6,359 bases of DNA from the NCBI GenBank assembly GCA_024275095.1, contig JAJRZV010000003.1, forward strand, positions 1-6,359, given 5' to 3'. The notes beneath the pieces are model-generated. The model worked only from the letters and a program-made list of their open reading frames with translations, did no database searches and had not been told where the DNA came from. Both the position numbers and the translations under genes were made by a program. This DNA is from a bacterium (lineage in GTDB: Bacteria > JAJRZV01). Of this stretch, positions 1 to 6,359 are shown one piece after another; the stretch's first letter is position 1, and the number at the start of each line of letters is the position of its first letter.

Positions 1-1601
<1,601 letters not shown>

Positions 1602-2072
1602 TTAATCTACGACCTTAATTTTAAATTTCAGTCGCGAATCCCCCACCTGTATCTCATCCCCGTGTTTCAGGCGGGTTTTCGTAATTTTCACCCCGTTAAG
1701 ATATGTTCCATTGGTGCTGGCAAGATCCTGAATATAGGCAATGTCTCTGGACCATATCTCGAGAGCGAAATGCTTTCTCGACACTTTCGGATCTCGAATG
1801 ATAAGGTCGGCGTCGCCCCTGCCCACGGTAATGCGACCCTTTTTCACTTCGTACTCCATGCCCCTCGCGGGGCCATCCACCACCTCCAAGAGAACCCTTA
1901 TACCCTGAGGAAGGCTCTCCGGCGCGTCGGTTTCGTCCACACGCATTTTCCTGGTGCGTTCTTCTTCAGCGTAGGTATCCGAAGAGTCCAGCTCCACCAG
2001 TTCACCGTTGCAATGAGGACACAATATCCAGTCGCCTTCTACTTTTTCACCGCACTGTTTGCACTGTCTCAT
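1602..2072 (-). CDS. Zinc-ribbon and FHA-domain protein (156 aa)
   Basis: This is a small, probably cytoplasmic signalling adaptor. Residues 4-21 form a zinc-ribbon with two CxxC pairs (Cys4, Cys7, Cys18, Cys21). An acidic, Thr-containing linker follows (about 27-56), then one FHA domain (about 60-156). The FHA core motifs are present: GRG at 84-86, SRKH at 98-101 and STNGTYLNG around Asn121, so phosphothreonine binding should be intact. There is no signal peptide or membrane segment. I chose the ATG at 2072 because GGAG sits 8 nt upstream. A GTG at 2081 would add three residues but overlaps that GGAG. The gene starts 21 nt after the kinase stop and ends 37 nt before gyrB. The kinase is the natural candidate partner: FHA proteins next to Hanks-type kinases are often substrates or phospho-readers. 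The linker threonines (33, 40, 48) are candidate acceptor sites by inference only. Confidence 0.92.
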   Translation of the reverse strand: MRQCKQCGEKVEGDWILCPHCNGELVELDSSDTYAEEERTRKMRVDETDAPESLPQGIRVLLEVVDGPARGMEYEVKKGRITVGRGDADLIIRDPKVSRKHFALEIWSRDIAYIQDLASTNGTYLNGVKITKTRLKHGDEIQVGDSRLKFKIKVVD

Positions 2073-2080
2073 GGCTGCCA

Positions 2081-2084
2081 CTCC
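2081..2084 (-). promoter_or_regulatory. Ribosome binding site deciding the FHA gene start
   Basis: GGAG lies 8 nt before the ATG at 2072. Its last G is also the first base of an in-frame GTG (2081-2079), so the GTG cannot use this site. This supports the shorter 156-residue protein. Confidence 0.7.
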
Positions 2085-2093
2085 ATAAAAGTT

Positions 2094-3098
2094 TTAAGAA
2101 AAGAAATAATCCACAATCCTGCGCATTAATCCGCGCTTTCTCGGCTCCTTAAGCGTGCGTCTGAGTGATGATGTCTTTTCCGTAAAAATCATCCACGTTC
2201 GCGAAAATGAATCAAGATATTCCGGGGCTTCACTCAATCTGGCGGGAGTTGGGAGACGCTTTCTTTCAGCACACGCCAGGAGGGCTCTTTTCAGTGCTCC
2301 GGCATCATCAAAACGGTTATCGCGATCCTTTTCCATACACCGGAGAATGACATCGGAAAGGCTCTGAGGCACCCCCGGATTTCGTGAAGATGGTGGAACG
2401 GGTTTTCTATACATAATCGCATTTACAACCTCAGCAACATTGGCACCGGTGAAAGGTCTTTCACCTGTCACTGCAAAGTAAAGGGTTGCACCAGTGGAAA
2501 AAATATCAGTTCGAGCGTCCAGCTCGTCTCCTTTTATTTGTTCCGGAGACATGTATGCCGGTGACCCCCAAGTTTCGCCTGTATCTGTAATTTCTGCGTC
2601 CTGGAGCTTCGCGATGCTGAGGTCCACCAGCTTGACTCCTCCATCTGAAGTGATAAGTACATTGGTAGGTTTTACGTCTCTATGAAGCACACCCGAAGCA
2701 TGAGCTGCTTCCAGAGCATCGCATATCCGAACCCCCACATCCACTGCTTCTTCCGGAGCCAGCGGCCCCAGCCTTCTCACCTGATCATGCAGGGTAATGC
2801 CACGCACCCTCTCCATAACGATGTACGGAATATCTTCATAAAACCCCACATCAAAAATTTGAACCACATTGGGATGTGAAACCCTGCCAGCAGCCCGGGC
2901 TTCTCTGAGAAATCTTTCTATGTATTTGCGACGTTCTGACACATTCATTGTACGGGTAAAAGTCATGAGTTTAACGGCTACATCCCGATCAATCACGGGA
3001 TCATGGGCAAGAAATACCGTGCCCATTGACCCCCTCCCGATGACCCCTTTGACGCAGTAACGCCCCAGAGCCTTAGGCCATGCTGAACCTTCCCACAT
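2094..3098 (-). CDS. Hanks-type serine/threonine protein kinase, soluble (334 aa)
   Basis: A eukaryotic-like Ser/Thr protein kinase that phosphorylates proteins from ATP. The kinase domain fills about residues 13-275. It has a glycine loop GRGSMGTV (21-28), the ATP-anchoring VAVK lysine (Lys43), the alpha-C glutamate (Glu66), the catalytic loop HRDVKPTN (139-146, Asp141 and Asn146), SPE (184-186) and the helix-F aspartate (Asp198). All catalytic residues are present. The DFG motif is altered to D-L-S (159-161): the metal-binding Asp is kept, but Phe and Gly are replaced. The tail (about 276-334) is basic and has no transmembrane helix, unlike PknB-type receptor kinases, so it should be cytoplasmic. 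Start choice: ATG at 3098 or the adjacent TTG at 3101, since an in-frame stop lies just upstream. Neither has a Shine-Dalgarno, and a promoter -10 box sits 7 nt before the ATG. It is the first gene of a probable kinase-FHA-gyrB unit. The substrate is unknown; the FHA protein is the best guess. Confidence 0.95.
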   Translation of the reverse strand: MWEGSAWPKALGRYCVKGVIGRGSMGTVFLAHDPVIDRDVAVKLMTFTRTMNVSERRKYIERFLREARAAGRVSHPNVVQIFDVGFYEDIPYIVMERVRGITLHDQVRRLGPLAPEEAVDVGVRICDALEAAHASGVLHRDVKPTNVLITSDGGVKLVDLSIAKLQDAEITDTGETWGSPAYMSPEQIKGDELDARTDIFSTGATLYFAVTGERPFTGANVAEVVNAIMYRKPVPPSSRNPGVPQSLSDVILRCMEKDRDNRFDDAGALKRALLACAERKRLPTPARLSEAPEYLDSFSRTWMIFTEKTSSLRRTLKEPRKRGLMRRIVDYFFS

Positions 3099-3105
3099 CA
3101 AAGTA

Positions 3106-3135
3106 AGTATATAGGAAAGAAAAACCTACTGTCAA
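3106..3135 (-). promoter_or_regulatory. Sigma70-type promoter for the kinase gene
   Basis: A perfect -35 TTGACA (3135-3130) is followed by TATACT (3111-3106) with an 18-nt spacer. The overlapping hexamer TATATA (3113-3108) gives a 16-nt spacer. AT-rich DNA lies further upstream (about 3148-3178). Transcription should start near 3098-3101, at the kinase start codon itself, so the transcript would have almost no 5' leader. Promoter strength and start site are inferred from consensus only. Confidence 0.72.
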
Positions 3136-3196
3136 CGGCAAAATTCCCGAAATTTAACAATTTTTTATTATATTTCAAGCACATACAAACTGCCTG

Positions 3197-3886
3197 TCAC
3201 CGACGCGCATCCTCCACCACTCTGCCGTCTCTCAGTCTGATAAGCCGGCGTGCTTCTTCCATCACCATGGGATCGTGAGTGGAAAAAACAAAGGTCACAT
3301 TTTTTTCCTGGTTGAGCTCCGCCATCAACTGAATGAGTCTCCGTCCTGTATCTGAATCCAGGTTGGCAGTGGGTTCATCCGCAAGCACAATGCGCGGTTC
3401 CGTAATCAGTGCCCTGGCAACAGCAACCCGCTGCTGTTCACCACCGGATAGCTGGTTGGGTCTTTTGTTCAGGTGTGCCCCCAAACCCACTCTCTCCAGC
3501 ATTTCCCTCGCTTTCCGGCGACGGGTTTTCTCATCCACCCTCCTGAGAAGCAGCGGAAACTCCACGTTTTCAAGAGCTGTCAGCACCTCTATCAGGTTGT
3601 AGGTTTGAAAAATAAATCCGAGATTTTCGAGCCTGAACCGGGCTCTTTTTTTGCCCTGCAACAACGATGTATCTGTACCATTGAGAAAAACCCGACCAGA
3701 TGTGGGTTCATCCAGGCACCCCACGATATTTAAGAGGGTTGTTTTGCCTGAACCAGAAGGACCTGCGATGGCCAGAAATTCACCTTCCTCAACCGTGAAA
3801 CTCACACCCCTGAGTGCAGGAGTAGCCACCCCTTTCGACGTGTAAATTTTTTCAACATTCTCCAGCCTGATCAAAGGTGCACTCAT
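3197..3886 (-). CDS. LolD/MacB-type ABC transporter ATP-binding protein (229 aa)
   Basis: The cytoplasmic ATPase that powers the adjacent FtsX-like permease. It shows every ABC motif in order: Walker A GPSGSGKTT (42-50), Q-loop glutamine 94 (FQTYNL), signature LSGGEQQR (146-153), Walker B with IVLADEPT (166-173), D-loop ANLD and switch His204. The size and the sequence style (ALRGVSF, GCLDEPTSG, SGGEQQRVAVARAL) place it in the LolD/MacB/FtsE subgroup. This subgroup drives mechanotransmission across the inner membrane rather than substrate passage through a channel. The start ATG overlaps the permease stop (ATGA), which indicates translational coupling. GGAGG occurs 13 nt upstream, inside the permease gene, which is a rather long spacing. 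It is the last gene of the operon, and no convincing terminator follows. The neighbouring LolA-like protein makes transport of lipoprotein or another hydrophobic cargo towards the outer membrane more likely than drug efflux. The family is certain, the cargo is not. Confidence 0.96.
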   Translation of the reverse strand: MSAPLIRLENVEKIYTSKGVATPALRGVSFTVEEGEFLAIAGPSGSGKTTLLNIVGCLDEPTSGRVFLNGTDTSLLQGKKRARFRLENLGFIFQTYNLIEVLTALENVEFPLLLRRVDEKTRRRKAREMLERVGLGAHLNKRPNQLSGGEQQRVAVARALITEPRIVLADEPTANLDSDTGRRLIQLMAELNQEKNVTFVFSTHDPMVMEEARRLIRLRDGRVVEDARR

Positions 3887-5112
3887 ACGTATTTAATCGC
3901 CTCCACCGGCTGGAGTCTGGATACTTTGTAGGCTGGGTAAAGAGACGCCAGCACAGCCACCAGAAAGATAACCCCCACAGAGCTTGTCACGTGATACAGG
4001 CTGTCAGCCGTGAAATAGGGATAAAGCACCTTGGGCATTGCAAACATTTCCATAATGTCTGAAAAATTGCTCAAATCAATACCCACATGATTGAAATATA
4101 CACTGAGAAGAATTCCGAGACCCATGCCAGCGGCGACCCCTATTAAATTGAGCATTATTGATTCCAACACCACCATCCGAAAAATCATTCCCATATCAGC
4201 ACCCATGGCATGCATAATTCCAAACTCGCGTGTTCGCTCGGTAACAGACATGAGGATCGTATTCATCACGCCGAACCCTGCGATGATGGTCACAATAATC
4301 AGTATGAGGTACATGCTCGCATTATCCATTTCGATGCCCTGGTAGAGAAAAGGCATGATGTCCTTCCAGGTGAGAACCTCGTACTGTTTACCAAGCTGAG
4401 CCTGCAACTCTTTTTTTATTTCGTCGCTTTTGCGCAGGTCTTTCAACTTCAACGCAAACTCGTGAATGCCTGTAAGATAGAGCATGGAAGCCACTCCTTC
4501 GATGTGAGCAATCATTGCACCGCTGTTCAGTTCGGTAACGCTGAAATCTACAATCCCGCGCACACGAAATGCCTCTGCTCCGAGTGAGCCATCTGCTGCC
4601 TGCGAAAGAAGTACCACTTTGTCTCCAACGCCGACGTTGAGATTTTCAGCCAGTATTTTCCCCAAAAGAACACCCTTTACATCGTCAGGTTTCAAATACT
4701 CACCGGTGATGACACGGTCGTAAAAGTATGTAACCTTCATTTCCTGCTCCGGCTTAACGGCAAGAACCATCACCCCTGCGGAATCTTCAGCGCTGGAGGC
4801 GAGAGCATATGTCTTTATCCTTTCAGAAATACCCGATATCTCGGGATGGGAGGCAATAACTTTGCGAACGGTGTCAACATCCTGGATGGTGTCTTCAAGA
4901 GCCGGGTTTTTGGCAAATCCTTTTTTGTGTATCTGAATTTCTCCAGGGAGCACATCGCACGAAAGTCGTATTACCTGTTCGTGCACGCCGTCTATAAGCG
5001 CCCAGAAAAAGACCAGGGATGCCACACCCACGGCTATGGCCGCAACGGTGATGAGAGAACGCCTGGGATTGCGCCAGGTATTGCGCCACGTCAGTTTCAG
5101 AATAAGGCTCAC
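3883..5112 (-). CDS. FtsX/LolC-type ABC transporter permease (409 aa)
   Basis: The inner-membrane subunit of an ABC transporter with the LolC/E and MacB topology. The N-terminal RNPRRS motif leads into the first membrane helix (about 20-42). A large periplasmic domain follows (about 43-265), and then three C-terminal helices (about 267-290, 310-338 and 375-395) of the FtsX permease domain. TERTREFGIMHAMGA (291-305) is the typical cytoplasmic coupling region, and SLYPAYKVSRLQPVEAIKYV is the classic C-terminus. Length fits LolC/LolE (about 400 aa). Only one permease gene is present, so it probably works as a homodimer with the downstream ATPase, unlike the LolC-LolE heterodimer. The start is GTG, preceded by AAGGA at 8 nt. 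This GTG overlaps the stop of the restored LolA-like frame (GTGA). That junction argues that the upstream gene originally ended at 5109. The cargo is inferred to be a lipoprotein or other hydrophobic envelope molecule. Confidence 0.95.
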   Translation of the reverse strand: MSLILKLTWRNTWRNPRRSLITVAAIAVGVASLVFFWALIDGVHEQVIRLSCDVLPGEIQIHKKGFAKNPALEDTIQDVDTVRKVIASHPEISGISERIKTYALASSAEDSAGVMVLAVKPEQEMKVTYFYDRVITGEYLKPDDVKGVLLGKILAENLNVGVGDKVVLLSQAADGSLGAEAFRVRGIVDFSVTELNSGAMIAHIEGVASMLYLTGIHEFALKLKDLRKSDEIKKELQAQLGKQYEVLTWKDIMPFLYQGIEMDNASMYLILIIVTIIAGFGVMNTILMSVTERTREFGIMHAMGADMGMIFRMVVLESIMLNLIGVAAGMGLGILLSVYFNHVGIDLSNFSDIMEMFAMPKVLYPYFTADSLYHVTSSVGVIFLVAVLASLYPAYKVSRLQPVEAIKYV

Positions 5113-5890
5113 CGACTTCTTCCTTTCAGGGCTTTCAGAGAAAAGCGTGAGGCAGGAATTTTTACGTTAAATTTCACGTCCTGAATGCTGAGCACTGTTT
5201 CGTATCCTTTTTTCTTCACCGGGATCATTCGCATGATCGTCGGTATGAGACGCCCCCCATTTTGCGCACACGCTCAAAAGTCATATAACGTATTAATTCT
5301 CCTCGTTCGTTATAGTATTCAGCTCTGACAGGAATGTGGCCTGGAATTTTCAGCGTATAAACAATCTTCCCCCACACCACCGGAGCATCCGGCTTGGGTG
5401 TAAGTTGAAGTGTGTATGTTGTGTACTTCCCGCGTCTCTTTCTTTCAAGAATGGTTTTGTCATAATCACGAGAAATGGACGACTCTTTCACGAGGTCATC
5501 ATTTGTAAAATCGCTTCCCATCCAGGAGTTCATCATCATGGAAGGAGGAATTCGGATAATACGTTCAACACGGGGGATGTACATCCACATATCGTTTTTC
5601 AGTTTGAGAAACGCCGTACCTCTGTCACGGACAGGCTCTTCAATCACCACAAAAGATTTATCCCCTTCTCGCTGGTCCCAGAACCGTATGGTGTAACGTC
5701 TCGTCCACGAGGGACGGGTAACAATCATGGTATAGGTGCCTGTGCTGGTAAGACCCCGAAGAAGGTCTTCTGCCTTTTGTACCAGGTCTTCTGCTGTTTC
5801 AGCCCGGGCAATTCCCGTCAGAAACCATGCAAGTATAATTATCCCGGCCGCTCGTTCAGTAAAATGCTGACATTTTGAAAAAATACGCAT
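5109..5890 (-). CDS. LolA-like outer membrane lipoprotein-sorting protein, interrupted by a frameshift
   Basis: A predicted periplasmic carrier of the LolA-like 'outer membrane lipoprotein-sorting protein' family. It has a signal peptide (1-30: Arg/Lys n-region, core GIIILAWFLTG, cleavage after ARA). The family's hallmark segment follows at about 101-134, with MWMYIPRVERIIRIPPS and MGSDFTNDDL. The first frame stops at 5225 after 221 residues, right after MGG in a run of six G (5258-5253). In the -1 frame the protein continues with RLIPTIMRMIPVKKKGYETV and 27 more residues to a TGA at 5111-5109. That gives 260 residues in all, the usual size for the family. The restored stop overlaps the permease GTG start, which confirms the original end. 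One added G would repair the gene. Possible causes are a homopolymer sequencing error, a real mutation, or -1 recoding at G GGG GGC. The start at 5890 is the only usable one and gives a 35-nt overlap with the upstream barrel gene. GGTGG lies 7 nt before it. Confidence 0.9.
5252..5258 (-). other. Homopolymer frameshift site, possible -1 slippery heptamer
   Basis: On the coding strand the sequence is ATG GGG GGC GTC. The last G of ATG with the next two codons gives G GGG GGC, which fits the X XXY YYZ pattern of -1 slippage sites. A one-base backward slip gives MGG followed by the conserved C-terminal frame. Without the slip, eight unrelated residues and a stop at 5225 follow. The position is directly seen; the functional meaning is open. 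Confidence 0.6.
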
Positions 5891-6359
5891 CGCCCATCCA
5901 CCAGAATTCGGTTCCCTTCTTACCCGCTGGAATTATAGCTCCTGCACTGATCTCCATAAACTGAAAAGGAATCCACTCCGCAACAGGGAAAAAAACACAG
6001 CTGTTATCATTCAGGTTCACCTCGAATCCCAGGGAAAGTGTAATCGGATAGTTCAGAGACTTGCTGATATATAAAGCCGCGTAATGGCGGCCCAAGGAAC
6101 CAGTGCCCGGAGGACGGCTGAAAAATTGAGTCAACACTTTCAATTGTGAGAATCCAGAGGTAGAGTATGAACTGAGAATCTGATTAAACGGGTATTTATC
6201 CGATGATGTAAAACCGTCTGTGTAGTTAAGAAAATACTCGAGAATGAGATCGAAACCCTCTTCCAAGCCCCTATCGTATCCCAGCAGAAGCTTGAATCTC
6301 TTCTCAGGAACAATCAGGTCCGCCCTGAGCACCCCTTCAAAAAGGTTAAAAGCGACCGA
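5856..6359 (-). CDS. Probable outer-membrane beta-barrel protein, C-terminal 167 residues (5' end cut by window)
   Basis: The frame is open to the right window edge, so the real start lies outside; an internal GTG at 6332 is not a credible start. The visible part shows alternating hydrophobic and polar stretches with many aromatics, for example FKLLLGYDRG, FDLILEYFLNY, YAALYISKSL and LSLGFEVNL. Short polar or Gly/Pro-rich turns separate them, as in transmembrane beta-strands. The chain ends in AYFFKMSAFY, a C-terminal strand with a terminal aromatic residue, as in proteins folded by the BAM complex. I do not recognise a specific family. Its stop lies inside the LolA-like gene, 35 nt past that gene's start, so the two are probably translationally coupled. 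Barrel, LolA-like carrier and LolC/D-type ABC genes in one operon suggest a joint envelope transport or assembly route. The barrel could be the outer-membrane endpoint or the cargo. A different beta-rich envelope protein remains possible. Confidence 0.72.
   Translation of the reverse strand, partial: SVAFNLFEGVLRADLIVPEKRFKLLLGYDRGLEEGFDLILEYFLNYTDGFTSSDKYPFNQILSSYSTSGFSQLKVLTQFFSRPPGTGSLGRHYAALYISKSLNYPITLSLGFEVNLNDNSCVFFPVAEWIPFQFMEISAGAIIPAGKKGTEFWWMGDAYFFKMSAFY

Follow-up and report, generated by a model that had tools for sequence, protein, structure and literature searches.

In operons for exporters of the LolCDE/MacB type, the gene for a carrier adjoins genes for a permease and an ATPase. 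One such set is Borrelia BBJ26-BBJ28, in which a LolA-like carrier is accompanied by an adjacent permease and ATPase (PMC13078400). Genes with a broken reading frame also form a described class. In the GeneTack survey of prokaryotes by Antonov et al., a frame break that occurs in a single genome, and is backed by BLASTp and Pfam, is termed a 'singleton'; singletons are attributed to sequencing error or to indel mutation (PMC3711429).

The DNA analyzed here (the window) is the entire contig JAJRZV010000003.1 (C26), 6,359 bases, from a draft genome of 2.45 Mb in 136 contigs that is about 97% complete. Read along its minus strand, it carries first the 3' end of a gene without a name, followed by genes for a LolA-like protein, a permease, and an ABC ATPase; beyond a gap come genes for a Ser/Thr kinase and an FHA protein and then gyrB, of which only the first 520 codons are present. 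The permease (3883-5112, minus strand) is of the LolC/E-MacB type, with FtsX and MacB_PCD domains; its best NCBIfam match is lolCE (TIGR02212, 161 bits against a cut-off of 362). The ATPase (3197-3886, minus strand) is of the LolD type, with an ABC_tran domain; its best NCBIfam match is LolD (TIGR02211, 246 bits against a cut-off of 308). Both scores fall under the equivalog cut-offs, so these proteins are relatives of LolC/E and LolD rather than LolC/E or LolD proper.

The LolA-like gene thus heads a lolA-like/permease/ATPase operon of Lol/MacB type. As in the LolCDE/MacB-type operons, the carrier adjoins the permease and ATPase, although the window proteins score below the cut-offs; the three together match the set encoded by Borrelia BBJ26-28 (PMC13078400). 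The LolA-like protein likely takes a lipid or lipoprotein from the adjoining ABC exporter across the periplasm.

In the assembly, however, the LolA-like gene has no single uninterrupted reading frame. A 221-codon frame (5225-5890, minus strand) encodes a signal peptide, recognized by eye, along with the first three quarters or so of the protein. It runs into a tract of six Gs (5253-5258, minus strand; C6 on the plus strand), whose G-C context also reads G_GGG_GGC, and reaches a TGA soon afterward; its last eight residues, VSYRRSCE, are off-frame. The -1 frame (5109-5258, minus strand) continues from the G run as GGRLIPTIMRMIPVKKKGYETVLSIQDVKFNVKIPASRFSLKALKGRSR and closes at a TGA (5111-5109) that overlaps the permease GTG (5112-5110) in the sequence GTGA. 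Counted from the Arg, this frame supplies 47 residues, for a restored protein of about 260 residues. The frame switch falls within the G run and nowhere else: agreement with the homologues holds in frame 0 as far as K-M-G-G and in the -1 frame from G-G-R onward. An earlier note on this sequence had described just such a one-base split at the G6 run, together with the 47 residues, the restored length, the TGA-GTG overlap, and an apparent gap of 112 nt (5113-5224) between the 221-residue frame and the permease; each of these agrees with the sequence.

Both frames belong to one Pfam family. Frame 0 matches PF17131 (LolA_like) over profile positions 2-142 with 141 bits, and the -1 frame does so over positions 138-183 with 33 bits; the curated cut-off is 30 bits. 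The two halves jointly span positions 2-183 of 184, and a PF17131 search of the genome recovered the same two adjoining pieces in the window. The gene therefore resembles other family members in that both halves score above the curated cut-off, and differs from them in having one half out of frame with the other. Against a profile made from 49 homologues (from KSB1, WOR-3, spirochaetes, desulfuromonads, SAR324, and others), frame 0 scored 260 bits and the -1 frame 36 bits (E 1e-12); the other four frames scored below zero. Membership in the same family over adjoining profile ranges takes the match of both frames beyond chance. The proposal that the -1 frame is the normal family C-terminus was thereby borne out, and the alternative that it bears no similarity to family C-termini falls away.

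The homologues also show where the protein ought to end. Among the 48 whose frame closes, all of them distant relatives, the protein runs on for 41 to 63 residues (median 46) beyond the position that corresponds to residue 212, and none ends 40 or fewer residues past the break. In the window, the corresponding counts past the Gly-Gly site are 9 for the 221-residue frame and 47 for the -1 frame, the latter within the homologue range. Homologues that naturally end near residue 221 are thus absent from the closed set, so the split stands. None of the 48, distant as they are, is broken at the same point. Those homologues whose codons at the site are legible use GGC GGA, GGC GGG, or the like, and a run of six or seven Gs occurs in none of them there. 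(The exact DNA pattern of the site was also searched for in viral contigs, with no match.) At no fewer than 23 homologue loci the permease start follows directly upon the LolA-like gene, in some cases with a four-base overlap. Because the closed homologues all continue and none that is legible at the site carries the G run, the tail represents the usual C-terminal end, and the break is unique to the window sequence.

The locus is, then, an ordinary LolA-like gene with a confirmed frameshift in its assembled sequence. Like the singletons of the GeneTack survey (PMC3711429), it has a frame break in one genome only, supported by homology and by a Pfam domain that extends across the break, and it is an ordinary case of that class. 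For annotation, the locus should be read as one LolA-like carrier of about 260 residues coupled to its exporter; as the earlier note warned, the 221-residue frame taken at face value would misdescribe the protein and create a false gap.

How far can the consensus be trusted? Several contig ends share overlaps of exactly 141 bases, which suggests a short-read assembly graph. The right end of the window (6034-6359) overlaps contig C93 (9555-9880) over 326 bases with two mismatches: one is synonymous, and the other changes GGA (Gly) to TGA in the C93 copy of the gene upstream. (Two small contigs, C31 and C33, consist of N over their full span.) Other breaks were sought in a sample of about 0.52 Mb; only those revealed by Pfam or visible on direct reading are used, and screens for in-frame stops, which overlooked the prfB case described below, were set aside. 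A home-made coding-frame model flagged mostly normal overlapping genes in its first version and gave many false positives when refined, so no genome-wide frameshift rate is claimed.

The most telling of these breaks lies in prfB, the gene for release factor RF2 (contig C21, 8392-9526). This gene has the usual programmed +1 site, CTT TGA C, and in addition an in-frame TAA (8711-8713) within the PCRF domain, whose profile is matched over positions 1-70 before the stop and 76-194 after it. It is the only RF2 copy in the genome; the one further PCRF protein is intact, lacks the +1 site, and is taken as RF1. TGA is the commonest stop among 298 long ORFs (143 TGA and 129 TAA). It is difficult to believe that RF2 is non-functional when TGA ends so many genes and prfB is the sole RF2 gene, and the in-frame TAA is likely a consensus error. 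Reassignment of TAA was considered as a source of in-frame TAA codons and rejected, given how many of the long ORFs end in that codon. On contig C36 (12300-17000), a carbamoyltransferase is spread over several frames, and an A run interrupts the frame of an AhpC/TSA-type gene, all within 5 kb; the genes there have either truly decayed or been poorly assembled. Some of the other breaks in the sample may likewise be real decay.

The frameshift in the LolA-like gene most likely is not biological. At a probability of roughly 0.55, the favoured reading is that an error in the consensus of a short-read, metagenome-type assembly dropped one base from the G run; the frame would then be continuous in the living organism and the base absent only from the assembly. 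This fits the adjoining PF17131 halves in two frames; a tail that is intact, conserved at the level of the family, and closed by a stop overlapping the permease start; and the read-through in all 48 closed homologues. The exact 141-base end overlaps, the mismatches with C93 (one of them nonsense), the TAA in the sole prfB, and the other broken genes in the sample point in the same direction. Nevertheless, short reads seldom miscount a run of six or seven Gs, and many such runs sit within intact long ORFs of this genome. The carbamoyltransferase with its several shifts, along with some other breaks, resembles real gene decay, and the window break lies near the 3' end of its gene, where breaks are somewhat likelier to be real indels (PMC3711429). 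Such an event would be a very recent one-base deletion that removed the LolA-like C-terminus and left a tail not yet decayed; it may be fixed or confined to one strain of a mixture, possibly in a length-variable tract. This account is held tentatively, as an appreciable possibility. It draws on the proneness of homopolymer runs to indels, on strain-level variation at the right end of the contig, on other genes that look decayed, and on several other LolA_like loci (at least four besides the window gene) that might compensate for the loss. Yet the tail bears no further damage and keeps the family residues, and the prfB break, by suggesting that the consensus contains errors, favours consensus error over real deletion. 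Either way, the undamaged tail and the absence of a split at this point in the homologues uphold the earlier view of a break that either arose very recently or is not real.

Less probable by far is that the six Gs are real and that -1 frameshifting or transcriptional slippage at G_GGG_GGC yields both a full-length and a 221-residue carrier. The phase of the heptamer is correct, and slipping back by one base on it would give K-M-G-G-R-L-I-P-T, but any indel in the G run creates this heptamer automatically; moreover, 17 copies of GGGGGGC lie in long ORFs that keep their frame. A possible RNA hairpin (UACCG..GAUCAU-GCGA-AUGAUC.CGGUG; 5217-5245, minus strand) begins about 6 nt past the heptamer, at -12.7 kcal/mol with a z-score of -2.1 against shuffles. 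It is not exceptional, since 21% of 3,000 coding 53-mers from the genome fold equally well, and 4.8% also begin pairing at 4-8 nt. Nor is the frame transition conserved, the G run being present in no homologue readable there (all distant). In E. coli, the sister motif G_GG.G_GG.U without a stimulator was the weakest construct measured (PMC4066793). Programmed frameshifting is thus formally possible, and unsupported beyond chance. It is scarcely credible that the locus comprises two genes, one for the 221-residue protein and the other a 41-codon ORF from the ATG at 5234. A simple gene-finding model does accept the latter as an overlapping gene; even so, the tail begins to match before that ATG is reached and supplies the missing end of the same Pfam domain, none of the 48 closed homologues ends at that point, and the homologue profile contradicts a division into two genes.

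The probable consensus error in the LolA-like gene has a practical corollary: gene breaks in this assembly, that in prfB included, should be checked against reads before they are taken as biology. A GDSL/SGNH-like gene on contig C126 (13376-14414) seems to shift frame near 13585, with a weak Pfam match downstream only. Other breaks occur within the LolA-like family itself. Another LolA_like gene, located where the edges of contigs C3 and C83 overlap by exactly 141 bases, has an in-frame TAA at the very G-R-x-x-P-T motif that is interrupted in the window gene. A deltaproteobacterial homologue (JAJRQB010000100.1, about 3001-3531) likewise has an isolated break, an in-frame TAA of its own partway through the gene.
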